Both the position numbers and the translations under genes were made by a program. A DNA stretch of 64,000 nt from Leptolyngbyaceae cyanobacterium C42_A2020_001 (GTDB lineage: Bacteria; Cyanobacteriota; Cyanobacteriia; Leptolyngbyales; Leptolyngbyaceae), in assembly GCA_015272515.1 (NCBI GenBank), contig JACYLN010000015.1, positions 1 to 64,000 on the forward strand. The letters run 5' to 3'. Below, one piece after another: positions 1 to 64,000 of the stretch; position 1 is the first letter of the stretch; each line of letters begins with the position of its first letter. Under the pieces are notes generated by a model, which saw only the letters and a program-made list of their open reading frames with translations, was not told the DNA's origin and searched no databases.

Positions 1-2
1 GT

Positions 3-1766
3 CTTGCGATCGCATTCATGGTCTGTTGGGTAGCGATCGCCCTCAACGCCTGTAACTCTGATCTGCTTAAAAAAAGTGCAGCACGAGGAGAGCAAGTCGT
101 TCTCAGTACGTTAGGTGACTTCAAAACTTTTAACTACGCCTTCAACGGTGAGTTTCCCAACGTCTTTCTGTTTACCTACGAAGGCTTAGTGTTTGAAAAT
201 CCCGAAACCGCAGAAGTTGAACCAGCCCTAGCCGAGTCATGGGAAATTTCAGAAGACAAAAAACGAATTACATTCACCATGCGCGATGGATTGAAATGGT
301 CTGATGGGCAACCTTTAACGGTAGATGACGTAGTTTTTAGCTACAACGATGTTTATCTAAATGAAAAAATTCCAACGGATCTACGAGATGTTCTGCGATT
401 GGGGGATGGAAATCAGTTTCCTAGCGTCAGAAAAGTAGATAACCGTCGCGTTGAGTTTACAATTCCTGAACCTTTCGCTCCCTTCCTGAAAACCACTGGT
501 GGTATCGCTATCTTACCTGCCCATGCTCTGCGGGAGTCAGTTTATACCAATGATGCCAACGGCAAGCCTCTATTTCTTTCGACTTGGGGCACAGACACCG
601 ACCCCAGAAAAGTTGTAGTCAATGGAGCCTTCACGCTAGAGACTTACGCTCCCAGTCAGCGTTACGTGTTTCGCCGTAACCCGTTCTACTGGAAAAAGGA
701 TTCGCAAGGGCAACAGCTACCTTACATTGATCGCCTGGTGCTCCAGGTGGTGGAATCAACTGATACCCAGCTCATTCGTTTCCGTACAGGTGAACTGGAT
801 ATGTTGGGTGAGTTGAGTACCCTGCGGGCGGAAGATTTTTCCTTACTAAAACAAGAGGAGAACCGAGGTAACTTCCAAATTCAACAGGGTGGATTGCGAA
901 CTGGCACGTTGTACGTCACCTTCAACCTGAATACAGGACGGCGAGAGAATGGTACTCCGCTTGTTAATCCTATAAAGTCTCGCTGGTTCAACACTAAAGA
1001 ATTTCGCCAAGCGGTAGCATACGGTATCAATCGCGAACAGATGATCAATAATGCTTTCCGAGGTTTAGCAGAACCGCAAAATTCTCCCATTTCTGTACAA
1101 AGCCCATATTACTTAAAGCCAGAAGAAGGATTGAAAACCTACGAGTACAATCCTCAAAAAGCGAAGGAGTTGCTACAGCAGGCTGGATTTAAATACAACG
1201 CTCAAGGGCAATTGTTTGATGCAGAAGGCAATCGAGTCCGGTTCAACTTCATCACCAATGCCGAAAATAAACTACGGGTAGCCATTGGTGCTCAGATCAA
1301 ACAAGACCTAGCAGCGATCGGAATGCAAGTAGACTTTGCACCGATCGCTTTCAATTCAGTCATTGAAAAAATGGATACGTCTTTAGATTGGGAATGTATT
1401 CTACTTGGCTTAACTGGAGGAACTGAACCCCATAATGGATTCAACGTTTGGAATCCTGATGGAAGTTCCCATTACTTCAACCAGGGTCCCAAGCCAGGAA
1501 GCCCGCCCATTATTGGACGCACCGTTTCTGATTGGGAAAAAGAAATTGGACGGCTTTATGTGCAAGGTGCGCGCGAACTAGACGAAGCAAAACGGAAAGC
1601 AATCTACGCTAAAACTCAACAAATTTCTCAGGAGTATTTGCCTTACATTTATCTTGCAAATCAAAAAGCAATGGCGGCTATTCGGAATCGGTTAGAAAAT
1701 GTGCGGTACAACGCGATTGGCTTAGGTATCTGGAATTTGCCGGAGCAGAAAGTTGTTTCTCAGTAG
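3..1766 (+). CDS. ABC transporter peptide/solute-binding lipoprotein (family 5), 5' end outside window
   Basis: Periplasmic substrate-binding protein of the peptide/nickel (SBP family 5) type, delivering oligopeptides or similar solutes to an ABC importer. The frame is open from base 3, ahead of the first ATG at 18, and the residues around that ATG form a hydrophobic stretch ending in a lipobox (ALNAC, Cys about residue 12 from that ATG). The true start therefore lies upstream of the window and the protein is a lipoprotein. The family signature is visible: an N-terminal segment with LAESWEISEDKKRITFTMRD, then KWSDGQPLTVDDVVFS. About 582 residues are present, near full length for the family. 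No permease or ATPase genes follow, so the transporter partners are upstream or unlinked. The substrate cannot be told from sequence. The family is secure. Confidence 0.9.
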   Translation, partial: LAIAFMVCWVAIALNACNSDLLKKSAARGEQVVLSTLGDFKTFNYAFNGEFPNVFLFTYEGLVFENPETAEVEPALAESWEISEDKKRITFTMRDGLKWSDGQPLTVDDVVFSYNDVYLNEKIPTDLRDVLRLGDGNQFPSVRKVDNRRVEFTIPEPFAPFLKTTGGIAILPAHALRESVYTNDANGKPLFLSTWGTDTDPRKVVVNGAFTLETYAPSQRYVFRRNPFYWKKDSQGQQLPYIDRLVLQVVESTDTQLIRFRTGELDMLGELSTLRAEDFSLLKQEENRGNFQIQQGGLRTGTLYVTFNLNTGRRENGTPLVNPIKSRWFNTKEFRQAVAYGINREQMINNAFRGLAEPQNSPISVQSPYYLKPEEGLKTYEYNPQKAKELLQQAGFKYNAQGQLFDAEGNRVRFNFITNAENKLRVAIGAQIKQDLAAIGMQVDFAPIAFNSVIEKMDTSLDWECILLGLTGGTEPHNGFNVWNPDGSSHYFNQGPKPGSPPIIGRTVSDWEKEIGRLYVQGARELDEAKRKAIYAKTQQISQEYLPYIYLANQKAMAAIRNRLENVRYNAIGLGIWNLPEQKVVSQ

Positions 1767-1797
1767 GGTAGAGTTACGAAGATGCGATCGCCTCCGC

Positions 1798-2178
1798 TTA
1801 TCCCCGATTCTCAATCAACTTCTCCACAATCCCCACCAGCCGCGAAATGTTTTCTTCCTGTCGCTGACTGGTTTGAGCCAATTGCGCGATATTCTCACTC
1901 TGCCGCTCACTCACCTGCCGCAATTCCGTCAACCCGGAAGTAAAGGCTTCGAGTTGTTGTCCAATTCTGTCAACCCGTTCAACAATTCGATCAACCTGAT
2001 GGCTGATTCTGTCAATCTGTTGATCAGTGCGCTTCACATCTTCAGCAATTTCCTGAACGATAAAAGAAGTTTGCTGATTAATCTGTGCCGTCTCCCGGAC
2101 AATCTGCGCTGTTTGCTCACACACCGCTGTCAGGCGTTCTAACCGGGCATCAATCACATCCAACCGTTGGTGGCTCAT
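1798..2178 (-). CDS. Small coiled-coil protein, unknown function
   Basis: 126-residue protein that is almost wholly predicted coiled coil. It has heptad-like repeats rich in Gln, Glu and Ile (for example VDRIVERVDRIGQQLEAF), no signal peptide and no membrane segment. Such short coiled-coil proteins are frequent in filamentous cyanobacteria and have no assigned role. It lies tail-to-tail with the binding-protein gene and head-to-head with valS, so it is its own transcription unit. A forward-strand ORF of similar length overlaps it, but its Leu/Ser-rich composition looks like an antisense shadow. I do not recognise a specific family. Confidence 0.65.
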   Translation of the reverse strand: MSHQRLDVIDARLERLTAVCEQTAQIVRETAQINQQTSFIVQEIAEDVKRTDQQIDRISHQVDRIVERVDRIGQQLEAFTSGLTELRQVSERQSENIAQLAQTSQRQEENISRLVGIVEKLIENRG

Positions 2179-2303
2179 TTCAGTCTATTCGTTCAAACCT
2201 GCCAGCTATTCTACAGGCAAATTTGATGAGAAGACGCGATCGCCTGCACCAAACACCGCCCTCATGCCAAAATCAATAGAGCAATTCCCATTCTCAATTC
2301 CCC

Positions 2304-5060
2304 ATGACCACTCCTGACCTCCCCAGCCAGTACGAACCCTTTGCGATCGAAGCCAAATGGCAAAAGTATTGGGAGGCAAACGAAGTTTTTAAGGCTGACC
2401 CAAATCATCCTGGGGAGCCTTACTGTGTCGTCATTCCACCTCCCAACGTCACGGGTAGCCTGCACATGGGGCACGCCTTTGAGCATTCCCTGATTGATGT
2501 GTTGGTGCGGTATCACCGCATGACTGGGCGCAATACGCTGTGGTTGCCAGGCACAGATCATGCCAGTATCGCTGTGAGTACTTTATTAGATAAGGAACTC
2601 AAGGCAAAAAAGCAGACGCGCCAGCAGGTGGGACGAGAAGCATACCTGAAACGCGCCTGGGAATGGAAAGAAGAATCCGGTGGCACGATCGTGGGGCAGT
2701 TGCGCCGTTTAGGCTTATCGGTGGATTGGTCGCGAGAACGGTTCACAATGGATGAAGGGCTGTCTGCTGCGGTGCTGGAAGCGTTTACAAGCCTGTTTGA
2801 CGAAGGGCTAATTTATCGCGGCAAATATCTGGTGAACTGGTGCCCTGCCAGCCAATCGGCCGTTTCAGACCTGGAAGTGGACAACAAAGAGGTTAACGGC
2901 AATCTCTGGCATTTCCGCTACCCGTTGACGGATGGTTCTGGCTATGTGGAAGTGGCAACAACCCGCCCAGAAACCATGCTGGGAGATACAGCAGTTGCGG
3001 TCAATCCCACCGACGATCGCTATCAAAACATCATTGGCAAAACCCTGACTCTGCCAATCATGAACCGAGAAATTCCCATTATTGCCGATGAGTATGTAGA
3101 TGCCTCGTTTGGCACGGGTTGCGTTAAAGTCACCCCTGCCCACGACCCCAACGACTTTGAAATGGGTAAACGCCACAACCTGCCGTTTATCAACATCATG
3201 AACAAAGACGGTACCCTCAACGAAAATGCTGGCGAGTTTCAGGGTCAAGATCGGTTCGTTGCCCGCAAAAATGTGGTTGCCAAGTTGGAGGAACTGGGCG
3301 CACTGGTCAAAGTAGAAGACTACAAGCACACAGTGCCCTACAGCGATCGCGGCAAAGTTCCCGTCGAACCCTTACTCTCAACCCAGTGGTTCGTCAAAAT
3401 TGAGCCACTGGCAAAACGAGCACTGGAATTTTTGGATGGGCAAAATTCTCCCGTCTTTGTGCCAGAACGCTGGACAAAAGTTTACCGCGATTGGTTGGTG
3501 AGCCTGCGGGATTGGTGCATCTCCCGCCAGCTCTGGTGGGGGCATCAAATCCCTGCCTGGTATGCCATCAATAAAACGGGCGGGCAAATTACCGATGACA
3601 CGCCATTTGTTGTAGCCAAGTCTGAAGCGGAAGCCAGGGAAAAGGCGATCGCCCAATTTGGAGCCGATGTACAACTAGAGCAAGACCCCGATGTGCTGGA
3701 TACCTGGTTTTCAGCCGGACTTTGGCCCTTCTCCACAATGGGCTGGCCCCAAGAAACTGTTGACTTAAAGACCTACTACCCCACCACCACCCTCGTCACT
3801 GGCTTCGACATTATTTTCTTTTGGGTTGCCCGCATGACCATGATGGCAGGGCATTTCACCGGACAAATGCCGTTTGAAACTGTCTACATTCACGGTTTAG
3901 TGCGGGATGAGAACAACAAGAAAATGTCCAAATCCCTCAACAACGGAATTGATCCACTCCTGCTGATCGACAAATACGGCTGTGATGCCCTGCGCTACAC
4001 CCTGGTGCGAGAAGTTGCCGGAGCCGGGCAAGACATTCGCCTGGAATACAATCGCAAAACCGATGAATCTGCTTCAGTGGAAGCGTCTCGCAACTTCACC
4101 AACAAACTCTGGAACGCCTCCCGCTTTGTGTTGATGAACCTGGCAGATTCTCGATTGCAGATGGCAGATTTTAGAGAGATAGCCCAAAAACTTCACTCTT
4201 CAATCTCTAATCTTCAACTCGCCGATCGCTGGATTCTCTCCCGGTTCAACCAGGTGACTGAGCAAACTCGCAAGTTAATCGACCATTACGCTTTAGGTGA
4301 AGCCGCAAAAGGTTTGTATAGTTTCATCTGGAATGACTTCTGCGATTGGTATATCGAACTAGTCAAATCCCGGTTGCAGGGAGAAAACGCCGAGTCGAAG
4401 CAAACGGCTCAACAAGTATTGGCGTTTGTTCTAGAAGGAACATTGAAACTCTTGCATCCCTTTATGCCCCACATCACGGAAGAAATTTGGCATACCCTAA
4501 CCCAGACGGGCGAAGAGAGCTGTTTAGCCCTGCAATCCTATCCAGAAGCTAACCTCAGCCTGATTGATTCTGACCTGGAGCAACAGTTTGAGTTGCTGAT
4601 TGAAGCCACTCGCACGATTCGCAATCTGCGGGCGGAAGCGGAGATCAAACCGGGCGCAAAGATTCAAGTGTTCATGCAAAGCGAGAGCGATCGCGAACGC
4701 CAAATCTTGACAAACAGCAAACCTTACATTCAAGATCTAGCCAAAGTTGAACAATTAACCATCAACTCCCCCCAAGACCCAGATGCATTCTTATCTTCTC
4801 AGAAAAAGATTGCAGGTGTGTTTGGTACTGTGCAGGTTTTGATTCCACTAGAGGGTGTCGTCGATGTCAAGACACTCCACGCTAAGCTGGAGAAAGATCT
4901 GAAAAAGGTAGAAGCAGAAATTCAGTCCCTTTCTGCTCGTCTGAACAATCCTAATTTTGTCAGCAAAGCCCCGGCTGAGGTTGTTCAAGTGGCTCAGGCT
5001 GCATTAGAAGAAGCCCAAAAACAGGCAGAAATCTTACGCACTCGGTTGGCGGAACTTTAG
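2304..5060 (+). CDS. valS: Valine--tRNA ligase
   Basis: Class I aminoacyl-tRNA synthetase that charges tRNA(Val) in the cytoplasm. The HIGH-type motif is seen as [12 protein letters not shown] near residue 50 and the KMSKS motif as KKMSKSLNN near residue 540. The editing (CP1) domain lies between, with [17 protein letters not shown], and the C-terminal coiled-coil arm is at about residues 850-918. Length 918 is normal. Residues of about 612-639, between the catalytic core and the anticodon-binding domain (around [10 protein letters not shown]), are an unusual insert. Its DNA (4141-4220) has the gcagatggcagattttagag texture of intergenic repeats, so it looks like an in-frame repeat insertion. 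The start is the ATG at 2304, after a 125-base spacer from the divergent neighbour. Confidence 0.97.
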
Positions 5061-5338
5061 TAAATCTTAGTGCTGACTAATCATCAGAAATCCATATTTC
5101 AGTGGTTATGATCGTTCCAATCGACTAACCTCAGCGTTTGTGCGCTAAAAATCTGCATATACTTGCCTGACTTCCTGCTTTGAGAAAGGATATACTTTCT
5201 TGGTATTTAGTTAGGAATTGTTAAATCATTGAGTTGTTCCGATGTGTAGGCTGTAAAGTTGTCCACTCTTTCTTGTAGCTTTAGCAGTCAAGTTCTATGT
5301 TTGTTTTTATACTCAGATAAGCAGAAGGCGAAGCGATA

Positions 5339-5926
5339 ATGCTGCATCTGGCTCAGGTAGAAAGAATAGCCCCAGATAAAGCGGGACTGCGCTTACTTGC
5401 TCGTCAGCGTTCCGAATACTCGTGGACTTTAGTGGCAGAGCAAGAGCTATTGCCAGTGGAACAACTGCTTGAGTATGGGGAGGGTGCTCTTGTGCTAGTG
5501 ACGCTCTCGGAAGCACGCGAGATTTTGCATATTGAAAATGCTGGAAGTTGGCTGCTTGGCATTATTCAAACCTTTCTTAGAAATGGGATTACGCCAGAAT
5601 TTTTGCAAGAAGAATCGGAACGAGCAGAGCAATGGCGACAAACGCTAACTTTGCAAAGCCAGGATCTCGATCGCCGGGCGCTGGAACTAGAAGCTCGTCG
5701 GGAGCAAATTGAGCAACTAGAGGAAGCCCTCAAGCGCGAGAAAAAACAAATGGAATTGCTGGCAAATCAATACAAAGAGCAGACTCAGGAACTTGATCGC
5801 CGCACCGCAGAACTGGAAGCCCTTCAAGAACAAGTTGCGCGGCTCGAAGAAGCGTTAAAGCATGAAAAAATTCAGAAGGATGAATTGTTGGCTCAATCTC
5901 AGATCAAAGCCAATCCTTCCAACTGA
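5339..5926 (+). CDS. Coiled-coil protein with small N-terminal domain, unknown function
   Basis: 195-residue protein. Residues 1-100 look like a small globular domain (LHLAQVERIAPDKAGLRLLA, then a segment around SWLLGIIQTFLRNGITPEFL). Residues 100-190 form a charged coiled coil with two related repeats, LDRRALELEARREQIEQLEE and LDRRTAELEALQEQVARLEE, spaced about 42 residues apart. This suggests internal duplication. There is no signal peptide. It sits alone between valS (278-base spacer, no other feature seen) and the ion-channel gene 90 bases downstream. I do not recognise the family; a structural or scaffolding role is only a guess from the coiled coil. Confidence 0.7.
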   Translation: MLHLAQVERIAPDKAGLRLLARQRSEYSWTLVAEQELLPVEQLLEYGEGALVLVTLSEAREILHIENAGSWLLGIIQTFLRNGITPEFLQEESERAEQWRQTLTLQSQDLDRRALELEARREQIEQLEEALKREKKQMELLANQYKEQTQELDRRTAELEALQEQVARLEEALKHEKIQKDELLAQSQIKANPSN

Positions 5927-6016
5927 GCAATTCGCAACATTCTTTGCCTTCTAAAAATTTTGCATGTTGCGCGTGCTGAAAGCGTACGATCGCCGTTTAT
6001 TAGTTCCATTGTGCCT

Positions 6017-7073
6017 ATGTTTGTCAGCAAATGGTTGAGCCAAAGGAGTACGCGAAGACTGCTAGCGCTTATTCTGGGAGCGATCGCTCTCCTAACTGTT
6101 TTACGATTGGCTATGGGATTTTTGCCGCAACACCCCCCCACCGGTTCATCGTTCAAGTCGCTGGAAGCAATACCAGTCCGTGCTCAACAGGTGCAAGTCG
6201 GCTTTTATGGACTCAATATTTACGAACTCGATATTTCTAATGACACGTACCGCCTGGATGCCTATGTTTGGTTTCGCTGGAAGGGAGAGATTGACCCAAT
6301 CGCAGATCTGGAGTTTGCAAACGCAGTTGAAGACTGGGGCATGACTCAGAAACCTGGTTACGAGAAGCCTCAAAAGCAGCCAGATGGTAGTTGGTATCAA
6401 ATCCTACGCATCGAGGGACGATTTGTTCAGCCCTTTAGCTTGTCGCGGTATCCGCTGGATCAGCAGCACCTTAGCATGACCTTAGAGAATTCCATCTACA
6501 CGGCAAAAGATCTGGTTTATGTGGCAGACACCAAAGATTCTGGTTACGCCGATACCTTGTCGATTCAGGGATGGGACATTACAGGCTGGAAAAGCTACAA
6601 CCTGCTGCATAGCTACCCCAGCAACTTTGGGCTTTCAGAGCCTGAGACCAGCCCATACTCAGCAGTGCGATTTGAAATTGTGGTTGCAAGACCAATCAAC
6701 TACTTCATCTGGAAGCTACTACTACCTCTGATAATTGTGCTGGCATCCGGGTGGGGGGGCGCTACTACTACACCCAAGCTACGTAGAATCACGGATTGCA
6801 ATTCCCGTAACAGCCTTACTAACAATTGTCTTTCTGCAACAGTCTTACTCAGAAGCGGTACCCGAAATGGGCTATTTGGTGCTGTTGGATAAAATTTATG
6901 CTTTATCCTATCTGCTGGTGATAGCTGCCATTATGGAAGCGATCATTACAGCAGATTGGGTGCAAAGCGGTCAGTCAGAGAACTATGCGCGCGTGATTCG
7001 GGTCGATCGCCCGTTTTTGGCAATTCAATGCTTTGCATTAATAACAGGTGTTTTGCTGATCATCACATTTTGA
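6017..7073 (+). pseudogene. Pentameric ligand-gated ion channel (GLIC-like), frameshifted in a G7 tract
   Basis: Prokaryotic homologue of the Cys-loop receptors. The first reading frame (ATG at 6017, or 5960 with a 19-residue extension) encodes an N-terminal membrane anchor, then a beta-rich ligand-binding domain. That domain has the prokaryotic Cys-less loop (SRYPLDQQHLSMTLEN), and TM1 (INYFIWKLLLPLIIVLASGW) follows. The frame is lost at seven Gs (6753-6759). In the other frame the protein continues with TM2 (SRIAIPVTALLTIVFLQQSY), TM3 (LDKIYALSYLLVIAAIMEAI) and TM4 (FLAIQCFALITGVLLIITF), ending at 7073. With six Gs the join reads SGWGALLLHPSYVESR, a normal pLGIC junction. All four TM segments are otherwise intact, so this may be a sequencing error, a phase-variable tract, slippage, or a very recent pseudogene. 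Confidence 0.85.
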
Positions 7074-7123
7074 GATTCTTGCCAAAGGGTACTTCAACCC
7101 GATAACCTACCCCATGTTTACAC

Positions 7124-9160
7124 TTAACAGTTGGCTGAAGACAATTGAGGACGGCTGGCTGGAACTATTTCGTGGTTGGGTTCGGCTTCTTCCGGTAATA
7201 GAAACCCTCGAATGAAGCGGGCGATCGCTCGTTGTGCCAAACCTTCTACAATTTGCTGCCCCATTCGATGGGTTTCTGGCTTGAACAATAACCGTGGAAA
7301 GACAGGTGCCAGCTTAATTGGGTCAAATCCGGGAGTCTCTCTCAAAATGCCGAAGATACGCTGGATATGTTCTAGGGTTTGCTGATCCGCCGTTGAAACC
7401 GTTGGAGGATTCACTGCAAACCCAAACCGTTCACCCAGGGAATAGGTCAGGCTACGAATGGCATTATTACCAAAAGTATCCACCCCCCGCACAATCACAT
7501 CAACTAACTGATTGCGAATCAATTCACCCCGCTCTGAGAAAAGATACTCAGTGGTTTGATCTACCACTCGATTAATGTCGTAATCGCTGTTGTCGCGGGC
7601 ATTCCTGAGCAAATTCTCCAAACGGTTCCAGCGGAATGTTCCTTCTTTAAACAACAAATCTCGCAAAGATGCCCGCAACTCGGGCGCGGGATCGGTCAGA
7701 AGCCGTTTGGCAACATAGGGATAGGCTTTACTAAGTACTTTGAAGTCGGGGTCAACGTTAATCGCGATACCTTCTAAGGTAACGAGCGATCGAATGATCA
7801 AGGCGTAGTAAGCAGGGACCCGAAACGGGTACTCATACATCACTTCAGAGAGTTGGTCGGTAATACTTTTGAAGTTCAATTCGGCAACACTGGCACCTAA
7901 GGCGTGATTAAACACAGTCGCCAGGGCAGGAATGATCGGGGTGAGGTCAGTGTCGGGGGTCAAAAATTCCAACTTTACATAGTCGTTTGCCAACCCTTCA
8001 AAGTCGCGGTTGACCATGTGAACCACTGCCTCGATCAAACCATAGCGCTGGTAAGGCTTGACTTCGCTCATCATGCCAAAATCCAGGTAGGCTAGTTTGC
8101 CATCTGGTGTTGCCAACAAGTTTCCTGGGTGCGGATCGGCGTGAAAAAAGCCACTTTCTAGAAGCTGACGCAGCGAACACTGAACCCCAACATCAATCAG
8201 GTGGGTGGCATCAATGCCCTGAGCACGAATGGCTTCTGGTTGGGTGAGTTTGGTGCCGTTGATCCATTCCATAGTCAGCACACGTCGTCCGGTGTACTGC
8301 CAGTAAATGCGGGGCACATAAATTTCTGGGAGGTTGCCATACAATTGCGCGAATCGCTCGGCATTACGACCTTCCTGGGTATAGTCCATCTCTTCAAAGA
8401 TGCGAGTTGCAAACTCGTCCATGATGCCAACAAGGTCACTACGGACTCGTTTAACGTTGTTCATCACGAGAATGGCGAGTTGCCGCAGGATGTACATATC
8501 CAGGGCGATGTTTTGCGCGAGTCCGGGACGCTGAACTTTCACGGCAACATGTTCGCCAGTTTTCAGCCGCCCTTTATAGACCTGACCAAGAGAAGCCGCC
8601 GCGATCGGTTCTTCGGTGAGATCGGCATAAATCTCATCCGGGTGAGCACCCAACTCTTCCTGAATAAACTGGTACGCCAGTTCATTATCAAAGGCAGGAA
8701 GTTGATCTTGTAGGCGGGCAAGTTCTTCCAGATAGATTGGGGAAACGAGGTCAGGACGAGTAGACAGGGCTTGCCCAACTTTGATAAAAGCTGGTCCTAA
8801 CCGGGTCAGGGTTTCCCGTAAACGAACTGCCTGACGACGCTGCTTTGTCTCTGATACCACGGTATTGCGATTCCACCACCAGGAGAATCCAAAGGTTAAA
8901 AATGGAAGAAGAATTTTGAGAATCCGTGCCCAAACCTGGAAGGGGCGACGATGGTAGTAGGCGGAGATGACCTCTGCGTTGTAGCGAAGTCCTTCAATTT
9001 CGGGTGTAGGTGGTTGGGCTGGCTTGAGTGTGTCGGGTCGCAAAGCACGGTTTTCCTCAACTACTGGTGAAATGAGTGCATCCTGAATCGGTTCGTTCAC
9101 GACCTGGTGGGATGATTCCAGAGGGGAAGAAATCGTTGGCATTGCGGTGTTGGAATTCAT
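7124..9160 (-). CDS. ABC1/AarF/UbiB family atypical kinase
   Basis: 678-residue member of the ABC1 (UbiB/COQ8/ADCK) protein-kinase-like family. In plants and cyanobacteria such proteins act around prenylquinone and lipid homeostasis at membranes. The family KxGQ motif is present (KVGQALSTRPDLVSPIYLEE), as are the nucleotide-loop region SLGQVYKGRLKTGEHVAVKV, the catalytic HADPHPGNLL and the metal-binding YLDFGMM. The first 50 residues are low-complexity. A hydrophobic segment (ARILKILLPFLTFGFSWWW) precedes the kinase domain. It is divergent from recN across a 310-base spacer. Cyanobacteria carry several paralogues, so a specific ubiB-type assignment is not justified. Confidence 0.93.
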   Translation of the reverse strand: MNSNTAMPTISSPLESSHQVVNEPIQDALISPVVEENRALRPDTLKPAQPPTPEIEGLRYNAEVISAYYHRRPFQVWARILKILLPFLTFGFSWWWNRNTVVSETKQRRQAVRLRETLTRLGPAFIKVGQALSTRPDLVSPIYLEELARLQDQLPAFDNELAYQFIQEELGAHPDEIYADLTEEPIAAASLGQVYKGRLKTGEHVAVKVQRPGLAQNIALDMYILRQLAILVMNNVKRVRSDLVGIMDEFATRIFEEMDYTQEGRNAERFAQLYGNLPEIYVPRIYWQYTGRRVLTMEWINGTKLTQPEAIRAQGIDATHLIDVGVQCSLRQLLESGFFHADPHPGNLLATPDGKLAYLDFGMMSEVKPYQRYGLIEAVVHMVNRDFEGLANDYVKLEFLTPDTDLTPIIPALATVFNHALGASVAELNFKSITDQLSEVMYEYPFRVPAYYALIIRSLVTLEGIAINVDPDFKVLSKAYPYVAKRLLTDPAPELRASLRDLLFKEGTFRWNRLENLLRNARDNSDYDINRVVDQTTEYLFSERGELIRNQLVDVIVRGVDTFGNNAIRSLTYSLGERFGFAVNPPTVSTADQQTLEHIQRIFGILRETPGFDPIKLAPVFPRLLFKPETHRMGQQIVEGLAQRAIARFIRGFLLPEEAEPNHEIVPASRPQLSSANC

Positions 9161-9328
9161 AGCGTGCCCAAGAAAGATGGCAATGTAAAGTATTGTAACA
9201 AGTTAAATGCGGTAACGGGCTGTTGTAGAACACAGAGTTTCCATCTCATCGCATCAGGACGTATGTAAGCGCCCTGATACGAATGATTACACCCTACATT
9301 CAAACCTACACCTGATCCTTCCGTTTGC

Positions 9329-9367
9329 AGAGAGAGGTTTACCGAGCGTTAGAGAGAGGTTTACCGA
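9329..9367. repeat. 17-bp direct repeat with 22-bp period in the recN upstream region
   Basis: AGAGAGAGGTTTACCGA occurs at 9329-9345 and again at 9351-9367, so the copies are two helical turns apart and on the same face of the DNA. They lie 100-140 bases upstream of recN and about 170 bases from the divergent UbiB-like start. Tandem operator sites have this layout, but no known regulator consensus is matched. The rest of the spacer 9161-9470 also holds a short dyad around 9260 (CAGG...CCTG). Confidence 0.6.
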
Positions 9368-9420
9368 AGATCGTTCAATCTCGGTACGATGAGGTAGGAT
9401 TCTGTCATGATTCTGTCTTC

Positions 9421-9434
9421 AGTACATTTGCTCG
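9421..9434 (+). promoter_or_regulatory. LexA-box-like site upstream of recN
   Basis: AGTACATTTGCTCG matches the cyanobacterial LexA consensus RGTACN3DGTWCB at all but one fixed position (C for T in the second half). It lies 37 bases before the recN ATG, where a repressor would block transcription. recN is a classic SOS gene in other bacteria. Single-site matches of this quality occur by chance, so this is a candidate only. Confidence 0.4.
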
Positions 9435-9470
9435 CGATCGCGTTCGGTCTTTTTCATTCCGGTTGTGTCC

Positions 9471-11456
9471 ATGTTGCTTTGCTTGCGGATCGAAAACTTT
9501 GCCCTGGTAGACCGTTTGGATCTGGAATTGGGAAAAGGGCTAACCGTGCTCACAGGTGAAACAGGAGCCGGTAAGTCAATTATTCTGGATGCGCTAGATG
9601 CGGCGTTGGGTGGGAAGGTAACTGGGCGGGCAATTCGGACGGGAGCCGAAAAAGCCCTGATTGAAGCCACCTTTCAGCTTGATGAGGAATTGAAGGACTG
9701 GTTGAACCACCAGTCAATTGGATGTGAGACAGGAACGCTGGTATGCAGTCGAGAGGTAGTTGCTAATACCACCAGTCAGCGCAGTCGCTCACGGGTCAAT
9801 GGGGCATTAGTGAATAAGCAACAGATGGAGGAGTTGCGCGATCGCTTAGTAGAACTGACCGCCCAGGGGCAAACTGTGCAGATTGGGCAACCCGCTCTCC
9901 AACGTGAATGGCTCGACTGCTACGGGGGCACAACCCTACTTAAACAACGAGAAGCTGTAGCAGCAGCGTTTACAGCATATCAGCAGGCAACCCAAGCACT
10001 CGAAAATCGACGACGAGCAGAACAGCAGCGCTTGCAGCAACTAGATCTGTTTGACTATCAATTGCGGGAGTTAAACGCTGCTAATCTGGACGATCCCGAC
10101 GAACTAGACTTGTTAGAACAGGAAGCGAAACGCCTCAGCCACAGCGTTGAACTTCAGCAACAAAGCTACGTTGTGTATCAAGCCCTATACCAGAACGACA
10201 ACGATGCCGAAGCCGAAACCTGCACAGATTTACTCGGCAAGGCAGAAAACATTCTGCAAGATATGGTGGAATACGATACCCAACTGCGACCAATTTTGGA
10301 GTTGGTTACAGCGGCACTGGCACAGGTGGAAGAAGCTGGACGCGAGATCAATGCTTATGGCGAGAGCATTGAAGCTGATCCCCAACGATTGCAAGAAGCA
10401 CAGGTGCGGATCGCAGAACTGAAGCAGGTCTGCCGCAAATATGGTCCCACTTTAACAGAGGCGATCGCCATGCGCGATCGCCTGCAAGAAGACCTGCTAG
10501 AGCTAACCGGAGGCGGGCAATCCGTTGAAGAACTAGAACAAGCAGTGCAAACTTGTCATGAAACCTTGATCCAAGCCTGTACTGAACTTACTAATCTGCG
10601 GCAAACAGCAGCAAAAGACCTGGAAACTCGGTTGGTGAATGAACTCAAACCGCTGGCAATGGAAAAAGTCAAGTTTGAAGTGGGCATCACGCCTTGCCCT
10701 CCTTCTGCCACAGGTGCCGATCAAATTACCTACCTGTTTAGTCCCAACCCTGGAGAACCTTTGCAACCGTTGACCGAAATCGCATCGGGCGGAGAAATGA
10801 GCCGATTTTTGCTGGCACTTCAGGCGAGTTTTTCTCAGGTTGACTCAGTAGGCACGCTGGTCTTTGACGAAATTGACGTAGGCGTATCCGGACGGGTAAC
10901 GCAAGCGATCGCCGAAAAGCTATACCAATTGAGCCAGCATCATCAAGTCCTCTGTGTCACCCACCAACCAATCGTAGCAGCAATGGCAGATCATCATTTC
11001 CGGGTGAGCAAACACCTGATTGGAGCCAACGGAGAGACAGCAAGCACCCCTCTAGAAAATGGCAATGGGTACAAGGCAAAAGGAAAACGGCAGAAGGCAA
11101 AAGGGAGGAATCAGGAGTCAGGAGTCACAAGTCAAGAGTCAGAAGAGATTCATCCCCCCCCCTGCTCAGCCCCCATCCCCTCCGCTTCCCCGCCCGATGC
11201 TGTGCGAACTGTAGTGCGAGTAATGCCCCTGACCGATGAACAACGGAAGCAGGAACTTGCATTGTTAGCAGGTGGACAAACGGCTGAAGAAGCCAGCAGT
11301 GTAACTGATGCAGCAGCTTACGCCTTTGCAGAATCGTTGTTGGCTCAAGCAGCACATTTACGGCAAGCCCCTTCCGCGATCGCGCCTACGTCACCCGTTT
11401 TAGAACCTGCCACAAAAGCCCGATCCGCTCGCTCGAAAAGTACAAAGAGAAGGTAG
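9471..11456 (+). CDS. recN: DNA repair protein RecN
   Basis: SMC-like ATPase acting in double-strand-break repair by recombination. The N-terminal Walker A is GETGAGKS (about residues 30-37), followed by a long coiled-coil hinge region at about 150-400. The C-terminal ABC signature is IASGGEMSRFLLAL, with Walker B as TLVFDEIDVGVSG and the switch region VTHQPIVAAMADHHFRV. ATG 9471 is preferred over the GTG two codons earlier because RecN proteins begin close to the LCLRIENFAL strand. About 30 residues at roughly 534-565, after the last ATPase motif, are Lys/Gln/Glu/Ser-rich low complexity. They are encoded by tandem aggcaaaag and caggagtcag units (11071-11160), an in-frame intergenic-type repeat. 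The C-terminal tail is longer than usual. Confidence 0.96.
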   Translation: MLLCLRIENFALVDRLDLELGKGLTVLTGETGAGKSIILDALDAALGGKVTGRAIRTGAEKALIEATFQLDEELKDWLNHQSIGCETGTLVCSREVVANTTSQRSRSRVNGALVNKQQMEELRDRLVELTAQGQTVQIGQPALQREWLDCYGGTTLLKQREAVAAAFTAYQQATQALENRRRAEQQRLQQLDLFDYQLRELNAANLDDPDELDLLEQEAKRLSHSVELQQQSYVVYQALYQNDNDAEAETCTDLLGKAENILQDMVEYDTQLRPILELVTAALAQVEEAGREINAYGESIEADPQRLQEAQVRIAELKQVCRKYGPTLTEAIAMRDRLQEDLLELTGGGQSVEELEQAVQTCHETLIQACTELTNLRQTAAKDLETRLVNELKPLAMEKVKFEVGITPCPPSATGADQITYLFSPNPGEPLQPLTEIASGGEMSRFLLALQASFSQVDSVGTLVFDEIDVGVSGRVTQAIAEKLYQLSQHHQVLCVTHQPIVAAMADHHFRVSKHLIGANGETASTPLENGNGYKAKGKRQKAKGRNQESGVTSQESEEIHPPPCSAPIPSASPPDAVRTVVRVMPLTDEQRKQELALLAGGQTAEEASSVTDAAAYAFAESLLAQAAHLRQAPSAIAPTSPVLEPATKARSARSKSTKRR

Positions 11457-11505
11457 AAAGTCAAAGGCGCAAGACAGGGTATGGAGTTTGGGGTATCCAG
11501 AGAGG

Positions 11506-11567
11506 GTTTAGATTACCGATTTGAGATTGCAGAGTTTAGACTTTAGCTTGCAGATCAGCATTCTCCA
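11506..11567. repeat. Left arm of a ~62-bp inverted repeat flanking the cyclase gene
   Basis: This segment reads in reverse complement, with only about two differences, at 14764-14826 on the other side of the cyclase gene. Similarity continues weakly on both sides into CTCCACCCACC-type tracts. It may be an intergenic repeat family or a remnant of a mobile unit. The remaining bases of the 11457-12005 spacer hold low-complexity pyrimidine tracts (11568-11635), one doubtful ORF and the cyclase promoter region, with no recognised operator. Confidence 0.85.
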
Positions 11568-11705
11568 ACTTCTTCACTCCTCCACCCACCTCTACCCACT
11601 CCCCCTCTACCCACCCACTTCCCTTTCTCCACGATCCATAGAAATGTTGTGGATTTTATCAGCACGCAGAAATCCTATGCTTTAGTGATGCAATAGCGAT
11701 AATGT

Positions 11706-11921
11706 GTGACGCAGGATGGGTTAACTTCTACCAGTATTAGGCTAAAAGCCGAGCGTTACAGAATAACTCATATAGTTGATGGGAAAGGGTATTTGGGAAT
11801 GCTGACAATTGAACACAGAATCCACCTTAATAATGGTAGAAAACAGTACCCATCTTTTGGCATAGAGTGCCAAAATCATCCTAACGAGCCGCAGGTGAAA
11901 ACCGATTTGAGGAGTGTGTAA
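11706..11921 (+). CDS. Doubtful small ORF, 71 residues
   Basis: An open frame with a GTG start and no convincing ribosome-binding site lies between recN and the cyclase gene. The product is basic and polar (for example RIHLNNGRKQYPSFGIEC), with no signal peptide, membrane segment or family that I recognise. Composition is protein-like and codon use is not obviously aberrant, but the length is within what chance gives. It is listed because the 549-base spacer has no other gene. It may be a fragment of an older gene. Confidence 0.2.
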   Translation: MTQDGLTSTSIRLKAERYRITHIVDGKGYLGMLTIEHRIHLNNGRKQYPSFGIECQNHPNEPQVKTDLRSV

Positions 11922-12005
11922 ATCCCAGTTGAACCCTCACCTGATAGCGTCATTGGCAGAAAGCGCTTCAACTTCACTGTTAACCTAACTTCTATCCCTA
12001 TCCCT

Positions 12006-14678
12006 ATGACTACCTCATCGCAGCATCTACCCGATCGCAATCAGAGAGACGCAGTGATCGACGTTCCGCACGTTGAGGTTGCAACTGTTCAGGCTGAGGT
12101 TGTTGTTCAACCGGAACCCACTGAATCTAATAGCTCCATCCCAATTTCCGAGGCTCCCTCCACCGGCGGGACATTGGTCACAACCAAAGGCAGTTTCTCA
12201 ACGTTTTTAGCACCACTCAAAAAAGACACCTTTAAAGAAGTGGTCACGGATGTTGAGCAGAAACTCAAAGTGGTTAATCAAACCCTGTCAATGCTCGATA
12301 ACTTGATGGATGCTCAAGGGTTTGATGCCATTCTGGACGAAATGCTACGCTCAATTACCTTGAAAACAGGCGAGCTTCTCAACGCCGATCGCTCCACCAT
12401 CTTTCTACTAGATGAAGATAAACACGAACTTTGGTCCATCGTTGCTAAAGATGAAAAAGGCAACAACCTGGAACTACGAATTCCAATGAACGCCGGAATT
12501 GCTGGAGAAGTGGCAACAAAACGGCAGGTTATTAATATTCCTTACGACTTTTACGATGATCCCCGTTCTGCCGCCGCCAAAAATTTTGACAAGAAAAATA
12601 ACTACCGCACCTACACGATGCTGGCAATGCCCTTGCTCAATGATGAGGGCAAGTTGGTTGCGGTGGTTCAGTTAATTAACAAACTAAAGCTGAATCAAGA
12701 TCCCGCCGCTCCTTTAGACGCAAAGATTGATTTGGGTGGTTTCACCGCCGAAGATGAGCAGGTGTTTGAGGAATTTGCGCCTTCTATTCGCCTGATTATT
12801 GAGTCTTCGCGCTCTTTCTATAGAGCAACCCAACAACAGCGGGCAGCCTCGGCATTAATGAAAGCAACCAAGTCTCTTAGCCAGAGCAGCTTAGATCTGG
12901 AGGACACCCTGAAGCGGGTGATGGAAGAGGCAAAGGAATTGATGCAGGCAGATCGCAGTACGCTGTGGTTGTTGGATCGCGATCGCGACCAGTTGTGGAC
13001 GAAGATTCCCATTGGAGGAGTACTGCAAGAAATTCGCATCCCAATGGGTGCAGGTTTTGCTGGGCAAGTCGCGACAACAGGAGAACCCCTCCTGATCCCG
13101 TTTGACTTGTACGACGATCCCAATTCCCAAACCTCTAAAGATACCGACCAAAAAACAGGCTACCGGACATGCAGTATGCTCTGTATGCCAGTGTTTAATG
13201 CCGATGGTGAATTAATTGCCGTAACCCAGTTGGTCAACAAAAAGCGGCAGGGAGACTATGCGGCTTATGATCCTAAAAATTACCCGGAGGCTCCCGAAGT
13301 TTGGCGGGCAAGCTTCAACCGCGGCGACCAGGAGTTTATGCAGGCGTTCAACATTCAAGCTGGCGTTGCGCTCCAAAACGCAAAATTGTTTGAGACGGTG
13401 CGGCAGCAAGAGCAGCTTCAGCGCGACATTTTGCGATCGCTCACCAACGGAGTCATCTCTACTGATAAAAATGGCAATATCATCGCCGCCAATGAAAGCG
13501 CTAAAGAACTCTTGGGGTTTGAGGAGCAGGCTCCATTACAAGGAATCCCTGTAATGGAACTGGTGAGAGTTGAGAAAAAAGACTTCAAAGGGTTTACTGA
13601 ATGTTTAGGAAAAGCACTTAACCCAGTCGAAAAAGAAGACCGAGAGCAAGAGTACGAAGACCTGACCCTGTATCCCGTCAAGGGCAACGAGCAGCACAGC
13701 GTCAACCTCTCCATCAGCACCATCGTGGATGCGAACGATAGCATGACCGTATCTGGCGCACTCGTAGTAATGGATGACATCAGCGACGAGAAACGTCTGA
13801 AAACTACAATGAGTCGTTATATGTCAGAAGACCTGGCAGAGCAGCTCATTAAAAGTGGAGAAGCCAAGCTGGGAGGCAAACGCATCCCGGCATCCGTCTT
13901 GTTCTCAGATATCCGCAGCTACACCACCATTACTGAAACCTTAACGGCAGAAGAAGTGGTGGAAATGCTCAATCGCTACTTTGAGCCGATGGTAGAAGCT
14001 GTATTTCGTCACAAAGGCACATTAGATAAGTACATTGGCGATGCCATTATGGCGGTGTTTGGCTCACCCCTACCGCTTGACAACCATGAATGGATGGCAG
14101 TACAAACGGCGATCGAAATGCGTCACCGCCTGGCAGAATTCAATGAAGCGTGGGTAGCAGAAGACCCCGATAAGTACAAGCCCATCCGCATTGGTATTGG
14201 AATTAATTCCGATGAAGTGATTAGTGGCAACATTGGTTCCAGTAAACGGATGGAATTCACCGCGATCGGCGACGGTGTGAACTTAGGTTCGCGCTTAGAA
14301 GGAGCCAGCAAACAATACGGCACTGACATTATTATTAGCGAAAACACGTATATTCCCTGTGCCGACAAGGTTTGGGCGCGAGAACTGGACTACATCAAAG
14401 TTAAAGGAAGAGATCAACCGGTCAAAGTTTACGAACTGGTAGGACTGCGGGAAGATCCCATCCCTGACGAGCAAAAGCGAATTATTGACCATTACCACAA
14501 AGCTCGTCACTACTATCTCGATCGCAACTTCCCACTGGCAATGGCAGAGTTTGGGCAAGTGCTCAGTATCGACAAAGACAACAAAGCAGCCAGCCTACAC
14601 CTGCAAAGGTGCCAGCACTGGCTGCAAAATCCCCCGAAAGATGATTGGGATGGCTCTTGGGCATTGACAGACAAGTAG
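12006..14678 (+). CDS. cyaB: Class III adenylate cyclase, GAF-GAF-PAS-cyclase-TPR (CyaB type)
   Basis: Soluble signalling enzyme making cAMP from ATP. Order of domains: a 90-residue disordered leader; GAF-A (about 95-260, with VVQLINKLKLNQD and a downstream TAEDE completing an NKFDE-type motif); GAF-B (about 290-460, VTQLVNKKRQGD); PAS (about 475-585); catalytic domain (about 620-815); and a C-terminal TPR-like hairpin (RHYYLDRNFPLAMAEFGQVL). The metal-binding aspartates are in VLFSDIRSYT and YIGDAIMAVFG. The substrate and transition-state region is SSKRMEFTAIGDGVNLGSRL. This is the architecture of Anabaena CyaB1/CyaB2, whose GAF pair binds cAMP in a positive feedback loop. Length 890 is usual. 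The gene sits alone between two arms of an inverted repeat. Confidence 0.93.
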   Translation: MTTSSQHLPDRNQRDAVIDVPHVEVATVQAEVVVQPEPTESNSSIPISEAPSTGGTLVTTKGSFSTFLAPLKKDTFKEVVTDVEQKLKVVNQTLSMLDNLMDAQGFDAILDEMLRSITLKTGELLNADRSTIFLLDEDKHELWSIVAKDEKGNNLELRIPMNAGIAGEVATKRQVINIPYDFYDDPRSAAAKNFDKKNNYRTYTMLAMPLLNDEGKLVAVVQLINKLKLNQDPAAPLDAKIDLGGFTAEDEQVFEEFAPSIRLIIESSRSFYRATQQQRAASALMKATKSLSQSSLDLEDTLKRVMEEAKELMQADRSTLWLLDRDRDQLWTKIPIGGVLQEIRIPMGAGFAGQVATTGEPLLIPFDLYDDPNSQTSKDTDQKTGYRTCSMLCMPVFNADGELIAVTQLVNKKRQGDYAAYDPKNYPEAPEVWRASFNRGDQEFMQAFNIQAGVALQNAKLFETVRQQEQLQRDILRSLTNGVISTDKNGNIIAANESAKELLGFEEQAPLQGIPVMELVRVEKKDFKGFTECLGKALNPVEKEDREQEYEDLTLYPVKGNEQHSVNLSISTIVDANDSMTVSGALVVMDDISDEKRLKTTMSRYMSEDLAEQLIKSGEAKLGGKRIPASVLFSDIRSYTTITETLTAEEVVEMLNRYFEPMVEAVFRHKGTLDKYIGDAIMAVFGSPLPLDNHEWMAVQTAIEMRHRLAEFNEAWVAEDPDKYKPIRIGIGINSDEVISGNIGSSKRMEFTAIGDGVNLGSRLEGASKQYGTDIIISENTYIPCADKVWARELDYIKVKGRDQPVKVYELVGLREDPIPDEQKRIIDHYHKARHYYLDRNFPLAMAEFGQVLSIDKDNKAASLHLQRCQHWLQNPPKDDWDGSWALTDK

Positions 14679-14763
14679 GGGAGAGATGGAATTGAGGTTA
14701 GGGAAGGAATTGGAGATTGAGGATTGAAGATTGAAAATTGGGTAGATGGGTGGGTGGAGGAGG

Positions 14764-14826
14764 TGGAGAATGCTGATCTGCAAGCTAAAAATCTAAACTC
14801 TGCAATCTCAAATCGGTAATCTAAAC
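14764..14826. repeat. Right arm of the ~62-bp inverted repeat flanking the cyclase gene
   Basis: Reverse complement of 11506-11567 with one inserted base and about one substitution. It lies in the 190-base spacer between the cyclase stop and the convergent linker-like gene, next to GTGGGTGGAGG-type low-complexity sequence. In RNA from this region the two arms could pair across the 3.2-kb gene only if both spacers were co-transcribed. Confidence 0.85.
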
Positions 14827-14869
14827 TCCTCCCCCGATACCTATACCCTGCCTTTTGTCCCCTGACTGC

Positions 14870-15589
14870 CTATTTTCCTGAATTGACCATTGCCTGACGT
14901 AGCATCTCTTTTTGCTCGCGTGACAGGGTGGCAACAACTTCTTGCGGTGGAGAGTTGCGGAACAGTTGTAGAAGTTGAGACAGGTCATCCTGGGAAATTT
15001 GGGAGGCGATCGCTTCGTCTGCTTCGGGATGGCGACACACACCTGCATCACAGTTCAAGCCTAGTTGATGCCAATAAATTGTGGGAATGGATCGTCCCCG
15101 TTGACCGTTGTGTTCTTGATTAAGCAGAGACGACTCGGTGTAGGCTCTGGGCGATGGATAGTAGCGTTCGACTCGTGGATAGGGCACTGTGAAACAGCCA
15201 AACATTTTGCGGTACTCTTCAGAGTCGAGAATGGCGGTGATGAATTGGGCAACACCTTTGTGCATCAGAATTTCGCAGTAAAGCTTGATTTCGTCCTGAT
15301 TGATCGGTGCCCGTCCTAAAAAGTGTTTAAAGCACAACTCTAGAAATTTCATGTTAGATGAGTTGTGGTAGAAGCTATTGAGATAAACCTGAGAGTGCCC
15401 CAACTCTCTCAAAAACCGCCTCACTCCGATTTTGTCGCACAAAAAATCTTTCTCGGCTTTTGCCAGGTGTTTCCGCTCGTAAGTGTAAGGCTGGCGTTCT
15501 AGCACCTGATGGTAAATCTGTCGTAGTGCTATTTGGCGTTCTTCGGGTGTGGAATGGCGATTAACGGTAACAGGTTGAAAGGTATTCAT
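14870..15589 (-). CDS. Phycobilisome linker-domain protein (rod-core/CpcG-like), orphan
   Basis: 239 residues. Residues of about 15-150 form a PBS linker domain: RQIYHQVLERQPYTYERKHL, then LELCFKHFLGRAPINQDEI and SEEYRKMFGCFTVPYPR, which match the conserved core of CpcG/ApcE linker repeats. The C-terminal 90 residues are not a standard CpcG tail; they are acidic and end in a helical segment (LSREQKEMLRQAMVNSG). It lies 125 bases downstream of the phycobiliprotein-like gene on the same strand, so the two are probably co-transcribed. No other phycobilisome genes are near. It could be a core-associated or specialised antenna linker, or a regulator that has borrowed the fold. Domain secure; role unknown. 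Confidence 0.85.
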   Translation of the reverse strand: MNTFQPVTVNRHSTPEERQIALRQIYHQVLERQPYTYERKHLAKAEKDFLCDKIGVRRFLRELGHSQVYLNSFYHNSSNMKFLELCFKHFLGRAPINQDEIKLYCEILMHKGVAQFITAILDSEEYRKMFGCFTVPYPRVERYYPSPRAYTESSLLNQEHNGQRGRSIPTIYWHQLGLNCDAGVCRHPEADEAIASQISQDDLSQLLQLFRNSPPQEVVATLSREQKEMLRQAMVNSGK

Positions 15590-15714
15590 TGCAAAATCCC
15601 CAAAACTTAGGTGGAGAAGGGAAACCAGTCGGCGATCGCGCTCTTGCCACTTCAGAGGTGACTGTTTGCACGCAAATTAGAGGATCTGAGCAAGCCCAGA
15701 GGGGGGAATGGCAG

Positions 15715-16188
15715 CTAAGCGTGAGATTGCAGCGATTGCAAAATTAGATCCAGGTAGGGACGAACTAAATTGGCAGAAGCGGCAGGGAGAGAAGCCGCGA
15801 TCGCGGCTTGTAAATTGCGATACGCCAGGGAACAGTGCATATTGCGTTTATGTGCCAGCAGAATTGTATCCAGCCAAACCATCATCTGTTCTTTGAAAAA
15901 GAGTTCATCGTCTCGCAAGATGGCGATCGCAATGTACCGCAACACTTCGGTCATGTCGTACTTGCACCGCCCACCATGCTGTTGAATCAACTCTGGATAA
16001 GTATTGGCAAACTTACGAAGCGAAAAGAGCACGAGTTTTTCGCTGTATTCTCGAAGCAGATGATAAGTTTCTAGCCGAACGGCATAACTCTGAATATAGT
16101 GTTCTAACGGTTGAAGCTCCTGGGCATCTAAATATCGTCCATCGGCTTCCACAATGTTTTGACTTAACGTGTAATTCAACGTTTGCAT
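15715..16188 (-). CDS. Phycobiliprotein-like protein with conserved chromophore Cys, orphan
   Basis: 157-residue globin-like phycobiliprotein, shorter at the N terminus than phycocyanin or allophycocyanin subunits (about 161). The segment GGRCKYDMTEVLRYIAIAIL aligns with the chromophore helix of true subunits (CLRDMEIILRYV type). Cys75 and Asp78 correspond to the bilin-binding Cys84 and Asp87, so bilin binding is plausible. Flanking sequence is divergent, with Lys-Tyr between Cys and Asp and a distinct loop HKRNMHCSLAYRN. There is no partner alpha or beta gene; the only neighbour is the linker-like gene downstream. It is divergent from the NYN gene over 221 bases. Candidates are a minor allophycocyanin-class subunit or a sensory phycobiliprotein. 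Confidence 0.85.
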   Translation of the reverse strand: MQTLNYTLSQNIVEADGRYLDAQELQPLEHYIQSYAVRLETYHLLREYSEKLVLFSLRKFANTYPELIQQHGGRCKYDMTEVLRYIAIAILRDDELFFKEQMMVWLDTILLAHKRNMHCSLAYRNLQAAIAASLPAASANLVRPYLDLILQSLQSHA

Positions 16189-16354
16189 AGGGTGTCCAGG
16201 AATTCTTCCTATTTTTCAGACTGCCCTGACACAACTGCGAGAAAACGTTTTGCAGCGATTCTCAAACTATCGACAAGTTTCTTAACTCTGGGAGTAAATT
16301 AATCGATCGTTGCTCGTTGCAGCGCTTGGTTCTCTTCACTAAATTGGGTAGAGT

Positions 16355-16375
16355 AAGATAAACTTGACTTATCTT
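16355..16375. promoter_or_regulatory. Inverted repeat AAGATAA-N7-TTATCTT, candidate operator
   Basis: Perfect 7-bp inverted repeat centred between the divergent phycobiliprotein-like and NYN genes, 35-55 bases before the NYN start. Its spacer includes TTGAC, which could serve as a -35 element for NYN. The placement suits a regulator of the divergent pair, but no known motif is matched. Confidence 0.35.
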
Positions 16376-16409
16376 TCAGTAATTTACAAAATTTTAAGCT
16401 TTTTCTCTA

Positions 16410-16961
16410 ATGTCACGTTCCACACCCCAGGCACTATTGCTAGTGGACGGCTACAACGTCGTCGGGTGTTGGCATGACTTGAAGAAAGTTCGTGACTCAG
16501 ACGGCTTAGAAGAAGCTCGACGGTTACTGATCGAGTCGTTGATGAACTATAGCGCCTACCAGGGCTACGATACCCGTGTAGTATTTGATGCTCAGTATCG
16601 AGATTGCCCCAGTAATCGAGAAGTCATTACCAGCTTTCTTTCTGTTTGTTACACCGACTTTGGACAAACCGCTGACACCTACATCGAAAAAGCCTGCGCT
16701 GCATTTCGTAATGATCTTCGCAAATTTCACTCTCGCTTAATCGTTGCCACCAGCGATCGCGCCCAGCAATTAACCGTCGTGGGCTACGGAGCCGAATGCC
16801 TCTCAGCAGAACAGCTTGCTAACGAAGTAGATACTGTTGCCCTACAAGTTCGCCAGAAACGCAAGCCCACTAAAAAGCCAACCGGACGCTTCCTTGCCCA
16901 TGCCCTTGACCCCGCCGCTCAAAAGCGCCTATCGGAAATGCGGTTTGGCAAGGGCGGGTAG
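16410..16961 (+). CDS. NYN-domain ribonuclease (YacP/Rae1-like)
   Basis: 183-residue PIN-like NYN nuclease. The first strand carries the catalytic Asp in LLLVDGYNVVGCW (about residue 13). Further acidic residues are in VVFDAQYRD, ADTYIEKA and VATSDRAQQ, as expected for the metal site. The C terminus is basic (RQKRKPTKKPTGRF). Bacillus YacP (Rae1) cleaves mRNA on the ribosome; cyanobacterial orthologues are usually annotated only as NYN domain proteins. It is transcribed alone, with peroxiredoxin 80 bases downstream in the same direction and possibly read through. Confidence 0.9.
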   Translation: MSRSTPQALLLVDGYNVVGCWHDLKKVRDSDGLEEARRLLIESLMNYSAYQGYDTRVVFDAQYRDCPSNREVITSFLSVCYTDFGQTADTYIEKACAAFRNDLRKFHSRLIVATSDRAQQLTVVGYGAECLSAEQLANEVDTVALQVRQKRKPTKKPTGRFLAHALDPAAQKRLSEMRFGKGG

Positions 16962-17042
16962 CTGAATCAAAGATTTTTGCGATCGCCCAGGCGAAGGATG
17001 ACTGCTTGTAAACTTATATTAAGCAGTTATTCAGAGTTTTTT

Positions 17043-17591
17043 ATGTTTCTCAAATCGCTTCTCAGCCTGGTGCTGACCGTTGTCTTTACGCTAAGTGCCT
17101 ACCCATCTGCGGTGTCTGCTACACCCATGGGTGGAACACTACCAGAACTGCATAAACCTGCTCCAGAATTTACGCTACCTACGAATACAGGCGATGGCAC
17201 CATTTCCCTGGCGGACTATCGCGGGCAATGGGTGGTAGCTTACTTCTACCCCCGCGACTTCACACCTGGTTGCACCTTAGAAGCTCGTCGCTTCCAGGAA
17301 GACTTGCCAAAATACCTAGAACGAAACACTCAAATCGTAGGGATTAGCGTTGATGATGTTGATTCTCACGCAGAATTTTGCGATTCCGAAGGGTTGAAGT
17401 TTCCCTTATTAGCCGATGAAAATGGTGCCGTCAGCAAAGCCTATGGTGCCTGGTTGGCTCCCCTGTCGCTGCGTCATACTTACATCATTGATCCAGATGG
17501 CAACCTGCAAGCCGTTTTTACAGGAGTTCGCCCGGTAATTCATAGCGCTGAGGTGCTGGCAAAGTTGGATGAATTGCAAGGGCAAGGGTAA
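17043..17591 (+). CDS. Exported PrxQ/BCP-type peroxiredoxin lacking the usual resolving Cys
   Basis: Thiol peroxidase reducing hydrogen peroxide and alkyl hydroperoxides. ATG 17043 starts a clear signal peptide (MFLKSLLSLVLTVVF, cleavage near VSATPMG), which places the enzyme in the periplasm or thylakoid lumen; the earlier start at 16977 would bury it. The AhpC-TSA domain spans about residues 35-180. Peroxidatic Cys77 lies in FTPGCTLEARRF. Classic PrxQ has a second Cys five residues on, but Arg82 stands there, so the enzyme either acts as 1-Cys or uses the Cys in HAEFCDSEG. The catalytic Thr and the downstream Arg context are normal. Confidence 0.92.
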   Translation: MFLKSLLSLVLTVVFTLSAYPSAVSATPMGGTLPELHKPAPEFTLPTNTGDGTISLADYRGQWVVAYFYPRDFTPGCTLEARRFQEDLPKYLERNTQIVGISVDDVDSHAEFCDSEGLKFPLLADENGAVSKAYGAWLAPLSLRHTYIIDPDGNLQAVFTGVRPVIHSAEVLAKLDELQGQG

Positions 17592-17738
17592 GGAACTAGA
17601 AGGCGGAAGGTGAGGCGAGGAAGATGAGGGAGTGGGTGAGGAAGCGAGTGGGCGAGTGAAATTCCGTCTACTCACCTACCCATTCCCCATTCCCCATTCC
17701 CCTTCTACAATAGACTCAACCCAGATCACCATCTTTTT

Positions 17739-18236
17739 ATGCAGTCTAAACCAGAAGGCTCATCGCCTGCGTCGGCTGAAAGTCCGGAGTTTGCTGAACC
17801 GATCGCGCGCAAACCGTTAGTGTTACTGAAAGATACGGAGCGCTCACTGCGAGTAAAAACCATTGATGCGATCGCTCCATTGTTACCAGAGTCATTAGCC
17901 GTGAACTTGGGGGAAGCCTCTGTGATCGCGGATGAATCTCTAGAGCGACTAGCGGAGATTGACCTGGATGAGATTACTGATGCAGCTCTCAAGCCCGCCC
18001 GTATGCAGATGGGGATGCTGTTTGTGGGGTTTGGGGCGCTGGCAATCACCTTTTTGCTGATGGTGCTCTACGTCCTGCATCCAGAGATGACGGTGGCAGA
18101 TCAGATCCACCACTACTGGTATCAATACGTTGGGTGTGTGGGTTTGGGAATTTCTGGATTATTCATGATTGGGCGCGAAGCAATGCGTCCAGGGGAATTT
18201 TCAGACAGTAGCCAGGATGAAGCTGACCCCTGGTGA
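17739..18236 (+). CDS. Conserved two-TM membrane protein, unknown function
   Basis: 165 residues. A Pro/Ser/Glu-rich N terminus is followed by a soluble segment (LKDTERSLRVKTIDAIAPLL) and two hydrophobic helices (about 88-110 and 122-142), with an acidic C-terminal tail. The hairpin topology puts both termini on one side. It lies downstream of the peroxiredoxin after a 147-base spacer of low-complexity G/A-rich repeat, and 100 bases before the hydrolase gene. I recognise no named family; the pattern resembles small cyanobacteria-specific membrane proteins. Confidence 0.75.
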   Translation: MQSKPEGSSPASAESPEFAEPIARKPLVLLKDTERSLRVKTIDAIAPLLPESLAVNLGEASVIADESLERLAEIDLDEITDAALKPARMQMGMLFVGFGALAITFLLMVLYVLHPEMTVADQIHHYWYQYVGCVGLGISGLFMIGREAMRPGEFSDSSQDEADPW

Positions 18237-18337
18237 TTGCGGCTGTCAAGACAAATTAAATGGTAGTTTAAGATACATGCGATCGCAAAATTGCTGTTGT
18301 TTGTGCGAAACGCGCCCAACCTCCTAATCTTCACTCT

Positions 18338-19228
18338 ATGACTGCGACTGCTCTAACTGCTTCTGAGTGGGAACACCACTTTGTTGAAACAAACCGCATC
18401 CGTCTGCACTACGTAACGCAAGGAGCGGGAGAACTGGTTCTTTTACTGCATGGATTCCCAGAATTCTGGTACTCCTGGCGCTATCAAATCCCTGCTTTAT
18501 CGCGCCACTTTAAGGTGGTGGTGCCCGATCTGCGGGGCTACAACGATTCTGATAAGCCTGCAAGCGGTTACGATCTGGATACCTTAGTAGCTGACATTCA
18601 AGGTTTGATTGAAAGTTTGGGCTATACTCGCGCTCATATCGTGGGGCATGACTGGGGTGGCGCGATCGCCTGGCACATGGCACAAAAATTTCCTCAATAC
18701 CTCAACCGCATGGTGATCTTAAGTGCAGCTCCCGTTCAACGGTTTGTGCAAGAGCTGGTTAGCAACCTGGATCAACTGCGACGCAGTTGGTACATCCTGA
18801 GTTTTCAGATTCCCGGCATTCCTGAATGGTTGATTCAGCAAAACCTGGCTGAATTCGTCAAAAACTTACTCCGCGAACAAGCGATTCGTAAGGGTGCATT
18901 TACCAAAGAAGACACCCAGATTTATCAATCAGCCCTTGCCAAACCAGGTGCCCTCTCTGCGGCACTCAATTACTATCGGCAAATGTTTTCTCCCTGGAAT
19001 TGGGTACGCGATTGGATGAATACACCAAATCCGATTACAGTTCCCACCTTAGTGTTGTGGGGAGAGGAGGATTCGCTCGTTCCCCCCCAAGTGGCTCAAG
19101 GATTAGAACGTTTGATTGCTGCTCCATTTAATTTCAAACTGATTCCTCACTGTGGTCACTGGATTCAGCAAGAGGCTCCCCAAACAGTTAATCGAGAATT
19201 GCTGAGATTTTTGAGAAACGGCGAATAA
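18338..19228 (+). CDS. Alpha/beta hydrolase, epoxide hydrolase / haloalkane dehalogenase type
   Basis: 296-residue alpha/beta-hydrolase. The oxyanion-hole motif HGFPE is at 39-43 and the nucleophile elbow VGHDWGGA puts Asp105 as nucleophile, which marks the epoxide-hydrolase/dehalogenase branch rather than esterases. LVLWGEEDSLVPP precedes the acid region, and the catalytic His is in HCGHWIQQEAP. The cap region has the Tyr-containing INYYRQMF-like segment (LNYYRQMFSPW) seen in epoxide hydrolases. It has no signal peptide, so is cytoplasmic. The stop codon lies immediately next to the terminator of a minus-strand small RNA candidate. The substrate is unknown. Confidence 0.9.
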   Translation: MTATALTASEWEHHFVETNRIRLHYVTQGAGELVLLLHGFPEFWYSWRYQIPALSRHFKVVVPDLRGYNDSDKPASGYDLDTLVADIQGLIESLGYTRAHIVGHDWGGAIAWHMAQKFPQYLNRMVILSAAPVQRFVQELVSNLDQLRRSWYILSFQIPGIPEWLIQQNLAEFVKNLLREQAIRKGAFTKEDTQIYQSALAKPGALSAALNYYRQMFSPWNWVRDWMNTPNPITVPTLVLWGEEDSLVPPQVAQGLERLIAAPFNFKLIPHCGHWIQQEAPQTVNRELLRFLRNGE

Positions 19229-19286
19229 AAAAATACCTGGCAGCCCCCCGCCAGGTAAGTTAGGTTGCACTTGAGCAACTGTCTAT
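19226..19286 (-). ncRNA. Candidate small RNA, copy A of a tandem pair
   Basis: Read on the minus strand, the ~61-nt unit starts at ATAGACAG (19286). It forms a 5' hairpin GTTGC-TCAAGT-GCAAC (19279-19264) and has a single-stranded linker. It ends in a GC-rich hairpin CCTGGC-N8-GCCAGG (19255-19236) followed by seven Ts (19233-19227), a canonical Rho-independent terminator. Six bases upstream of the presumed start is a -10-like TACATT, and 18 bases further up the box GGGGAAGGA (19317-19325). All these elements recur at identical spacing in copy B. No ORF fits. Layout and size recall tandem cyanobacterial sRNAs (Yfr2/Cyano-1, NsiR1), but I cannot assign a family. Confidence 0.7.
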
Positions 19287-19410
19287 ATTTCTAATGTACA
19301 GAGTGAACGTTTTATCTCCTTCCCCGACTGGTGTGATTTATGTTTCACCCAAGTCAATCACCCAACCAGGTTAGCGGTATTTGCATAATTTGAACGAGGT
19401 ATGGTTTAGA

Positions 19411-19471
19411 TAAAAAAATACCCAGCAGCCCCCCGCCAGGTAAGTTAGGTTGCACTTGAGCAACTGTCTAT
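19411..19471 (-). ncRNA. Candidate small RNA, copy B of a tandem pair
   Basis: Second copy of the unit at a period of exactly 185 bases. The 5' hairpin and linker are identical to copy A. The terminator hairpin differs at two bases in its 3' arm (GCTGGG for GCCAGG). Both changes turn Watson-Crick pairs into G-U pairs, so the RNA stem survives. The T tract is again seven. The upstream -10-like box is TATTCT and the GGGGAAGGA box is at 19502-19510, each at the same distance as in copy A, while the intervening promoter bases differ. The 445-base spacer 19229-19673 holds this pair and the puuE-like leader. Confidence 0.7.
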
Positions 19472-19673
19472 GTTTTGAGAATACGACGACTTTCAAACAA
19501 TTCCTTCCCCACAAAGTATGAGCGATGGGGATGATTCCACCCTACCCGAATGGGTTACGGGGCAATTTTTGGTTTTGCGGCTTCTCCAGCAAAAATGCAT
19601 TGATTGATGGTTTGTGGAAGTAGCAGGAAGCATACAATGCTGGTCATGATTGAGCGTTGCAGGAAGAATTGTC

Positions 19674-20591
19674 ATGTCCGAAAGCTATCCGCGGGATATG
19701 GTGGGCTACGGTCGGCAGGTTATAGACCCGAAATGGCAGAACCAGGCTCGTGTTGCGGTGCAGTTTGTGATCAATTACGAAGAGGGCGGGGAGAACTGTA
19801 TTCTTCACGGAGACCAGGCTTCGGAAATGTTTTTGTCCGAAATTGTGGGAGCTGTGCCCTTTATGGGTCTGCGCCACATGAATATGGAGTCTTGCTATGA
19901 GTATGGCAGTCGGGCAGGGTTTTGGCGATTGCATCGGATGTTTACGGAGCGGCAGATTCCGGTGACGGTGTATGGGGTGGCGATGGCATTGGGACGAAAT
20001 CCGGAAGCCGTTACTGCCATGAATGAGGCGGCGTGGGAAATTGCCAGTCATGGCTATCGCTGGATTGATTACAAATATTTTGGGGAGGATGCAGAGCGGG
20101 AGCATTTACAACAGGCGATCGCGCTCCATACGAAAGTCACAGGTAGTCGTCCCTTAGGTTGGTATACGGGGCGCACCAGTCAATTTACGCGCAAACTGGT
20201 GGTGGAAGAGGGCGGCTTTCTTTACGATGCCGACAGCTACGCCGACGATTTGCCCTACTGGACGCATGACTACGGCAAGTCCCATCTTGTGATTCCCTAC
20301 ACCCTCGACAACAACGATATGCGATTTGCTACGCCACAAGGATTCAACTCTGGCGATCAGTTTTTTGCCTACCTGCGAGATGCCTTTGACGTGCTGTATG
20401 CCGAGGGGGAAACCGCTCCTAAAATGATGAGTATTGGGCTGCATTGTCGCTTAGTGGGTAGACCCGGTCGTGCAGCCTCCCTCGCTCGTTTTCTAGACTA
20501 TGTTCAGCAGCACGATCGCGTTTGGTTGTGCCGTCGAATTGATATTGCTCGTCACTGGCATGAGCATCACCAACCGAAGGGGAATGGGTAA
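19674..20591 (+). CDS. puuE: Allantoinase-like polysaccharide deacetylase (PuuE family)
   Basis: NodB-homology hydrolase of the cofactor-lean allantoinase branch, which opens allantoin in purine breakdown. ATG 19674, preceded by AGGAAG at a good distance, gives the family-typical start (SESYPRDMVGYGR); the TTG at 19650 is rejected. Family features seen: NYEEGGENCILHGD near residue 40, ESCYEYGSRAGFWRLHRMF, EIASHGYRWIDY and the C-terminal GLHCRLVGRPGRAASLARFL. Length 305 is usual. Purine-degradation partners are not in the window, but allantoin is a nitrogen source and would fit the nitrogen-scavenging theme further along. Confidence 0.9.
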   Translation: MSESYPRDMVGYGRQVIDPKWQNQARVAVQFVINYEEGGENCILHGDQASEMFLSEIVGAVPFMGLRHMNMESCYEYGSRAGFWRLHRMFTERQIPVTVYGVAMALGRNPEAVTAMNEAAWEIASHGYRWIDYKYFGEDAEREHLQQAIALHTKVTGSRPLGWYTGRTSQFTRKLVVEEGGFLYDADSYADDLPYWTHDYGKSHLVIPYTLDNNDMRFATPQGFNSGDQFFAYLRDAFDVLYAEGETAPKMMSIGLHCRLVGRPGRAASLARFLDYVQQHDRVWLCRRIDIARHWHEHHQPKGNG

Positions 20592-20770
20592 TGGGTGACT
20601 GGTGATGGGGAAGGGCGAAAGGGTAATGGGTGATGGGGAAGAGAGGGAAGAGGAATCTCCCCTACCTCCCTTACCTCCCTTACCATCCCCACCTTCTATT
20701 TTCTGACTCCTGTCTCCTGTCTCCCTTCGGGCTGAGCCTCAGGGCGAAGCCTGTCTCCTTGTCTCTTGTT
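20592..20770. repeat. Low-complexity intergenic repeats and a CTTCGGGC-type dyad
   Basis: The spacer between puuE and the next binding-protein gene consists of tandem GGTGATGGGGAAG-like units (to about 20660), CTCCCTTACC units (20657-20695), CTGTCTC units and an imperfect palindrome CTTCGGGCTGAG...GGGCGAAG (about 20727-20751). Comparable short tandem repeats fill spacers at 11575-11635, 14680-14765, 17590-17705 and 62000-62045. No promoter stands out. Confidence 0.6.
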
Positions 20771-20778
20771 GCCTCACT

Positions 20779-22053
20779 ATGAAACCTTTTTACTGTGGAT
20801 TACTAGCTGGATTGGCGATCGCGCTATCTGCGTGTGGGTTTGAGTCCCAGACGCAACCAGAATCAGCACGAGCAAATGAACCGATCGTCACACTTCGGTT
20901 TAGCGGTTGGCAAAGTAATCCCAATGAGGGCAAGCTACTGACGAAACTGATTGAGGAATTTGAGGCACAGCATCCCAATATTGATGTCAAATACGAGGTG
21001 ATCAACAGTGAGTATATGGATGTGATCAAAACTCGCTTGATTGGGGATGTGGCACCCGATGTGTTTTATCTGGAAGCGTTTACTGCTCCTTTGTTGATGA
21101 AATACGAGGTGCTGGAGCCGCTGGATGGGTATATCTCGCCGGAGTTTGATTTGGCAGATTTTGAACCGTCCCTACTGAATGCGTTTAAGCGCAATGGCAA
21201 GATTTACGGCTTGCCCAAAGATTTTTCAACGCTGGCGTTGTTCTACAACAAGCAGGCATTTGCTGAGGCAGGCATTTCCCAGCCGCCGCAAACCTGGGAA
21301 GAGTTGCTGACGATTTCTAAACGACTGACAGTGGATAAAACTGGCGACCGCAAACCAGACCAATATGGCTTGGGATTGGCTCCCGAACTCGCCAGACAAA
21401 CTTTTATGATGCAGGCGTTTGGCGGCAAACTGAACGATGCCAATGGTTATGCCACGTTTGCTACTCCTGCTAGTTTAAAGGGGTTGGAATTGATTGTGAA
21501 TCAATATCGACGCGATCGCACCGCTGCCCTACCAACCGATGTGGGTGCAACCTGGGGCAGCGAAATGCTGGGGCAAGGTAAAGCGGCAATGGTGATTGAG
21601 GGTCCGTGGTCCATTCCCTACTTTAAGGAAACCTTCCCCAAACTAGAATTTGGCACGGCTGAAGTGCCAACCGTGAACGGCAAACGCGGCACAATGACAT
21701 ACACTGTCGCTTACGTGATGAACCGCAAGTCCAAACACAAAGAGGCTGCCTGGAAGTTTATTGCGTATTTGACCAGTAAACAAGGAATGAAAACCTGGGC
21801 ACAGCAGGGATTGGCTTTACCCAGTCGGCGATCGGTGCTGGCTGAGTTGGGATACGACCAGAACCCGCTGTATGCACCCTTTGCGAAAGGAGCTGCTTAC
21901 GGCACGATCTGGCAGGGGAAAGAAACACTGCCCACATTATTCACCAACTTCAACAATCAGTTTGTCAGCGCTTTACTGGGAGAGCAATCGCTGCCCAGCG
22001 CGATGCAAAAAGCCCAAGACATCGCCAACCGCGAGATCTATCTCTCAAATTAA
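20779..22053 (+). CDS. ABC transporter sugar-type substrate-binding lipoprotein
   Basis: 424-residue extracytoplasmic solute receptor of SBP family 1 (maltose/trehalose/oligosaccharide type). It has a lipoprotein signal with lipobox LSAC near residue 19. Family landmarks: VTLRFSGWQSNPNEGK, an early strand motif IDVKYEVINSEYMDVIKTRL, APDVFYLEAF, and GKAAMVIEGPWSIPYFKETF with KHKEAAWKFIAYLTS near the C-terminal lobe. No permease or ATPase gene is adjacent, so its transporter is elsewhere. It is tail-to-tail with the cphA2-like gene (3-base gap), with a 9-bp inverted repeat spanning the junction. Confidence 0.92.
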   Translation: MKPFYCGLLAGLAIALSACGFESQTQPESARANEPIVTLRFSGWQSNPNEGKLLTKLIEEFEAQHPNIDVKYEVINSEYMDVIKTRLIGDVAPDVFYLEAFTAPLLMKYEVLEPLDGYISPEFDLADFEPSLLNAFKRNGKIYGLPKDFSTLALFYNKQAFAEAGISQPPQTWEELLTISKRLTVDKTGDRKPDQYGLGLAPELARQTFMMQAFGGKLNDANGYATFATPASLKGLELIVNQYRRDRTAALPTDVGATWGSEMLGQGKAAMVIEGPWSIPYFKETFPKLEFGTAEVPTVNGKRGTMTYTVAYVMNRKSKHKEAAWKFIAYLTSKQGMKTWAQQGLALPSRRSVLAELGYDQNPLYAPFAKGAAYGTIWQGKETLPTLFTNFNNQFVSALLGEQSLPSAMQKAQDIANREIYLSN

Positions 22054-22055
22054 AT

Positions 22056-22083
22056 CTCAAAGAATTGTGGAAATTTCTTTGAG
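22056..22083. terminator. Hairpin at the convergent gene junction, possible bidirectional terminator
   Basis: CTCAAAGAA-N10-TTCTTTGAG, a perfect 9-bp inverted repeat, lies just after the binding-protein stop and inside the last codons of the convergent cphA2-like gene. T-rich flanks are weak, so it may stabilise 3' ends rather than terminate. Confidence 0.4.
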
Positions 22084-23967
22084 GTAAACGCGGCTGAAGG
22101 GTTCGTGTTCACCGAGTTGATATTGCTCAATTAAGCCTTTGCGCTGGATTGAAATGGTTTCTTGCTTTTTGGTCACAACGGTGGAATGGTCAAACACATC
22201 GCGAGCTAAGAGTGTTTCAGTCTCCGTAGGATTGTTGAGAATGACCAGATTGCTACCAAAATAGAACATTCCATCGGTGCTCAAAATGTCATCTGGATAT
22301 TCTGCAATGAGTAAATCAAGTTTGGGATGACGTAGGAGATTTTGAATGTTGGTGTTGTAATCCTGGTGCAAATTCTTTTGCGATCGATTGATAAAAACAG
22401 CTTCTCGACAAACGGCTCCAATGATCCAGTCGGGATGCTGAAGCAGAATGTGATCAATCACTTCCTGAAGATCTTGCACGGTAATGTGGTTGACGCTAAT
22501 GATAGGAATTCGTGCATCTGAACCGGATACAAAGAAGGTTTTCAGAATATGCGAGGGAACATCGACACTTTCTCCGATCGCAGGTTTAAGGTGCATAAAA
22601 ATGCCTGGAGCTGCATTAATTTCCAATATGCCAAAATTTCCGTCTTTCCAAGACTGCGCCAGATCACGGGTGACTACGTCAATGCCGAGGCAGGTGAGCC
22701 GAAAGTGTTGCGCGATGTCTTGTGCCAGGATGATGTTGTCTGGATGAATTAGGCGTGTGGCATCAATGCTTAAGCCGCCGGAAGAAAGGTTGGCAACTTT
22801 TCGTAGGAAAATGGTGCGATCGCGTTCTAACACACTCTCTAAAGACAAACCCTGTTCTTCCAGATACAGCCGCATTGCGTCATCCGACTTAATTTTACCC
22901 ATCGGTGATGTGGGAGAGTCGAGACGGGCGGCAGTCCGATTTTCGCGATCAATGAGTTCTTGAATGGTAGATTCGCCATCGCCCGTAACTGAAGCCGGAC
23001 GGCGTTCTGTTGCTGCCACAAATCGACCATTAACGCATAGCAGGCGGTAATCATTTCCGGCAATGCTCTGTTCCACAATAATTCGCGCTGTTTGCTCTGG
23101 GGCGATCGCCGCCAACGCCCGGTCAAATGCGTGCTCCAGTTCTTCAGCATCGCGAACATCAGCGGTTACCCCAATTCCCTTATGCCCAACGACAGGCTTC
23201 ACCGCCACCGGGTAACCAATTTGTTCTGCGGCATTCAACGCTTCATCCACGGTGTAAACAATGCGCCCCTGGGGTACGGGAAAGCCCATTGTATTGAGAA
23301 AAGCTTTGCAATCGTCTTTTTGGGTGGTGAAATCTGAGTCGATGTGACTGTCGCCATCAAAGGTGGTGGCGATGCCGCGAACCTGTTTTTTACCGTAGCC
23401 GTACTGCATCAAGCCTTCATCCCACAGGTAAAACGTAGGGATACCCATGTCGTCTGCGGTTTTCAGCAGGGCATAGACTGTTGGACCACCATAAACCGAT
23501 TGGCGAAACACGCCCTGAATGACTTCAATTTGGTCTTCAATCCAAAATTTGCGATCTTGCGTAATAGCTTCAAACCAATCCCAAGCAGCAAAAACGGCTG
23601 CGCGACTGGTTCGTGCATGGAGAGATTGAACTGCAATTGTCATACAGTCTTTGGGGCAGGGGCGAACGCTGCAATGGCTAAAGTGGAGATCCATATCCAA
23701 TTTGCTCACTTCAACCACCGTTTGAGCAAATAGGTGGGCGTGCGTCTCATAGGTGCGTTCCTTTAAGTGAGGGTAGCGATCGCCAATAACGGCAACAAAA
23801 TCTTCAACAGGCAGCGGTTCGCTAACTCCAGTTTGCCCAAAGTCAAACACATAAGCTGCGGTGTTTAGATAGGGGTTAGGACCAATAAAGTACTTGAAGT
23901 TGAAGATATCAAAAACATCTGTTCTACGGGCATTAACCCGACTTGCTGTATCTTTTTCTAAAAGCAT
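22057..23967 (-). CDS. cphA2: Cyanophycin synthetase-like protein of the CphA2 type
   Basis: 636 residues, versus about 870-900 for CphA1. The N-terminal domain (1-210) and the ATP-grasp domain (about 215-475; GYPVAVKPVVGHKGIGVTAD, IIVEQSIAGNDYRLLCVNG, GILEINAAPG) are intact. The C-terminal Mur-ligase-like part is cut short. Where CphA1 has the P-loop (AVTGTNGKTTT) this protein reads ISVNHITVQDLQ (near residue 485), so the second ATP site is gone. This is the known CphA2 arrangement. CphA2 enzymes join beta-Asp-Arg dipeptides using a single ATP site, which recycles cyanophycinase products. It is divergent from a small ORF and cyanophycinase. Other ATP-grasp roles are possible, but the N-domain homology and the context favour CphA2. 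Confidence 0.85.
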   Translation of the reverse strand: MLLEKDTASRVNARRTDVFDIFNFKYFIGPNPYLNTAAYVFDFGQTGVSEPLPVEDFVAVIGDRYPHLKERTYETHAHLFAQTVVEVSKLDMDLHFSHCSVRPCPKDCMTIAVQSLHARTSRAAVFAAWDWFEAITQDRKFWIEDQIEVIQGVFRQSVYGGPTVYALLKTADDMGIPTFYLWDEGLMQYGYGKKQVRGIATTFDGDSHIDSDFTTQKDDCKAFLNTMGFPVPQGRIVYTVDEALNAAEQIGYPVAVKPVVGHKGIGVTADVRDAEELEHAFDRALAAIAPEQTARIIVEQSIAGNDYRLLCVNGRFVAATERRPASVTGDGESTIQELIDRENRTAARLDSPTSPMGKIKSDDAMRLYLEEQGLSLESVLERDRTIFLRKVANLSSGGLSIDATRLIHPDNIILAQDIAQHFRLTCLGIDVVTRDLAQSWKDGNFGILEINAAPGIFMHLKPAIGESVDVPSHILKTFFVSGSDARIPIISVNHITVQDLQEVIDHILLQHPDWIIGAVCREAVFINRSQKNLHQDYNTNIQNLLRHPKLDLLIAEYPDDILSTDGMFYFGSNLVILNNPTETETLLARDVFDHSTVVTKKQETISIQRKGLIEQYQLGEHEPFSRVYLKEISTIL

Positions 23968-24179
23968 AATGCTCTACCCCTAACGTCCGATCTGAGGTTA
24001 GCTGGTTCGACGACAGGTTTCATCTGTCGTGGGTCTATCGTTGCGATCGCCTTGCTTGATCCCAAAGCAGAGAAATGAGTACCACAGCTCATCAATAGGC
24101 ATACACCCTGTGGAGGGTGAAATAAATGGTTAAAAGCGATACAAATTAAGACATAAGCATTCAATGGGAGGCAGCAATC

Positions 24180-24389
24180 ATGCGACAGCACGGAATGACT
24201 GTTACCAGAGCTGCATTGAGAGACGAAGTTCACAAACTTGCAGAAACCGCTTTTCATCGCCATTTAATTTCTGGTCATGGTGATAGCGAATATCCCGACA
24301 AGTACCAAATTGTCTATCAGGGAAAACCCAAACATTTACTCCTGAGAGATGCTTACAATTTCTTGAACAGATTGATGAGTAATAGGTAG
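24180..24389 (+). CDS. Small protein (69 residues) between cphA2-like and cphB
   Basis: ATG 24180 is preceded by a good ribosome-binding site (GGGAGG, 9 bases up). The product is His- and charge-rich with helix-like segments (AALRDEVHKLAETAFHRHL, then LLLRDAYNFLNRLM). It has no signal or membrane segment. I do not recognise the family, but codon use and the RBS argue for a real gene. It lies 212 bases from the divergent cphA2-like start and 477 bases before cphB. A role in cyanophycin metabolism is only suggested by position. Confidence 0.6.
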   Translation: MRQHGMTVTRAALRDEVHKLAETAFHRHLISGHGDSEYPDKYQIVYQGKPKHLLLRDAYNFLNRLMSNR

Positions 24390-24490
24390 GATGCCTGCAC
24401 TAAGTAACTGGGCGAAATTAAATATAAAACAACGTAAGCTGGGTTGAGACACGAAACCCAACGCCCGCAGTTACGCTACGCTAATCCATC

Positions 24491-24559
24491 CTCCAAAGGA
24501 TTGCACCTTCCTACTTAGTTGCTCTAAAACTTGCTCAAAGTAGGTTTTGGAGCCTTTTT
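24491..24559 (+). terminator. Terminator-like hairpin with a competing upstream pairing, ahead of cphB
   Basis: 24521-24553 folds into a 15-bp RNA stem (with G-U pairs) and a 3-base loop, followed by CTTTTT. Its 3' arm can instead pair with two upstream segments: CCTACTT (24510-24516) with AAGTAGG (24538-24544), and CTCCAAA (24491-24497) with TTTGGAG (24546-24552). Mutually exclusive folds of this kind are the hallmark of attenuators. It could simply terminate the small-ORF transcript. The rest of the spacer 24390-24866 holds a GGGTT-N8-AACCC dyad near 24442 and no gene. Confidence 0.5.
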
Positions 24560-24866
24560 AGGACGGTGGATTAAATAACTCCGAATTATAGGTAGATCTT
24601 GTTTCGGTGTTAGCACAGCATAGCGCCTCGCCTCGAAAGATTGGCAGGTTACTATCACCTAATACACCCTATAGAATGCGGTTCTATTCAACTCTCATTC
24701 CTTAGTAAAAATTTAATGGGCTGAAAACTCAAGAGATTGAGCAATGGCGGATGTATAGAGCTTTTGAAGTTTAATCTTTTTCAATCTCTATCTAAGGATG
24801 GTTCAAGATAAAGTAAATGTCAGGAAATATTGAGATTAACGAATACCATCATTTCAAGAAGACAGT

Positions 24867-25721
24867 ATGGAAACTCAAATAGAAAGTGCCACAGTTGTTT
24901 CGGACCCAGAGAATGTGGCGTTGCCTGAATCTTATGGACAACTGATTATTATTGGTGGGGCTGAAGATAAAGAAGGGGAATGTAAGATCCTGCGAGAGTT
25001 TGTGCGGCGAGCAGGTGGCTTGCAGGCACGAATTGTAGTGATGACAGTTGCAACAGGGTTGCCCGGCGAAGTTGGTGCCATGTATATGGGCGTATTTGAA
25101 CGATTGGGTGTGGAAGATGTGAGAGTGGTGGATACCGATTCTAGGGATGATGCCAACAATCCAACGGCGATCGCCGATATTCAGCAAGCAACAGGCATTT
25201 TCTTCACAGGTGGCAACCAGGCACGAATCACAGAGTATTTGAAGGATACAGAACTGGATACAGCACTTCACAAACGATTTGCAGAGGGCGCAGTGATTGC
25301 GGGAACCAGTGCAGGGGCAGCGATGATGCCGGATGTGATGATTGTGGAAGGGGAGTCTGAAAGTAACCCGCGGCCAGAAACGGTGAAGATGGACCGGGGC
25401 ATGGGCTTCTTTCCGGGCGTGGTAATTGACCAACACTTTGCACAACGAGGTCGGCTAGGACGGTTGTTATCCGCTGTGGCACAACAACCCGCAGTGCTGG
25501 GCTTTGGGATCGACGAAAATACAGCGATCGCCATCAACGCGCACGAGGTAGAAGTCCTCGGTGAAAGCTCCGTCACGATTGTAGATGTCTCTGGTTTGAC
25601 TCACAACAATGTGGATGAGTTACTGAAGGATGAACCATTGGCGCTGTGTGGCGTGAAACTACATATTCTGCCGCACGGTTATCGGTTTAATCTAGACACG
25701 CGATCGTGTATTTGTCAGTAG
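24867..25721 (+). CDS. cphB: Cyanophycinase
   Basis: Cytoplasmic serine peptidase (family S51) that cuts cyanophycin into beta-Asp-Arg dipeptides. The nucleophile elbow AGTSAGAAMM places Ser148. GLPGEVGAMYM, GIFFTGGNQARITEYL and VVIDQHFAQRGRLGRL are conserved cyanophycinase segments, the last with the active-site His. Length 284 is near the family norm (about 270-290), with a short N-terminal extension. It pairs functionally with the divergent cphA2-like gene: CphB releases the dipeptide that CphA2 enzymes can repolymerise. No cphA1 or isoaspartyl dipeptidase gene is in the window. Confidence 0.96.
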   Translation: METQIESATVVSDPENVALPESYGQLIIIGGAEDKEGECKILREFVRRAGGLQARIVVMTVATGLPGEVGAMYMGVFERLGVEDVRVVDTDSRDDANNPTAIADIQQATGIFFTGGNQARITEYLKDTELDTALHKRFAEGAVIAGTSAGAAMMPDVMIVEGESESNPRPETVKMDRGMGFFPGVVIDQHFAQRGRLGRLLSAVAQQPAVLGFGIDENTAIAINAHEVEVLGESSVTIVDVSGLTHNNVDELLKDEPLALCGVKLHILPHGYRFNLDTRSCICQ

Positions 25722-25797
25722 AAGCACTCCTGAAATACGGGCTGAAAATCAGTAGAACCTGCTGTACCATGCAGATGTTGGTTGCAGAAAAATCTTG

Positions 25798-26853
25798 ATG
25801 CTTCAATCTGGAATTCAGTTGCCGAAGTGGCTTTTCCTGGTTCTGCTGTTTCCCCTCCTGTTTTTGGATGGATGGTTGCTGCTGCGTTTGGCTCAAGCGT
25901 TAGAACCTCTACTTAGCACCTCTGTCACTGCGTTGATTCTGTCTTTTCTCCTGGATTACCCAATTCGATTTTTGGAGAAAAAGGGAGTTTCACGCAATCT
26001 GGCGACCGGGCTTGTGCTGCTTCTCGCCTTACTGATTTTGGCAGTATTGGCTTCGACGCTGTTGCCCCAAGTCCTTCAACAGTCCGCTGAAGTGACTACT
26101 CGCATCCCTCAGTGGATCGATTCAGGTCGTAAACAGCTCCATGCCTTTAGTGAGTCAGAGTTTGCTCAAAATTTTCCGGTTGACTTGGGAAATATCGCAA
26201 CTCAGGCGATCGATACCATTGCCGTGCAGCTTCAATCCTTTAGTGGTCGGACCCTCGGCTTCATCTTTAGCACGGCAGGCAGCGTTGTAAATTTGTTTAT
26301 TACTCTGGTGCTCACAGTTTTTCTAGCTTTGAATGGGCAGAAAATTTGGGATGGAGTTTTAAGTTGGCTACCAGCCGTCTGGCAAGATTACCTCAGAAGC
26401 TCATTGCGGCAAAGCTTTGAGGTGTACTTTACGGGGCAAGCCACCCTGGCGATTATTGCCAGCGGCATTTTGATCATTGTTTTTTTCCTGCTGCGAATTC
26501 CCTACGCACTCTTGTTTGGGTTGGTGATTGGCTTGGCTTCATTCATTCCTTATGGCAGCACGGTCACCACTCTTGTGATTAGCACACTGGTTGCCTTTCA
26601 AAATGTTCGGCTGGGAGGCGAAGTATTGGCAGCGGCAGTGATCACAGGTCAGGTTGTCGATAACTTTATCTCTCCTCGGATTTTAGGGCAGGCAACCGGA
26701 TTGAATCCAGTTTGGCTGATTCTTTCGTTACTGATTGGTGCGAAATTGGGAAGCATTTTGGGATTGCTGATTGCGGTGCCGCTTGCCAGCTTTGTGAAGC
26801 GAACCTTTGATAAGCTCCGAACCGATGACACGCTAGAAGAACCACTGCGGTAG
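25798..26853 (+). CDS. AI-2E family transporter (PerM-like)
   Basis: 351-residue inner-membrane protein with about eight TM helices in the typical arrangement: a cluster near the N terminus (LFLVLLFPLLFLDGWLLLR onwards), a soluble loop at about 100-145, then paired hydrophobic segments. The family-diagnostic motif is LFGLVIGLASFIPYGSTVTT with the downstream ILGQATGLNPVWLILSLLIG. ATG 25798 is preferred over the TTG one codon earlier. Members export autoinducer-2, sodium or other small molecules, and the substrate here cannot be inferred. It is followed after 27 bases by rluA in the same direction. Confidence 0.9.
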   Translation: MLQSGIQLPKWLFLVLLFPLLFLDGWLLLRLAQALEPLLSTSVTALILSFLLDYPIRFLEKKGVSRNLATGLVLLLALLILAVLASTLLPQVLQQSAEVTTRIPQWIDSGRKQLHAFSESEFAQNFPVDLGNIATQAIDTIAVQLQSFSGRTLGFIFSTAGSVVNLFITLVLTVFLALNGQKIWDGVLSWLPAVWQDYLRSSLRQSFEVYFTGQATLAIIASGILIIVFFLLRIPYALLFGLVIGLASFIPYGSTVTTLVISTLVAFQNVRLGGEVLAAAVITGQVVDNFISPRILGQATGLNPVWLILSLLIGAKLGSILGLLIAVPLASFVKRTFDKLRTDDTLEEPLR

Positions 26854-26880
26854 AGTACGAAATCATAGGATCTTGCAGGG

Positions 26881-28521
26881 ATGCCATACACCCCATATCC
26901 CATACCCCACTCCCTATCCTCTGCTGATCCATCCACACCTTATTGGTACGAGGGGCAATGTCCTTATACGGGTGAATGGTTACGATTGCCGCGTACACCT
27001 CAGGTTGAAACGCTTGCCAAATCGTTAATGCAACAGCTTGGAGATGATCAGGAGTGCGATCGCGACGGCAAAATGTACGGCGTTCTCCTGGTAGCAACTG
27101 CCAACGGCGAGCAGCAAGTGCTCAAAGCCTTTTCTGGATTGTTGCATGGACAGCGGGAAGTGGCAGGTTGGGTGCCACCCATTCCGGGGCGAGAGCGCGT
27201 CGCCTGGGAGGAAGCAAATACTCTGACCCAGTTAGAGGCAATGAAGCAGCAGTTGATCGCTCTGCAAAACCTGCCGGCGCGATCGCAGCTTGCCGCACAA
27301 ATTCAGATGTTTGCCAGCCAACGACAACAACTTGCTACAGAACATGCCCACCGCAAACAACAGCGCCAACAGCAACGACAGATTTTGCAGCAAACTTTAA
27401 CGAGTGCCGTGTTGACAGATGCCCTGGAACAACTTGATGAGCAAAGCCGCCAGGATGGAATCCAGCGACGACGGCTCAAGCGCCAGCAGGATGAGCAATT
27501 GCAGCCGCTAAAACGCCAGGTTGAGCAAGCCGATGCTCAAATGCGGGAACTAAAGCAACAACGCAAGCACCTTTCCCAGCAACTCCAAACCCAGATGCAT
27601 CGTGCCTATCAGCTAACTAATTTTGCAGGCAACAGTCTGCCCCTGCAAACCTTGATGCCATCTGGCTCCATGCCCACTGGAACAGGCGAGTGTTGCGCGC
27701 CTAAACTGCTGCATTATGCCGCAACCCACAGTTTGCGTCCCCTGGCAATGGCAGAGTTTTGGTGGGGAAAGGCTTCTGCCAATCAGGACAAGGTTTCTGG
27801 CGAGTTTTATGGTGCCTGTGCAGAGCGGTGCCAGCCGTTGATGGGATTTTTGTTATCAGGTTTATCGACGGCGGTGCTTGCTTTCAATCACTGGACTGTG
27901 CCAATTCTCTACCAGGATGAGTGGTTGATTGCGGTAGATAAACCAGCGGGGCTGCTGTCAGTGCCGGGTCGATATCGCGATCGCCAGGATAGTGTGCAAA
28001 GTCGGTTGAGAAGTCTGTTCCCTAACGAGAACGTGGTCGCAATCCATCGGTTAGATCATGAAACCTCTGGCATTTTGCTGGTAGCGCGAGATGCCCAAAC
28101 TCAGCGCCATTTAAGTCAGCAGTTTCAACAGCGACGGGTGGATAAAGTCTATGAGGCAGTTCTGGCGGGAAGGGTGATGGTTAATGAAAGTGTGATTGAG
28201 CTACCGTTGTGGGGAAATCCTAGCGATCGCCCCCGACAAACCGTAGACTGGCAGCAGGGAAAATCTGCTGTGACGAAATTTCGCGTGTTGGCAAACACAA
28301 GTGATTTCACTAGAGTTGAGTTTTCTCCAATCACTGGACGTACCCATCAGCTTCGAGTTCATGCCGCCGATTCAGCCGGATTAGGCATACCAATTTTGGG
28401 CGATCGCTTGTATGGATGCCAAGCCAATGCTCAACGGCTTCACCTCCATGCTAGAGAAATTACCATTCAACACCCCCACACCCAGCAACCTCTCCACTTG
28501 CAATCAACTACGCCCTTCTAA
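26881..28521 (+). CDS. RluA-family 23S rRNA/tRNA pseudouridine synthase with long N-terminal extension
   Basis: The C-terminal 230 residues are an RluA-type pseudouridine synthase: the active-site Asp is in HRLDHETSGILLVARD, followed by the KVYEAVLAG strand and the PITGRTHQLRVH motif. Residues 20-330 form an extension with a Gln/Arg-rich coiled coil (about 120-240) and two Cys-containing patches (GECCAPKLLHYAA, YGACAERCQPL). This extension is common in cyanobacterial RluA homologues. The first 16 residues derive from CCATACCCC-type repeat sequence and may not be translated. It is followed by prmA after 17 bases, suggesting a ribosome-modification operon. Confidence 0.9.
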   Translation: MPYTPYPIPHSLSSADPSTPYWYEGQCPYTGEWLRLPRTPQVETLAKSLMQQLGDDQECDRDGKMYGVLLVATANGEQQVLKAFSGLLHGQREVAGWVPPIPGRERVAWEEANTLTQLEAMKQQLIALQNLPARSQLAAQIQMFASQRQQLATEHAHRKQQRQQQRQILQQTLTSAVLTDALEQLDEQSRQDGIQRRRLKRQQDEQLQPLKRQVEQADAQMRELKQQRKHLSQQLQTQMHRAYQLTNFAGNSLPLQTLMPSGSMPTGTGECCAPKLLHYAATHSLRPLAMAEFWWGKASANQDKVSGEFYGACAERCQPLMGFLLSGLSTAVLAFNHWTVPILYQDEWLIAVDKPAGLLSVPGRYRDRQDSVQSRLRSLFPNENVVAIHRLDHETSGILLVARDAQTQRHLSQQFQQRRVDKVYEAVLAGRVMVNESVIELPLWGNPSDRPRQTVDWQQGKSAVTKFRVLANTSDFTRVEFSPITGRTHQLRVHAADSAGLGIPILGDRLYGCQANAQRLHLHAREITIQHPHTQQPLHLQSTTPF

Positions 28522-28538
28522 GATTCTCTTTTAGAAAA

Positions 28539-29495
28539 ATGAATTGGATTGAATTAAGTACTCATACCACAGATGAAGCGATCGACTGGATTCGCACTTC
28601 TTTAGCAACCACCAATTCCATCAAAAAGCTTCAGATTCAAACTTTTTCTGAATCAAATGAGCAGCAACTTCAAACTTCATTTAAACCAACATGGACACAC
28701 ACTGTTCGTCTTTATTTACTCAATGAAATAAACACACGTTCTCAAGTAGAAACCATCATTCGTTTGCTCTCACCTCTGCATCGAACTGGCATGATTGATG
28801 AAATTAGTGTTGCAACTGTGGAAGAAAAAGATATTGATCAATCCGAGCAATCCTCTTTTCGCGTGGGTCGTTTCGTGATTGAGTCTGCAAATGCCCAAGA
28901 TCGGGAGCGATCGCCCAACGAAATTCCCCTGCTGTTAGTCCATTCTCTTGCCTTTGGCAGTGGGCTGCATCCTGCCACCGTTCTCAGCCTTAAGCTGATT
29001 GAGCGGTATGTAACTTCTGGCATGAATACGCTGGATCTGGGTTGTGGATCGGGCATTTTGAGCGTGGCGATGGCAAAGTTAGGAGCACAGGTGCTGGCGA
29101 TCGACAATGACGCGATTGCAGCGGCAGCAACTCAGGCAACTGTTAATCTCAATCAAGTTGCTGACTGCGTTACAGTGAGGGTAGGCAGTTTAGGACGTGG
29201 AAGCGATCTGGGGCATTGGATGGGCGGTGATTTAAACCATGAAGTTCCGACAATTCAGCCCAATTCTAAATTTAATCTGATTGCAGCCAATATTCTGGCT
29301 CGAATTCACATCACCCTGGCAGAAGACTATTACAACGCATTACTTCAAACCAAAACTCAAACTAGTTTTTTAATCACAGCCGGATACACCAATGACTATG
29401 TTGAGGAAATTAATACCACCTTCGCAAAAACCGGATTTCAACAAACTGATAGCGAACACTTAAATGAATGGACTGGATTGGTACATCAGTTATAA
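28539..29495 (+). CDS. prmA: Ribosomal protein L11 methyltransferase (PrmA)
   Basis: SAM-dependent methyltransferase that trimethylates ribosomal protein L11. The N-terminal substrate-binding domain is at about 1-125. Motif I is LDLGCGSGILSVAMAKLG (about residue 165) and the acidic ribose contact is VLAIDNDAIA. The PrmA-specific catalytic strand appears as LIAANILARIHI. Length 318 is slightly above the usual 290-300. It is probably co-transcribed with the upstream RluA gene. The 154-base spacer after it holds nothing recognisable. Confidence 0.93.
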   Translation: MNWIELSTHTTDEAIDWIRTSLATTNSIKKLQIQTFSESNEQQLQTSFKPTWTHTVRLYLLNEINTRSQVETIIRLLSPLHRTGMIDEISVATVEEKDIDQSEQSSFRVGRFVIESANAQDRERSPNEIPLLLVHSLAFGSGLHPATVLSLKLIERYVTSGMNTLDLGCGSGILSVAMAKLGAQVLAIDNDAIAAAATQATVNLNQVADCVTVRVGSLGRGSDLGHWMGGDLNHEVPTIQPNSKFNLIAANILARIHITLAEDYYNALLQTKTQTSFLITAGYTNDYVEEINTTFAKTGFQQTDSEHLNEWTGLVHQL

Positions 29496-29649
29496 AACCA
29501 AGCTAAAAACATACAGGGGATGAGAGTACTGCAAAGTTCATCGGCATTTTAGGAAAGTCGCACATTGCGTATAAATAATTCAAAATGTAAAACCAGAAAT
29601 GGGCAAGCATTGCTAAAAAACACTTTTAATTTCTAATTAATTCTCATTC

Positions 29650-31611
29650 CTAATCAACTCTCTCCGCCAGTTCTAACCAGCGATCCGTTGCCGTATCAAT
29701 GGCGGTAGACAATTCAGCTAATCGAGTTGTTATTTTTTGCATTTCAGCATAATCACCTGGTGGATCGGTGTAGAGCAAATTTTCCAGGTTCTCCTTCTCA
29801 GTTTCCATCTCCGGAATTTGATGTTCTAAGGTTTCGTATTCTCGCTTCTCCTTAAACGACAGCTTTTTAGATTTTGTCAAATCTTTTGCAGGCGGCTCCG
29901 ATTTCTGTTTTTTGCCTTCTACCTTGTGCTCTCCAACTCCTGTACGGGCGTTTCGCGAAATACCCCTACGGCTCTTACCTTCTAACTCTTGACTCGTTTC
30001 CTCTTCCGCCTTCTTAAAGTCCAGATACATGGAATAATTGCCAGGATATTGACGCAGCGTGCCACCAGGTTCAAAGGCAAAAATGGTTTCAACAGTGCGA
30101 TCGAGAAAGTAGCGATCATGGGAAACTACAATCACGCAACCATTGAAATCTTCTAGATATTCTTCTAAAACAGCGAGGGTTTGCACGTCTAAATCATTGG
30201 TGGGTTCATCCAAAATCAATACATTTGGTTCGCTCATCAGCACTCGCAGCAGGAATAGGCGACGTTTTTCACCCCCTGAAAGTTTGTGAATCGGAGCATA
30301 CTGCTGATTCGGTGGGAACAAAAATCGTTCCAGCATTTGAGAGGCCGTGATGACGCTGCCATCGGCAGTTTTAACCAGTTCTGCTACATTTTTGAGGTAA
30401 TCGATGACGCGCTGATTTTCGTTCATCGATACATCGTCGGAATGTTGATCGAAATAACCAATATGGATAGTAGAGCCAATTTCGACAGTGCCTGTATCGG
30501 GTTGAACACTGCCTGTGATGATGTTCATTAAAGTAGATTTGCCGGAACCATTGCTGCCGATGATACCAACACGATCTTCTGGGCTAAATAGGTAGGTGAA
30601 ATCCTTAATCAGCGTACGATCGCCATACGCTTTACAAATATTCGTTAGCTCGATCACCTTTTTGCCAATGCGTCGCCCCGCCGTGGCAATTTCCACCTTA
30701 CCCTGCACCTGTTTGAACTCCTGTGCCTGCATATCGCGAATTCGATCGATACGGGCTTTTTGCTTCGTACTGCGGGCTTTGGGTCCGCGTTTGAGCCATT
30801 CCAGTTCGCGTCGGAGTACTCCTGCGTGTTTGCGCTGGCTGCTGACTGCCGATTCTTCTGCTTCAGCTTTTTTCTCCAGATAATAGCTGTAGTTGCCTGC
30901 GTAGGTGAATAAATCGCCCCGATCAATTTCTAAAATCCGATTGGTGACTTGATCAAGAAAATAGCGATCGTGGGTAATGAGTAGTAAAGCACCCCGGTAA
31001 CGGTTCAGGTAGCTCTGCAACCACTCCACCGAGAGGGCATCCAGGTGGTTCGTGGGTTCGTCCATCAACAATACGTCTGGTTCGGAAAGCAGTGCGGTGG
31101 CGATCGCAATGCGCTTTTGGTATCCGCCTGATAAATCTCCAACTCGTGCCTCTAGGTCTTGAATACCAAGTTTGCTAAGAATCACTTTGGCATTGGTTTC
31201 CAGTTCCCAGGCTCCGGCTGTGTCGATCTGCTGAGACACGTGGGACAACTGCGCCATCAATTTTTCGGCATCTCCGTGCCCATGTGCTAACTTGTCAGAG
31301 AGGTCTTCGTACTCTCGTACCAACGCCAGCTTTTCTCCACTGTCTACAAATACCTGTTGTAAAACGGTGTGAGAATTGTTCAGATTTGGCTGTTGCGGCA
31401 GGTAGACAATTTTAGCGCCCGAATTTACCCAGATGTCCCCATCATCTTTGGGTTCCAGTCCAGCAATAATCTTCAGCAGCGTTGATTTGCCAGAACCATT
31501 GGTGCCAATTAACCCTACCTTGTCGCCTTCTTCCAGGCTAAAACTGGCATCCCTCAAGATTTCCTTGATACCAAAGTCTTTCTTGAGCGATCGCAGTGTA
31601 AAGAGAGTCAT
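29650..31611 (-). CDS. ABC-F family ATPase (Uup/EttA class)
   Basis: Soluble protein with two fused ABC ATPase domains and no membrane part, typical of ABC-F ribosome-associated factors. Walker A motifs are GTNGSGKST (about residue 37) and GSNGSGKST. Signatures are LSGGYQKRIAI and LSGGEKRRLFL, and Walker B regions are VLLMDEPTNHLD and VLILDEPTNDLD. A C-terminal coiled coil (about 570-653) marks the Uup-like subclass. The linker before it (about 535-570) is partly encoded by a palindromic intergenic repeat, giving SRRGISRNARTGVG. It is divergent from the RND efflux operon across 321 bases. Specific role (translation factor, resistance or DNA binding) unresolved. Confidence 0.94.
   Translation of the reverse strand: MTLFTLRSLKKDFGIKEILRDASFSLEEGDKVGLIGTNGSGKSTLLKIIAGLEPKDDGDIWVNSGAKIVYLPQQPNLNNSHTVLQQVFVDSGEKLALVREYEDLSDKLAHGHGDAEKLMAQLSHVSQQIDTAGAWELETNAKVILSKLGIQDLEARVGDLSGGYQKRIAIATALLSEPDVLLMDEPTNHLDALSVEWLQSYLNRYRGALLLITHDRYFLDQVTNRILEIDRGDLFTYAGNYSYYLEKKAEAEESAVSSQRKHAGVLRRELEWLKRGPKARSTKQKARIDRIRDMQAQEFKQVQGKVEIATAGRRIGKKVIELTNICKAYGDRTLIKDFTYLFSPEDRVGIIGSNGSGKSTLMNIITGSVQPDTGTVEIGSTIHIGYFDQHSDDVSMNENQRVIDYLKNVAELVKTADGSVITASQMLERFLFPPNQQYAPIHKLSGGEKRRLFLLRVLMSEPNVLILDEPTNDLDVQTLAVLEEYLEDFNGCVIVVSHDRYFLDRTVETIFAFEPGGTLRQYPGNYSMYLDFKKAEEETSQELEGKSRRGISRNARTGVGEHKVEGKKQKSEPPAKDLTKSKKLSFKEKREYETLEHQIPEMETEKENLENLLYTDPPGDYAEMQKITTRLAELSTAIDTATDRWLELAERVD
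29942..29969. repeat. Palindromic intergenic-type repeat inside the ABC-F coding sequence
   Basis: GTAC-GGGCGTTTCGCGAAATACCCC-TAC is a near-perfect palindrome centred on TTTCGCGAAA, of the class usually found between genes in filamentous cyanobacteria. Here it lies in frame in the linker before the C-terminal coiled coil, flanked by CTCCAACTCCTG / TTCTAACTCTTGACTC repeat-like sequence. Confidence 0.75.
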
Positions 31612-31932
31612 AAAGAAAAATAAACGTTAGTGTAACTGTGGATGAAGATTACAGGCGCTTCCCCCGATCGGATTAATCAGAAGGATGATGATGACTGCTT
31701 GTAGCCGTAGTATCTTGTTATTGCATATTGTAAACCTTAGAATGAGGCGTTCATAAGTCTGCGGTTTGAGGATTATCTATTTATCCAGACAGTTATTTGT
31801 TTTCTTGAATTTTTGAATTTTTTTGAGTGAGCGGTGTTGCTAGTTGTGGTGTAAAGCGCCGTATCCATACCGATTTGCAAGAAGTTTTGGTCGCCGAATG
31901 GGTGACTCGTCAACTATCCCCAAGAGTTTGAT
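31612..31932. other. Divergent promoter region, no gene seen
   Basis: 321 bases between the ABC-F gene and the RND efflux operon. AT-rich stretches (31715-31830) could hold promoters for both directions, but I find no convincing operator, NtcA box, hairpin or ORF. A TetR or MarR regulator gene, often linked to RND pumps, is absent. Confidence 0.5.
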
Positions 31933-33384
31933 ATGAGTGGCGAAGATACCAAGCATTCCTCTACCGTGGAATCAACTGTTGAGACAGATTCCTTAGGGTC
32001 TCAAGTGGCTGACATCCCTGAGACAAAACCTCCTTCACCAAAATCGCGACGGCGGTTTTTAATCCCTGCAATTATTGTTTTGGCGGTGTTGGGTGGGGTT
32101 GGCTGGATCGTATTCAATCGGATTATTTTTCCGATTTTGATGTTTAGCCAGATGAAGCCGCAACCGACCTTTGTAGAAATCTCCAGCCCTCAGACTGCCG
32201 CAATTGAAGACAGCTCAGATTACGCTGCCAATTTAGACTCGCGCCAATCTGTGACGCTGCAACCTAGAGTGGATGGGCAAATTTCGGCGATTTATGTGAC
32301 AGCAGGCGATCGCGTGCAGCAAGGGCAGCGGCTTCTGCAAATCGATGCTTCAGAGCAACGGGCACAGGTTGCCAGTCGAACAGCGGCGGCTGAAACCTCT
32401 GCGGCTGAAGTTGAAGCAGCACGAGCCGATGTTGCCAGTGCTAGTGATACGTTGCGATCGCTACAAGCGAGGAGAGCTTCAGCTCAGGCAAACGTGCAAC
32501 TGAACCAGCGAGAATACGAACGCTACCTGGATCTCTATAACCAGGGGGCAGAAAGTCGGCAATTGCTCGATCAGCGCTTAAATGCCTTGCAAACTGCACA
32601 GGCTGCACTCCGTCAGGCGGAGGCGGATATCCAAGCGCAACGAGCTACAATCAATCGCTTGCAAGCAACCGTTAGCCGCAATCAACGAGCGCTGGAACAA
32701 GCTCAAGCCAATATCACAGAAGGGCAAGCGCAGCTTCAGTTCTACACGATCTCGGCTCCGTTCACAGGCATAATTGGCAACATTCCCGCGAAGGTTGGGG
32801 ATTTTGTCAATACATCGTCGCAACTAATGACGCTTACTCAAAACGAGCAATTGGAAATCCAAATTGCAATTCCCTTAGAACGAGCAGCGGACTTACGTAC
32901 AGGCTTACCTGTGAAGCTATTGGATGCCAACAACAAGGTTTTGCAAACGGGACGCATTTCCTTTATCGCCCCTAATGTTGATCCATCCACTCAGTCAGTT
33001 CAGGCGAAAGCGGTATTTCCCAATCCTGGTAGTTTCAGAACGTCTCAGTTTGTTCGCGCCCGTGTGGTGTGGGATGTGGGACGGGGAGTATTAGTGCCAA
33101 CCACTGCCATCTCGCGGCTGGGCGGGCGAGATTTCTTATTTATTGCTGTTCCGTTTAAAGACTCTGGTTGTAAGGAATTTGCGGCGGGACAGGGTGGTCC
33201 GCCCATGAAGCCCGAACCTAACCAGCTTACGGCTGCCCAGAAACCGATTAAGCTTGGCAAGATTGTGGGTAATAACCAGGAAGTGTTGGAGGGAGTCAGT
33301 GCCAGCGATCGCATTGTGACTTCTGGCATCCTGCAACTGCAAAACTGTACGCCAATTGCTGAAGCTAGTGCCGCGCCGAAGTAG
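31933..33384 (+). CDS. RND efflux periplasmic adaptor (membrane fusion protein)
   Basis: 483-residue HlyD/AcrA-type adaptor linking the RND pump to an outer-membrane channel. A cytoplasmic N terminus and a TM anchor (LIPAIIVLAVLGGVGWIVF, about 47-65) come first. Then the lipoyl half-motif (LQPRVDGQISAIYVTAGDRV), a long coiled-coil hairpin (about 150-260, Ala/Gln/Arg-rich), the second lipoyl half (ISAPFTGIIGNIPAKVGDFV) and the beta-barrel domain follow. The C-terminal part has an unusual insert around CKEFAAGQGGPPMKPE. It lies 8 bases before the pump gene and is surely co-transcribed. No TolC gene follows. Confidence 0.93.
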   Translation: MSGEDTKHSSTVESTVETDSLGSQVADIPETKPPSPKSRRRFLIPAIIVLAVLGGVGWIVFNRIIFPILMFSQMKPQPTFVEISSPQTAAIEDSSDYAANLDSRQSVTLQPRVDGQISAIYVTAGDRVQQGQRLLQIDASEQRAQVASRTAAAETSAAEVEAARADVASASDTLRSLQARRASAQANVQLNQREYERYLDLYNQGAESRQLLDQRLNALQTAQAALRQAEADIQAQRATINRLQATVSRNQRALEQAQANITEGQAQLQFYTISAPFTGIIGNIPAKVGDFVNTSSQLMTLTQNEQLEIQIAIPLERAADLRTGLPVKLLDANNKVLQTGRISFIAPNVDPSTQSVQAKAVFPNPGSFRTSQFVRARVVWDVGRGVLVPTTAISRLGGRDFLFIAVPFKDSGCKEFAAGQGGPPMKPEPNQLTAAQKPIKLGKIVGNNQEVLEGVSASDRIVTSGILQLQNCTPIAEASAAPK

Positions 33385-33392
33385 AGGAATTT

Positions 33393-36300
33393 ATGATTTT
33401 CTCCATCTCCGATTTCTTTATCAGACGACCCGTTTTTGCGACGGTCTGTTCGGTCGTGATCACTCTGTTGGGGCTTGCCTGCATTCCCACGCTGCCGATC
33501 GCTCAATACCCAGACATCGCGCCGCCTCAAGTAACGGTAACCTCCAACTATGTGGGAGCCAGTGCCGAAGTGGTGGAGTCTACGGTTACGAACATCCTGG
33601 AGCGGGAGTTGAACGGGGTGAGGGGCGTGAAATACATCTCCTCTACCAGCGCTAACGATGGCACCAGCAGCATTAACCTGACGTTTGATCTGGGAACGAA
33701 CCAAGACATTGCAGCGGTGGATGTGCAAAACCGCGTGTCTACAGTTGAATCGCGGTTACCAGGTCCGGTTACCCAAACCGGGGTGCAGGTCTCTAAGGCA
33801 AATAACAACTTTTTGCTGGCGATCGGGTTGTATTCGGAACGGGATGAAAAGACTGGAAAAGACGTTTACGACGACATCTACCTCAGTAACTACGCCGATC
33901 TCTACATTAGCGATGCCGTAAAGCGGATTAAAGGGGTTGGGGGCGTTCAAATTTTTGGTGAACGGAAATATGCGATGCGGCTCTGGCTTGATCCAGAACG
34001 GCTTGCGAGCCGAAACCTTACACCGCAAGATGTTGTCGCCTCTTTGCAACAGCAAAACCTCCAGGTAGGAGCCGGGCAAATTGGTCAACCTCCCACGGCT
34101 GATCCAAACCAGCAGTACCAATTTGCTGTGACAGCGCAGGGGCGACTAAAGGATGCGGAAGAATTTAATAATTTGGTGGTGAAAACCACAGAAACGGGGA
34201 CGCTGGTACAACTGAAGGATGTTGGACGAGCAGAACTGGGCGCTGAAAACTATAGTTCTGTGTTGCGCTTTACTCCTGAAGATCGCATTACCCATCGGGG
34301 GGTAGGTTTGGGGATTACGCAGCAGTTTGGTAGTAACGCCTTAGATGTTGCCAGCGCAGTTAGGGAAGAAATGAAAACCCTGTCTGCTAGTTTCCCTCCT
34401 GGAATGAAGTACGCGATCGCATTCGATACAACGACCTTCATCCGGGCAGGTGCAGAAGAAGTTGTCATTTCATTGCTGCAAGCCATTGGGTTAGTGGTTC
34501 TGGTCATCTTTCTGTTTTTGCAAGACTGGCGTTCCGCATTGGTCGTTTCGATTGTGATTCCCGTTGCGTTTATTGGGACATTCATTTTCGTTAAGGCATT
34601 TGATTTCTCCATCAACACGTTGACGTTGTTTGCGCTAACTTTGGCGACAGGGCTAGTCGTGGATGATGCGATCGTGATTGTGGAAGATATTACTCGCCGC
34701 ATTCGAGAAGAGGGGATGCGCCCCATGAGTGCCGCGATCGCATCCATGAATTCTCTGGTTAGTCCGGTCATCGCTACATCACTGGTGTTGATTACGGTGT
34801 TTGTACCCGTTGCATTTTTTCCTGGCACCACTGGGCAACTGTATCGGCAATTTGCGTTGACGATCGCGTTCTCAATTGCGATTTCCACCTTTAATGCGCT
34901 CACCTTTACTCCAATGCTGGCTGCGTTGCTGCTTAAGCAACGTCAAGCACCCAACAATTGGTTTTTCAATCGGATCAATCGCATCATTGATGCCACCCGT
35001 GATGGGTATAGCAATAATGTGCGTGGCTTCATCAAACGGCGCAACCTGGTATTGGGAGTTTTTGCGGCGCTGCTGGCATTAACTTACTGGGTCTATACCA
35101 TTGTTCCGGGTGGTTTTTTGCCCGACGAAGACCAGGGTTACTTTATTACCATTGTTCAAGGTCCAGAAGGGGTTTCACTCAACTACACCGAAAACGTGCT
35201 GCAAAAAGCCGAAGAGATTTTGAAGGCACAGCCGGAAGTCGCGAGTGTATTTTCAGTGGGTGGTTTCAGTTTTAGCGGAGCTACACCCAATAACGGATTG
35301 ATCTTCACCCTGCTCAAACCCTGGGAGGACCGCAAGCGAGCCGATCAATCGGTGCAGTCGATCATTGGTGGATTTTTTCCACAGCCGTTTGGCTTGTTTC
35401 CCAAGATGGTGAGCATTCAGGAGGCAACAGTTATTCCGATCGCGCCGCCTGCAATCCAGGGATTAGGGCAATTTGGCGGATTTGATTTCTATCTGCAAGA
35501 TCGTACTGGCTTTGGCTTTGACACACTCGGTGAGGTTCTGGGTAAGTTCATGGCGCGGGCATCCACCTATCCATCCGCCCAAAGTCCGCAAGTCACTGGG
35601 TTACGCCCAACGTTTAACGCTAATACGCCACAAATCACGGTAGAAGTGGATCGAGTCCGGGCAAATCAACTTCAGGTTTCGGTGGAGGATGTCTTCAGCA
35701 CGTTGCAAGTGTTGCTGGGTTCCACCTATGTCAATGACTTTAACCAGTTCAACCGAGCGTATCGCGTGTATGTGCAGGCAGATAGCCAGTTCCGCTCCAA
35801 TCCGGATGATATCAAGCGTCTGTATGTGCGATCGCAAACTGGGAAGATGATTCCGTTGGCGAACCTAGTGCAGGTGAGTCAAACCATTGGTCCGTCCATT
35901 ATTTCTCACTACAATCTGTTCCGAGCAGTGAATATTACGGGAGCCGCTTCGCTAGGAGTGAGTTCGGGGCAGGCAATTCAGGCAATGGAGGCATCTGCGA
36001 AAGAAACGCTGCCTAAAGGCTTTGGCTACGAGTGGTCAGGATTGTCCCTGGAAGAAATTCAAGCTGGGGGAGCATCCTTCATCATCTTTGGTCTGGGGAT
36101 TGTCTTCGTGTTCCTGACGCTGGCTGCCCAATACGAAAACTACTTCGACCCGTTGATCATTTTGCTGACAGTGCCGCTGGCGATTTTGGGAGCATTGGTA
36201 GCGGTGTTGCTCAAGGGCACAGCAAACGATGTTTACACCCAAATTGGGTTTGTGATGCTGATTGGGATGGCAAGTAAGAACAGTATTTTGATCGTAGAAT

Positions 36301-36707
36301 TTGCCAACGAGGCTTACGAAAGTGGGCTGAGCATTACCAAAGCCGTGCTGGAGGCTTGTCGAGATCGCTTACGTCCGATTTTGATGACAACCATTTCAAC
36401 GATTATTGGGGCTGTGCCACTGTTGTTGGCAACGGGTGCGGGAGCAGCATCCCGGCAATCGCTAGGGACGGCAGTGGTTGGCGGGATGGTGGTTGCAACC
36501 ATTCTGAGTTTGTTCATTGTTCCCGTCCTCTACATTGTGATCAAGTCCCTTCAGACTCGGCTTCTCAAGCCACGCCAGAAGTTTGCACTGGAAGGGTCCT
36601 CAGATTATGGCAATGATGGCAATGGGGCTTCTCACCATCGAGATCGTCAGCCTGTGCCTACTCATTCTGCGCCTGATCGAGATGGGGATTCTCACCCTAA
36701 ACTGTAA
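33393..36707 (+). CDS. RND multidrug efflux permease (HAE1/AcrB type)
   Basis: 1104-residue inner-membrane proton-driven exporter with 12 predicted TM helices and two large periplasmic loops. The AcrB-type start FFIRRPVFATVCSVVITLLG and the porter-domain strand YPDIAPPQVTVTSNYVGAS are clear. The TM4 proton relay is the paired Asp in LATGLVVDDAIVIVED, and the TM10 Lys is in GMASKNSILIVEFA. All are intact, so the pump should be active. The C-terminal 40 residues after TM12 are a His/Asp/Gly-rich tail. Substrate class (HAE1 pumps: hydrophobic and amphiphilic compounds) is inferred from the family only. Confidence 0.95.
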   Translation: MIFSISDFFIRRPVFATVCSVVITLLGLACIPTLPIAQYPDIAPPQVTVTSNYVGASAEVVESTVTNILERELNGVRGVKYISSTSANDGTSSINLTFDLGTNQDIAAVDVQNRVSTVESRLPGPVTQTGVQVSKANNNFLLAIGLYSERDEKTGKDVYDDIYLSNYADLYISDAVKRIKGVGGVQIFGERKYAMRLWLDPERLASRNLTPQDVVASLQQQNLQVGAGQIGQPPTADPNQQYQFAVTAQGRLKDAEEFNNLVVKTTETGTLVQLKDVGRAELGAENYSSVLRFTPEDRITHRGVGLGITQQFGSNALDVASAVREEMKTLSASFPPGMKYAIAFDTTTFIRAGAEEVVISLLQAIGLVVLVIFLFLQDWRSALVVSIVIPVAFIGTFIFVKAFDFSINTLTLFALTLATGLVVDDAIVIVEDITRRIREEGMRPMSAAIASMNSLVSPVIATSLVLITVFVPVAFFPGTTGQLYRQFALTIAFSIAISTFNALTFTPMLAALLLKQRQAPNNWFFNRINRIIDATRDGYSNNVRGFIKRRNLVLGVFAALLALTYWVYTIVPGGFLPDEDQGYFITIVQGPEGVSLNYTENVLQKAEEILKAQPEVASVFSVGGFSFSGATPNNGLIFTLLKPWEDRKRADQSVQSIIGGFFPQPFGLFPKMVSIQEATVIPIAPPAIQGLGQFGGFDFYLQDRTGFGFDTLGEVLGKFMARASTYPSAQSPQVTGLRPTFNANTPQITVEVDRVRANQLQVSVEDVFSTLQVLLGSTYVNDFNQFNRAYRVYVQADSQFRSNPDDIKRLYVRSQTGKMIPLANLVQVSQTIGPSIISHYNLFRAVNITGAASLGVSSGQAIQAMEASAKETLPKGFGYEWSGLSLEEIQAGGASFIIFGLGIVFVFLTLAAQYENYFDPLIILLTVPLAILGALVAVLLKGTANDVYTQIGFVMLIGMASKNSILIVEFANEAYESGLSITKAVLEACRDRLRPILMTTISTIIGAVPLLLATGAGAASRQSLGTAVVGGMVVATILSLFIVPVLYIVIKSLQTRLLKPRQKFALEGSSDYGNDGNGASHHRDRQPVPTHSAPDRDGDSHPKL

Positions 36708-36742
36708 TGTCGAATTCGCCAAAGCATCTACAAGAGGTGCCC

Positions 36743-38371
36743 CTACCACGGGAGCCGTATTTGCATCCGAAGTCCTGCCGCGATCGCGCCTGCTAACCCT
36801 GCTGACATTGCTCCAGTTGAAGCGATGGCAAACAGCCACCACACTGCCGAGACCGCCGCTTTACGCGTTTGTTCCACACGCTGCTGAGTTTGTTGTTTAA
36901 AGATGTTAATTCGATTGTGGGCTTCCTTTTGAATTGTTCCCAGTTGCTCGGTTGTGCGATCGCGCCATTTCTCGACCTCACTCGTCACTGATTGACGTAC
37001 ATCTGAGATAGTTGCTTGAGAATGGGTAGCTAATTGTTCTGCTTGTGTCTTGGTATCATTGGCACTAACGAATTCTGTAATGTTCTCAATTAGATTTTGA
37101 TTATCCGCTTGAGTTAGAGTTAGAGCGAATGGAACTAAGTTTGACAAATTTTGTGTTAAAAGATTTGGTAGTTGTGCGATTACTTGGTCTTTTACCGCTT
37201 CAACAACCACCTGAGACACTGCCCCTGCATCAAATAAGGGCGATCGCTGGTCATCAGTCCCTGTAACCGAATCAGTCTTCGACTCAGCCAGATCAGAGTC
37301 AGCTAATTGCTCCTGGTTCCAAGTGCTCCATGTCGCTTCCATCTGGTTTAGAAGTCGCGTCTTTTTTTTCTTGGTCAAGTCTTGCCGCTGTTCCAAAATA
37401 GCTGCGATGGTGACCCGGTCAAACGCGGGACTCAATCTGCCACGGGGGAGCTTCGCAGACAGATCTTGTAGTAAATCTTGTAATGTACGTTCTACTCGTT
37501 TTGAAGTCAGGTTTTTGGCTTTCGAGTTCAGTAGAAAAGATTGGAGGGTTTGCCAAAAGGTTAGCATCTCAGTTTGGTAGACAGTCTGCTCAGAGTTTGA
37601 TTTGGTTGATGCTACTGTTTCAATGGGCGTAGACTCAACCGGCTGAGAACTGGCTTGCAACTGGTTCTGTAATCGTTCCTGAATCATTGGTTGCAGATTG
37701 ATCTGGCTGATAGTGGTTAGCACTTCTTGCCGGATAGCAGTCAACATTTGCTCCTGTGTAACAAGTTCCTCATCTGATTGTTTAAACATAGCGGTGATGG
37801 CTGAGAGAATGCGGCGGAATCCTGCCGTTGTCATACCGAGAAATACTGTCACTAGAGAAGTTACTGCGGTAGAACTCAACCATAGAAGCAACAAAAAATA
37901 TGCAGACCAAATCACCAAACCCACGATCGCGCCTGAAATCGGAATATTGATTTGACTAAAGGTTGTAGCTAAAAAACTTGCACTAAATAAAACTAAATTT
38001 ACTGTTAGAAGAATACCAAGACCTGCAACTACACTGACTGGCGATTTGTTTTTGAGGTGAACCTGGTTTGAATCTTCGTCAAGTGAATGAGTAGTTTTTT
38101 GGTGGTTGAGAAATGGAAATCGCCAAAACGACAGCGCGAGCGCAATGCCTAGATTGGTTAGCAGAAATTGCAGTGCCAGAGCTGTAATCAATCCAACCAC
38201 CAGTGCAGTCAATAACTGGGTCCAAATGGGAGGCGTAAGATAGACGGAAGCAAGTGGCTCTGTCTGAAGTAGAAGCCATTGCCCCTGGAAAAGATATGAT
38301 GCGCCTTGAAGGTTCACGGTTCTAAACCATCGCTCTGTTTTCTTTACCATAGCGATTGTAAAAACAATCAT
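36743..38371 (-). CDS. Large membrane protein with C-terminal helical domain, unknown
   Basis: 542 residues. Four hydrophobic segments lie in the first 220 residues (for example LTALVVGLITALALQFLL and AGLGILLTVNLVLFSASFLA). A cytoplasmic-type region of about 270 residues rich in Gln/Thr/Glu helices follows, and a last TM (WWLFAIASTGAMSAGLAGAIA) lies near the C terminus. The central part contains amphipathic, apolipoprotein-like helices. Start may be Met8 (MVKKTERWF). It ends 35 bases from the convergent RND gene. I recognise no family; membrane-associated scaffolding is a guess from architecture. Confidence 0.75.
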   Translation of the reverse strand: MIVFTIAMVKKTERWFRTVNLQGASYLFQGQWLLLQTEPLASVYLTPPIWTQLLTALVVGLITALALQFLLTNLGIALALSFWRFPFLNHQKTTHSLDEDSNQVHLKNKSPVSVVAGLGILLTVNLVLFSASFLATTFSQINIPISGAIVGLVIWSAYFLLLLWLSSTAVTSLVTVFLGMTTAGFRRILSAITAMFKQSDEELVTQEQMLTAIRQEVLTTISQINLQPMIQERLQNQLQASSQPVESTPIETVASTKSNSEQTVYQTEMLTFWQTLQSFLLNSKAKNLTSKRVERTLQDLLQDLSAKLPRGRLSPAFDRVTIAAILEQRQDLTKKKKTRLLNQMEATWSTWNQEQLADSDLAESKTDSVTGTDDQRSPLFDAGAVSQVVVEAVKDQVIAQLPNLLTQNLSNLVPFALTLTQADNQNLIENITEFVSANDTKTQAEQLATHSQATISDVRQSVTSEVEKWRDRTTEQLGTIQKEAHNRINIFKQQTQQRVEQTRKAAVSAVWWLFAIASTGAMSAGLAGAIAAGLRMQIRLPW

Positions 38372-38449
38372 CCTCTAGCTAAATAGAGAGGAGCGATGAA
38401 TTCGATGCGTAATTTCAATCTCTAATCAAATTAATCTCTCGTTACAAGT

Positions 38450-39508
38450 ATGACCTCTGCGTTCAGTTCCCATTCTGAGCTAAATTCTTCAGCCCTCGCC
38501 AGTGTGACTTTCTTAGATACGGAAGCGGCTGCAAAACGACTCGTTCATCAAGCTCACCATACTCCTGTCATGACCTCTACTCAGGTCAATCAGCAAGTAA
38601 AGAGCCAAGTTTTTTTTAAGTGCGAAAATTTTCAACGAACGGGATCCTTTAAATTTCGGGGGGCTTACAATGCACTGTCTCAACTTTCGACTGAACAACG
38701 GCAACAGGGGGTGTTGACCTATTCCTCTGGTAACCATGCTCAAGCGATCGCACTTTCTAGCCAACTTCTTGGTATTCCTGCGACGATCATCATGCCAGCC
38801 GATGCACCTGCCGTAAAACAAGCAGCAACTCGCAGTTATGGGGCAACTGTCATTTTGTACGATCGCCAAACAACGGATCGAGAAACCCTTGCTCACCAAC
38901 TAGCGGCAGAGCAAAATTTGACGCTGATTCCACCGTTTGATCATCCCCATGTCATCGCTGGACAAGGCACTGCTGCAAAAGAGCTGTTTGACGAAGTAGG
39001 AGAACTGGATTTGCTGCTCGTTTGTTGCGGGGGTGGCGGTCTGTTGTCGGGTTGTGCGATCGCGGCTCATGCCCTTTCTCCCAATTGCAAGGTGATTGGG
39101 GTAGAGCCAAAACGCGCCGATGATGCAACGCGATCGTTCTACACCAAAACACTGCAAACGGTTCACAATCCCAACACCATTGCCGATGGCGCACGCACTT
39201 CGGCTCTAGGAAACTATACCTTTCCGCTTGTGCTGCACTACGTTTCAGATATGGTTACTGTTCATGAAATCGCAATTCTTCGCACCATGTTTTTTCTGTG
39301 GGAACGGCTCAAAATTGTAGTAGAACCGACAGGAGCATTGGCGGCAGCGGCACTGTTAGAAGGAGTGATTGCAGAACCAGATGCCAGAATTGGCGTAATT
39401 ATTTCGGGTGGGAATATTGATCTAAAACAAGCCAGAAAACTATTCACCAAAGCCAACACACCCGAAAAGCCAGAGCGCCTATTTCCGTTGGCAAGTGAAT
39501 TGAGTTGA
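38450..39508 (+). CDS. PLP-dependent threonine dehydratase / serine racemase-like ammonia-lyase
   Basis: 352-residue fold-type II PLP enzyme. The Schiff-base Lys is in GSFKFRGAYNAL, the substrate-carboxylate loop is SSGNHAQA, and the phosphate-binding glycine loop is CCGGGGLLSG. C-terminal SGGNIDLKQ matches the metal-linked end of serine-racemase and threo-3-hydroxyaspartate ammonia-lyase enzymes, which lack the ACT regulatory domain of biosynthetic IlvA. The likely reaction is deamination of threonine, serine or hydroxyaspartate to the oxo acid plus ammonium. It sits upstream of ureG and the urea operon and could feed ammonium to the cell, but has its own spacer and no NtcA box. Confidence 0.85.
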   Translation: MTSAFSSHSELNSSALASVTFLDTEAAAKRLVHQAHHTPVMTSTQVNQQVKSQVFFKCENFQRTGSFKFRGAYNALSQLSTEQRQQGVLTYSSGNHAQAIALSSQLLGIPATIIMPADAPAVKQAATRSYGATVILYDRQTTDRETLAHQLAAEQNLTLIPPFDHPHVIAGQGTAAKELFDEVGELDLLLVCCGGGGLLSGCAIAAHALSPNCKVIGVEPKRADDATRSFYTKTLQTVHNPNTIADGARTSALGNYTFPLVLHYVSDMVTVHEIAILRTMFFLWERLKIVVEPTGALAAAALLEGVIAEPDARIGVIISGGNIDLKQARKLFTKANTPEKPERLFPLASELS

Positions 39509-39529
39509 AGGTTGCATCATGCTGCAAAT

Positions 39530-39605
39530 CTAAAATCCTTATTCAGAAATGCTCAAACTGCCAACTGCACTCTAAAATCTAGAGTCTAGAATCTAAAATC
39601 TCGAA
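39530..39605. repeat. Degenerate CTAAAATCTAGA-type intergenic repeat
   Basis: CTAAAATC occurs three times within 76 bases, along with TCTAGAGTCTAGA, which is palindromic. The texture is the same as the arms around the cyclase gene (AATCTAAACTCTGC). It fills the spacer before ureG, leaving little room for a promoter. Confidence 0.45.
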
Positions 39606-39611
39606 ATCATA

Positions 39612-40220
39612 ATGAGTGCTCTCCGGGTTGGTGTCGCGGGTCCAGTGGGTTCAGGGAAAACAGCATTGGTTGATGCTTTGTGCAAAACGATGCGCGATCG
39701 CTTCAACCTGGCAGTTGTAACCAATGATATTTATACCCAGGAGGATGCCCAGTTTTTGGTTCGCAGTCAGGCATTAGAGCGCGATCGCATCTTGGGCGTA
39801 GAAACGGGAGGCTGCCCCCACACTGCCATTCGCGAAGATGCATCGATGAACCTGTACGCGATCGAAGAGCTGGAACACCGCTTTTCAAACCTGGATATTG
39901 TGTTCGTCGAAAGCGGTGGGGATAACCTCGCAGCTACCTTCAGCCCCGAATTAGTGGATCTCACCATTTACGTCATTGATGTGGCAGGGGGCGATAAAAT
40001 CCCTCGCAAAGGTGGTCCCGGCATTACAAAATCTGATTTATTAGTGATCAACAAAATTGATCTCGCACCCTATGTTGGCGCAGATCTTCAGGTTATGGAG
40101 CACGATACCCAAAAAATGCGGGGCAAAAAACCCTTTGTATTTACAAATCTCAAAACCCAGGTAGGACTTTCCGAAGTCGTCAACTTTGTTTGTACACAGG
40201 GGTTAAGAGTTGAGTGCTAG
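39612..40220 (+). CDS. ureG: Urease accessory GTPase UreG
   Basis: SIMIBI-class GTPase that drives nickel insertion into urease together with UreD, UreF and UreE. The P-loop GPVGSGKT is at residues 10-17, the metal-binding invariant Cys-Pro-His in [15 protein letters not shown] is at 68-70, the Walker B region is [16 protein letters not shown], and the base-recognition motif is NKIDLA. Length 202 is standard. No other ure gene is in the window, but it directly precedes the urea transporter operon with which it makes functional sense. The urt NtcA promoter lies downstream of it, so ureG is not driven by that site. Confidence 0.97.
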
Positions 40221-40346
40221 GGTCAAAACAGTTCATATACTACTCAAAAAGAGCCAACTGACAGCTTCTATTGAAAAATCCTCCCTGGGGATCACCGACT
40301 TCCCTCAAAAGATATGTTAATGACTGTTATGAGCTTTCGAGCATTT

Positions 40347-40388
40347 GTATAAGAGGATACAAATGGCGGACAGTCGTAACTCTAATAT
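40347..40388 (+). promoter_or_regulatory. NtcA-activated promoter of the urt operon
   Basis: NtcA box GTATAAGAGGATAC at 40347-40360 (perfect GTA-N8-TAC) sits inside a longer perfect dyad CATTTGTA-N8-TACAAATG. The -10 box TAATAT is at 40383-40388, with a 22-base gap, the textbook class II NtcA geometry. Transcription would start near 40395, leaving a leader of about 138 bases before urtA. The first part of the spacer (40221-40346) has nothing else. Confidence 0.9.
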
Positions 40389-40532
40389 CACTCAGTATTG
40401 CAATGATTTGCACTGACTCCTCCACAGTCACTACGTACTAGCAGGCAAATAGTCGGATGAAAGCTGGTTAGGTTGTTTGTCCTCATCGTGTGTGCGTGTG
40501 AGATGTACACAGGCTCAGGAGATATAGATTAG

Positions 40533-41927
40533 ATGAAGTCGCGCATTCCCCCCATTATTCTCGGCGGCATCAGCCGTCGTCGATTTATCCAATACGGCTC
40601 TTTGGCAGTTGGCTCTAGCATTGTTGCAGCCTGCTCAAGCGGTGGAGGTGAATCTACCACGTCTTCTTCGCCCGGTGCGAGTCCTGTTGCTTCAACCGCA
40701 GGGGGTGAAGGAATCAAAGTTGGAGTGATGTACTCAACGACTGGCACGATCGCGATCGTTGAAAAATCGCTTCAGGATGCAACCTTCCTCGCGATCGAGC
40801 AGATCAACGAAGGCAAAGGGCCCTGGTCTGGTAAGCAAGGGATTAAAGGTAAAAAGATTGACATGGCGGTTGTCAACCCCGACTCCAACTGGGACTTGTA
40901 CAACCAAATGTCTAAGCGGTTGATCGACGAAGATAAAGTTGTTTGCGTATTGGGTTGCTACACTTCCGCAAGCCGTAAATCAGTATTGCCAGTGTTTGAA
41001 GAGAAAGACAGCATTCTTTACTACCCTGTTTATTACGAAGGGAATGAATGTAGCTCCAACGTGTTCTACACCGGAGCTGCTCCGAACCAGCAGATCACCG
41101 ACTCGATCCCCTACTGCGCTAAAAACTTTGGTAAGAAAGGGTTTTTCATCGGTTCTGACTACATCTATCCCAAAGAAAGTAACCGGATTGCGAAAGCTGA
41201 ACTTGTGAAAGCTGGTGGTGAAGTAGTTGGAGACGAGTACGCAGCTCTGGGTACAACCGAGTTCATTACGATCATCAACAAGATTAAGCAAGCAAAACCC
41301 GACTTCGTGTTGAGTAACCTGGTGGGTGACAGTATTCCTGCGTTTTACAAGCAGTATAAGGATGCTGGTATTTCTCCCGAAGATATTCCCATCATGGCGT
41401 ATCCCACCACAGAAGAAGAAGTGTTGGCGATGGGTCCTGAATTTGCGGAAGGTCACTACACCAGCTTTAACTACTTCCAGACGGTCGATACTCCCGAAAA
41501 CAAAGCGTTTGTGGAGCAGTTCAAGGCAAAATTTGGCGACGATCGGGTCACCAACGGTGTGATGGAAGCGGCCTACTTCCAGACCTTCTTCATGGCACAA
41601 GCAATGGAGAAAGTTTTGGATGAAGGCAAAGAAATTAACACTGCAACCCTGAGAGAAGCCACTCGTGGTCAGGTGTTTAACGCTCCTCAAGGAACCGTGA
41701 AGATTGACCCCGATAACTACCATACCTATCTCTACTCGCGGATTGGGAAGTGGAAGTCCGACGGTCAAGCTGACATCATTTTCTCCACAAAAGCGGCTGT
41801 GAAGCCAATTCCCTGGAGCCAAGCCCTTTACAAGGGACGTATCTGCGTTCACTCCACACCGGATAAACGCGGCAACCCGATTGTGGAAACCAAGAAAGAC
41901 GTACCGATCGAATTCCTCAAGGTTTAG
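40533..41927 (+). CDS. urtA: Urea ABC transporter substrate-binding protein UrtA
   Basis: 464-residue urea receptor of the leucine-type (HAAT) family. The N terminus has a twin-arginine motif (SRRRFIQYGS) followed by a lipobox (VAACSSGG), so it is probably a Tat-exported lipoprotein. Family hallmarks are KVGVMYSTTGTIAIVEKSLQ, VLGCYTSASRKSVLPVFEE, YYPVYYEGNECSSNVFYTGA and the C-terminal GRICVHSTPDKRGNPIVETK, which is specific to urea/short-amide UrtA. First gene of urtABCDE, with the NtcA promoter upstream and a strong hairpin after the stop. Confidence 0.98.
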   Translation: MKSRIPPIILGGISRRRFIQYGSLAVGSSIVAACSSGGGESTTSSSPGASPVASTAGGEGIKVGVMYSTTGTIAIVEKSLQDATFLAIEQINEGKGPWSGKQGIKGKKIDMAVVNPDSNWDLYNQMSKRLIDEDKVVCVLGCYTSASRKSVLPVFEEKDSILYYPVYYEGNECSSNVFYTGAAPNQQITDSIPYCAKNFGKKGFFIGSDYIYPKESNRIAKAELVKAGGEVVGDEYAALGTTEFITIINKIKQAKPDFVLSNLVGDSIPAFYKQYKDAGISPEDIPIMAYPTTEEEVLAMGPEFAEGHYTSFNYFQTVDTPENKAFVEQFKAKFGDDRVTNGVMEAAYFQTFFMAQAMEKVLDEGKEINTATLREATRGQVFNAPQGTVKIDPDNYHTYLYSRIGKWKSDGQADIIFSTKAAVKPIPWSQALYKGRICVHSTPDKRGNPIVETKKDVPIEFLKV

Positions 41928-41945
41928 TGACCTGTGGTTGACAAG

Positions 41946-41974
41946 TCCCTGTCCTCGTTTAAAGGGGTCAGGGA
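41946..41974 (+). terminator. Hairpin between urtA and urtB
   Basis: TCCCTGTCCTC-N7-GGGGTCAGGGA forms an 11-bp stem with one mismatch, followed by TTATTTCATT. Such hairpins behind a binding-protein gene usually stabilise its mRNA or partly terminate, giving more receptor than permease. Confidence 0.6.
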
Positions 41975-42010
41975 TTATTTCATTCCTTGTAGAGATGGGA
42001 GCTAGGATGT

Positions 42011-42958
42011 ATGGATTTGGCGCTGTCATTGGGGCAATTGTTAGCAGAGGCTCCGCCGCCTAAAGCAATTGATTTTGTGACGCTTTTGAATCAATTGTTG
42101 AATGGTATCGGTATTGTTGGAATTTTATTGCTCACTGGGTTAGGTCTCGCCATTACCTTTGGTGTGATGCGGATCATTAACCTCGCCCATGGTGAGTTCA
42201 TCATGCTGGGGGCTTACACCACCTTCTTGTTGCAAAAGAACTTCAAGATGGATTTGCTTCTGACGATCCCATTTGCATTTATTGTTACGGCGATTATCGG
42301 AGCACTTCTAGAGCTGACGATCATTCGTCGTTTGTATGGTCGTCCCCTAGAAACGTTACTGGCAACCTGGGGTTTGAGTATTGTGATCCAGGGGGTTGTC
42401 AAATTAATTTTCACAGCTCAGTTGAGGTATGTGAAAGCGCCGCCTTACATTAAGGGGAACTGGCGACTGGCTGAAATCGGTGGACAGGCGATCGAAATCT
42501 CCTACTATCGTTTATTCATTATCTTCGTTGCACTGGCATTGTTTGGTATTACAGCGTTCTTACTGTATAAGACAACTTTTGGTCGGCAGGTGAGAGCAGT
42601 GACTCAAAACCGCGATATGGCCAAGTGCTTGGGCGTTAATACGGGCTTAGTTGATATGGCCACCTTTGCCTATGGATGCGGTTTGGCAGGCGTTGCTGGT
42701 TCTGTAATTTCTTCTCTTAAGAGTGTGGCTCCACCCATGGGACAGGATTATCTCGTAGATGCGTGGATGACTGTTGTAACGGGCGGTGTAGATAAGTTAG
42801 TTGGGGTGTTAGCTGGATCGTTCTTGATTGGTCAGTCGAATGCTGTGCTGGCTTACTTGTTAAATGACCCGACTGCACGAGTCATCGTATTGGCGGCAGT
42901 GATTGTGCTAATTCGCTATCGTCCTGAGGGTTTGTTTACGGTGCAAAAGCGGGGCTAA
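42011..42958 (+). CDS. urtB: Urea ABC transporter permease UrtB
   Basis: 315-residue inner-membrane permease of the LivH type with about eight TM helices. Family motifs are GLGLAITFGVMRIINLAHGEF and, near the C terminus, YLVDAWMTVVTGGVDKLVG. The N-terminal 20 residues before TM1 (LLAEAPPPKAIDFVTLL) are longer than in some homologues. It lies 83 bases after urtA and 52 before urtC, in the same operon. It forms the translocation pore with UrtC. Confidence 0.97.
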   Translation: MDLALSLGQLLAEAPPPKAIDFVTLLNQLLNGIGIVGILLLTGLGLAITFGVMRIINLAHGEFIMLGAYTTFLLQKNFKMDLLLTIPFAFIVTAIIGALLELTIIRRLYGRPLETLLATWGLSIVIQGVVKLIFTAQLRYVKAPPYIKGNWRLAEIGGQAIEISYYRLFIIFVALALFGITAFLLYKTTFGRQVRAVTQNRDMAKCLGVNTGLVDMATFAYGCGLAGVAGSVISSLKSVAPPMGQDYLVDAWMTVVTGGVDKLVGVLAGSFLIGQSNAVLAYLLNDPTARVIVLAAVIVLIRYRPEGLFTVQKRG

Positions 42959-43010
42959 CCGTATTTCCTAACAATATGAGTCAATCTTTTGGAGGCTAGG
43001 AGCAGCATCA

Positions 43011-44285
43011 ATGACACAGGTTTTAGGTCGTCTTCGGCGACAGTCGATTATCCCAATTAATTTATTAATTACAGTTGGAGTCATTCTCCTTATTCTGGTG
43101 CTTTTTCCCTTACTTGCGGGTCCCTTCCAAACCAATTTCATGGCGAAGCTGCTGCTGTTTGGCGTGTTAGCCGTTTCGCTGGATCTGGTTTGGGGTTTTA
43201 CTGGAATTCTGAGTTTTGCCCACGGCGTGTTTTTCACTCTGGGGGGATACGCCATGGCGTATTACCTGAAGTTGAATTTGTCAGCTTCTGCAAATACTTA
43301 TGGTGGTACCTTACCCGACTTTATGGTGTGGAACGGGTTGAAGGAGTTGCCCTGGTTCATTGCACCTTTGCAAATTTTCCCGATCGCGATGGCGGCCATG
43401 GTGCTAGTGCCAGCAGGTTTTGCCTACATCATTGGTTGGTTTATTTTTCGGTCTAAGGTGAGTGGGGTTTACATCACCATCATTACCCTGGCAATTTCTT
43501 CGGCGTTGACAACGTTTTTTGTCAGTCAACAAGCTTACACGGGTGGCACGAATGGGATTACGGATGTATCTAAGCTAAGTCTATTTGGCTTAGAAATTCC
43601 GTTTCTGGGGCTGTATTACATCATTCTCGCGTTTACCGTGTTTGTGATGGCTACGGCTTGGTGGCTGACTCAGTCAAACTTTGGTTTGATTTTGCGATCA
43701 ATTAAAGAGAACGAGAAGCGGATTTCCTACCTGGGTTACGACGTTGCAAGTTACAAAATTTTCATTTGGACCTTGTCTGCTGGGATCGCTGGTATTGCTG
43801 GCGGACTGTTTGTGCCCTTGAATCGGTTCATTTCACCTGTATATTTGGCGGTTGCATTTGGGACGCAAGTGGTAATTTGGGTGGCCGTTGGTGGACGCGG
43901 TACACTACTGGGTCCTTTTATTGCAGCAATTTTGCTGGGGCAGGTTCAAAACTATGCGGATCGGGTAACTCAGGACTGGCAGCTTTTTGTAGGAGTTTTG
44001 TTGCTCGTTGTTGTGCTGTTTTTACCCGATGGCTTAATGGGGTTAGTACCCAAGAAGTTTCGATTAAGCGATGCAACGCGCTTGATGGGAATTGTTGGAA
44101 CCAATCCGACTTCAGGCTTTGTGCAACCCCGCTTGTTTGACTGGTACACCCCTCTTAGAAGTCTAGTTACGACGTTGACTGGATTTGTGAGTTCGGGTTT
44201 GCGATCGCCGCGTCCCACTCAGGATGAAGCTGATCGGATGCTCGTTGGAAAGCCAAATGCTAATTCAGTTCGTCGCAAACTTTAG
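43011..44285 (+). CDS. urtC: Urea ABC transporter permease UrtC
   Basis: 424-residue LivM-type permease. It has about ten TM segments with the family motif LDLVWGFTGILSFAHGVFFTLGGY (positions about 62-85, only partly quoted elsewhere) and the coupling region SIKENEKRISYLGYDVASYK. The last 70 residues beyond the final TM (from about LVPKKFRLSD) form a soluble tail with FDWYTPLRSLVTTL, longer than in many UrtC proteins. It is followed after 120 bases by urtD; that spacer shows no clear promoter. Confidence 0.97.
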   Translation: MTQVLGRLRRQSIIPINLLITVGVILLILVLFPLLAGPFQTNFMAKLLLFGVLAVSLDLVWGFTGILSFAHGVFFTLGGYAMAYYLKLNLSASANTYGGTLPDFMVWNGLKELPWFIAPLQIFPIAMAAMVLVPAGFAYIIGWFIFRSKVSGVYITIITLAISSALTTFFVSQQAYTGGTNGITDVSKLSLFGLEIPFLGLYYIILAFTVFVMATAWWLTQSNFGLILRSIKENEKRISYLGYDVASYKIFIWTLSAGIAGIAGGLFVPLNRFISPVYLAVAFGTQVVIWVAVGGRGTLLGPFIAAILLGQVQNYADRVTQDWQLFVGVLLLVVVLFLPDGLMGLVPKKFRLSDATRLMGIVGTNPTSGFVQPRLFDWYTPLRSLVTTLTGFVSSGLRSPRPTQDEADRMLVGKPNANSVRRKL

Positions 44286-44405
44286 AGTAGGTAGCAACAG
44301 GGGAATGGCGGTCTAGGTCTTTGGTTATAGGTTTAGGTATCTAGGCCACAAAAAGTCCCTCAACCTGTTGATAGTGTTGTGTTGTTAATTCAGGTAGGTT
44401 GATCA

Positions 44406-45215
44406 ATGGAAGTGATTTCGTCTGTTGAGACCTTCAATGGTTCAAAGGTAGCTTCACCAGTGGAAACGGTTCTTTCTGTACGACAAGTTAAAGTTGTTTT
44501 CTCAGGCTTCCAAGCATTAAAAGGGGTCGATTTAGACGTGGGCGATCGCGAAATTGTGACGATCATTGGGCCCAACGGTGCAGGTAAAAGTACTTTATTG
44601 GATGCGATCGTGGGAAAATCTCCGGTAGCGTCTGGGCATGTCTATTACCACGGTAAGGAGATCACCAACAAAAGTCCTTATGAGATCGCCCGCATGGGAA
44701 TTGGACGTAAGTTCCAAAATCCCAACGTTTACAACGACCTGACGGTATTTGAAAACCTGTTGTTGGCGCTAAAGGGTAGTCACGGGATTATGTCCTCGAT
44801 TCGGGCAAAGTTGACTCAAGCGAAGAAGGAAAAAATCAAGGATGTGCTCGATCGCGTTGGGCTAGTAGACAAGGCTTTCACTAAGGTCTCTTCCCTCTCT
44901 CACGGGCAGAAGCAGTGGGTTGAAATTGGCATGGTATTGGCTCAAGACCCAACCGTCGTGCTGTTAGACGAGCCGACTGCTGGGATGACTCCTGATGAAA
45001 CCCACATGACGGGGGAAATCATCAAATCAATCTCCAAAACTCACTCCGTAGTCGTGATCGAACACGATATGGAATTTGTGAAGCAAATTGCTCAGCGTAT
45101 TGTGGTGCTCCACCAGGGCGCGAAACTCACAGAAGGTACTGTGAGCGAAGTTCAATCGAATCCAGAAGTTATTGAGGTGTATTTGGGTCGTGAAAGAATC
45201 GATGCCGCTGCTTGA
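44406..45215 (+). CDS. urtD: Urea ABC transporter ATPase UrtD
   Basis: 269-residue LivG-type ATPase. Walker A is GPNGAGKST, the signature is LSHGQKQWVEIG (typical of UrtD, LSHGQ rather than LSGGQ), and Walker B is VVLLDEPTAGMTPDET. The first 25 residues are a variable extension. Its end overlaps the start of urtE by 14 bases, implying translational coupling. It energises urea import with UrtE. Confidence 0.97.
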   Translation: MEVISSVETFNGSKVASPVETVLSVRQVKVVFSGFQALKGVDLDVGDREIVTIIGPNGAGKSTLLDAIVGKSPVASGHVYYHGKEITNKSPYEIARMGIGRKFQNPNVYNDLTVFENLLLALKGSHGIMSSIRAKLTQAKKEKIKDVLDRVGLVDKAFTKVSSLSHGQKQWVEIGMVLAQDPTVVLLDEPTAGMTPDETHMTGEIIKSISKTHSVVVIEHDMEFVKQIAQRIVVLHQGAKLTEGTVSEVQSNPEVIEVYLGRERIDAAA

Positions 45216-45903
45216 ATTAACAGATGTGACCGTTGCCTATGACCAGACTCCTGTTCTGTTTGGAATCAACATGGCAGTCGATAAAGGCGAAATTGCTTGC
45301 TTGCTAGGTCGGAATGGCGTGGGTAAAACTACACTGCTCCGGAGTGTGATTGGGTTGAATAAGGTGATGTCCGGCGGCATTGTGTTTGATGCTGACGAAA
45401 TCACTAAGGTTCCTACCTACAAGCGCGCTCGTTATGGAATTTCTTACATCCCTCAAGGTCGTGAAATTATCCCTTACCTATCGGTGCTGGAGAACCTTAA
45501 ACTAGGCTTCTCAGCCAGTAAACGCAAGCTTTCAAAAATCCCGGAAGAAATCTTTGAGTTTTTCCCGATGCTCCGGGAACATCTCAACCGCCAGGGGGGT
45601 TTGTTGAGCGGTGGACAACAACAACAACTGGCGATCGCACGGGGATTGTTGAGTAACCCGCAAATCATGTTGCTAGATGAACCGACGGAAGGCATCCAAC
45701 CGTCGATCGTCCAGGAAATTGAAACAACCCTGAAGCGCATCAATCGGGAAAAGGGCATTACGATTTTGGTCGTGGAACAGAAGATCGACTTTGCGAAAAC
45801 ACTCGCCCAAAAGTTCTTCATGATGGAGAAAGGCAGCATTGTCGCAAAAGGCCCGACATCTGAACTCACAACCGATATCGTTCACCGTTATCTCGCTGTT
45901 TAA
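45202..45903 (+). CDS. urtE: Urea ABC transporter ATPase UrtE
   Basis: 233-residue LivF-type ATPase. The start chosen is the ATG at 45202 (PLLELTDVTVAYDQTP), because an upstream in-frame ATG at 45172 lies deep in urtD and would add ten residues foreign to the family. Walker A GRNGVGKTT, signature LSGGQQQQLAIARG and Walker B IMLLDEPTEGIQPS are present. It is the last gene of the operon; a hairpin follows 73 bases after the stop. Confidence 0.97.
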   Translation: MPLLELTDVTVAYDQTPVLFGINMAVDKGEIACLLGRNGVGKTTLLRSVIGLNKVMSGGIVFDADEITKVPTYKRARYGISYIPQGREIIPYLSVLENLKLGFSASKRKLSKIPEEIFEFFPMLREHLNRQGGLLSGGQQQQLAIARGLLSNPQIMLLDEPTEGIQPSIVQEIETTLKRINREKGITILVVEQKIDFAKTLAQKFFMMEKGSIVAKGPTSELTTDIVHRYLAV

Positions 45904-45975
45904 GTTCTGTTTGGGCTTAACCTGATCTCCCAAATCCTTGCACTCTTTTGGATTGCTCAAATACTTGCTTGTGTT

Positions 45976-46017
45976 GCGTTTGAAGAAATATCGCTTTCTT
46001 CAAACGCTTTATTGTTT
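45976..46017 (+). terminator. Terminator-like hairpin after urtE
   Basis: A perfect 13-bp stem (GCGTTTGAAGAAA / TTTCTTCAAACGC, 45976-46007) with a six-base loop is followed by TTTATTGTTT. It would end the urt transcript or attenuate read-through into the MetX-like gene 44 bases further on. Confidence 0.7.
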
Positions 46018-46050
46018 CGCGCCACACGAATTTGTTCTAGGAGAACCCGA

Positions 46051-47061
46051 ATGACAGATTACGAGATGTTTGAACTGGGTGACTTTACCCTGCAACAAGG
46101 GGCAACCCTACGTGCTGCCAAACTTGCCTACAAAACCTACGGCACACTTAATGCCGACAAAAGTAATGTCATTGTTTACCCCACCTGGTACTCCGGGCAG
46201 CATTACGATAATGAATGGTTAATTGGCGAGGGCATGGCACTCGATCCACAGCAGTATTTCATTATTATTCCCAACATGATTGGCAATGGGTTGTCATCTT
46301 CACCCAGCAACACTCCCGCGCCCTACAACAAGGCTCGGTTCCCGCAAGTCACTTTCTATGACAATGTTCGAGCACAACATCAACTAATTACTCAAGTATT
46401 TGGCATTGAGAAGATTACGCTAGTTGTTGGTTGGTCGATGGGAGCCGGACAAACCTACCAATGGGCTGTCAGTTATCCAGAAATGGTAGAACGCATCTTC
46501 CCCTTCTGCGGCTCTGCTAAAACAAGTATTCACAACATCGTTTTTCTAGAAGGCGTAAAAGCTGCGCTGACAGCAGATGCTGCCTGGAAAGGGGGTTGGT
46601 ATGATGAACCGCCAACAACGGGGTTGCGGGCAGTTGGGCGAGTTTATGCAGGTTGGGGATTGTCTCAAGCTTTCTATCGAGAGAAGGTTCATCTTCAAAT
46701 TGGCTACTCATCGTTAGAAGACTTTCTTGTGGCATTTTGGGAGGGGTTCTTTTTGAAAAAAGATGCGAATAATCTACTGACTATGTTGTGGACTTGGCAA
46801 AACGGCAACATTGGTAACACGCCAGGATTTGATGGCAACTTTGAGAAAGCATTGGAATCAATCAAAGCAAAAGCGATCGTTATGCCTGCGGAAATGGATT
46901 TGTATTTTCCTCCTGAGGATAACGAGTACGAAGTTAAATTCATGCCAAACGCCGAACTGCGCGTCATTAAATCCGTGTGGGGGCATTTTGCAGGCGGTGG
47001 CGCGAATCAAGCAGATAAACAATTTATTGATAGCGCCATTAAGGAGTTATTGGCGAGTTAA
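46051..47061 (+). CDS. MetX-like alpha/beta hydrolase
   Basis: 336-residue alpha/beta-hydrolase of the homoserine O-acetyltransferase superfamily. ATG 46051 with AGGAG upstream is preferred over the frame opening at 46012. Landmarks are an N-terminal LAYKTYGTLNADKSNVIV strand pair typical of MetX, the nucleophile elbow VVGWSMGAGQ (Ser129), the acid in MPAEMDLYFPPED and the His in SVWGHFAGGG. True MetX has GGSMGG; the Trp and the lack of the second Gly suggest another acyl transfer or hydrolase activity. Its place between the urea and amidase genes hints at nitrogen-compound metabolism, though it has no NtcA box. Confidence 0.82.
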   Translation: MTDYEMFELGDFTLQQGATLRAAKLAYKTYGTLNADKSNVIVYPTWYSGQHYDNEWLIGEGMALDPQQYFIIIPNMIGNGLSSSPSNTPAPYNKARFPQVTFYDNVRAQHQLITQVFGIEKITLVVGWSMGAGQTYQWAVSYPEMVERIFPFCGSAKTSIHNIVFLEGVKAALTADAAWKGGWYDEPPTTGLRAVGRVYAGWGLSQAFYREKVHLQIGYSSLEDFLVAFWEGFFLKKDANNLLTMLWTWQNGNIGNTPGFDGNFEKALESIKAKAIVMPAEMDLYFPPEDNEYEVKFMPNAELRVIKSVWGHFAGGGANQADKQFIDSAIKELLAS

Positions 47062-47261
47062 TGCGATCGCTGATCTTGTAGGATGCGTTAGCTCCAGCGT
47101 AACGCATCATCAAATTTTCCTTACTGCAAGAGACTCATCCCATTTGGGCAAGGGCAATCGCCCCTCTCCCGTAGGATGCGTTAGCTCCAGCATAACGCAT
47201 CATCAAATTCTCCTTGCTGCGAGAGCCTCATCCCATTTGGGCAAGTTAATGCGATCGCTGA
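47056..47261. repeat. Duplicated 75-bp palindromic repeat bounded by 18-bp direct repeats
   Basis: Two ~75-bp copies (47078-47152 and 47171-47245, about 92% identical), each containing the dyad GATGCGTTA-N8/9-TAACGCATC, a common cyanobacterial intergenic motif. The pair is enclosed by AGTTAATGCGATCGCTGA at 47056-47073 and 47244-47261. The left 18-mer includes the stop codon of the hydrolase gene. Confidence 0.8.
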
Positions 47262-47263
47262 GT

Positions 47264-47295
47264 AAAAGAAAAAAACTCATGCCTTAAGACATGAG
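47264..47295 (-). terminator. Rho-independent terminator of amiE
   Basis: On the minus strand CTCATG-N8-CATGAG is followed by seven Ts and more T-rich sequence, 31 bases after the amiE stop. Confidence 0.8.
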
Positions 47296-47325
47296 CTTTG
47301 AAGTTCCAAGAAGATTGTTTAAGAC

Positions 47326-48408
47326 TTAGTTGTTCAGCAGAACGGCCTCTTTTTCCTTCATCACAAGCGGTGTTTCGGCCAGTTTTTCGGTGGGTAAACC
47401 CTCGATCGGGCATTCCTTGGTACCCACGGTCGGACGAGTCAGTTCCTCGACCTGCTCTTTCACTTTCATGGGGTCGTTGACCCAGTTGCGGTAGAACTCA
47501 TAAGGACACTCTTGCACGCCTTCCGCACCTTCGCCAGAGTTGATCTTGCCGGTGTAACCCCGGTGCAACAACTTGAACAGGTGGTTCTGGGATTGAGCAT
47601 TCTTGCGGAAATCGCGAATCGCAAACTTGGAAAGAGTCGCGTATTGAATGCCGTAGTCTTCCTCACCACACTCGCCTAAGGTCCGACCATCAAAACCGAC
47701 GATCGCCGAGTGCCCAAAGTAGCTGTAAACACCATCAAAGCCAGCCGCATTGGCAACGGCCACGTAGACGTTGTTCATCCAGGCCATCGCCTTGGAAACC
47801 ATGATCTGTTGCTCTTTGGCAGGATACATATACCCTTGGCAACGGACGATTAGCTCTGCCCCTTTCATCGCACAATCCCGCCAGATTTCGGGATAGTTAC
47901 CGTCATCACAGATGATCAGGCTCATCTTCATGCCTTTAGGACCCTCGGAGACGTAGGTGCAGCCACCGGGATACCATCCTTCAATGGGGCACCAGGGCAT
48001 AATTTTGCGATAGCGCTGCACAATCTCACCCTGGTCATTCATCAAAATCAAGGTGTTGTAGGGAACTTTATTGGGATGATCTTCGTGCTTTTCACCCGTC
48101 AATGAAAAAACGCCCCAAACTTTGTTGCGAATGCAGGCTTGAGCAAAAATTTCAGTTTCTGGGCCTGGAATGTCTGAAGCGGTCTCCATCATCTCCTCAT
48201 GGTCGTACATAATTCCATGGGTGGAGTACTCTGGGAAGACGACTAGATCCATGCCCGGCAGACCCACCTTCATCCCATCAATCATTGACGCAATCTTTTT
48301 ACAGTTCTCAATGACTTCTGCGCGTGTGTGCAGGCGGGGCATTTTGTAGTTGACAACCGCAACCCCGACTGCGTCTTCACTGGATGAAATATCGCCATGA
48401 TAAGCCAT
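47326..48408 (-). CDS. amiE: Aliphatic amidase
   Basis: 360-residue nitrilase-superfamily amidase that hydrolyses short aliphatic amides (acetamide, propionamide) to the acid and ammonium. The N terminus ([19 protein letters not shown]) is the AmiE hallmark, distinguishing it from AmiF formamidase. Catalytic residues Glu60 ([10 protein letters not shown]), Lys135 (RKIMPW), Glu143 and Cys167 ([11 protein letters not shown]) are all present, offset by one from Pseudomonas AmiE. It is a cytoplasmic homohexamer in characterised members. It is a single-gene unit with an NtcA promoter giving a leader of about 23 bases and its own terminator. Confidence 0.97.
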
Positions 48409-48437
48409 GATTCTCTCCTAAAGCATAGACGCAACCA

Positions 48438-48479
48438 AGTCTATCGGCTTGATTCAGCCGAACTTGTAATCTCGAATAC
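48438..48479 (-). promoter_or_regulatory. NtcA-activated promoter of amiE
   Basis: NtcA box at 48466-48479, reading GTATTCGAGATTAC on the minus strand. The -10 box TAGACT (48443-48438) follows 22 bases downstream. The predicted start is near 48431, just ahead of the amiE ATG at 48408. Confidence 0.88.
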
Positions 48480-48508
48480 AATTTATCAGTGAATAGTCTA
48501 ACCAGGAT

Positions 48509-48778
48509 CTAGTGGTTTAACATCCACGGGCGACCGCAGTTTTGAGCTTGAAACTTGGGCTTTGCAGGTTCGCGATCGCGCGACTTCGTGATTAAGTCAG
48601 GCTCAGAGGCAGTTTTACGAAGGGGTAAGGTGCTGGAAAGATTAATGGCTGGGGCTGAAAAAATCCGTTGTCCAGGGGCCTCGCAGGATGGGCAAAAGGC
48701 TGGATCACTGGACTCTGCCATCGTTCGCCACTGTTCAAACACACCACAAGAACTGCACCGGAACTCATAAATGGGCAT
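48509..48778 (-). CDS. FmdB-family zinc-ribbon regulatory protein
   Basis: 89-residue small protein. It starts MPIYEFRCSSCGVFEQW; ATG 48778 has GGAGG eight bases upstream, so the longer frame from 48805 is rejected. A four-Cys zinc ribbon is formed by CSSC and CPSC (residues about 8-34), followed by a basic, disordered tail with one further Cys. FmdB proteins were named as regulators of amidase/formamidase genes, and here the gene lies directly downstream of the formamidase on the same strand, separated by a 12-bp hairpin. Its mechanism is unknown. Confidence 0.92.
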   Translation of the reverse strand: MPIYEFRCSSCGVFEQWRTMAESSDPAFCPSCEAPGQRIFSAPAINLSSTLPLRKTASEPDLITKSRDREPAKPKFQAQNCGRPWMLNH

Positions 48779-48818
48779 GGGTGAAACCTCCATTAACGAC
48801 ATCATTTGAGATTTGTAT

Positions 48819-48856
48819 GTTCTGAGTTTGCACTCAAGCTAGCCCAAACTCAGAAC
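48819..48856 (-). terminator. 12-bp hairpin in the fmdA-fmdB-like gap
   Basis: GTTCTGAGTTTG-N14-CAAACTCAGAAC, a perfect inverted repeat with no T tract on either side. It is likely an intercistronic processing or stability element between the formamidase and zinc-ribbon genes; termination is less likely. Confidence 0.5.
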
Positions 48857-48897
48857 ATTGTATGAACGCTTTAATGCTCGCTAAATTGGCGATCGCG

Positions 48898-50103
48898 TCA
48901 GGTTGGCAAAATGTCCATATCAAAGATTTCCGTCGGAATCGCTACCGTACAGCAGGCATTTGGAACATCCACAATGCCGCTGACACGCCCTTCCACCGGA
49001 GCACAACTAAGCAGCAAATACGCCTGCTCGCCAGTAAAGCCAAACTTCTTCAAATACTCAATCGCGTTCAGGCAAGCACGACGATAAGCAATGTGAACAT
49101 CCATAAAGTACTGCTTACCCGTGTACTCATCCACCGAAATTCCTTCAAACACCAGATACTCTGAGTAACGTGGTTCTACTGGACCAGGCTTAAAGATGGG
49201 ATTCACCAAACCATACTTTTCAACACCACCTTTGATGATGTCTACATGCAGATCGATATAACCCGACATTTCAATCGCGCCACAGAACGAGATTTCGCCA
49301 TCCCCTTGAGAGAAGTGAATATCGCCCATCGAGAGTTTGGCACCTTCCACATAAACCGGGAAGTAAATTCGCGTTCCCCGAGAAAGGTTCTTAATGTCGC
49401 AGTTACCACCATGTTCGCGGGGTGGAACTGTTCGCGCAGCTTCCGCTGCAACCCGCTCGTAGTCTGACTTCGGCAAGGTTCCCAAAATGGCATTGGTGGG
49501 GTTTGGCAATGCTGCTAGCACTGGAACATTCCCATTCAGACCCGCTCCATAGGTTCGCAGTTCTGGCTGAGTATTCATCAGTTCGGTCTCACGCTTATTC
49601 CACGTGGCTAAAAGCTCATGGGAGGGCGCACAACCAATCAAGCCAGGATGGGTAATTCCGGCAAAGCGAACATTGGGAATATGACGCGAGGTGGTGTAAA
49701 TACCTTGAAAATCCCAGATTGCTTTAGCGGGTTGAGGATAATGATCGGTTAAAAAACCACCACCGTTTTCCTTTGAAAAAATTCCTGTAAAGCCCCATTC
49801 ATCGCCTTGTAGCGCACCAATATCAAGCAGATCAACCACCAAAATATCGCCGGGCTGCGCTCCGTTTACCCAAATCGGACCGCTGAGAACGTGAACCACA
49901 GACAGGTCAACATCACGAATGTCGTCTGGGCTATCGTTATCTTTGATTTGCCCATCCGTCCAATCTTTACATTCAATCCGAAAAACTTCGCCCGGGTTGA
50001 CCGATACCACGGCTGGAATATCAGGATGCCAGCGATTATGCCCGGGCAACTCCTGCTGATCCATGGGCTTAGTCAAGTCAACCTTAAAAAGCGTTTTAGG
50101 CAT
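48898..50103 (-). CDS. fmdA: Formamidase (acetamidase/formamidase family)
   Basis: 401-residue FmdA/AmdA enzyme, unrelated in fold to AmiE, hydrolysing formamide to formate and ammonium. Recognisable segments are KVDLTKPMDQQELPGHNRWH at the N terminus, GPIWVNGAQPGDILVVDLLD, FAGITHPGLIGCAPS, REHGGNCDIKNLSRG and the zinc-site region LSMGDIHFSQGDGEISFCGA. Length is typical (about 400-410). It is cytoplasmic. An NtcA promoter lies about 230 bases upstream, leaving a leader of about 198 bases with a stable GAAA-loop hairpin. Downstream is the FmdB-like gene. Confidence 0.96.
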   Translation of the reverse strand: MPKTLFKVDLTKPMDQQELPGHNRWHPDIPAVVSVNPGEVFRIECKDWTDGQIKDNDSPDDIRDVDLSVVHVLSGPIWVNGAQPGDILVVDLLDIGALQGDEWGFTGIFSKENGGGFLTDHYPQPAKAIWDFQGIYTTSRHIPNVRFAGITHPGLIGCAPSHELLATWNKRETELMNTQPELRTYGAGLNGNVPVLAALPNPTNAILGTLPKSDYERVAAEAARTVPPREHGGNCDIKNLSRGTRIYFPVYVEGAKLSMGDIHFSQGDGEISFCGAIEMSGYIDLHVDIIKGGVEKYGLVNPIFKPGPVEPRYSEYLVFEGISVDEYTGKQYFMDVHIAYRRACLNAIEYLKKFGFTGEQAYLLLSCAPVEGRVSGIVDVPNACCTVAIPTEIFDMDILPT

Positions 50104-50220
50104 ATAACTCTCCTACTGACCTATTTTGTGGCAAACACCTCTAGCACGGCTCTTGAAGTGAGGAGCCGCAAGCAATGCCGCGAGAGAGCAACAAACCTCG
50201 CACTTTAAAAATTCACATTA

Positions 50221-50246
50221 CTTGCGCTGCAATTTCTTGCAGCAAG
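50221..50246 (-). promoter_or_regulatory. Stem-loop with GAAA tetraloop in the fmdA leader
   Basis: On the minus strand CTTGC-TGCAA-GAAA-TTGCA-GC-GCAAG folds into a two-part stem with a two-base bulge and a GNRA loop, inside the long leader of fmdA. It may affect mRNA stability or translation; there is no terminator T tract. Confidence 0.4.
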
Positions 50247-50307
50247 AACCACGAAGGTATTTCTACCTGCTTATGAACACACATTCAACGGAGCAGATAA
50301 CGCTAAG

Positions 50308-50350
50308 ACTCTAGATGTTAAGCCTCAGCATAATCTGTAATTTTGATTAC
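50308..50350 (-). promoter_or_regulatory. NtcA-activated promoter of fmdA
   Basis: NtcA box at 50337-50350 (GTAATCAAAATTAC on the minus strand) with -10 box TAGAGT (50313-50308) 23 bases downstream. Transcription would begin near 50301. The spacer 50104-50446 holds this promoter, the leader hairpin and low-complexity sequence at 50360-50400. Confidence 0.85.
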
Positions 50351-50446
50351 ATTTACAGAACAGGGGATAGGGAATGGGGAATCGAGAATCGGGTGTAGGG
50401 TGTGGCGATCGCAAAGAAATTCGTTATTGTTAGGAAATCTAATAGC

Positions 50447-51433
50447 ATGGAGTCGTTGATCTTCATCATGCCCTTTAAATTAATTATTCAACTGGCACTT
50501 GTCAGCTTTGTGGTACTAGGCAAAACTTCCACTGGAACAGCAACTCCAAAGCCTAGTTCAACTTACGCAACGTTTGCGGACTGGTGCCGTAATGAGGCGA
50601 AGCTACCGAAAGAAACCCAGTTCACGATCGCGGTTTTGCTAAAAATGGCAAACACGCTAGATTGCAATCAAGCAGATGAGCATTTATCTAGTGCCAGTAG
50701 CCTTGATTTAACAGATAGCAAAGTTGCGGATCTTAGTCCGCTGCGATCGCTGACGCAATTGAGACAGCTTTATTTAGGTAACAATCGCATCACAAACATT
50801 GAACCGTTAGAGTCATTAACCGATCTTACCCACTTGTATCTTAGCTACAATCAACTTTCGGATATTCGTGGATTGAGTAAACTAACCAATTTAAATTATC
50901 TATTTCTATCTTCTAATCAAATTAAAGACATCAGCGGTTTACAACCTTTGAAACAACTACAAGGGCTTGATCTCGTGTCCAATCAGATCAGCAATCTTGA
51001 ACCCTTGAAAACGCTGCCTAATTTAACCCGTTTAGATATCAGCTTCAATAAAATCAAAGACATTAGCCCATTGCAAGCATTAGTTAACCTTCAAGAACTT
51101 TCCCTATCTGCCCAACAAGTTGCCGATATTCGTCCCCTCAATGCGTTGACCAATTTGGTGCATCTTGATCTCAGCGGCAATCAAATTTCGGATCTAACCT
51201 CCCTGCAACCCTTGACGAATCTCATTAGTTTGGGATTGGGTGGTAATCGGATTGCGGATATCACTCCCTTAAAGTCCTTATTCAGGCTCAATGCGCTGTA
51301 TTTAAGTGGAAACCAAATCAAAACATTGAAACCTTTGGCAACACTTAAAAATTTGGAGTCGCTATACATTCAAGGAAATCCGCTTGCGAGTGAGGCTTGC
51401 CCGGTGCAACCTGCCTCTATTTGCCGATTTTAA
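50447..51433 (+). CDS. Secreted leucine-rich repeat protein (internalin-like repeats)
   Basis: 328 residues from ATG 50447 (a later ATG at 50468 is also possible). A signal-like hydrophobic segment (FKLIIQLALVSFVVLG) precedes a cap with WCRNEAKLP. About ten 22-residue LRRs of the SDS22/internalin class follow (consensus LxxLxxLxLxxNxIxDIxPL) and a short Cys-containing C-terminal cap (CPVQPASICRF). Such proteins mediate protein-protein contacts. Bacterial LRR genes next to a histidine kinase are of interest as possible extracytoplasmic sensors, but there is no direct evidence here. No regulatory site was found. Confidence 0.85.
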   Translation: MESLIFIMPFKLIIQLALVSFVVLGKTSTGTATPKPSSTYATFADWCRNEAKLPKETQFTIAVLLKMANTLDCNQADEHLSSASSLDLTDSKVADLSPLRSLTQLRQLYLGNNRITNIEPLESLTDLTHLYLSYNQLSDIRGLSKLTNLNYLFLSSNQIKDISGLQPLKQLQGLDLVSNQISNLEPLKTLPNLTRLDISFNKIKDISPLQALVNLQELSLSAQQVADIRPLNALTNLVHLDLSGNQISDLTSLQPLTNLISLGLGGNRIADITPLKSLFRLNALYLSGNQIKTLKPLATLKNLESLYIQGNPLASEACPVQPASICRF

Positions 51434-51559
51434 CTTCAAGGTCTACCTCTTGCCAGGTGCGATCGCGCTATTGGACGGATTAAGCTACCAATCAAACAGT
51501 CATTCGACAACATTTGCACTTGCTTATTTTGCAGTTACGTCAGATTGGTTGAAAACAGC

Positions 51560-52777
51560 ATGGACTTTAGCCAGATTCTAAGTCGCAAAAGTGGCACCAT
51601 CATTGAACGATGGATCGCGGCAGTTTACGAGGATCAACAGATTGAGGCAACCAACGAACTAACGTTTAAGGAAGTGCGAGACAGCTTACCACGAGTATTA
51701 CAGGCACTAGCAACTGTTTTGTCGAAGGATGAAGCCAATGATTTGCAAACAATTGTTGAAGCCAGTTTAGAACACGGCACTTTGCGGGCGGAGCAAGGAT
51801 TTGAACCTGCTGAGATTGCACGAGAGTATCGCCTCCTACGGTTTGTCATCTTTTCCGTGTTGGAAGAGGATTTAGTCAAAGCCTCCTCAACAGATATTTT
51901 GCGGGCAGTGCGATTGATCGACACAATCATTGATGAAGCGATCGCTCGATGCTTCAATAGTTACACCCAGGGACGATTGAATGAACTGGAACAGCTCAAA
52001 AGCCAGTTACAACTTACCAACCAGGAACTCACTCGGTTAGTGCGTGCCAGTCAGGAAAATATTTCTCAGTTAGCCCACGAATTGAAAACGCCGTTGACTT
52101 CAATCATTGGGTACGCAGATTTATTTCTAAGACAGCAACAGCAAGAAAGAGCGATGAAAGATGCTCAACCGAATTTAGAGAATGTTGAACGAGTCTTAAG
52201 AAGTGGACGCTTACTTTTGCGATTAATTAATGACACGTTAGAAATTTCTCGATGCAACGCTGGGCAGATGAGATTGCAACCAATTTCGACTAACGTTCAG
52301 GAAGTCATTCGTTCAATTGTTGAGATCATTGAGCCATTGGTAAAAACTAGGGATCTAGCATTGCTTGTCAATAGCGATCGCGCTCCTCAAACCGTCATCA
52401 CTGATCCGTTGCGGCTCCAGCAAATTTTGACTAACTTACTCAGTAACGCCATTCGCTATACCGAATCAGGTTCGATTCAACTAAACTGCTGGGGAGTGAA
52501 TGAACATGAGTGGGCAATTTCCATTACTGACACTGGCGTTGGCATTTCTGAAGAGGATCAAGCACGGATTTTTGATCCTTACTTTCGTTCAGATAGCAAC
52601 CACTCACTTGCAATTCAATCTGATGGAACCGGCTTAGGCTTAGCGATCGTCGCGCAACTGGTAAAGTTAATGCAGGGTGAGATCAAGGTGCAGTCTCAAC
52701 TAGGGAAAGGCTCACAGTTTATCGTGCTATTGCCAACAAAAATTTCAAAGCCAGCAAACGCAGAGTTTACTGGCTAA
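51560..52777 (+). CDS. Sensor histidine kinase with RsbRD-like N-terminal domain
   Basis: 405 residues, soluble. Residues 5-140 resemble the all-helical RsbRD_N sensor domain of stressosome-type proteins (IIERWIAAVYEDQQIEATNE). A coiled-coil signalling helix (140-165) leads to the HisKA dimerisation domain with His173 in QLAHELKTPLTSIIGYADL. The HATPase_c domain has the N box (NLLSNAIRYT), G1 (DTGVGI) and G2 (GTGLGLAIV). With no TM it must sense a cytoplasmic signal or partner. It is convergent with a NarL-type regulator gene, a possible cognate. Confidence 0.92.
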   Translation: MDFSQILSRKSGTIIERWIAAVYEDQQIEATNELTFKEVRDSLPRVLQALATVLSKDEANDLQTIVEASLEHGTLRAEQGFEPAEIAREYRLLRFVIFSVLEEDLVKASSTDILRAVRLIDTIIDEAIARCFNSYTQGRLNELEQLKSQLQLTNQELTRLVRASQENISQLAHELKTPLTSIIGYADLFLRQQQQERAMKDAQPNLENVERVLRSGRLLLRLINDTLEISRCNAGQMRLQPISTNVQEVIRSIVEIIEPLVKTRDLALLVNSDRAPQTVITDPLRLQQILTNLLSNAIRYTESGSIQLNCWGVNEHEWAISITDTGVGISEEDQARIFDPYFRSDSNHSLAIQSDGTGLGLAIVAQLVKLMQGEIKVQSQLGKGSQFIVLLPTKISKPANAEFTG

Positions 52778-52868
52778 GGGATGGGAATTAAATAAGTCAG
52801 AGAACATATTTAGGCTGGATGTCCTAGCAATTCGCTCTGCCCTAAGCTTTCTGACTGTTGCTATGCAA

Positions 52869-53588
52869 TTAAGCAACTAACCCGGAACGCAGAGCACGAA
52901 CGGCAGCCTGAGTTCGGTCTTCGGCACACAGTTTGCTGAGAATGTTGCGGACGTGAGTTTTAACAGTGCCCACAGTAATGTACAACTTATCGGCGATCGC
53001 CGCATTGCTGTAACCCGACACAATTAACTCTAAAATTTCCAGTTCCCGCTCCGTCAAGGGATAGCTCTCTAGCACTTGCTCAAACTCGGCATCCATCGCC
53101 CCAATTTCAACCGTTTTAGCATTGTGAGTTGCACGCCCACCTGGCGAAACCTGACGAATTTGGTGCAACACCACGTTTGCGATCGCAGGGTCAATCCAAG
53201 AGCTGCCAGCCTGGGTCGCCTTAATCGCCTCCACCAAGCGCTCAATACTGACATCCTTCATACAATAAGAATCTGCCCCGGCTGCAAAAGCAGCAAGTAC
53301 AGCATCTTCACTGTCATGCATGGTCAAGATTAAGATCTTGGTTTTTTCGTCTTCCTTCTCTGCCTGAAGTTGTCTAAACTTTTGAGTCAACTCAATTCCA
53401 TCCATATCTGGCAGACCAATATCTACCACAGCGACATCAGGATGCATCCCCTCCAATACTTTTAATCCCTGACTAGCATTTGCCGCCTCGCCTACAACTT
53501 GAATTCCTGTTTGTTGCTTTAAAGCTGTTCTCAAACCGATCCGAGTCAGGTCATGATCCTCGATTAAAACAACATTTATATCGCTCAT
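52869..53588 (-). CDS. NarL/FixJ-type response regulator (LuxR DNA-binding domain)
   Basis: 239-residue transcription factor. The receiver domain (1-125) has acidic pocket Glu10/Asp11, phospho-acceptor Asp56 (VAVVDIGLPDMDG), Thr in ILTMHD and the Lys in CMKDV. The linker is at about 125-170. The LuxR helix-turn-helix (LTERELEILELIVSGYSNAA, then VGTVKTHVRNILSKL) is at 175-235. Cyanobacteria have several close paralogues. It is divergent from a single-domain regulator across 197 bases. Targets unknown. Confidence 0.94.
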   Translation of the reverse strand: MSDINVVLIEDHDLTRIGLRTALKQQTGIQVVGEAANASQGLKVLEGMHPDVAVVDIGLPDMDGIELTQKFRQLQAEKEDEKTKILILTMHDSEDAVLAAFAAGADSYCMKDVSIERLVEAIKATQAGSSWIDPAIANVVLHQIRQVSPGGRATHNAKTVEIGAMDAEFEQVLESYPLTERELEILELIVSGYSNAAIADKLYITVGTVKTHVRNILSKLCAEDRTQAAVRALRSGLVA

Positions 53589-53785
53589 ATCTCACGTCCT
53601 TACAAACCTACAAAAGGCATAACCGACTAATATTCTGTCTGTAATGGTTATATAGGTTTTTTTGAAACTGCGGCATCCATCGTGAGGTATAGCGCTCTCA
53701 TCCGAAAGCATGAATTCACGAAAAAAGTTGTCCCAGAAAAAATATAATTTAAGATCTTTCAACGCTTCATCAAGTTGGAAAAGGA

Positions 53786-54220
53786 ATGCGCGATACTCAG
53801 ACTATTAACGTTCTCCTCGTAGAAGACGATGAGGTGGACGTGATGAACGTTAAACGAGCGTTTAAGAAGAATCAAATCAACAACCCGTTACACGTTGCTG
53901 CCAATGGAGTGCAAGCTCTGGAAATGTTGAGAGGAGATGGTTCTGTAACGCCAACCATTCCATCTTCGCGGTGCGTGATTATTTTAGACTTAAATATGCC
54001 TAAGATGGGTGGACTGGAGTTTTTACAGGAATTACGGTCTGACCCGATACTCAGATTTCTTCCAGTGGTGGTGCTCACCACGTCCGATCAGCAAGAAGAC
54101 CGGAGACAGGCGTATGAGTACAATGTCGCAGGCTATTTGATTAAGCCCGTCACCTTTGCTGCATTCTCAAATTTGATTGCTGTACTAAATCAGTACTGGA
54201 TGCTGAATGAAATGCCTTGA
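53786..54220 (+). CDS. Single-domain response regulator (Rcp1-like)
   Basis: 144-residue stand-alone receiver. Asp14/Asp15, phospho-acceptor Asp68 (VIILDLNMPKMGGLEFL), TTSD and LIKPV are all present. The extended loop with PRGDGSVTP-like sequence and the LEFLQELRSD helix place it with the Rcp1 class, which receives phosphate from bacteriophytochromes and related kinases. No phytochrome gene is in the window. It has no output domain. It is tail-to-tail with the CPBP-type gene (2-base gap). Confidence 0.93.
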   Translation: MRDTQTINVLLVEDDEVDVMNVKRAFKKNQINNPLHVAANGVQALEMLRGDGSVTPTIPSSRCVIILDLNMPKMGGLEFLQELRSDPILRFLPVVVLTTSDQQEDRRQAYEYNVAGYLIKPVTFAAFSNLIAVLNQYWMLNEMP

Positions 54221-54222
54221 CT

Positions 54223-54780
54223 CTACGATGATTCAGATGGGTGGGGATCTAGTTTTTCCATGCCACCTAGCGCCATTAACCAGATGACCACCGCCACCCA
54301 ATGGATCAGGGTGATTGCCAGGAGGGAACCAGTCAGAAAATAGGCAACGGTGCAGGCGAGGCCTAGCAAGGCTGCTAAGGTGAGAAATATAGGATTAAAG
54401 AAGGTAGGGTCAGCCGCTTTGTAGAGTGTTTTAGCGTTTAACGGGTGACAGATGACAAACACAATTAAACTGGCGATCGCCCAGATGATCCACCCTGATT
54501 TGAGCACTGTGGGAGCGGGAGAAGGCAGCAATAACACCCGAAAAATTAACTCTTCCACAAAGGAGGGCATCACGAGCAGTTGTACCGACATCCGAGTATA
54601 CCGCCATCCAGAGGCATCCCAGAGTTTAACTTGCAAAAATCCTTGAGAGAAGCCGATGGGTAGTGCGATCGCAGCATAGCCCAATAAAACCCAAAGTGTG
54701 ATGCCCCACTCTCTCAGGTTGGGCAGTTTCATAACGTCTACCATCCGTGCAACCAAGCCTGACACACTGGCATCAACCAT
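54223..54780 (-). CDS. CPBP-type intramembrane protease-like protein at the end of the Nit1 operon
   Basis: 185-residue membrane protein with about five TM helices. The motif PSFVEELIFRVLLLP matches the EExxxR signature of CPBP (Abi/Rce1-like) glutamic intramembrane proteases, and FVICHPLN and LIHWVAVVIW supply the expected His residues. It begins six bases after the upstream Nit1 gene stop, so it is almost certainly co-transcribed. CPBP proteins are not a standard part of Nit1 clusters as far as I know. Its substrate is unknown. Confidence 0.8.
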   Translation of the reverse strand: MVDASVSGLVARMVDVMKLPNLREWGITLWVLLGYAAIALPIGFSQGFLQVKLWDASGWRYTRMSVQLLVMPSFVEELIFRVLLLPSPAPTVLKSGWIIWAIASLIVFVICHPLNAKTLYKAADPTFFNPIFLTLAALLGLACTVAYFLTGSLLAITLIHWVAVVIWLMALGGMEKLDPHPSESS

Positions 54781-54786
54781 CCGGGT

Positions 54787-55074
54787 CTACTCCAAAAACT
54801 GAATAAAGTGAACCACAGGCTGCGGGCCACTTGCATAACGAGCAGCGGTTGCTTCAATTCGAGCGAGTTGTTTCAATGCCATACCACAGGGCATTCCATA
54901 TTTTGCCTCAACTCGATCGCTGGCAATTTGCAGCGCTGTACGCGATCGCTCCAGGAAGTCATTTAAGGAATAATTGCTGTTGGGTGTGAAATAGTCTTTC
55001 ACTACTAACGAAGGAGAATAGCAAACTTCTTGAGTTCCATCCGGCCACTGAATTTTAAAGTTGATTTCAGGCAT
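54787..55074 (-). CDS. MSMEG_0570 family nitrogen-starvation response protein (Nit1 cluster)
   Basis: 95-residue soluble protein: FKIQWPDGTQEVCYSPSLVV near the N terminus, then FLERSRTALQIASDRVEAKYGMPC. This matches the small conserved protein found in Nit1 clusters from mycobacteria to cyanobacteria. Its biochemical role is unknown. The start overlaps the end of the glycosyltransferase gene by 8 bases. Seventh gene of the operon. Confidence 0.88.
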   Translation of the reverse strand: MPEINFKIQWPDGTQEVCYSPSLVVKDYFTPNSNYSLNDFLERSRTALQIASDRVEAKYGMPCGMALKQLARIEATAARYASGPQPVVHFIQFLE

Positions 55075-56263
55075 GGTTTTTTAGGAGGTGCTGATAATGT
55101 TGCAGATGAAGTTGGGCTGAGAGTTTCCAGGTGTAGCTTGGCAGAACGAATTGACTGTTTTGCACCAATGCTTGAGCCAGTTCAGGTTGACAACTCATCC
55201 TCATCGCGGTTGCAATTTCATTGGGAGATTGTGGATCAACAAGTAGTGCCTGGTAAGGTGAGAGGAACTCCGTAAACGGGGGCTGATTGGATGTAATCAC
55301 GGGTAAGCCAGAGGCGATCGCTTCTAACAATACCAAACCCCACCCTTCTTTGAGCGATGGAAACACAAAAGCATCCGCAATTCGGTAAAGTGCGGGTAAT
55401 TCATCGGTAGAAATCACCCCTGGCAAAACCAGAGCCTCACCGATTGGAATAGACAAGCGCTTGACCAGGGCAAAAAATTCATCTCGGTAAGGTTGATAGT
55501 CAAACAAAGTTTCTCCCCCCGCAATCACCAGTTGCGCGTTGGGAAAGTCTTGGTGCACCTGAGCAAAAGCTTGCAGTAAATTCATCGAGTTTTTACGCGG
55601 TTCCACTCCCCCCACGGTTAAAAAAATCGGTGCACCATTCAGGTTCCAGCGCTGCTTCAGTTGAGTTTCAATTCCCGTTGGAACTGGCGAAAACTGTTGC
55701 AGATTTACGCCATTACTTACCCGCGCTGCCTGAAGGCTATACTGCTGCCAGAGTTCGGCTTGCCAGCGATCGCTCACACACAAGCACAAATCCGCCTGCC
55801 GAATCGACCGCTCCTGACACTCTTGCAAATAAATGCTGGTGTATTCTTCAATGTGATGCACCGTGCGAATGAAGTGAGGGATAAAATGTTGCTGCCGCAA
55901 AATCGCTAAGGCATTGGCACTGAGGCAATCTTGCGCGTGATAAATATCGGCATTGGGCGGCTCTTGAATGAGATAATCAACAAACTCCTGAATGCGTTGC
56001 CGAATCAGTGCATCCATGCCAGCAGGGGCGGGTTGGGTGGGAATCAGGCAAATCTGACAAGAAGTTGAATAATCAAATCCTTTGCCATCCTTACTCAATG
56101 CATAAATACAAACCTCATGTCCCAATTTTTGCAGTGCTGTTGCCAATTCCAGCGTATGTACAACGCTGCCCCTCAATTTAGTGGAGTAGGTAAACAACCC
56201 GACTTTCAACGGCGCTTGAGGGTTGGGAGTTAAGCTGAGCGAGGAGGGTAATACACCACTCAT
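55067..56263 (-). CDS. Glycosyltransferase family 4, MSMEG_0565 type (Nit1 cluster)
   Basis: 398-residue GT-B enzyme. The N-terminal KVGLFTYSTKLRGSVVHTLELA is the acceptor domain typical of this Nit1-linked subfamily. The nucleotide-sugar domain has VGGVEPRKNSMNLLQAFA and the GT4 motif PSLKEGWGLVLLEAIASGLP. There is no signal or TM, so it is cytoplasmic. Donor and acceptor are unknown. Its start overlaps the upstream AIR-synthase-like gene by 4 bases, a coupled pair. Confidence 0.92.
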   Translation of the reverse strand: MSGVLPSSLSLTPNPQAPLKVGLFTYSTKLRGSVVHTLELATALQKLGHEVCIYALSKDGKGFDYSTSCQICLIPTQPAPAGMDALIRQRIQEFVDYLIQEPPNADIYHAQDCLSANALAILRQQHFIPHFIRTVHHIEEYTSIYLQECQERSIRQADLCLCVSDRWQAELWQQYSLQAARVSNGVNLQQFSPVPTGIETQLKQRWNLNGAPIFLTVGGVEPRKNSMNLLQAFAQVHQDFPNAQLVIAGGETLFDYQPYRDEFFALVKRLSIPIGEALVLPGVISTDELPALYRIADAFVFPSLKEGWGLVLLEAIASGLPVITSNQPPFTEFLSPYQALLVDPQSPNEIATAMRMSCQPELAQALVQNSQFVLPSYTWKLSAQLHLQHYQHLLKNHA

Positions 56264-57255
56264 AGGTTAGCTGGGGTTGCTACATGGGGTTCCGCAGAAA
56301 AACCCGTTAAGCCTTGCCGAGATAAATCCCAAAATTCAATCAATTCGTTCTGCGATCGCAATCTTAAACAATGGGTTGACTCCACCTCTCCCACCGCTTC
56401 GCAAACCAATCCCCACCGCCGAAAGTGAGCCTGTACCGCCGCAACCTGATCAGAGCGCGCACTCAGCAAAAAACCATAGCTGGGAAAGCTCACCAACCAC
56501 CGCTCTAGCGGCACTTTGGCAGGGCAAGGGATGGCATCTATATCTAGCGTGGCTCCACAACCTGATGTTTCTAGCAACATCAACGTCGTGCCAATAATGC
56601 CACCCATGCTGATATCTTTTCCTGCTTCGCACAAACCTGCTTCTGCCAATTGGGGTAACAGTTCCAGATCGGCTTGTAATCGAGCTGGGTCAGCGGTTGT
56701 TGCTGCATTCCAGAAGGGATAGGTGGGATGTGCCTGCCCCCGAAAGTCGATCGCCACCAGCAAGCGATCGCCCGGTTTCGCTTTGAAGCTACTGAGCAGC
56801 CGAGTGGCACGTCCCATAATTGCTACAGATAAAGCATTGTAGGGACTGTGGCAATTGGTGTGTCCTCCCACTATTGGTACATTGTAAGCAGTGGCAGCCG
56901 CTCTCATACCCGCCAAAATTGGCTCTGTTGCAGTTGTTGATTGACTCCAAAGCGTATCTACTACCGCGATCGCCCGTCCACCCATTGCGGCAATATCACT
57001 GACATTCACCATCACCGCACACCAGCCTGCAAACCAGGGATCTGCCTCCACGAAAGCAGGCAACATGCCTTCAGCGGCAAAGAGCAGATAACCGTCGCGA
57101 TCGGGAATAGCAGCGCAGTCGTCGCCGAGCAAGAGGGGTTGGGGGTTGGGGTGTAGGGTCGGGGGGGTGAGGAGAAAACGGGAGACGGTTTGAATGTCCT
57201 GTTTGTGCAGGATGCTGAGGGAGTGTTTCAGAGTGGCGACCAGGCTGGAGAGCAT
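56260..57255 (-). CDS. nitF: AIR synthase-like (PurM-fold) protein, Sll0787 type (Nit1 cluster)
   Basis: 331-residue PurM/SelD/HypE-fold ATP-using enzyme. The nucleotide region LLLGDDCAAIPDRDGYLLFA and the strand GWCAVMVNVSDIAAMGG are diagnostic. VGGHTNCHSPYNALSVAIMG and EAGKDISMGGIIGTTLMLLE are conserved further on. Residues 30-41 (TPPTLHPNPQPL) are encoded by a GGGGTTGGGGG-type repeat (57133-57168) and look like an in-frame insertion. Function in Nit1 is unestablished; it may activate an intermediate with ATP. It is 4 bases from the GNAT gene. Confidence 0.92.
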   Translation of the reverse strand: MLSSLVATLKHSLSILHKQDIQTVSRFLLTPPTLHPNPQPLLLGDDCAAIPDRDGYLLFAAEGMLPAFVEADPWFAGWCAVMVNVSDIAAMGGRAIAVVDTLWSQSTTATEPILAGMRAAATAYNVPIVGGHTNCHSPYNALSVAIMGRATRLLSSFKAKPGDRLLVAIDFRGQAHPTYPFWNAATTADPARLQADLELLPQLAEAGLCEAGKDISMGGIIGTTLMLLETSGCGATLDIDAIPCPAKVPLERWLVSFPSYGFLLSARSDQVAAVQAHFRRWGLVCEAVGEVESTHCLRLRSQNELIEFWDLSRQGLTGFSAEPHVATPANL

Positions 57256-57259
57256 GAAT

Positions 57260-57778
57260 TTAGGAAGCCTCCTGGCTTTGGAAGGGTAAAACTGGGCGAA
57301 CCTCAGTTCCAGGAGGATAGTGGGCGAGATCGGCTTCCATCAAGTGATGGGGGCGATCGCAAATGGTTAGTTCCTTCAAAGATTGCCAGTGCAGGCGGCG
57401 GAAGAAGCGGACATTTTGCAGTTGCACCGTTGCCAAAAATCGCTGACACCCCCAGGTGTTGGCAGTGGTCACAGCTTTATAAATCAGCCCTTTGCCAATT
57501 TGCCCGACTCGTCGATAGTCTGGGTGAACGCCTAAGCGGCCGCCATACCATAATCCGGGTTGGGATTCGTAAATGCGAACAACGCCGATGATTGTTGGGG
57601 AATGAGGAATCGGGAAGAGGGAAGGGGTGGCGATGATAGGGTAGGCGATCGCGTCAAATTCGTCGTCATCATTGCCTGCAAACACGCCCTGCTCTTCCAC
57701 AAAAATACTGCGACGCAAGGCGAAATAAGCCTGAATTTCCTGAGGTGTAGTGGCGAGATTGAATTGGTACATGGACAT
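57260..57778 (-). CDS. nitE: GNAT acetyltransferase, MSMEG_0567 type (Nit1 cluster)
   Basis: 172-residue GNAT-fold acyl-CoA transferase. LRRSIFVEEQGVFAGNDDDE is the N-terminal signature. The acetyl-CoA pyrophosphate loop is VHPDYRRVGQIGKGLI, and the strand VQLQNVRFFRRLHWQS lies near the end. Residues 51-62 (TPSLFPIPHSPT) interrupt the expected IAYPIIA...IIGVVRIYE strand pair and are encoded by a CCCATTCCCC-type repeat (57593-57628), again an in-frame insertion. In some bacteria this domain is fused to the AIR-synthase domain; here they are separate neighbours. Confidence 0.92.
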   Translation of the reverse strand: MSMYQFNLATTPQEIQAYFALRRSIFVEEQGVFAGNDDDEFDAIAYPIIATPSLFPIPHSPTIIGVVRIYESQPGLWYGGRLGVHPDYRRVGQIGKGLIYKAVTTANTWGCQRFLATVQLQNVRFFRRLHWQSLKELTICDRPHHLMEADLAHYPPGTEVRPVLPFQSQEAS

Positions 57779-57801
57779 TTAGGGAATCAAAAATCTCGTA
57801 G

Positions 57802-57822
57802 GGGTACATCTTGTACGTACCC
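57802..57822. repeat. Palindrome GGGTAC...GTACCC in the GNAT-radical SAM gap
   Basis: The only long gap (64 bases) in the Nit1 operon contains GGGTAC-ATCTTGTAC-GTACCC, part of a GTAGGGGTAC-type cyanobacterial repeat. As RNA it would fold into a hairpin between the two coding regions. Confidence 0.5.
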
Positions 57823-57842
57823 AACAACAATTGAGGGAGAAA

Positions 57843-58925
57843 TTATTCAAATGTTGAAAGCGCCGAACATGCACCACATTTTGCACAGCCTGCTTTAATT
57901 TCAGCAGAGGACATTCCGACTTGGTTCAGTTGCTTACCAATATGCTGATAGAGGGTATACATAAACTCACTATCAGGTGCAGAATGATTCGCCAATGGAG
58001 TGCCCGTAATCGGCACGAATGGTACTACAAACGGATACACTCCCATCTGAATTAAGCGATCGCAGGTTTCCACAATCACCTCCAAACTATCGCCCAACCC
58101 CGCCAGAATATAGGTATTCACCTGCCCCCAGCCAAACACTTTCACGGCTGCTGCAAATGCTTGAAAGTAGTACTCCACGGAAACCTCTGCCTTACCGGGC
58201 ATGATTCGCGTCCGCACTTCAGGGGTCACCGCTTCCAGATGCATCCCCAGACTATCCACCCCTGATTGTTTCAGCCGTTCAAACCAGACAAAATCATCCG
58301 GCGGTTCGCACTGCGCCTGAATTGGCAAGTCAACTGCCAGTTTTACAGCCCTCGCACATTCCGCCAAGTAAGCAGCGCCGCGATCGCTAGTATTCGGTGT
58401 TCCCGTCGTCATCACCATATGCTGCACTCCATCCAAACGCACAGCGGCTTCTGCCACTTCTGCCAGTTGGGCGGGGGTCTTGCGGGCAATGGTGCGATCG
58501 CTGGTTAAAGAATGTTCAATCGCGCAAAACTGACAGGCAGTGGATGGGTCACGATACCGCATACAGGTTTGCATCACCGTGGTTGCCAGTACATCGCGGC
58601 TGTGTAGCAGGGCGATTTTCCAGTAGGGAATGCCATCGGCAGTGGTAAGGCTATAAAACGTGGGCTGCGTTGGGAACGAGATCGGCGCAATCTCTGCACT
58701 ATTCCACTTCAACTGAATTCGTTCAATTTCATCGATTTGAGCCGTGTAGGGAGACTGCTGCGCCGTGCCTGTAAACACTGGAACCATTACAGTTGTGCCA
58801 TCAATGGTGACCGCTTTGTGGTCTGAGGGTCCAGCCCCGCCTTTGCGCCCAGCCACTCCCACATTCGGTTCTATCAACCGCAACCCGTGGGTTTGCAGTT
58901 CTGTGATGAGCCGTTGTTTTTCCAT
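57843..58925 (-). CDS. nitD: Radical SAM protein, MSMEG_0568 type (Nit1 cluster)
   Basis: 360-residue radical SAM enzyme related to biotin synthase/lipoyl synthase-like proteins. The cluster Cys residues are in QTCMRYRDPSTACQFCAIEH, spaced C-X9-C-X2-C instead of the canonical C-X3-C-X2-C. The barrel continues with VMTTGTPNTSDRGAAYLAEC, SLGMHLEAVTPEVRTRIMPG and VNTYILAGLGDSLEVIVETC. A second Cys cluster (GCAKCGACSAL, C-X2-C-X2-C) ends the protein and may hold an auxiliary Fe-S centre. The reaction is unknown; the family is tied to Nit1 nitrilase clusters. Confidence 0.93.
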   Translation of the reverse strand: MEKQRLITELQTHGLRLIEPNVGVAGRKGGAGPSDHKAVTIDGTTVMVPVFTGTAQQSPYTAQIDEIERIQLKWNSAEIAPISFPTQPTFYSLTTADGIPYWKIALLHSRDVLATTVMQTCMRYRDPSTACQFCAIEHSLTSDRTIARKTPAQLAEVAEAAVRLDGVQHMVMTTGTPNTSDRGAAYLAECARAVKLAVDLPIQAQCEPPDDFVWFERLKQSGVDSLGMHLEAVTPEVRTRIMPGKAEVSVEYYFQAFAAAVKVFGWGQVNTYILAGLGDSLEVIVETCDRLIQMGVYPFVVPFVPITGTPLANHSAPDSEFMYTLYQHIGKQLNQVGMSSAEIKAGCAKCGACSALSTFE

Positions 58926-58930
58926 GTTTT

Positions 58931-59926
58931 TTATTGGATAACACTGTCTACGGGTTGCTCAAGTGGTGGCATGAGCGTCACGCGATCGCCTATTTCTGAA
59001 CTTGCCATCACTGTTTGGGCACTGAGATTGGCGTGCAGTTGCAACAATTCCGGGCGAGAATAATGCCCCACCGAATCCATCATGCGTTTGCGTTTTGTGA
59101 TTAAAGAGAAGTCAAGATCGGCGATCGCAATTCCTTCCCCATCCGTAATGGGTGGACACAGGTGAGTCCCTTCTGGGCTAATAATGGCCGTGTTGCACCC
59201 CCCGCTCAATACCCGTTGCAGGGTTTCATCAGGGGTAATTTGCGCCACTTGCTCAGGCGATAGCCAGCCCGTTGCATTCACCACAAAACACCCCGATTCC
59301 AGCGCATGATGCCGAATCGTTACTTCAATTTGGTCAGCAAAGATTTGCCCCACCATCGAACCGGGAAACTGAGAGCAATGAATTTGCTCATGTTGCGCCA
59401 TTAGAGCAAACCGTGCCAGGGGATTGTAATGTTCCCAGCAGGCAAGGCTACCCACCCGCCCCACTGCGGTATCCAGCACTCTTAAGCCAGAACCATCTCC
59501 CTGCCCCCATACCATGCGTTCATGATAAGTGGGTGTAATCTTTCGCCGCTTTAGCAGTAAGCTACCATCCGCATCAAACACAAGCTGCGTGTTGTATAGG
59601 GAACCGCCATCTCGCTCGTTTACCCCCAGAACTACCACCACTCCGTAAGAACGAGCGGCACGACTCACCGCATCGGTTACAGGACCAGGAACCACGACTG
59701 CCTCTTCGTAAAGGCGCATGTGCTCTTTGCCCATTAGCACCGGGGGCTGTATGAACGAAAAATAGGGATAGTAGGGAATAGCCGTTTCGGGAAAAACCAC
59801 CAATTGGGCACCGTCTTTTGCCGCCGTTGCGATCGCTTGCAGCACCTTTTCCGTCGTGCCATCCCGACTAAACAACACCGGACTCAACTGAACAGCAGCC
59901 ACTCGGACTTGTTTGGCGTAGTCCAT
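58931..59926 (-). CDS. nitC: Nitrilase, Nit1/Sll0784 type
   Basis: 331-residue nitrilase converting nitriles (in Nit1C strains probably also cyanide-derived nitriles) to carboxylate plus ammonium. Catalytic Glu47 ([14 protein letters not shown]), Lys129 ([17 protein letters not shown]) and Cys163 ([11 protein letters not shown]) are in place. The CWEHYNPL motif separates nitrilases from amidases of the superfamily. Length is standard; helical filaments are formed by characterised relatives. It lies 2 bases after the first gene of the operon. Confidence 0.95.
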
Positions 59927-59928
59927 CT

Positions 59929-60411
59929 CTAAACCGTCCAGGTATCCAGAATGAATGCGTTATCTTTGCGATGCATCAAGATAATATCCAACACATCTAG
60001 CGGACTGATAGGGCGAATCCCTGGAATCAACGATGGTTCACCATGCCCGTATAACGCCTGTAACGCAAAGCGGCAAGCATATACCTTTCCGCCTTCTGCC
60101 ATAAATTTACTGAGCTGGTCATTAAAGTTTTGATGCCCAGGGAAGGCAGAATCTCCCAGCTTGGGAAAACCGCGCTGTACTCCCAACGTCACACCAGGAC
60201 CGTACAACAACACCGATGTCTCAAACCCTTTTCGTTGTAAACGAGTTGCTTGCAACAAATTAACAAACCCAATAGAGCCTTCAAAGGCAACAGTGTGGAA
60301 AGTCACCAGCGCTTTCTCACCCGGATCGGCTTTCACATCGGGAAACACTTTCTCTTCGTAATCCACAAAGAAGTCGCCAGTTTGGTGCGCGGGAGCGGTC
60401 ACTTCAGGCAT
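59929..60411 (-). CDS. nitB: MSMEG_0572/Sll0783 family protein, first gene of the Nit1 operon
   Basis: 160-residue soluble protein. ATG 60411 is chosen: AGGAG lies nine bases upstream, and the predicted transcription start near 60439 leaves too little room for the longer frame from 60435. Conserved segments are [40 protein letters not shown] and [14 protein letters not shown]. The fold is probably DsrE-like given the size and the strand pattern (inference). The Synechocystis orthologue Sll0783 is strongly induced by nitrogen starvation and needed for polyhydroxybutyrate accumulation (established knowledge); its biochemistry is unknown. Confidence 0.92.
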
Positions 60412-60445
60412 GAAATTTTCTCCTAATCGTTGCAAGATTGCTGTC

Positions 60446-60488
60446 AGATTACGGGCTGGTAAAGACTCAGTTTTGTATCTCCAATTAC
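60446..60488 (-). promoter_or_regulatory. NtcA-activated promoter of the Nit1 operon
   Basis: NtcA box at 60475-60488 (GTAATTGGAGATAC on the minus strand). The -10 box TAATCT (60451-60446) lies 23 bases downstream and the start of transcription is predicted near 60439, giving a leader of about 28 bases. This site also settles the start codon of the first gene. Confidence 0.9.
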
Positions 60489-61020
60489 GAAAACCGTTGA
60501 TCTGGCAATAACGCCAGGCATAAGGATTTTGCTACCCACAATAACTAAAGGCTTACCTGCCCACCTGTTTAAATCGATAGGTGACGGGTAGCTTTGCTCT
60601 ATGTTTCCGTCAGATAGAAACTCCAACACAGTTGAATCGACTTGTACGTAAGCGATAGCCCATTTTAGGGAACTGCCGAATCGGTTTCCCGATTTTGGGG
60701 TTAAGAGCGCAGTTTGACCAGCAATGAGTACTTTTCAAACATCTTCCTAAAGACAGTTCATAAAGAACTTTGAGTAATAAGTAAGGGGCGGAAGCAAAAA
60801 GCATCAAAAAATTAATAAGTTTATAGGGTTAACAATTGATTTATCTCTTTGATGTGTTGCTCTAAAAATATTTTTTATTTAGCCATCATTAATACATTTA
60901 AACTTCTTAAAAAGAAACTTATCTCTTACGACAGATGTGTTGATGTATTGGTCTTTATATTCTTACTTTGATAAGCATTTTTAGCTTACGAAACTAATTG
61001 CTTGCTAGGAGGAAATAGAA
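60489..61020. other. Gene-free spacer upstream of the Nit1 promoter
   Basis: No convincing gene. 60660-60720 holds an imperfect dyad (GGGAA...TTCCC). From 60790 to 61010 the sequence is AT-rich and may contain the promoter of the membrane-protein gene, for example TATTCT at about 60957. A 65-residue minus-strand frame at 60610-60807 lacks protein character. Confidence 0.5.
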
Positions 61021-61670
61021 TGGTGTACGGTGAAGAGCCAAGAGGCAGAGTCGTTGAACGAGTATCGAGCGTTCCCGCAATTGACTATCACGATCGCGTG
61101 CGTTGGGGTCCTGTTCTGGCTGGGTTGTTCGTTGCAATTAGCTCCCAGCTCGTTCTGAGTGGAATTGCAGCAGCGATTGGGCTTACAACCATCGCAGGTT
61201 CTGGTGCTCCCCGCTCCAATGCAGGCGATGTTGGGGCGGCTGTTGGAATTGGAGCAATCATTAGTTTACTGATCTCTTTGTTTCTGGGTGGATGGATTAC
61301 ATCCCGTGCTTGCGGACCCATTAACCGCAGTACTGCGCTTCTAAATGGTGCAATTCTTTGGGCAACCACACTGGCAATTAGCGGTTGGCTACTTTCTAGT
61401 GGGGTGTCTGGTGCATTTGGTGTGGTTGCATCCAACGCTGGCGAATTATTGAATCAAGCTCAACAAAGCGGTGTGACTCCCGGTAATGTCGATCCTAATG
61501 TCACTGCTCAACAAACCCGTGACATTGCTGGAAATGCTGCAAAAGTGGGTTGGTCTTTTGCGTTAGGTTCTCTTCTAGGGCTTATTGCCTCTCTAATTGG
61601 GGCAACTGTTGGCAACAAAACTTCTCGGGGGGATGTTCCCAGAACAGTTGATCAAACCTATTCTTCTTAA
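61021..61670 (+). CDS. Small glycine-rich membrane protein, unknown function
   Basis: 216 residues. ATG 61021 has a perfect AGGAGG site seven bases upstream, so the earlier TTG at 61002 is rejected. A charged N terminus (RVRWGPVLAGLFVAISSQ) leads into about four TM helices rich in Gly/Ala/Ser with glycine-zipper spacing (GAAVGIGAIISLLISLFLGG; LGSLLGLIASLIGATVG) and a polar loop at about 145-180. The C-terminal tail is basic and hydrophilic. Similar YrzE-like proteins occur widely in bacteria without assigned function. Monocistronic, with hairpins at 61713 and 61758 downstream. Confidence 0.8.
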
Positions 61671-61712
61671 GGTCTGTTTAAGTGTTTCGGTGTATGCTTA
61701 ACTCGGTGTTCA

Positions 61713-61800
61713 AGCTATCTTAGGTAGATAGCTCTGAAGGGTTATTTATCACAATTGAAAGTGGTGTAGCGGTTAGTAAAACTTCCTGTTGCACCACTTT
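61713..61800 (+). terminator. Two hairpins after the membrane-protein gene
   Basis: AGCTATCT-N5-AGATAGCT (61713-61733) is a perfect 8-bp stem, and AAAGTGGTG-N25-CACCACTTT (61758-61800) a perfect 9-bp stem ending in Ts. Either could end the transcript; neither has a classic T tract. The spacer from 61801 to 62051 has only low-complexity pyrimidine repeats and a short coding-like remnant on the minus strand at about 61856-61960. Confidence 0.4.
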
Positions 61801-62051
61801 GTCATATTGAAATTGGCTCTGACGGTCTGTTCATGCGCCAGGATAATTTTAGGTTAACTCACTAAGGGCGATCGCAACTTGTTGTTTTTGCCCACCCAGT
61901 AGAATAAACCATTCGTTTGCTCGTTCATCGGTGTAAATTGTGGCATAATCTCTACTTCATAACATCGACAAAGCAATAATAGACACAACACGTACCACCC
62001 ACTCATCCACCCGCTTACTCTTCTACTCCTCCCCACCTCCCTCAACCCCTT

Positions 62052-62363
62052 ATGCCCTCAGCGAAAAGCGCAGGTGGATTTTACTGTCCTATTAGCTGGG
62101 TTGAGTTGCTCTGCTACCCCGCATTGACAGATGAAGAAGCCAATCAAATTCGAGTTTTTTTGAGAAGTTTGATGCGTGTGGATCTGACAGAAACGGTTTT
62201 AGATAGGGCGGCTCAAATCTGTTGAGATTATCGTGTGGACTTGCCTGACGCAATGATTGCGGCTTGTGCAATAGAAACTTCTGCCACACTCATTACTAGA
62301 AACAGTGCAGATTTCGTCCGAATCGAGAGTTTAGTTGTATTCAATCCGTTTAGCGATCGCTAG
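62052..62363 (+). pseudogene. VapC-type PIN-domain toxin remnant
   Basis: The frame reads SWVELLCYPALTDEEANQIR, then DLTETVLDRAAQIC, a TGA stop at 62223-62225, then DYRVDLPDAMIAACAIETSA and a closing TLITRNSADFVRIESLVVFN up to TAG at 62361. These are the middle and C-terminal parts of a PIN-domain toxin, including the LPDAMIAA acidic motif and the RNSADF region. The first 40 residues with the first catalytic Asp are missing, and one stop interrupts the rest (TGTTGA where CGTCGA, Arg-Arg, would be expected). No intact VapB antitoxin is next to it. It is a dead toxin-antitoxin module. Confidence 0.85.
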
Positions 62364-62381
62364 CGCTTGGGGCTTTTTCTG

Positions 62382-63290
62382 TCATTCCGAAAATACCGTA
62401 AGCACAACCTGTGGCGATAGCACAGCAGTTTCGTCGGTTCCGGTTCGTTGCCCGATGCCCAGAAACAAGCCACTTTCATGCTGAATTCGAATGGGTGCTG
62501 TTGGTATCTGGTCGGTGGGCACTTCCCCCCAGGCGATGCGTTGTCCCAGACACCAGCGACGGGCGATCGCATCAGGGAGGGCGATCGCATCCAGGTGGGC
62601 AACCCCTGCTTCCGGCGGAATCGGCTGGAACGACTGGGTTTGCAGCGTGGCATCTAGTTCTTCCAGGGTGAGGCTGTTTGCTAACTGAAAGCCACTGCTG
62701 ATGGTGCGGCGCAGGGCTGACAGAGTGCCTCCAGTTTGCAGGAGCTTGCCCAAATCACGGGCGATCGCGCGAATGTAGGTGCCAGATCCACAGGCAATTT
62801 CCACATCGATTTCAGGAAAGTCTCCGGGTCGCCAATCCAGGATTTTCACTTGATAAACTTCTACCGTGCGTGGCTGGGCAGTAATGGCTTTTCCTTCTCG
62901 CGCCAAATCATACAGCCGTTTCCCTTCTACTTGGATGGCGCTGTAGTTGGGCGGAATTTGCTGAATCGTGCCGTGGAATTGTCTTAAGGCAGCTTGCACG
63001 GTTTCCAGGCTCAAATCGTGAACAGGTTGTTGCGTGAGAACCGCTCCTTCCAGGTCATCGGTTGTTGTGGTAATGCCAAAGCGAATGGTGGCAAGGTAGG
63101 CTTTGTCTCCCGGCAGAAATTGCAGCAGTCGGGTTGCCCGCCCCAACGCGATCGGTAAAACACCCGTTGCTGCGGGATCGAGCGTGCCCGCATGACCTAC
63201 CCGCTTCATCTTCAGCAGGCGGCGCACCTTCGCCACACAGTCGTGAGACGTGAACCCAACCGCTTTATCTAAATTTAAAAACCCATCCAT
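62382..63290 (-). CDS. truB: tRNA pseudouridine(55) synthase
   Basis: 302-residue enzyme making pseudouridine 55 in the T loop of tRNAs. The start GFLNLDKAVGFTSHDCVAKV, the catalytic motif RVGHAGTLDPAATGVLPIAL (Asp38) and the second conserved block YSAIQVEGKRLYDLAREG are clear, followed by CGSGTYIRAIARDLG. Length is normal. It is divergent from the ABC ATPase gene (114 bases). A convergent vapC remnant abuts its 3' end. Confidence 0.96.
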   Translation of the reverse strand: MDGFLNLDKAVGFTSHDCVAKVRRLLKMKRVGHAGTLDPAATGVLPIALGRATRLLQFLPGDKAYLATIRFGITTTTDDLEGAVLTQQPVHDLSLETVQAALRQFHGTIQQIPPNYSAIQVEGKRLYDLAREGKAITAQPRTVEVYQVKILDWRPGDFPEIDVEIACGSGTYIRAIARDLGKLLQTGGTLSALRRTISSGFQLANSLTLEELDATLQTQSFQPIPPEAGVAHLDAIALPDAIARRWCLGQRIAWGEVPTDQIPTAPIRIQHESGLFLGIGQRTGTDETAVLSPQVVLTVFSE

Positions 63291-63404
63291 TCTTAGCTCA
63301 CTGTTGCGATCGCAAATTATTTCGTTTCAATTTTCGGAATCTAGCTGCCAAACACGGTAGAGAGAGGCTAGGCTAGCGGTAACTTTTTTAGATCTTGAAC
63401 ATTT

Positions 63405-64000
63405 ATGGTGAATGAACTGGCAATCCGCACCCAGGATCTAACCAAACAGTTTGATCGGCATATTGCAGTCCACGATATTGATCTCCATATTGGCATCGGC
63501 GAAGTGTACGGACTCATCGGCCCCAACGGAGCGGGGAAAACCACCCTGATCCGAATGCTGGCAGCCGCAGAGGAACCCACCCTCGGCGAAATTTATATCC
63601 ACGGCGATCGCCTCCTGCGCGATCAGGATAATCCCAACCTGAAACGGCAAATCGGCTATCTGCCAGACGACTTCCCCCTGTACGACGACCTCACCGTTTG
63701 GGACTATCTCGATTACTTCGCCCGATTATACAAGCTGGGAGAACCCCGTCGCAGCCAGCGATTGCGAGACGTGCTGGAACTCGTTCAGCTCACCCATAAA
63801 CGCCACAGCCAGATTTCCACCCTATCACGCGGCATGAAGCAACGCCTCAGCCTTGCCCGTACCATCATTCATGAGCCGCTGGTGTTGCTGCTGGATGAAC
63901 CCGTCTCCGGACTCGACCCCATCGCCCGGATGCAGTTCCGCGAGATTATTAAAGCGCTGCAAGCAGCCAAAATGACGATTCTGATTTCGTCTCACGTTCT
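63405..64000 (+). CDS. ABC transporter ATP-binding protein, 3' end outside window
   Basis: Coding frame from ATG 63405 to the window edge (198 residues so far). Walker A is GPNGAGKTT (about 43-51), the Q-loop region is IGYLPDDFPLYDDLTV, the signature is LSRGMKQRLSLA (SRG for the usual SGG), Walker B is LVLLLDEPVSGLDP and the H-switch is SSHVL. The sequence belongs to the ABC-2 exporter (drug/Nod-type, CcmA-like) ATPases, which pair with a membrane gene normally just downstream. The permease is not in view, so the substrate is unknown. Confidence 0.93.
   Translation, partial: MVNELAIRTQDLTKQFDRHIAVHDIDLHIGIGEVYGLIGPNGAGKTTLIRMLAAAEEPTLGEIYIHGDRLLRDQDNPNLKRQIGYLPDDFPLYDDLTVWDYLDYFARLYKLGEPRRSQRLRDVLELVQLTHKRHSQISTLSRGMKQRLSLARTIIHEPLVLLLDEPVSGLDPIARMQFREIIKALQAAKMTILISSHV

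Follow-up and report, generated by a model that had tools for sequence, protein, structure and literature searches.

The window, a 64,000-nucleotide stretch of contig JACYLN010000015.1 from Leptolyngbyaceae cyanobacterium C42_A2020_001, carries two minus-strand units, A and B (Table 1). Sequence comparison indicates that these are probably paralogous, free-standing genes for a trans-acting, base-pairing regulatory RNA of about 60 nt, controlled by an activator and belonging to a family unlisted in Rfam.

Table 1. Predicted features of units A and B and of the adjoining genes (positions in the window).
Feature	Position	Strand	Basis or remark
sRNA unit A, predicted ~60-nt RNA, +1 about 19286	19227..19286	-	Sequence; fold z -3.5; CM 88 bits
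Unit A 5' hairpin GUUGC-UCAAGU-GCAAC	19279-19264	-	Followed by linker CUAACU, then terminator
Unit A intrinsic terminator, 10-bp stem, GGGG loop, U7	19227..19257	-	Sequence, fold, covariation
Unit A -10 box TACATT	19293..19298	-	TA---T conserved in register across alignment
Unit A proximal operator TCACACCAGTCGGGGA, centre about -42.5	19321..19336	-	Motif scoring; includes GGGGAAGGA at 19325-19317
Unit A distal operator TAACCTGGTTGGGTGA, centre about -79.5	19358..19373	-	Motif scoring
sRNA unit B, predicted ~60-nt RNA, +1 about 19471	19412..19471	-	Sequence; fold; CM 82.3 bits
Unit B intrinsic terminator, two pairing-preserving differences	19412..19442	-	Sequence, fold, covariation
Unit B -10 box TATTCT	19478..19483	-	Sequence
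Unit B proximal operator TCATACTTTGTGGGGA, centre about -42.5	19506..19521	-	Motif scoring; GGGGAAGGA at 19510-19502
Unit B distal operator TAACCCATTCGGGTAG, centre about -78.5	19542..19557	-	Motif scoring
Allantoinase puuE, divergent neighbour	19650..20591	+	TIGR03212; 550.6 bits; E 7e-166
Alpha/beta hydrolase, convergent neighbour	18338..19228	+	PF00561

A sequence-only reading had described two units that are offset by 185 nt and share one body, and direct reading bore this out. The common body was 60 nt long, and reading and folding of both units confirmed the order of hairpin, linker, terminator hairpin and seven U residues. The units were identical over ATAGACAGTTGCTCAAGTGCAACCTAACTTACCTGGCGGGGGGCTGC to GGTATTTTTTTAT apart from a CA/TG difference in the terminator stem; as the reading had stated, these sole differences within the body change U-A to U-G and G-C to G-U and keep the pairing. 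A further difference (T/C) was located just 5' of the body. Each unit comprised palindromic sites, an 18-nt spacer and a -10 box, followed by ATAGACAGUUGCUCAAGUGCAACCUAACUUACCUGGCGGGGGGCUGC(CA/UG)GGUAUUUUUUU. The claimed equal spacing of GGGGAAGGA and the -10 box was likewise present, with an 18-nt gap in each unit and different bases within the gap. Both units folded into a 5-bp 5' hairpin and a 10-bp terminator stem, with energies of -24.4 kcal/mol for unit A (z -3.5; 0 of 200 shuffles equally stable) and -20.8 kcal/mol for unit B (z -2.4; 5 of 200). The 5' ends of the RNAs are predicted to lie at the A of ATAGACAG, and the 3' ends in the U-run. The units showed the features of a free-standing, intrinsically terminated sRNA gene, namely an own promoter, an own terminator, no coding frame and no gene downstream, the minus strand beyond both RNAs being free of genes in the ORF list. 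In a search within the same genome, unit B matched unit A at E = 5.5e-24, which excludes chance as the source of their likeness. The reading had named a dispersed repeat as an outcome that would count against it; the 5.55 Mb genome contained units A and B as its only two copies, and the units are therefore no dispersed repeat.

The covariance search of cyanobacterial genomes that had been suggested returned homologues in two families. Within the GTDB family of the window genome (f1; 42 genomes searched), BLAST matches lay in ten genomes besides that of the window; with a covariance model (R1) and the later inclusion of the G419 copy, the set grew to 23 copies in 20 of the 42 genomes. This count leaves out two weak covariance matches that lack both operator and loop (L127 and L128), which were treated as chance. 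In the genus of the window genome, all three species (G000, G397 and G398) carried two copies. The RNA is missing from roughly half of the f1 genomes and is thus dispensable. The 5' hairpin and the terminator folded in every f1 member with differing stem sequences; the 5' stem occurred as GUUGC/GCAAC, CAUUC/GAAUG, GGUAC/GUACC and AUCAC/GUGAU, with the hairpin kept. The terminator pairs were 100% standard (n = 22 sequences), and compensatory changes were present. The terminator loop was considered as an invariant seed and ruled out by the G419 copy, in which the loop is GCTCCC. At one locus (L119; G409:C1:1764557-1764621) the RNA body was intact and the operators and -10 box were lost, and we regard this as a decaying or differently driven copy.

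A broader model (R2), built from the RNA sequence alone with no promoter sequence, was searched against 390 genomes of the class and placed the RNA in one further family (f5). The class-wide searches used strict filters, with weak matches lost, and the E-values of the models built here are rough. Motif inspection confirmed 27 copies in 20 f5 genomes, and two further copies (G458 and G568) brought the total to 29 motif-checked copies in 22 genomes; the two families together held 52 copies in 42 genomes. The f5 RNAs began with a near-invariant AAGAUAAGUGACGUUCAU and ended, as in f1, with the GGGGGCUG terminator. Their promoters carried TCACCC-N4-GGGTGA, together with a GGNGAAG box that lines up with GGGGAAGG. 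This independent reappearance of the operator in promoters found through R2 is the strongest evidence that the f1 and f5 RNAs form one family. The terminator, operator and -10 box are common to both, whereas the 5' domains align poorly, with a common core of approximately AAGUG. When 257 genomes of the class were searched with a model of promoter plus RNA (R3), strong full-length matches came from f1 and f5 only. Over 47 sequences, 99.8% of the terminator stem cells were paired and 47 double-changed cells were observed versus 9.8 in shuffles, which indicates that the stem covaries and is under selection for pairing. Terminators of the GGGGGCTG type in G011, G553 and G560, which have neither the operator nor the 5' motif, were left out of the membership. 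A rare terminator hairpin CCTGGCAGGGGGCTGCTGGG was observed behind TCGGATTTCCGA in two of these genomes (G011 and G553; L159:5919-5979 and L234:3956-4020), with the operator and 5' motif absent.

The f1 promoters contained a 16-bp palindrome, TCRCCC-N4-GGGYGA, recurring near -42.5 and -79.5, with an extra half-site at -55.5. When anchored on the -10 box, the mean palindrome scores were 8.6/12 and 8.35/12 at the two positions, compared with an average of 3.5 at other promoter positions and a maximum of 5.4 in 500 shuffles; as these were shuffles of single sequences that ignore kinship, the exact significance is uncertain. Kinship does not, however, account for one motif recurring at two places and in two families. 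In f5 the palindrome was centred near -55, with a downstream half-site near -37, relative to the inferred +1. The -10 box was kept as TA---T in register across the aligned copies. The sequence-only reading had placed GGGGAAGGA where a -35 element would be and considered it a possible regulator site. The recurring operator supports and refines the latter suggestion: the palindrome centred at -42.5 covers GGGGAAGGA, which is thus the downstream half of the proximal operator and not the whole site. It sits slightly upstream of the normal position of a -35 hexamer.

The NtcA site GTAN8TAC was absent from all 22 f1 promoters scanned, and the DIF1 motif TCCGGA was absent from the two window promoters on reading. 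An operator of the NrrA/Rre37 regulon (GTCAC-N8-GTGAC, TCAC-N8-GTGA-like) would be expected in glgP promoters as well. The glgP upstream regions of seven genomes were without a comparable palindrome, and their best scores fell within the shuffled range. A regulon search of six genomes with the perfect palindrome gave scattered matches with no common function. The glycogen phosphorylase gene of G399 (G399:C1:5566086-5568486; L216 and L219) appeared to be split into two frames by an in-frame TGA and TAG, and is a pseudogene or reflects an assembly error.

The position of the gene in f1, beside or one gene from puuE in 16 of the 20 genomes and beside uraD (OHCU decarboxylase, PF09349/TIGR03164) in two more, initially pointed to the scavenging of nitrogen from urate, with the RNA as a dedicated regulator of puuE/uraD or of the purine pathway. 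We consider this improbable. The puuE gene was present in 38 of the 42 f1 genomes and was equally common in those without the RNA, and chlH, NAD(P)H-hydrate dehydratase, or glgB and rml genes take its place in the vicinity of the f5 RNAs. Pairing with the puuE leader mRNA did not exceed that of shuffles, except in G411 and G389, where it is trivial, the RNA gene itself lying opposite the puuE leader (antisense overlap). The location is therefore taken as lineage-specific synteny and, as the gene lies elsewhere in f5, does not reveal the function. Less probable again is a cis-acting element, either a leader or attenuator RNA or a bidirectional terminator that acts for adjacent protein genes. 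Roughly half of the f5 copies precede a glycosyltransferase gene on the same strand, at a distance of 150-400 nt in about half of the f5 genomes, and the terminator of window unit A overlaps the final bases of the convergent hydrolase ORF, touching its stop; both would fit such an element, and a leader role is conceivable for these f5 copies. Other f5 copies were not so placed, however, and the next downstream gene was convergent at nearly all f1 loci and several f5 loci. Furthermore, the plus strand had no U-run after the hairpin, and neighbours differed between the families and even between copies within G398. The body contained no conserved start codon or Shine-Dalgarno sequence and, together with the convergent downstream gene and the plus strand without a U-run, this argues that the f1 unit is neither an attenuator nor a small-protein gene. 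In the Stenomitos-group genomes (L145-L150), uraD and puuE flanked the sRNA gene, marking a urate-degradation locus in filamentous cyanobacteria, and in five of them a Uma2-type gene was inserted between the sRNA and puuE.

A non-transcribed repeat, a REP-like mobile element or a dead duplication is very unlikely. Two near-identical copies adjoin in the window, and G398 and G549 carried copies at more than one genomic site, as a mobile element might; yet there were usually one or two copies per genome, syntenic in f1, the stem pairing, operators and -10 box appear to be under selection, and matches to phage, plasmid and viral contigs were looked for and none was found. Between the window genome and G397, promoter A agreed at 68 of 95 positions and promoter B at 59 of 95; the two promoters of the window genome itself share 38 of 95. 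The A-type and B-type promoters are thus orthologous between species and the duplication is older than the species split, since when body, operators and -10 box have been retained in both copies. This comparison supports the earlier view that A and B are two active units and not a dead duplication. Tandem pairs or triplets in f5 (G488, G510 and G549) repeated the pattern, with bodies 79-100% identical and promoters 44-74% identical, which makes tandem multiplication under separate promoters a recurrent feature of the RNA family. There also seems little chance, about as little as for the cis-acting element, that the RNA is a divergent member of a described cyanobacterial sRNA (NsiR1, Yfr2, NsiR3/NsiR4 or IsaR1) missed by the Rfam models. 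It is of the same size class and, in organisation, the nearest system is NsiR1 (nitrogen stress-induced RNA 1) of Nostoc, which is likewise about 60 nt and occurs in tandem copies with individual promoters and small differences between copies (PMC9045159). NsiR1 differs in that its 12 copies lie upstream of hetF and have promoters with a DIF1 motif that are under HetR, whereas the window family has another operator without a DIF1 motif, another location (hydrolase and puuE) and no hetF-like neighbour. The window and 28 related loci had no match in Rfam 15, permissive E-value scans included; the suspected relation to Yfr2, Cyano-1 or NsiR1 found no support, and for Yfr2 and Cyano-1 there was no match either at the gathering score or with E-values of up to 5 allowed. 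The absence of the NtcA site and the confinement of model matches to two families also speak against a described sRNA.

Yfr2/Cyano-1 are short cyanobacterial two-hairpin RNAs ending in a terminator. The window family resembles them in these respects, and differs in having no Rfam match and in being restricted to two filamentous families. In NtcA-activated promoters, the site is located at -41.5. The NsiR3/NsiR4 type shares with the window family a free-standing intergenic sRNA gene with an activator site near -42 (PMC3898017); the operator of the window family is TCRCCC-N4-GGGYGA and not GTAN8TAC. We regard the RNA as a new family, though of a type already known. The search of the open-access literature found no sRNA described for these lineages. 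To this group of filamentous cyanobacteria the analysis adds an sRNA family that Rfam does not list, together with a covariance model ready for use.

Under the preferred reading of paralogous trans-acting RNA genes, minus-strand transcription would start at a separate promoter for each unit and stop at that unit's intrinsic terminator. The proximal operator near -42.5 lies where class II activators sit, and a dimeric regulator may switch the RNA on under some condition. The conserved 5' domain of the RNA, UCAAGU(G/A)C in f1 and AAGAUAAGUGACGUUCAU in f5, would then base-pair with mRNAs; by analogy with other terminator-ended sRNAs, this is the most likely mode of action. As the copies have similar bodies but diverging promoters, the extra tandem copies could increase RNA dosage or let the copies respond to different controls. 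The repeated tandem duplication, with bodies kept and promoters diverged, offers a natural case for why bacteria keep several sRNA copies, and the strictly conserved operator array is a direct handle on the regulator by DNA pull-down.

A wider regulon can be put forward tentatively. One regulator that binds TCACCC-N4-GGGTGA arrays on a 13-bp grid might control several multi-copy sRNA genes in non-heterocystous filamentous cyanobacteria, including the main family, at least one further RNA (ACTGATATACCTAAGCAGTTTGTC..., L287-L289) and the L285 RNA; if so, this would be a dedicated multi-sRNA regulon whose members gain tandem copies without losing the regulator sites. In three f5 genomes where the main family is also present (G502, G541 and G481; L287, L288 and L289, locus position ~1000-1130), another short RNA-like unit, ACTGATATACCTAAGCAGTTTGTC...ACCCGGCAGGAGACTGTCGGGT, was observed behind a TCACCC operator of the same kind and may be a second sRNA controlled by that regulator. 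At L285 (G530:C20:68230-68348), an operator and a GGGGGGC terminator accompanied an unrelated 5' part, GGAGAGTAAACAACGAATTCTCTTG, and this unit is perhaps a third RNA of the set.
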